From assembly GCA_030595925.1 (NCBI GenBank), contig JAUVLC010000096.1:1-9191 (forward strand): 9,191 nt of DNA, written 5' to 3'. This document shows, one piece after another, positions 1-9,191 of the stretch. Source of the DNA: Clostridia bacterium (GTDB taxonomy: Bacteria > CBDUZB01 > JAGLHV01). Within the stretch, counting starts at the first letter, position 1. Each line of letters starts with the position of its first letter. The translations under genes and the position numbers were made by a program. Under the pieces are notes generated by a model. The model did not search any database and was not told the origin of the DNA. It worked only from the letters and a program-made list of their open reading frames with translations.

Positions 1-1255
1 TAGTTTTTCTTAATTTCTCTAAATAAATATCCAGGGAATCTTTGTTACGCTGAAAAACAATATTGTGCTGTTCTTCTATAGCTCTTTTTAACAATTTCCT
101 TGTAGTTTTAACTACACTATGTCCATCAAAACGACTATTCAATTTATTTCTAACAATTTCATACCCAAATGCATGGAAAGTTTGTACTGTAACTCCTTCA
201 TCTCTTGTAAAATGTTCTGCGACGGGAATCCCTTTGCTCTTTAACCTTTGCTTCATTTCATCTGCTGCTTTTTTATTAAATACAAGTGCCAATATGGAAT
301 TGGGTTCAATCCCCTTGTTTAGTAATTGTGCAATTCTGTTGATTAACGTTTTAGTTTTTCCAGAACCAGCAGGGGCCAAAACCCTAATTAGTCCTGTAAT
401 AAAATCCAGTGTTCTAAGTTGTGATTCATCTTTTTTTAAGTCTTCATCGATTGGATATTCTTTGGAGCTCACCGTAGAGCTAATCTTCTCTATTTTCTCT
501 ATACAAGAATCTATATCAGTATAGATTTCTGAACCTGTAAAGTGAATAATTCTATAATGTTCTTTGCTTAACTCTTTATCACGTTCCTTATCTCGATAAG
601 GATTATGATATTCCCTTCCATCACACTCTACGATTATCTTTTGGTTATTACTCTCTACTAAAAAATCTATACAAAATCGACCTAATTTAACTTGTGGAGT
701 AAAGAATATATTTTTCTTTTCTAAAGCTTCTTTCATAATCTGTTCAATCGGTGTATAAATAGTTTTTTCCCATGAAGTTTCTATAAACCTTGGTGATGAA
801 AATTTGTAATTTACTTGATCTATTAAGTCTATCAATTGCTCGATAAAAAGGAAATTGAAAACTTTTTGCAAATCGGTATGAATCGTTCCACTTGTTATTT
901 GTTTTCTGTTATAATCATCAGCATCGTTCTTGCTAAAGAAGCAAATGGACTTATTTTTATAAAAAGCGGGATATACTAATTTATTTACAAATGGATCGAT
1001 AAATTTCTGGAGGTCTATGATATCAACGTCTTGATAAATTAACACAAAATCAATTGTATCATCAATATTAGGAAGTTTACCATCTTTTAAATAATCAGAA
1101 GATTTAAATACAACTCGTTTACGATTAGTGGCTTTTACTTGAGTTAAAAAACTAAAGAATAAATTATCATCGGCATTGAATATAGAAATTCCTTTCCCAG
1201 ATTGAATATGATATTTAATGTTTTCAAAATAATACGCAAACAATTCGTTATTCAT
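1..1255 (-). CDS. Vsr/DUF559-like nuclease fused to UvrD-type superfamily 1 helicase (partial, C-terminus beyond left edge)
   Basis: I read this frame directly on the minus strand: ATG at 1255-1253, open for 418 codons to the window edge with no stop. An AGGA ribosome site lies 8 nt before the ATG. Residues 1-150 are unrecognised. Residues about 165-240 look like the Vsr/DUF559 branch of PD-(D/E)XK nucleases: RFCIDF with D197, then VECDGREYH with E210 and D212. From about residue 270 the protein is a UvrD/Rep helicase: Walker A APAGSGKT at 294-301, then QTFHAFG at about 358-364, the usual motif Ia region. The remaining helicase motifs would lie outside the window. Known for the families: UvrD-type proteins unwind DNA using ATP, and Vsr-like domains cut DNA. 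A cytoplasmic DNA-processing or defence enzyme is inferred. It is the first gene left of the repeat-rich region, separated by 276 nt of unrecognised DNA. No promoter stands out. Confidence 0.85.
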   Translation of the reverse strand, partial: MNNELFAYYFENIKYHIQSGKGISIFNADDNLFFSFLTQVKATNRKRVVFKSSDYLKDGKLPNIDDTIDFVLIYQDVDIIDLQKFIDPFVNKLVYPAFYKNKSICFFSKNDADDYNRKQITSGTIHTDLQKVFNFLFIEQLIDLIDQVNYKFSSPRFIETSWEKTIYTPIEQIMKEALEKKNIFFTPQVKLGRFCIDFLVESNNQKIIVECDGREYHNPYRDKERDKELSKEHYRIIHFTGSEIYTDIDSCIEKIEKISSTVSSKEYPIDEDLKKDESQLRTLDFITGLIRVLAPAGSGKTKTLINRIAQLLNKGIEPNSILALVFNKKAADEMKQRLKSKGIPVAEHFTRDEGVTVQTFHAFGYEIVRNKLNSRFDGHSVVKTTRKLLKRAIEEQHNIVFQRNKDSLDIYLEKLRKT

Positions 1256-1531
1256 ACTTAATATCCTATAAATCTCTTTTTATTTCCTATTTTTTTTATC
1301 AAATAATTAAGTATTGCGGCACTAAAATTGTTATGGAATTGCAAATAATTATATCCTTCAAAAGTGTTTTATGGTAAATAGTCATCTTTGTTAAGTCTGA
1401 CATTACTTGTTTTCCTCGGATAAATAAATTTATTTGCACAAACAAGCAACTTAAACTGCACAAAGCAAAGGCGCAAACCCGAGTCCCATTAAGCATATAC
1501 GAAATTTGGGCAAACAAAATAAACCAGTGCT
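1256..1531. other. intergenic stretch without a recognised gene
   Basis: Apart from the doubtful 34-codon frame, I recognise nothing coding here. Visible structure: a 14-bp palindrome AAATAAATTTATTT near 1422-1435, and several TGCACAAA / GCGCAAAC-like words between 1434 and 1484. This DNA is less AT-skewed than its neighbours around 1440-1515. It ends exactly where repeat R1 begins. Confidence 0.5.
1299..1403 (-). CDS. possible small protein of 34 residues upstream of the helicase gene
   Basis: A short minus-strand frame starts at ATG 1403-1401, begins MSDLTKMTIYHKTLLKD, and ends with TGA at 1299-1301. It has a plausible ribosome site, GAGGAAAAC, about 5 nt before the ATG, and sits 43 nt upstream of the helicase-nuclease start. 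The sequence shows no recognisable motif. The frame stays open upstream without a better start, so coding is not assured. It could equally be a decayed remnant or chance; the ribosome site is the only real support. Confidence 0.2.
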   Translation of the reverse strand: MSDLTKMTIYHKTLLKDIIICNSITILVPQYLII

Positions 1532-1576
1532 GTTTCGGGGACGTTATCAAAATGTCAAGTTATAGTTTTTTCTCTC
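1532..1576. repeat. repeat R1 (end repeat of ORF6N unit A)
   Basis: It begins GTTTCGGGGACGTTATCAA and continues through AATGTCAAGTTATAGTTTT. Three further copies are at 2713, 5208 and 7531. Each copy lies just beyond the 3' end of an ORF6N gene or remnant. Here only a short CTCTC/T-rich bridge separates R1 from the ORF6N A stop at 1581. The GGGGAC core resembles ends seen at IS200/REP-type elements, but no transposase is present in the window. Confidence 0.8.
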
Positions 1577-1580
1577 TTTT

Positions 1581-2098
1581 TTATCTCCTAAATCCAATTT
1601 TTTTGCGGGGTTTTTCCGGAGGTTCCAAGGGTGTCATTAATTCACGAATTGCCTGAAATACTATTGCAAATTGTTTATCGTATTTCTTTTCCATTGCTTC
1701 TATCTTTCGTTTTAAATCTACATGGGTTGTAAGCATTTGCCGAAGTTTAGTAAAAACCCTCATTATTTGGATGTTTACTTCTATTGCTCTTTCACTATTT
1801 AAAACACTTGAGAGCATTGCAACACCATTTTCTGTGAAGCATAAGGATATGCACGTCTTGCCCCTCCCCAACTTGAAGTCACAATTTGTGATTTCAAGAT
1901 CTTATGCTCTTTTTCACTAAGCTGGAACATAAAATCTTTCGGAAACCGTTTAATGTTGCGCTTTACTGCCTGTATAAGTATTCGAACTTCAACCCCATAT
2001 AGTTGTGCCAAGTCTGTACTGAGCATTACCTTGTGTTTCCGGATTAAATAAATTTTGCTTTCTATTGGTTGTATTGGAATGATTGCTTTTTTAGTCAT
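1581..2098 (-). pseudogene. ORF6N-domain DNA-binding protein, copy A, frameshifted
   Basis: The ATG at 2098-2096 has a clear ribosome site (GAGG, 7 nt away). The first frame carries the ORF6N core: SKIYLIRKHKVMLSTDLAQL at about residues 14-33, then AVKRNIKRFPKDFMFQL. Near position 1838 the frame breaks: the DNA reads GCTTCACAG where copies B and C encode YAFTE, so one T is missing. The frame resumes as [20 protein letters not shown] and ends [12 protein letters not shown] with TAA at 1583-1581. Repaired length would be about 172 residues, close to copy B (180). ORF6N domains occur in phage antirepressor-type and related bacterial proteins; their role in bacteria is mostly unknown. The C-terminal part is helical and rich in K/E, probably a coiled coil. 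The break may be a real mutation or a sequencing error. Confidence 0.85.
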
Positions 2099-2445
2099 TT
2101 TATTTCCTCGTTTTTCCTTTTATTAAACAAAGGTAAAATATGTTTTGAACGACTTAGCAAATTTTCATAAGATTATGTGCAGTAAGTGAGAAAAACATAT
2201 AAAAAGACAGCTCCATAAAGAGATTTTTGAAAAATACGAATTTTGTAGTCGCAAACTTTAGTTTGCGTGAAAATGTGGTAATATTTGGTAATAATCAGCA
2301 AAAAAATTCGCCGGCTGAAGCCGTCGGCTACCGTTTTTCAACAATCTCTAAATGGAGCGACTACAAAATAAAAATTAACTATCCAACAAAACCTAATCAT
2401 AAAAAATAAAGACAACAAAGTAACCCCATAGCCGGGCTACGGAAA
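2099..2445. other. gene-free interval between ORF6N A and gltA fragment
   Basis: It holds the upstream region of ORF6N A (2099-2218), the REP-like structures, and an AT-rich tail (2370-2445) with a small GC-rich word TAGCCGGGCTA near 2429. No good minus-strand promoter was identified for ORF6N A. The plus-strand frame that crosses the hairpins has no coding character. Confidence 0.5.
2219..2369. repeat. REP-like hairpins in inverted arrangement
   Basis: Perfect hairpin CGCAAACT-TT-AGTTTGCG at 2250-2267. A second GC-rich imperfect hairpin, GCCGGCTGAAGCCGTCGGC, lies near 2310-2330 and is followed by TACC. A 13-bp inverted repeat, ATTTTGTAGTCGC, is at 2240-2252 and, on the other strand, at 2357-2369. 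A second inverted pair, AGAGATTNTTGAAAAA, is at 2219-2234 and at 2333-2348 on the other strand. Two REP units in opposite orientation (REPIN-like) would give this picture. No protein is supported through this DNA. Confidence 0.6.
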
Positions 2446-2707
2446 TTACAAGTTAATTTCTGATTTTAAATATTCATTTATTGACTGAGCGGCATGCTTA
2501 CCTGCTCCCATTGCTTCTATAACCGTAGCCGAGCCGGTAACGATATCCCCTCCCGCCCAGACCTTTTCTTTAGATGTTTTTCCTGTTTTTTCATCAGTAA
2601 CAATATAACCCCACTTATTCATCTTTAAATCCGGAACAGTAGAAAGAAATAAGGGATTGGCTTTGGTCCCCACCGCTATAATTACCTCATCCACCTCTAA
2701 TTCAAAC
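2446..2707 (-). pseudogene. gltA: C-terminal fragment of glutamate synthase small subunit paralogue
   Basis: It encodes about 85 residues matching the end of the gltA at 8349-9191: DEVIIAVGTKANPLFLSTVP, then VWAGGDIVTGSATVIEAMGA, the C-terminal FAD-binding signature, ending INEYLKSEINL with TAA at 2448-2446. Nucleotide similarity to the right-hand copy is high but not perfect, and it stops abruptly after TCAAAC at 2707; six bases later repeat R2 begins. Upstream in frame there is no start codon before a TGA inside R2. It therefore lacks the N-terminal FeS and FAD parts and the NADPH domain and cannot be functional. It marks a rearrangement involving a second, diverged gltA copy. Confidence 0.9.
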
Positions 2708-2712
2708 AGACA

Positions 2713-2775
2713 GTTTCGGGGACGTTGTCAAGATGTCAAGTTATAGTTTCTATCTTTAACAAGTTTCTCCCTATT
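2713..2775. repeat. repeat R2 (end repeat of unit D)
   Basis: GTTTCGGGGACGTTGTCAAG followed by ATGTCAAGTTATAGTTTC and then CTTTAACAAGTTTC. It shares the first ~45 nt with R1 and R4 and the longer tail (CTTTAACAAGTTTC) with R3. Its outer edge cuts the gltA fragment, which suggests that this is the true terminus of the repeated unit. Confidence 0.85.
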
Positions 2776-2867
2776 TCTACGCCACTGATAAATCCAAGTT
2801 TTTGCTTACTCCAACTCTTTAGCACACGAAACTGCATTGTTTTTCTTCCTCTTCTTTTTATCTTCTC

Positions 2868-2898
2868 TTTTTAAGTTTCCCAATTGGAAACTTAAAAA
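2868..2898. repeat. 13-bp perfect palindrome upstream of the small-RNA promoter
   Basis: TTTTTAAGTTTCC pairs with GGAAACTTAAAAA across a 5-nt loop CAATT. It lies 54 nt before the -35 box of RNA copy 1. It lacks the U-run placement of an intrinsic terminator on either strand. A degenerate counterpart (AGTTTTTAAATTGGAAAC) sits at the equivalent place near 7579-7596. A protein-binding site is possible. Confidence 0.6.
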
Positions 2899-2952
2899 AA
2901 CGAAACAAAAAATTTTATTTCTCGTCGGAAAATATTTTTTTACCTTTTTTTC

Positions 2953-2981
2953 TTGACAAAAAAGTTAAAAAATGATATCCT
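2953..2981 (+). promoter_or_regulatory. sigma70-type promoter for small RNA copy 1
   Basis: TTGACA at 2953-2958, a 17-nt spacer, and TATCCT at 2976-2981. The predicted start, about 2987-2989, falls at the first base of the 53-nt block shared with RNA copy 2. The equivalent spacing is kept at copy 2. Confidence 0.75.
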
Positions 2982-2986
2982 TGTAA

Positions 2987-3047
2987 TGAATCACGATGAG
3001 AGGGCACACCTAAGGTTTCGTCCGAAGGTTACTCCCTCTTTTTTTTT
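2987..3047 (+). ncRNA. putative small structured RNA, copy 1
   Basis: A 53-nt block (2987-3039), starting TGAATCACGATGAGAGGG, recurs without a mismatch at 7691-7743. It is preceded by a promoter with 17-nt spacing and followed by a run of nine T's (3039-3047). AGAGGG (2999-3004) pairs with CCCTCT (3034-3039) directly before the T-run, giving an intrinsic terminator shape. Inside, ACC/GGT (3008-3016) and TTC/GAA (3017-3026, loop GTCC) can form small hairpins, or ACCT can pair with AGGT at 3026-3029. I do not recognise it as a known riboswitch or ribozyme. It points toward the 3' end of the minus-strand NYN gene and overlaps its last codons. A leaderless peptide starting MNHDERAHLRF is an alternative reading. 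Expression is inferred. Confidence 0.65.
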
Positions 3048-3537
3048 ATATTCTTTACATACTCTAACTTTCTTTTAAGCTCATTCATAAAAACAATATA
3101 AGGCTTTATTTTCCTAAACAGGGAAGAAAATTTGTTTTTATTTGGAATCATTAATTTTAACAGTTTGTTATTTTTTATAAGATAATCCACTAAACAATAA
3201 AAGTCACCATCCCCGCTAACAATCAAAGCTCTATCGTAGTTTTCATATTCAATCATTGCATGAAGAACCAATTCAGCGTCAACATTCCCTTTTACTTTCT
3301 TGTTTTTTAATTCAAGTGTTGGTTTGAAAACCAAAATATACCCGTACTGCTGTAAATTAATATACAAATCTTGATTTTGGGCTACATATCCTATAAAAAG
3401 AAAAGCCTTTGTCACATTATATTTATCCTGAAGGTATCTTCTAAATCTTCTGAAATTTAACACCCAATTTTGCTCACGAATTGAAAGGTTTAAATTTGGC
3501 TATCTATAAATGCATAATTATTTTGTTTTTTTATCAT
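3029..3537 (-). pseudogene. NYN-domain (LabA/DUF88-like) ribonuclease, frameshifted near the N-terminus
   Basis: The true start is probably ATG 3537-3535, with AAGGA five nt upstream. It reads MIKKQNNYAFIDSQ and then stops; adding one A at the A-run near 3495-3497 joins FIDSQ to NLNLSIREQNWVLNFRRF and the long frame beyond. The body carries the family pattern KGNVDAELVLHAM and the acidic SGDGDF motif, and ends KKKRE with TAA at 3031-3029. Repaired length is about 168 residues, normal for stand-alone NYN proteins, which are PIN-like metal-dependent RNases. The break separates the first catalytic Asp (FID) from the rest, so the product is probably inactive unless the shift is a read error or is recoded. 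The C-terminal codons lie inside the small-RNA terminator, and the ribosome site lies in the ORF6N tail. Confidence 0.85.
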
Positions 3538-3549
3538 TTGATTCCTTTT

Positions 3550-3769
3550 CATCTCCTAAACCCAATTGCGGGGTTTTCCCGGGGATGTCATTAGTTCCTG
3601 GATTACCTGAAATACTATTGCAAATTGTTTGTCGTATTTCTTTTCTATTGCTTCTATTTTTCGTTGCATATCTTTATGAGTCATGATAATTTACTTCAAT
3701 CCGGTAAATGTTCTCATAATTTGAATATTTACTTGCTAAATACACCAATATACTTTTCGTTTTTTCCAT
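3550..3769 (-). pseudogene. ORF6N copy D, internal-deletion remnant
   Basis: Only the two ends of an ORF6N unit remain. The 3' part encodes VNIQIMRTFTGLK, then a stop, then [20 protein letters not shown] and AIVFQVIQELMTSPGKPR, homologous to the tails of copies A and C. The last residues are altered by loss of several A's, so a TAG at 3558-3556 replaces IGFRR. The 5' part (about 3730-3769) matches the leader upstream of copy B: MEKTKSILVYLASKY in both. The two parts join at AAGTAAATATT, where copy B has AAGTAAGTATT in the leader and other copies have GTAAATAT inside the gene, so a deletion at short homology is likely. The whole DNA-binding core is gone. Confidence 0.8.
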
Positions 3770-3790
3770 ACTTTAAAACTTTAAAACACC

Positions 3791-3798
3791 TTCCCCCC
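3791..3798. repeat. C-run at probable right end of unit D
   Basis: TTCCCCCC follows the leader repeat at nearly the same distance as GTCCCCCCC does after copy B (5934-5942). Together with GGGGAC near the left ends (R repeats) this hints at short inverted termini GGGGAC/GTCCCC. The match here is weaker (TTCCCC). Confidence 0.35.
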
Positions 3799-3813
3799 AA
3801 GTCAGTTCTTACG

Positions 3814-5118
3814 TTACATTCCGATGTCTCCTTTTCTTTCCTCAAATTCCTTAATCATTTTTGCAATCTCGAAAGCAAAAAATAACGGAAGGAAATAAAC
3901 ATCACACTGTTTATATTTTTTTATTTTCATTACATCTTTATTTAAAATAAAAGCTCTTTTAGAATTATACTTATCTATAAATGCTTTTACATTTTTAAAA
4001 ATCTTTTCACTTTTAGAGGCTTTAACCTCTATCGGAATTAATTCTCTCCCGATCTGTATAACAAAATCTATTTCTGTTTGATTTCTTTTTCTCCAAAAAT
4101 ATATCCTTTGATCAATAGATAGATTTTTTTTCAATTCCCAAAACATACAATTTTCCACAAGTTTACCCAAATCCATCCGAAAATCTAAAAGAGAAAAATC
4201 ATTCAAAATACTATTACGGATACCATTATCATAAAAATATGTCTTATGCGCCTTCACTAATTCTTTTTCTCTATTTGTATAAAAAGGAGGCAAAAGGAAA
4301 TTTACAAAAGTATGTTCAAGCATAAATATATCTTTTCTAATATAATACCTCTCTATCCCTAATTTGGCAGCTATATTATCAATAACAAGTATATTTCCGA
4401 TTCGATTTGCCATAATTTTAATAAACCGGTTAAAATGAATAATTCTTTCTTGTTCTATTAATCCTCTTATATCTTTTTGAAAATAAGTAGTATAAAGATT
4501 AACCAGCATATCTTTTTTTTCTTCTATCTGATTTTCCAGGACAACCGCCGGCATTCCACCAAAAACGAGGAATTCAGCAAAATCTTGTTGATAAGAATCA
4601 ATTATTGATTTGGGCAAAACATCTCCAAATTTAATTTCGGGAAGACTTCTATCCTTAAATCTAATATATTCATAAAAATCTAATGGAAATATATGAACTT
4701 CTCTTTTTCGACCTGCAAGAGATTCTTTCATTTTTTTCTGTATTTCTACTGAAGAAGACCCGGAAACAACAATTTTTATATTCTCTCTATCATCATAAAA
4801 AGACTTAAGTAATGAATTTACCTGTGGTATATATTGAAATTCATCAATAAATAAATACAATTTTTCTTTGCTCAATGAAGGATAAGTATATTTAAGATGC
4901 CTTAATATATCTTCATACCGTTGGGAAAAAATATCCAGTTGGTGCGGCAATTCCATATTAAAATAAGCAGTAGTTTTTCCTTGAGAAGAAAGTTTTTGTT
5001 CCATACATTTAAGTAAAGTCGTCTTACCTACTTGACGACTTCCTATTAATATTATAATTTCTCTTCTGTCAAGAAGTTTGTATAATTTTGATAATATTTT
5101 TCGTTCTTTAACTACCAT
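3814..5118 (-). CDS. AAA ATPase with DUF4143 C-terminal domain
   Basis: 434 residues; ATG at 5118-5116, preceded by AAGGGTGAGG, TAA at 3816-3814. N-terminal AAA_14-type ATPase: Walker A GSRQVGKTT at 26-34, Walker B LYLFIDE at 86-92, then VVSGSSSVEI with the polar sensor-like segment and AGRKREVHIFPLDFYEY. The C-terminal part fits DUF4143 and includes EIDFVI followed by LIPIEVKAS, a PD-(D/E)XK-like arrangement. Length is typical for this large prokaryotic family, whose members are cytoplasmic and mostly of unknown role, often placed in variable islands. No membrane segment is seen. It stands alone, with its own promoter at 5159-5187, between ORF6N remnant D and repeat R3. The frame is intact. 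Family assignment is firm; biological role is not. Confidence 0.93.
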   Translation of the reverse strand: MVVKERKILSKLYKLLDRREIIILIGSRQVGKTTLLKCMEQKLSSQGKTTAYFNMELPHQLDIFSQRYEDILRHLKYTYPSLSKEKLYLFIDEFQYIPQVNSLLKSFYDDRENIKIVVSGSSSVEIQKKMKESLAGRKREVHIFPLDFYEYIRFKDRSLPEIKFGDVLPKSIIDSYQQDFAEFLVFGGMPAVVLENQIEEKKDMLVNLYTTYFQKDIRGLIEQERIIHFNRFIKIMANRIGNILVIDNIAAKLGIERYYIRKDIFMLEHTFVNFLLPPFYTNREKELVKAHKTYFYDNGIRNSILNDFSLLDFRMDLGKLVENCMFWELKKNLSIDQRIYFWRKRNQTEIDFVIQIGRELIPIEVKASKSEKIFKNVKAFIDKYNSKRAFILNKDVMKIKKYKQCDVYFLPLFFAFEIAKMIKEFEERKGDIGM

Positions 5119-5158
5119 TACCTCACCCTTCTTTTTTTATCTGTGTACTTTTGAATAT

Positions 5159-5187
5159 ATTTTACAAAATACATACTTATTTGTCAA
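5159..5187 (-). promoter_or_regulatory. sigma70-type promoter of the AAA/DUF4143 ATPase gene
   Basis: On the minus strand TTGACA (5187-5182), a 17-nt spacer and TAAAAT (5164-5159). The transcript would start near 5152, giving a leader of about 34 nt. Repeat R3 starts about 20 nt further upstream. Confidence 0.75.
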
Positions 5188-5207
5188 CAATATTTTCACA
5201 ATACACA

Positions 5208-5270
5208 TTTCAGGGACAGGGACGTTATCAAGATGTCAAGATATAGTTTCTCTCTTTAACAAGTTTCCCT
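5208..5270. repeat. repeat R3 (end repeat of unit B)
   Basis: TTTCAGGGACAGGGACGTTA then TCAAGATGTCAAGATATAG, TTTCTCTCTTTAACAAGTTT. It is the same repeat as R1, R2 and R4, with a small GGGACA duplication at its outer edge. It is followed by CCCTCTCTCC, which resembles the 3' end of the small RNA and then joins the ORF6N B tail. Confidence 0.8.
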
Positions 5271-5279
5271 CTCTCCTTT

Positions 5280-5822
5280 TCATCTCCTAAACCCAATTTT
5301 TTTGCGGGGTTTTTCCGGGGGTTCCGGGGATGTCATTAGCTCACGGATTACCTCAAAAATTGCGCTTATTTCTTCGTCCTTCTTCTCCATTCTTCTTTCC
5401 AGCTGATTTAGTTTTTGAGCAAGTTCTTTATGCGTAGAAATCATTTCCCGAAGCCTAATAAATGTTCTTATTATCTGTATATTAACATGAATAGCGACTT
5501 CGCTATTTAATACACTTGAAAGCATTGCCACTCCGGGTTCTGTAAAGGCATACGGAAAGCTGGTAGAATGTTTTAATGTTTTGAACCGGTCACAATTTGT
5601 GACCAGTTCATTTTTCTCGCTTTTATTGAGCTCAAACATAAAATCAGGAGGAAACCTTCCTTTATTTCTTTTAACTGCCTGATTGAGAGCTTTTGTGGGC
5701 ACTCCATATAGCTTAGCCAAATCCCTATCCATCATCACTTTTTTGCCTCTTATTATGAGAATATTGCTCTCTATAGATTTCCGGGGGACTAAATGTGTTA
5801 GCGGTTTTCTTTTGCTGACCAT
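5280..5822 (-). CDS. ORF6N-domain DNA-binding protein, copy B (intact)
   Basis: 180 residues; ATG at 5822-5820 with AGGA seven nt upstream; TGA at 5282-5280. The ORF6N domain spans about residues 17-105: ESNILIIRGKKVMMDRDLAK, LYGVPTKALNQAVKRNKGRF, then PPDFMFEL and [20 protein letters not shown]. The rest is helical, with a charged stretch ELAQKLNQLERRMEKKDEE that should form a coiled coil, and a conserved tail [12 protein letters not shown] shared with copies A and C. The family includes phage antirepressor-like DNA-binding proteins; targets are unknown. This is the only complete copy of four in the window. It lacks the small-RNA segment that copies C and D have between the gene and the end repeat. 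A short frame overlaps its start. Confidence 0.9.
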   Translation of the reverse strand: MVSKRKPLTHLVPRKSIESNILIIRGKKVMMDRDLAKLYGVPTKALNQAVKRNKGRFPPDFMFELNKSEKNELVTNCDRFKTLKHSTSFPYAFTEPGVAMLSSVLNSEVAIHVNIQIIRTFIRLREMISTHKELAQKLNQLERRMEKKDEEISAIFEVIRELMTSPEPPEKPRKKIGFRR

Positions 5823-5914
5823 AAACTTTTCCTTTCTAACTTCCCTGTTTCCACATCCGATTTCTTCAAATACTTACTTGCCAAATACACCAATATACTT
5901 TTCGTTTTTTCCAT
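5798..5914 (-). CDS. possible 38-codon leader frame upstream of ORF6N B
   Basis: ATG at 5914-5912, MEKTKSILVYLASKYLKKSD and on to TAA at 5800-5798, overlapping the ORF6N B start by 25 nt in another frame. The first 15 codons are kept in unit D (3769 leftward) with synonymous differences only (TTG/TTA, AAG/AAA), which weakly favours coding. No good ribosome site precedes the ATG. It could instead be a non-coding 5' region of the repeated unit. Confidence 0.3.
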   Translation of the reverse strand: MEKTKSILVYLASKYLKKSDVETGKLERKSLWSAKENR

Positions 5915-5933
5915 ACTTTAAAACCAAAAGATT

Positions 5934-5942
5934 GTCCCCCCC
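5934..5942. repeat. GTCCCCCCC at probable right end of unit B
   Basis: The shared leader segment (MEKTK region plus TTTTAAAGT) ends just before ATTGTCCCCCCC. GTCCCC is the complement of the GGGGAC seen at the left-end repeats. The AbiEii-like gene stops 11 nt further right at 5953. Confidence 0.4.
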
Positions 5943-5952
5943 TACCCTCTTT

Positions 5953-6756
5953 TTATAATACCTCCCGCAATCTCTTAAATCTCTCAAATATATCTTGCCT
6001 TAAATCATCAATATATTCATCTTGACCATTTTCTTTTTCTACCATTAAGCACCCTCGACTCGATTTCCGTTCAAAATACTCGTTTAAATTTTTAGAAACA
6101 TCCTTAAAATACCCTTTTTTTCTATATTGCTCTATTTCTTCTAAAATAACATCAATATCTGGAGCATATCTTAATATGAAATACATATAGTGCAAATCTT
6201 TTGCTTTTTTTTGCTCATTTTCTCTATCTATAAAGGTTGCTCCCTTATGGAATAGAAAAGATGCCGGTTTAGGACAATAAATTTTATAAGTTTTATTATT
6301 TCTTTTATTCTTTACATTTATAGGAATTCTCTGTTCTAAAAGAAAATCAAATTTATCTATTTTATTAACATTAATCTGGAATCCAATAAACTTTTCAATA
6401 GTATCTCGTGTGATATCTGAAAAAGCAATAAAATCTATTGGAATTTTTCCCCCTTTATATAATACAACAGGGTATATTTTATTTATCCTTAAATGTCTTT
6501 CCTTATAATCTAAAGGAGAAAGTCTCTCAAAAATAGTTTTGGGGTAAACTTTAGTTATTGTATCACTAAAACCAAAATCAATATCAACGGTAGTAACTAA
6601 TTTTACTACAAGATTATCCCATAAGAATCTTGAATAGATATAAGACATCCAACCACCAACAACTGTAAGGTCCTCGAGATAATTCTTCAAATCCTCTAAA
6701 ACATTAAAAAACTCTACTTCAATCTGGTCAAGATTAATCAAGATATTTCCCTTCAT
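5953..6756 (-). CDS. nucleotidyltransferase toxin of a type IV (AbiEii-like) toxin-antitoxin system
   Basis: 267 residues; ATG at 6756-6754, TAA at 5955-5953. The N-terminal half has a nucleotidyltransferase pattern: VVGGWMSYIYS with G34-G35, then TVDIDFGF with D58 and D60 as likely metal ligands. Further in are KIPIDFIAF and KPASFLFHKGATF, typical of the long minimal-NTase proteins (NTP_transf_8/AbiEii-like). It overlaps the upstream antitoxin gene by 23 nt, so translation is likely coupled; its own ribosome site is weak. AbiEii toxins are cytoplasmic nucleotidyltransferases that modify RNA and stop growth; the same role here is inferred from family and gene order. The frame is intact. A non-toxin nucleotidyltransferase cannot be excluded. 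Confidence 0.82.
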   Translation of the reverse strand: MKGNILINLDQIEVEFFNVLEDLKNYLEDLTVVGGWMSYIYSRFLWDNLVVKLVTTVDIDFGFSDTITKVYPKTIFERLSPLDYKERHLRINKIYPVVLYKGGKIPIDFIAFSDITRDTIEKFIGFQINVNKIDKFDFLLEQRIPINVKNKRNNKTYKIYCPKPASFLFHKGATFIDRENEQKKAKDLHYMYFILRYAPDIDVILEEIEQYRKKGYFKDVSKNLNEYFERKSSRGCLMVEKENGQDEYIDDLRQDIFERFKRLREVL

Positions 6757-7414
6757 CTTTTAAGATTCCTTCAAGGTGTTCTGCATGTTCTCTACCACGA
6801 GGCTGAAAATTATATAAATCAAGATATAATTGAATATTAGAAACGACATTATAACCATTTATTTTCCGGGAATTAAAAAATAGACTGTTTTTATAATAAG
6901 GACGGATTATGTTAAAATTACCCCCCCTTACCAGCTCTTTTAAATCTAATTTCTGTCTCAGTTCTAAAACATCTTTGTCCCAATTTTGAGTGTCAAGATA
7001 CAGATACACTTGATCCGTCTTTACAAAAGAAGTTATTAAATTAGCCCCTGTATGCAGAGTAACCGCATATTTCTTATTTTTCAAATAAGTCCTTAGTTTT
7101 CTTAAAATATTTTTATCCGGAGTATAATAAGTATATATTTCATTTAAGTCAAATTTATATTTTCTCACCCAATCAGCTACAAGTTTATATTTATTTGTAA
7201 GCAATGTATAAGTCTTGGGACCTTTATTTATTCTTTCTACATAGCCCTGTTTTATCATTACTTCTAATACACCCTGTGCCATTCCAATACTTACTCCCGG
7301 AAAATTTATAAAATCTCTTATTACCCATTTTTTACCAGGATAATGAATCATTTTCCTTAAGATTAGTGTAGCCTTGTCAGCAAAAATATTTTTCAATTTC
7401 TTGTTTTTTTTCAT
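6734..7414 (-). CDS. AbiEi-like winged-helix antitoxin/repressor
   Basis: I place the start at ATG 7414-7412, which has AAGGTG seven nt upstream, giving 226 residues; a GTG at 7441 lies too close to the predicted transcript start. Stop at 6736-6734. The N-terminal ~75 residues read as a winged helix (IRDFINFPGVSIGMAQGVLE, then MIKQGYVERI). The C-terminal part has the family signature NVVSNIQLYLDLYNFQPRG and REHAEHL. AbiEi proteins neutralise AbiEii and repress their own promoter; the operator-like dyads at 7415-7474 fit that. It forms a two-gene operon with the overlapping nucleotidyltransferase downstream. The frame is intact. Confidence 0.85.
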   Translation of the reverse strand: MKKNKKLKNIFADKATLILRKMIHYPGKKWVIRDFINFPGVSIGMAQGVLEVMIKQGYVERINKGPKTYTLLTNKYKLVADWVRKYKFDLNEIYTYYTPDKNILRKLRTYLKNKKYAVTLHTGANLITSFVKTDQVYLYLDTQNWDKDVLELRQKLDLKELVRGGNFNIIRPYYKNSLFFNSRKINGYNVVSNIQLYLDLYNFQPRGREHAEHLEGILKDEGKYLD

Positions 7415-7474
7415 AATGTTCACCTTTATCCTAATGTTCACTATTTAATGAACAATATACAACAAGTGAACATT
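7415..7474. promoter_or_regulatory. operator-like inverted repeats at the AbiE promoter
   Basis: AATGTTCACT at 7433-7442 and its exact complement AGTGAACATT at 7465-7474 form a 10-bp dyad. A further direct copy AATGTTCACC is at 7415-7424 and TGAACA at 7449-7454. The four half-sites bracket the -10 box, the spacer and the start region. AbiEi-type antitoxins are known to bind inverted repeats in their own promoters, so autorepression is the likely function. Confidence 0.75.
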
Positions 7475-7482
7475 AATGTCAA
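7454..7482 (-). promoter_or_regulatory. sigma70-type promoter of the AbiE-like operon
   Basis: Minus strand: TTGACA (7482-7477), 17-nt spacer, TATATT (7459-7454). The transcript would begin near 7447, leaving about 33 nt before the chosen ATG. One operator half-site fills the spacer and another overlaps the -10 box. Confidence 0.85.
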
Positions 7483-7530
7483 GAAAAATCTCTACCTTTT
7501 TCTTTTGCTATACTTACCGCTCCTTTAAAA

Positions 7531-7575
7531 GTTTCGGGGACGTTGTCAAGATGTCAAGATATGGTTTCTCTCTTT
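7531..7575. repeat. repeat R4 (end repeat of unit C)
   Basis: GTTTCGGGGACGTTGTCAAG then ATGTCAAGATATGGTTTCTC. It is nearly identical to R2 over its first 30 nt. It lies about 48 nt upstream of the AbiE -35 box, just as R3 lies beside the ATPase promoter. Confidence 0.85.
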
Positions 7576-7656
7576 TTTAGTTTTTAAATTGGAAACAGAA
7601 AGAAGTGGAATAAAATATTTTATTTCCCGATGACAAAAAAAATTTAAATTATTTTC

Positions 7657-7685
7657 TTCACAAAATAATAAAAAAATGGTATTTT
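7657..7685 (+). promoter_or_regulatory. promoter of small RNA copy 2
   Basis: TTCACA at 7657-7662, a 17-nt spacer and TATTTT at 7680-7685. It is weaker than the copy 1 promoter, but spacing to the conserved RNA block (5 nt from the -10 box) is the same. Confidence 0.6.
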
Positions 7686-7690
7686 TATAG

Positions 7691-7752
7691 TGAATCACGA
7701 TGAGAGGGCACACCTAAGGTTTCGTCCGAAGGTTACTCCCTCTCTTTTTTTT
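7691..7752 (+). ncRNA. putative small structured RNA, copy 2
   Basis: The 53-nt block at 7691-7743 is identical to copy 1, although the upstream 90 nt have drifted. AGAGGG and CCCTCT form the closing stem, and a C plus eight T's (7744-7752) follow, so an intrinsic terminator is kept. The RNA converges on ORF6N C, whose TGA lies 17 nt beyond the T-run. A GTG-initiated leaderless peptide (NHDERAHLRF...) is also possible here. The identity covers the stem and loops and both ends of the transcript, which favours an RNA. Confidence 0.65.
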
Positions 7753-7768
7753 ATCATTTAATTCCTTT

Positions 7769-8242
7769 TCATCTCCTAAATCCTATTTTTTTGCGGGGTT
7801 TTTCTGGTGGTGTCATTAGTTCCTGGATTACCTGAAATACTATTGCAAATTGCTCGTCGTATTTCTTCTCTATTGCGTCCATCTTTCGCTTTAAGTCTGC
7901 ATGGGTTGTAAGCATTTGTCTGAGGTTAGTAAAAACCCTCATAATCCGGATATTTACTTCTATTGCTCTCTCGCTATTTAAAACACTTGAGAGCATTGCT
8001 ACTCCATTTTCAGTAAAAGCATAAGGTTTATATCTTAACCCCATTTTATCCCCAGAATTGGAAGTGACAATTTGGCACCTCCAATTTTCAAACTCCTCTT
8101 CTGTTAATTGAAACATAAAATCCAAAGGGAATCTATCAATATTTCTACGCACCTGGCGTTTTAAGTTTTTTACTTCTACACCACAGAGTTCGGCTAAATC
8201 CTTATCCAACATTACTTTGTGTTTTCTAAGTAAAAAAATCTT
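7769..8242 (-). pseudogene. ORF6N-domain protein, copy C, 5'-truncated
   Basis: The frame is open from a TAA at 8245-8243 and reads KIFLLRKHKV, then MLDKDLAELCGVEVKNLKRQ; the homologous copy A begins about 15 residues earlier. The only ATG (8212-8210) falls inside the domain, after the first strand, and has no ribosome site. The rest is well kept: [30 protein letters not shown], a helical K/E-rich segment and the tail [12 protein letters not shown] with TGA at 7771-7769. Homology to copy A ends near 8242, where unrelated DNA with a REP-like hairpin begins. Most likely it is a truncated gene; translation from 8212 would give 147 residues missing the domain's N-terminus. Confidence 0.8.
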
Positions 8243-8290
8243 TTACTTTACCCCTACAACAATTCAAAGATAATACGGGTCTCCTTTCCC

Positions 8291-8318
8291 TACGCAGGCT
8301 AAAGAGCCTGCGGCTACC
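8291..8318. repeat. REP-like hairpin
   Basis: CGCAGGCT-AAAG-AGCCTGCG at 8293-8312, perfect 8-bp stem, followed by GCTACCA. Shape and flanking GGCTACC match the elements near 2250-2335. No T-run follows on the minus strand, so it is not a standard terminator for gltA... it lies 37 nt beyond the gltA stop. Confidence 0.65.
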
Positions 8319-8348
8319 AGATTCCCGCAATTACCATCCTTGCTCTGC

Positions 8349-9191
8349 TCATTTGGATTTTAAATATTCATTTATTGACTGAGCAGCGCGCTTACCTATT
8401 CCCATTGCCTCTATAACCGTAGCCGAACCGGTAACGATATCCCCTCCCGCCCAGACCTTTTCTTTAGAGGTTTTCCCTGTAATCTCATCAGCTATAATAT
8501 AACCCCACTTATTAAGCTTTAAATCCGGAACAGTAGAAAGAAATAAAGGATTGGCTTTGGTCCCCACCGCTATAATTACCTCATCCACCTCTAATTCAAA
8601 CTCCGAATTCTCAATGGGTAAAGGCCTTCTGCGGCCGGATTCATCCGGCTCTCCTAATTTAACTTTTAAACATTCCATACTACTCACCCATCCCTCTTTT
8701 TTACTTAAAATACGGACAGGCACAGTTAAAAATTTCATTTCAATTCCTTCTTCCTGGGCATTTTCAATTTCTTCTTTTCTTGCCGGCATTTCCTCCATGG
8801 AGCGACGATAAACAATATAGACATTCTCCGCTCCCAGGCGTAACGCTACCCGAGCGGAATCCATTGCTACATTTCCTCCCCCGATTACCGCTACTTTCTT
8901 CCCTCTCTTAATCGGTGTTGCATACTCAGGAAAACGATATGCTTTCATTAAATTAGCCCTGGTAAGAAACTCATTAGCCGAGTAAACGCCGTTTAAATTC
9001 TCACCGGGAATATTCATAAATCTGGGTAATCCCGCTCCGATACCCAGAAAAATTGCCTTATATCCTTGAGCAAATAAATCATCCAGGGTATATGTTTTTC
9101 CAATAATTTGATTATTCTCAAGTTCTACACCAAGATGCTGAATATATTCTACTTCCGTTTGCACAATTGCTTTGGGCAAACGAAACTCCGG
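8349..9191 (-). CDS. gltA: NADPH-dependent glutamate synthase small subunit-type oxidoreductase (partial, N-terminus beyond right edge)
   Basis: 280 residues are visible, entering as PEFRLPKAIVQTEV and open to the window edge; the real start lies outside. TGA is at 8351-8349. Visible parts: the middle of the FAD domain (YKAIFLGIGAGLPRFMNIPG), the NAD(P)H-binding Rossmann segment KVAVIGGGNVAMDSARVALR, IVYRRSMEEMPARKEE, and the C-terminal FAD signature VWAGGDIVTGSATVIEAM. This is the GltA/GltD family, which passes electrons from NADPH through FAD and FeS clusters; related members include NfnL/SudA-type subunits, so glutamate synthesis is likely but not certain. The frame is intact. A diverged paralogous fragment lies at 2446-2707. 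Confidence 0.92.
   Translation of the reverse strand, partial: PEFRLPKAIVQTEVEYIQHLGVELENNQIIGKTYTLDDLFAQGYKAIFLGIGAGLPRFMNIPGENLNGVYSANEFLTRANLMKAYRFPEYATPIKRGKKVAVIGGGNVAMDSARVALRLGAENVYIVYRRSMEEMPARKEEIENAQEEGIEMKFLTVPVRILSKKEGWVSSMECLKVKLGEPDESGRRRPLPIENSEFELEVDEVIIAVGTKANPLFLSTVPDLKLNKWGYIIADEITGKTSKEKVWAGGDIVTGSATVIEAMGIGKRAAQSINEYLKSK

Follow-up and report, generated by a model that had tools for sequence, protein, structure and literature searches.

In type III toxin-antitoxin systems (ToxIN, CptIN, and TenpIN), a small structured RNA and a small ribonuclease form a compact module of patchy distribution, and the RNA is encoded upstream of the nuclease in one operon, as tandem repeats. 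In the type II VapBC systems, the toxin is a PIN-like nuclease of about 150 residues, which belongs to a mobile module and has an antitoxin protein gene beside it. OMEGA/IscB/TnpB and TIGR-Tas also combine a nuclease gene with an adjacent noncoding RNA, in this case one with a variable guide part. NYN domains (PF01936) are predicted to be ribonucleases from their PIN-like fold (Anantharaman and Aravind, 2006, as cited in PMC4229858). For the NYNs of LabA-like proteins, VPA0982 (2qip), and MARF1 (5yaa), the searchable literature yielded no description of a small RNA dedicated to them. Such an RNA partner would give direct access to what bacterial NYN proteins act on, since it is likely to be bound by the protein, to inhibit it, to assist it, or to be cut by it (ligand, inhibitor, cofactor, or substrate).

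The locus described here lies in a contig of 9,191 nt from a Clostridia bacterium (JAUVLC010000096.1 of assembly GCA_030595925.1; the whole stretch is called the window), and it pairs a small RNA gene with a convergent NYN gene. Like the type III systems, it joins a small structured RNA and a small predicted ribonuclease in a compact, patchily distributed module, with tandem RNA units at some loci. Unlike them, the RNA and the nuclease gene are convergent and would be transcribed separately, the nuclease is NYN/PIN-like (Pfam NYN, with the fold of 2qip and MARF1) and not of the ToxN, CptN, or TenpN type, and the RNA is a single unit at most loci and tandem at few. The pair thus differs from type III systems in operon layout, toxin fold, and tandem repeats, and by analogy it would work most like an RNA antitoxin with its nuclease. 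It shares with VapBC the mobile module and a PIN-like nuclease of similar size, but neighboring genes vary, no conserved antitoxin protein gene lies beside NYN, and the RNA takes that place. It differs from OMEGA/IscB/TnpB and TIGR-Tas in that the leader of the RNA is fixed, without a variable guide part, and the nuclease is unrelated. An initial annotation of the window had matched the RNA to no known family, and Rfam agrees: the window gave no match at permissive settings, and eight related loci gave only tRNAs at gathering scores. No paper linking NYN to a small RNA was found among open-licence full texts, and PADLOC returned only a generic LabA-like NYN model. The RNA-NYN pair therefore appears to be new, being absent from Rfam, curated protein families, and searchable papers. 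The RNA also occurs in Omnitrophota and Patescibacteria, which have few cultured members, and the pair is thus a compact genetic device, open to experiment, from bacteria that have received little study.

Two copies of a small RNA gene in the window

The initial annotation had pointed to a 53-nt block that is identical in two places although the DNA upstream, promoter boxes included, has diverged. Sequence comparison and repeat listing confirm this for positions 2987-3039 and 7691-7743. The block is part of a repeat family (D7) of 109 nt that is 88% identical, and all mismatches fall outside the 53 nt, where 13 of 56 positions differ (~77% identity). With the other 56 nt at that level, the chance of 53 identical positions by drift is near 1e-6 by our arithmetic; recent gene conversion is another possible source of the identity. 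The -35/-10 pair with a spacing of 17 nt, ending 5 nt before the block, and the stem with a T-run that closes it were likewise found in both copies as annotated (Table 1), and the stem and T-run are kept in homologues. The promoter boxes prove nothing by themselves, because the window is AT-rich and a promoter scan of the window alone was at chance level (40 found, 37.5 expected). The fold of both copies is moderately better than that of shuffled sequences (z of -1.9 and -3.0). It is the comparison with homologues that settles the existence of a structured RNA.

Table 1. Positions of the RNA copies, their signals, and the adjoining genes in the window.
Feature	Position	Strand	Remarks
-35 box TTGACA, RNA copy 1	2953-2958	+	family promoters score high against shuffles
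-10 box TATCCT, RNA copy 1	2976-2981	+	17 nt after -35; 5 nt to block
Small RNA copy 1	2987-3047	+	R1 model 76.5 bits; fold; identity to copy 2; probable 5' end 6-9 nt past -10 box, 3' end at end of T-run
Unpaired 5' leader AATCACGAT, conserved	2989-2997	+	ATCACGAT in nearly all 27 homologues
Outer stem, 5' arm GAGAGGG	2998-3004	+	compensatory changes at all 7 pairs
Apical hairpin GGTTTCGTCC; GG and GTCC invariant	3014-3023	+	homologue alignment
Outer stem, 3' arm CCCTCTT (3034-3040), and T-run to 3047; intrinsic terminator	3034-3047	+	
NYN nuclease gene, convergent with RNA copy 1	3029-3537	-	stop inside 3' part of RNA
ORF6N tail remnant	3568-3735	-	directly behind NYN start
-35 box TTCACA, RNA copy 2	7657-7662	+	
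-10 box TATTTT, RNA copy 2	7680-7685	+	17 nt after -35; 5 nt to block
Small RNA copy 2	7691-7752	+	R1 model 78.6 bits; NYN gene absent here
Junction, NYN missing	7744-7768	.	T-run of copy 2 continues into TTTTTTTATCATTTRATTCC, the sequence at NYN start in copy 1
ORF6N gene, 5' part broken; incidental neighbor convergent with RNA copy 2	7769-8254	-	

Homologues of the RNA

A third copy in the same genome (G000:C159:7404-7503) is diverged, being 78% identical over 100 nt, and keeps TTGACA-17-TATATT, the leader GGATCACGATGAGAGG, the GGTTCCGTCC loop, and CCTCTC with a T-run. A nucleotide search of 60 relatives found RNA matches in this genome only, and the RNA is absent from two genomes of the same genus. 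GTDB contigs were scanned with the pattern ATCACGATGAN{8,26}GGTTNCGTCC, which returned at least 116 stretches, some of them by chance; among the matches listed, ~75 are true homologues, almost all with a spacing of 14, as in the window, or one base off. Their hosts are Patescibacteria groups, Omnitrophota, Elusimicrobiota, Nitrospirota, Chloroflexota, Planctomycetota, Aerophobota, and a Deltaproteobacterium. BLAST of the RNA against phage and plasmid records gave no match, and exact 42-nt and loose patterns in viral contigs gave no real homologue or chance matches only.

Because the scan pattern fixes both leader and loop, their invariance in the resulting alignment is built in, and a covariance model (R1) was therefore run on whole genomes. 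In 27 homologues found by R1, for which the leader is not required, the leader is still nearly invariant; the loop varies (TTCCGT, TTTTGT, TTCTGT, CTCGT, and GCAAGT) between the invariant GG and GTCC. Among 92 aligned RNAs, 97.2% of the cells in nine pairs are standard pairs, and compensatory changes, G-U included, occur at all seven pairs of the outer stem. The covariation score is 0.298; shuffles give 0.157, with none of 500 as high, and slid versions do not exceed 0.193. The alignment used was fitted to the model, which favors the structure; an earlier MAFFT alignment agrees. Loss of stem pairs without compensation had been named as evidence against an RNA, and the pairs behave in the opposite way. 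The best -35/-10 match within 45 nt scores 10.0 of 12 on average in the family and 7.3 in shuffles. The distance from the end of the -10 box to ATCACG is mostly 6-9 nt, which would put the conserved leader at the very 5' end of the transcript.

Promoter, leader, stem, and terminator are thus kept in ~100 homologues elsewhere and in the C159 copy. Covariation, promoters, and alignment support what had been proposed from the window, an independent structured RNA of ~60 nt under constraint and not a peptide gene. As defined by these comparisons, the RNAs of this family are preceded by their own promoter of the sigma-70 type and carry the unpaired leader AUCACGAU; the stem covaries and bears the apical hairpin GG-UUYCGU-CC, and an intrinsic terminator closes the unit. 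Most genomes carry a single copy. Variant hairpins without an internal loop are found at L206:4919-4978 and L180:6100-6147, the former 46 nt downstream of a canonical copy. Two further features of the leader were considered and set aside. A pseudoknot between leader and loop (alignment positions A8-U38, C9-G37, and G10-C/U36) is possible, with G-A or a gap in four, and is unprovable because these positions are nearly invariant. The leader resembles neither the sarcin-ricin loop nor the 3' end of 16S rRNA in more than short common words, and the AGAGG part varies with compensation.

Association of the RNA with NYN genes

At 75 of 101 RNA sites, an NYN gene is convergent with the RNA. It mostly ends within some 60 nt of the RNA stem, with its stop beside or inside the RNA terminator, and several of the remaining sites, judged by eye, have the NYN tail alone. 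Among 285 Omnitrophota genomes, the RNA was found in 32 (~11%) and the NYN subfamily, at a cut-off of E<=1e-30, in 28. The RNA is present in 27 of these 28 carriers, adjoining the gene wherever coordinates were compared, and the 28th (G384) has a weak, diverged RNA of 17 bits at the right place. Among 379 Patescibacteria genomes, 65 (~17%) have the RNA and 113 have NYN; NYN is adjacent and convergent at 55 of 78 RNAs, mostly at -11 to +13 nt from its stop, and 28 of the 34 closest NYNs have the RNA of the model adjacent to them. RNAs without NYN exist, and their preservation equals that of RNAs with NYN (73.0 bits against 70.5, p 0.10). Tandem RNA units occur at L182, L206, L248, L438, and L441. 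On this comparative evidence, the RNA and the convergent gene for a 160-residue NYN (PIN-like) nuclease form one genetic module. In the initial annotation, the RNA was said to converge on an ORF6N/NYN gene; the link with NYN holds across phyla, whereas ORF6N is incidental and was seen opposite the RNA at three places only: copy 2, C159 (where its tail alone is present), and L225. An antisense role toward ORF6N was rejected, since ORF6N is merely an occasional neighbor.

The NYN gene of the window matches PF01936 (E 9e-10). An AlphaFold model for the NYN subfamily (pLDDT 92) matches VPA0982 (2qip, E 5e-9) and the NYN domain of mouse MARF1 (5yaa), and these and the LabA-like proteins are the best matches by sequence and structure, sharing fold and acidic residues. 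The NYNs of the window type differ from other NYN nucleases in forming a tight subfamily linked to the RNA, with 35 invariant columns in 28 sequences, including the acidic D12, D87, D110, and D112. The modeled fold and the acidic active site are thus those of NYN nucleases, and ribonuclease activity is predicted from the fold. No promoter is recognizable before NYN (8.2 vs 7.8 in shuffles).

Phyla are intermingled on the tree of NYN proteins, on which the RNA subtypes form clusters (13 changes, compared with 23 when shuffled). Distances between RNAs and between NYNs are correlated (Mantel 0.44, 0 of 999 permutations). Neighboring genes vary and are mostly unrelated housekeeping genes; enrichment in defense islands is weak, with SNF2 helicases at 5 of 75 neighbors, a count without a control set. 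One pair, found via the NYN protein, is in a contig classed as viral (L447:1977-2532), beside a gene that we read as terminase-like, and the stem of its RNA is re-paired as GGCUGGC/GCCAGCC. From these sequence patterns, the RNA-NYN pair behaves as a small transferable module.

Many NYNs that lack the RNA of the model face another unit. In three of four inspected exceptions and, in our reading, ~14 of 20 more distant cases, the gene has opposite it a hairpin-terminator unit that begins with AUCAC[G/C]A or a sequence close to it; examples are ATCACCAACGG...CCCTGTAAGGTTCGTCCTTGCAGGG (L411) and AATCACGAGGGAG... (L437, L439, and L443). No RNA is recognizable at the other six of these 20 distant Patescibacteria NYNs (L429, L430, L432, L435, L442, and L444). 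The motif AT[CT]A[CT][CG]A is present in the convergent 3' flank at 53 of 64 NYN loci, compared with 5 of 64 in the 5' flank and 11 of 64 on the other strand of the 3' flank; thus, the hairpin changes with the NYN clade and the leader stays. We tentatively suggest that these loci belong to a large, new class of modules, in which an NYN ribonuclease goes with a dedicated convergent small RNA whose 5' leader, AUCAC[G/C]A, is universal and whose hairpins differ by clade. The mechanism of such modules (cofactor, fixed guide, or active-site decoy) would be unlike known toxin-antitoxin or RNA-guided systems. A distant NYN at L365 (~1990-2120; also L364) faces a promoter, hairpin, and terminator whose sequence is unrelated (GCCTTGAGAAGAATTTCAAGG...GCCCGT...ACGGGC TTTTTT), and this unit may represent another class of NYN-linked RNA.

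Possible function of the RNA-NYN pair

The reading that we favor, with a probability of about 0.5, is that the RNA restrains a mobile NYN ribonuclease in the manner of an antitoxin. The folded RNA would bind its own NYN protein and block it, the leader or the apical loop sitting at or near the active site. Because the RNA would act in this way, cells carrying NYN would depend on its steady supply. Were that supply to end, because the module is lost or transcription is shut off, unbound NYN would cleave the RNA of the cell. Convergent transcription may also keep NYN mRNA low. Restraint is favored because NYN is almost never found without the RNA, whereas the RNA is sometimes found without NYN, and because of the promoter asymmetry, the co-divergence, the occasional tandem units, and the decay of NYN. 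Indeed, a near-consensus promoter for the RNA and no recognizable one for NYN would fit an RNA made in excess. If this reading is true, the pair represents a new layout for RNA-controlled nucleases.

The strongest objection is that orphan RNAs seem too well preserved for a bare antitoxin after loss of its toxin, unless they shield the cell against incoming NYN; a fixed-target or trans-acting role would also explain their preservation. Co-divergence of RNA and NYN is also expected from mere co-inheritance. It also counts against restraint that NYN lies mostly among housekeeping genes, outside defense islands, and that the broader Patescibacteria set includes some NYNs without a recognizable RNA.

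The constancy of the leader across phyla, set against hairpins that vary, could equally point to a fixed target. The RNA would then be a cofactor or fixed guide in an NYN-RNA ribonucleoprotein, directed to one conserved target by the leader AUCACGAU. We consider this possible but unlikely. The leader is near-invariant and unpaired also in RNAs with other hairpins, it stands at the very 5' end like the seed of an sRNA, and the rarity of NYN without the RNA is accounted for. However, its complementarity to the 16S/23S rRNA of its own genome is not beyond shuffles, its complement is not convincingly enriched in NYN genes as 8-mers (1 vs 1.7 expected), and intact RNAs without NYN are left unexplained. 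As 7-mers, the complement occurs 18 times in NYN genes against 9.4 expected (largest shuffle 15), an excess that probably reflects conserved codons, because the matches are mostly at a fixed codon position.

The orphan RNAs, which keep promoter, structure, and leader, would be expected if the RNA were an independent trans-acting small RNA that the linked NYN matures or degrades, and the order of 5' single strand, hairpin, and terminator is also sRNA-like. This role is improbable, for it leaves the near-absence of NYN without the RNA unexplained, and targets common to so many phyla are hard to imagine; none was found in rRNA or NYN mRNA.

The two genes converge, and NYN stops within or next to the RNA terminator (mostly -11 to +13 nt), so that NYN read-through would carry a perfect complement of the RNA, which could then be mainly a cis-antisense or transcription-interference device limiting NYN mRNA. 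A plain antisense role, one of the possibilities raised in the initial annotation, is, however, quite improbable. The overlap is limited to the last NYN codons, the conserved leader and apical loop are farthest from the NYN coding region, orphan RNAs are intact, and conserved leader, loop, and compensatory stem changes are not needed for antisense. It is very improbable that the block is a DNA-level element, such as the end of a mobile cassette or a recombination site: the window is full of repeats and broken genes, and one copy is in a viral contig, but a strand-specific promoter and T-run accompany nearly all homologues, most genomes have a single copy, and the compensatory pairs include G-U. 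A short peptide (ATGAGAGG...) is practically ruled out by the alignment, in which the ATG present in the leader of most copies is missing in 11 of 92 (e.g., ATAAGAGG) and its reading frame is not conserved, with lengths of 3, 5, 11, or 17+ residues by subtype.

State of the module in this genome and other features of the window

The NYN gene of the window, the only member of its subfamily in this genome, is frameshifted near 3495-3500, directly after FIDSQ, and is therefore probably a pseudogene, or the frameshift is an assembly error in this MAG. The gene order at copy 1 is ORF6N tail, NYN, and the convergent RNA. At copy 2, NYN seems to have dropped out between two T-tracts, and in C159 the RNA faces an ORF6N tail and NYN is absent. 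Thus, none of the three intact RNAs has an intact NYN next to it.

Several other features lie near the two copies. A gltD-like gene has its C-terminal part in two copies (2446-2707 and 8349-9191; 246 nt, 93% identical), and the short copy ends exactly at the start of a GTTTCGGGGACGTTGTCAAGATGTCAAG repeat. A GGGACGTTRTCAARATGTCAAG repeat occurs four times, at 1538, 2719, 5219, and 7537, each time with an ORF6N end next to it or an RNA copy downstream; these repeats are perhaps the ends of a mobile element. A near-palindrome, AAGTTTCCCAATTGGAAACTT, at 2863-2903 (~1648-1675 in L003), ~60 nt upstream of the RNA promoter, is recognizable in all three genome copies and is a possible operator or terminator. 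At 5953-7441, an AbiEi-like regulator and a nucleotidyltransferase form a pair resembling type IV toxin-antitoxin systems, which adjoins a DUF4143 ATPase (3814-5118) and ORF6N genes matching the candidate defense families PDC-S01 and PDC-S05. The ORF6N gene at 1581-2098 is broken by a frameshift, and among the four ORF6N places only 5280-5822 looks intact.
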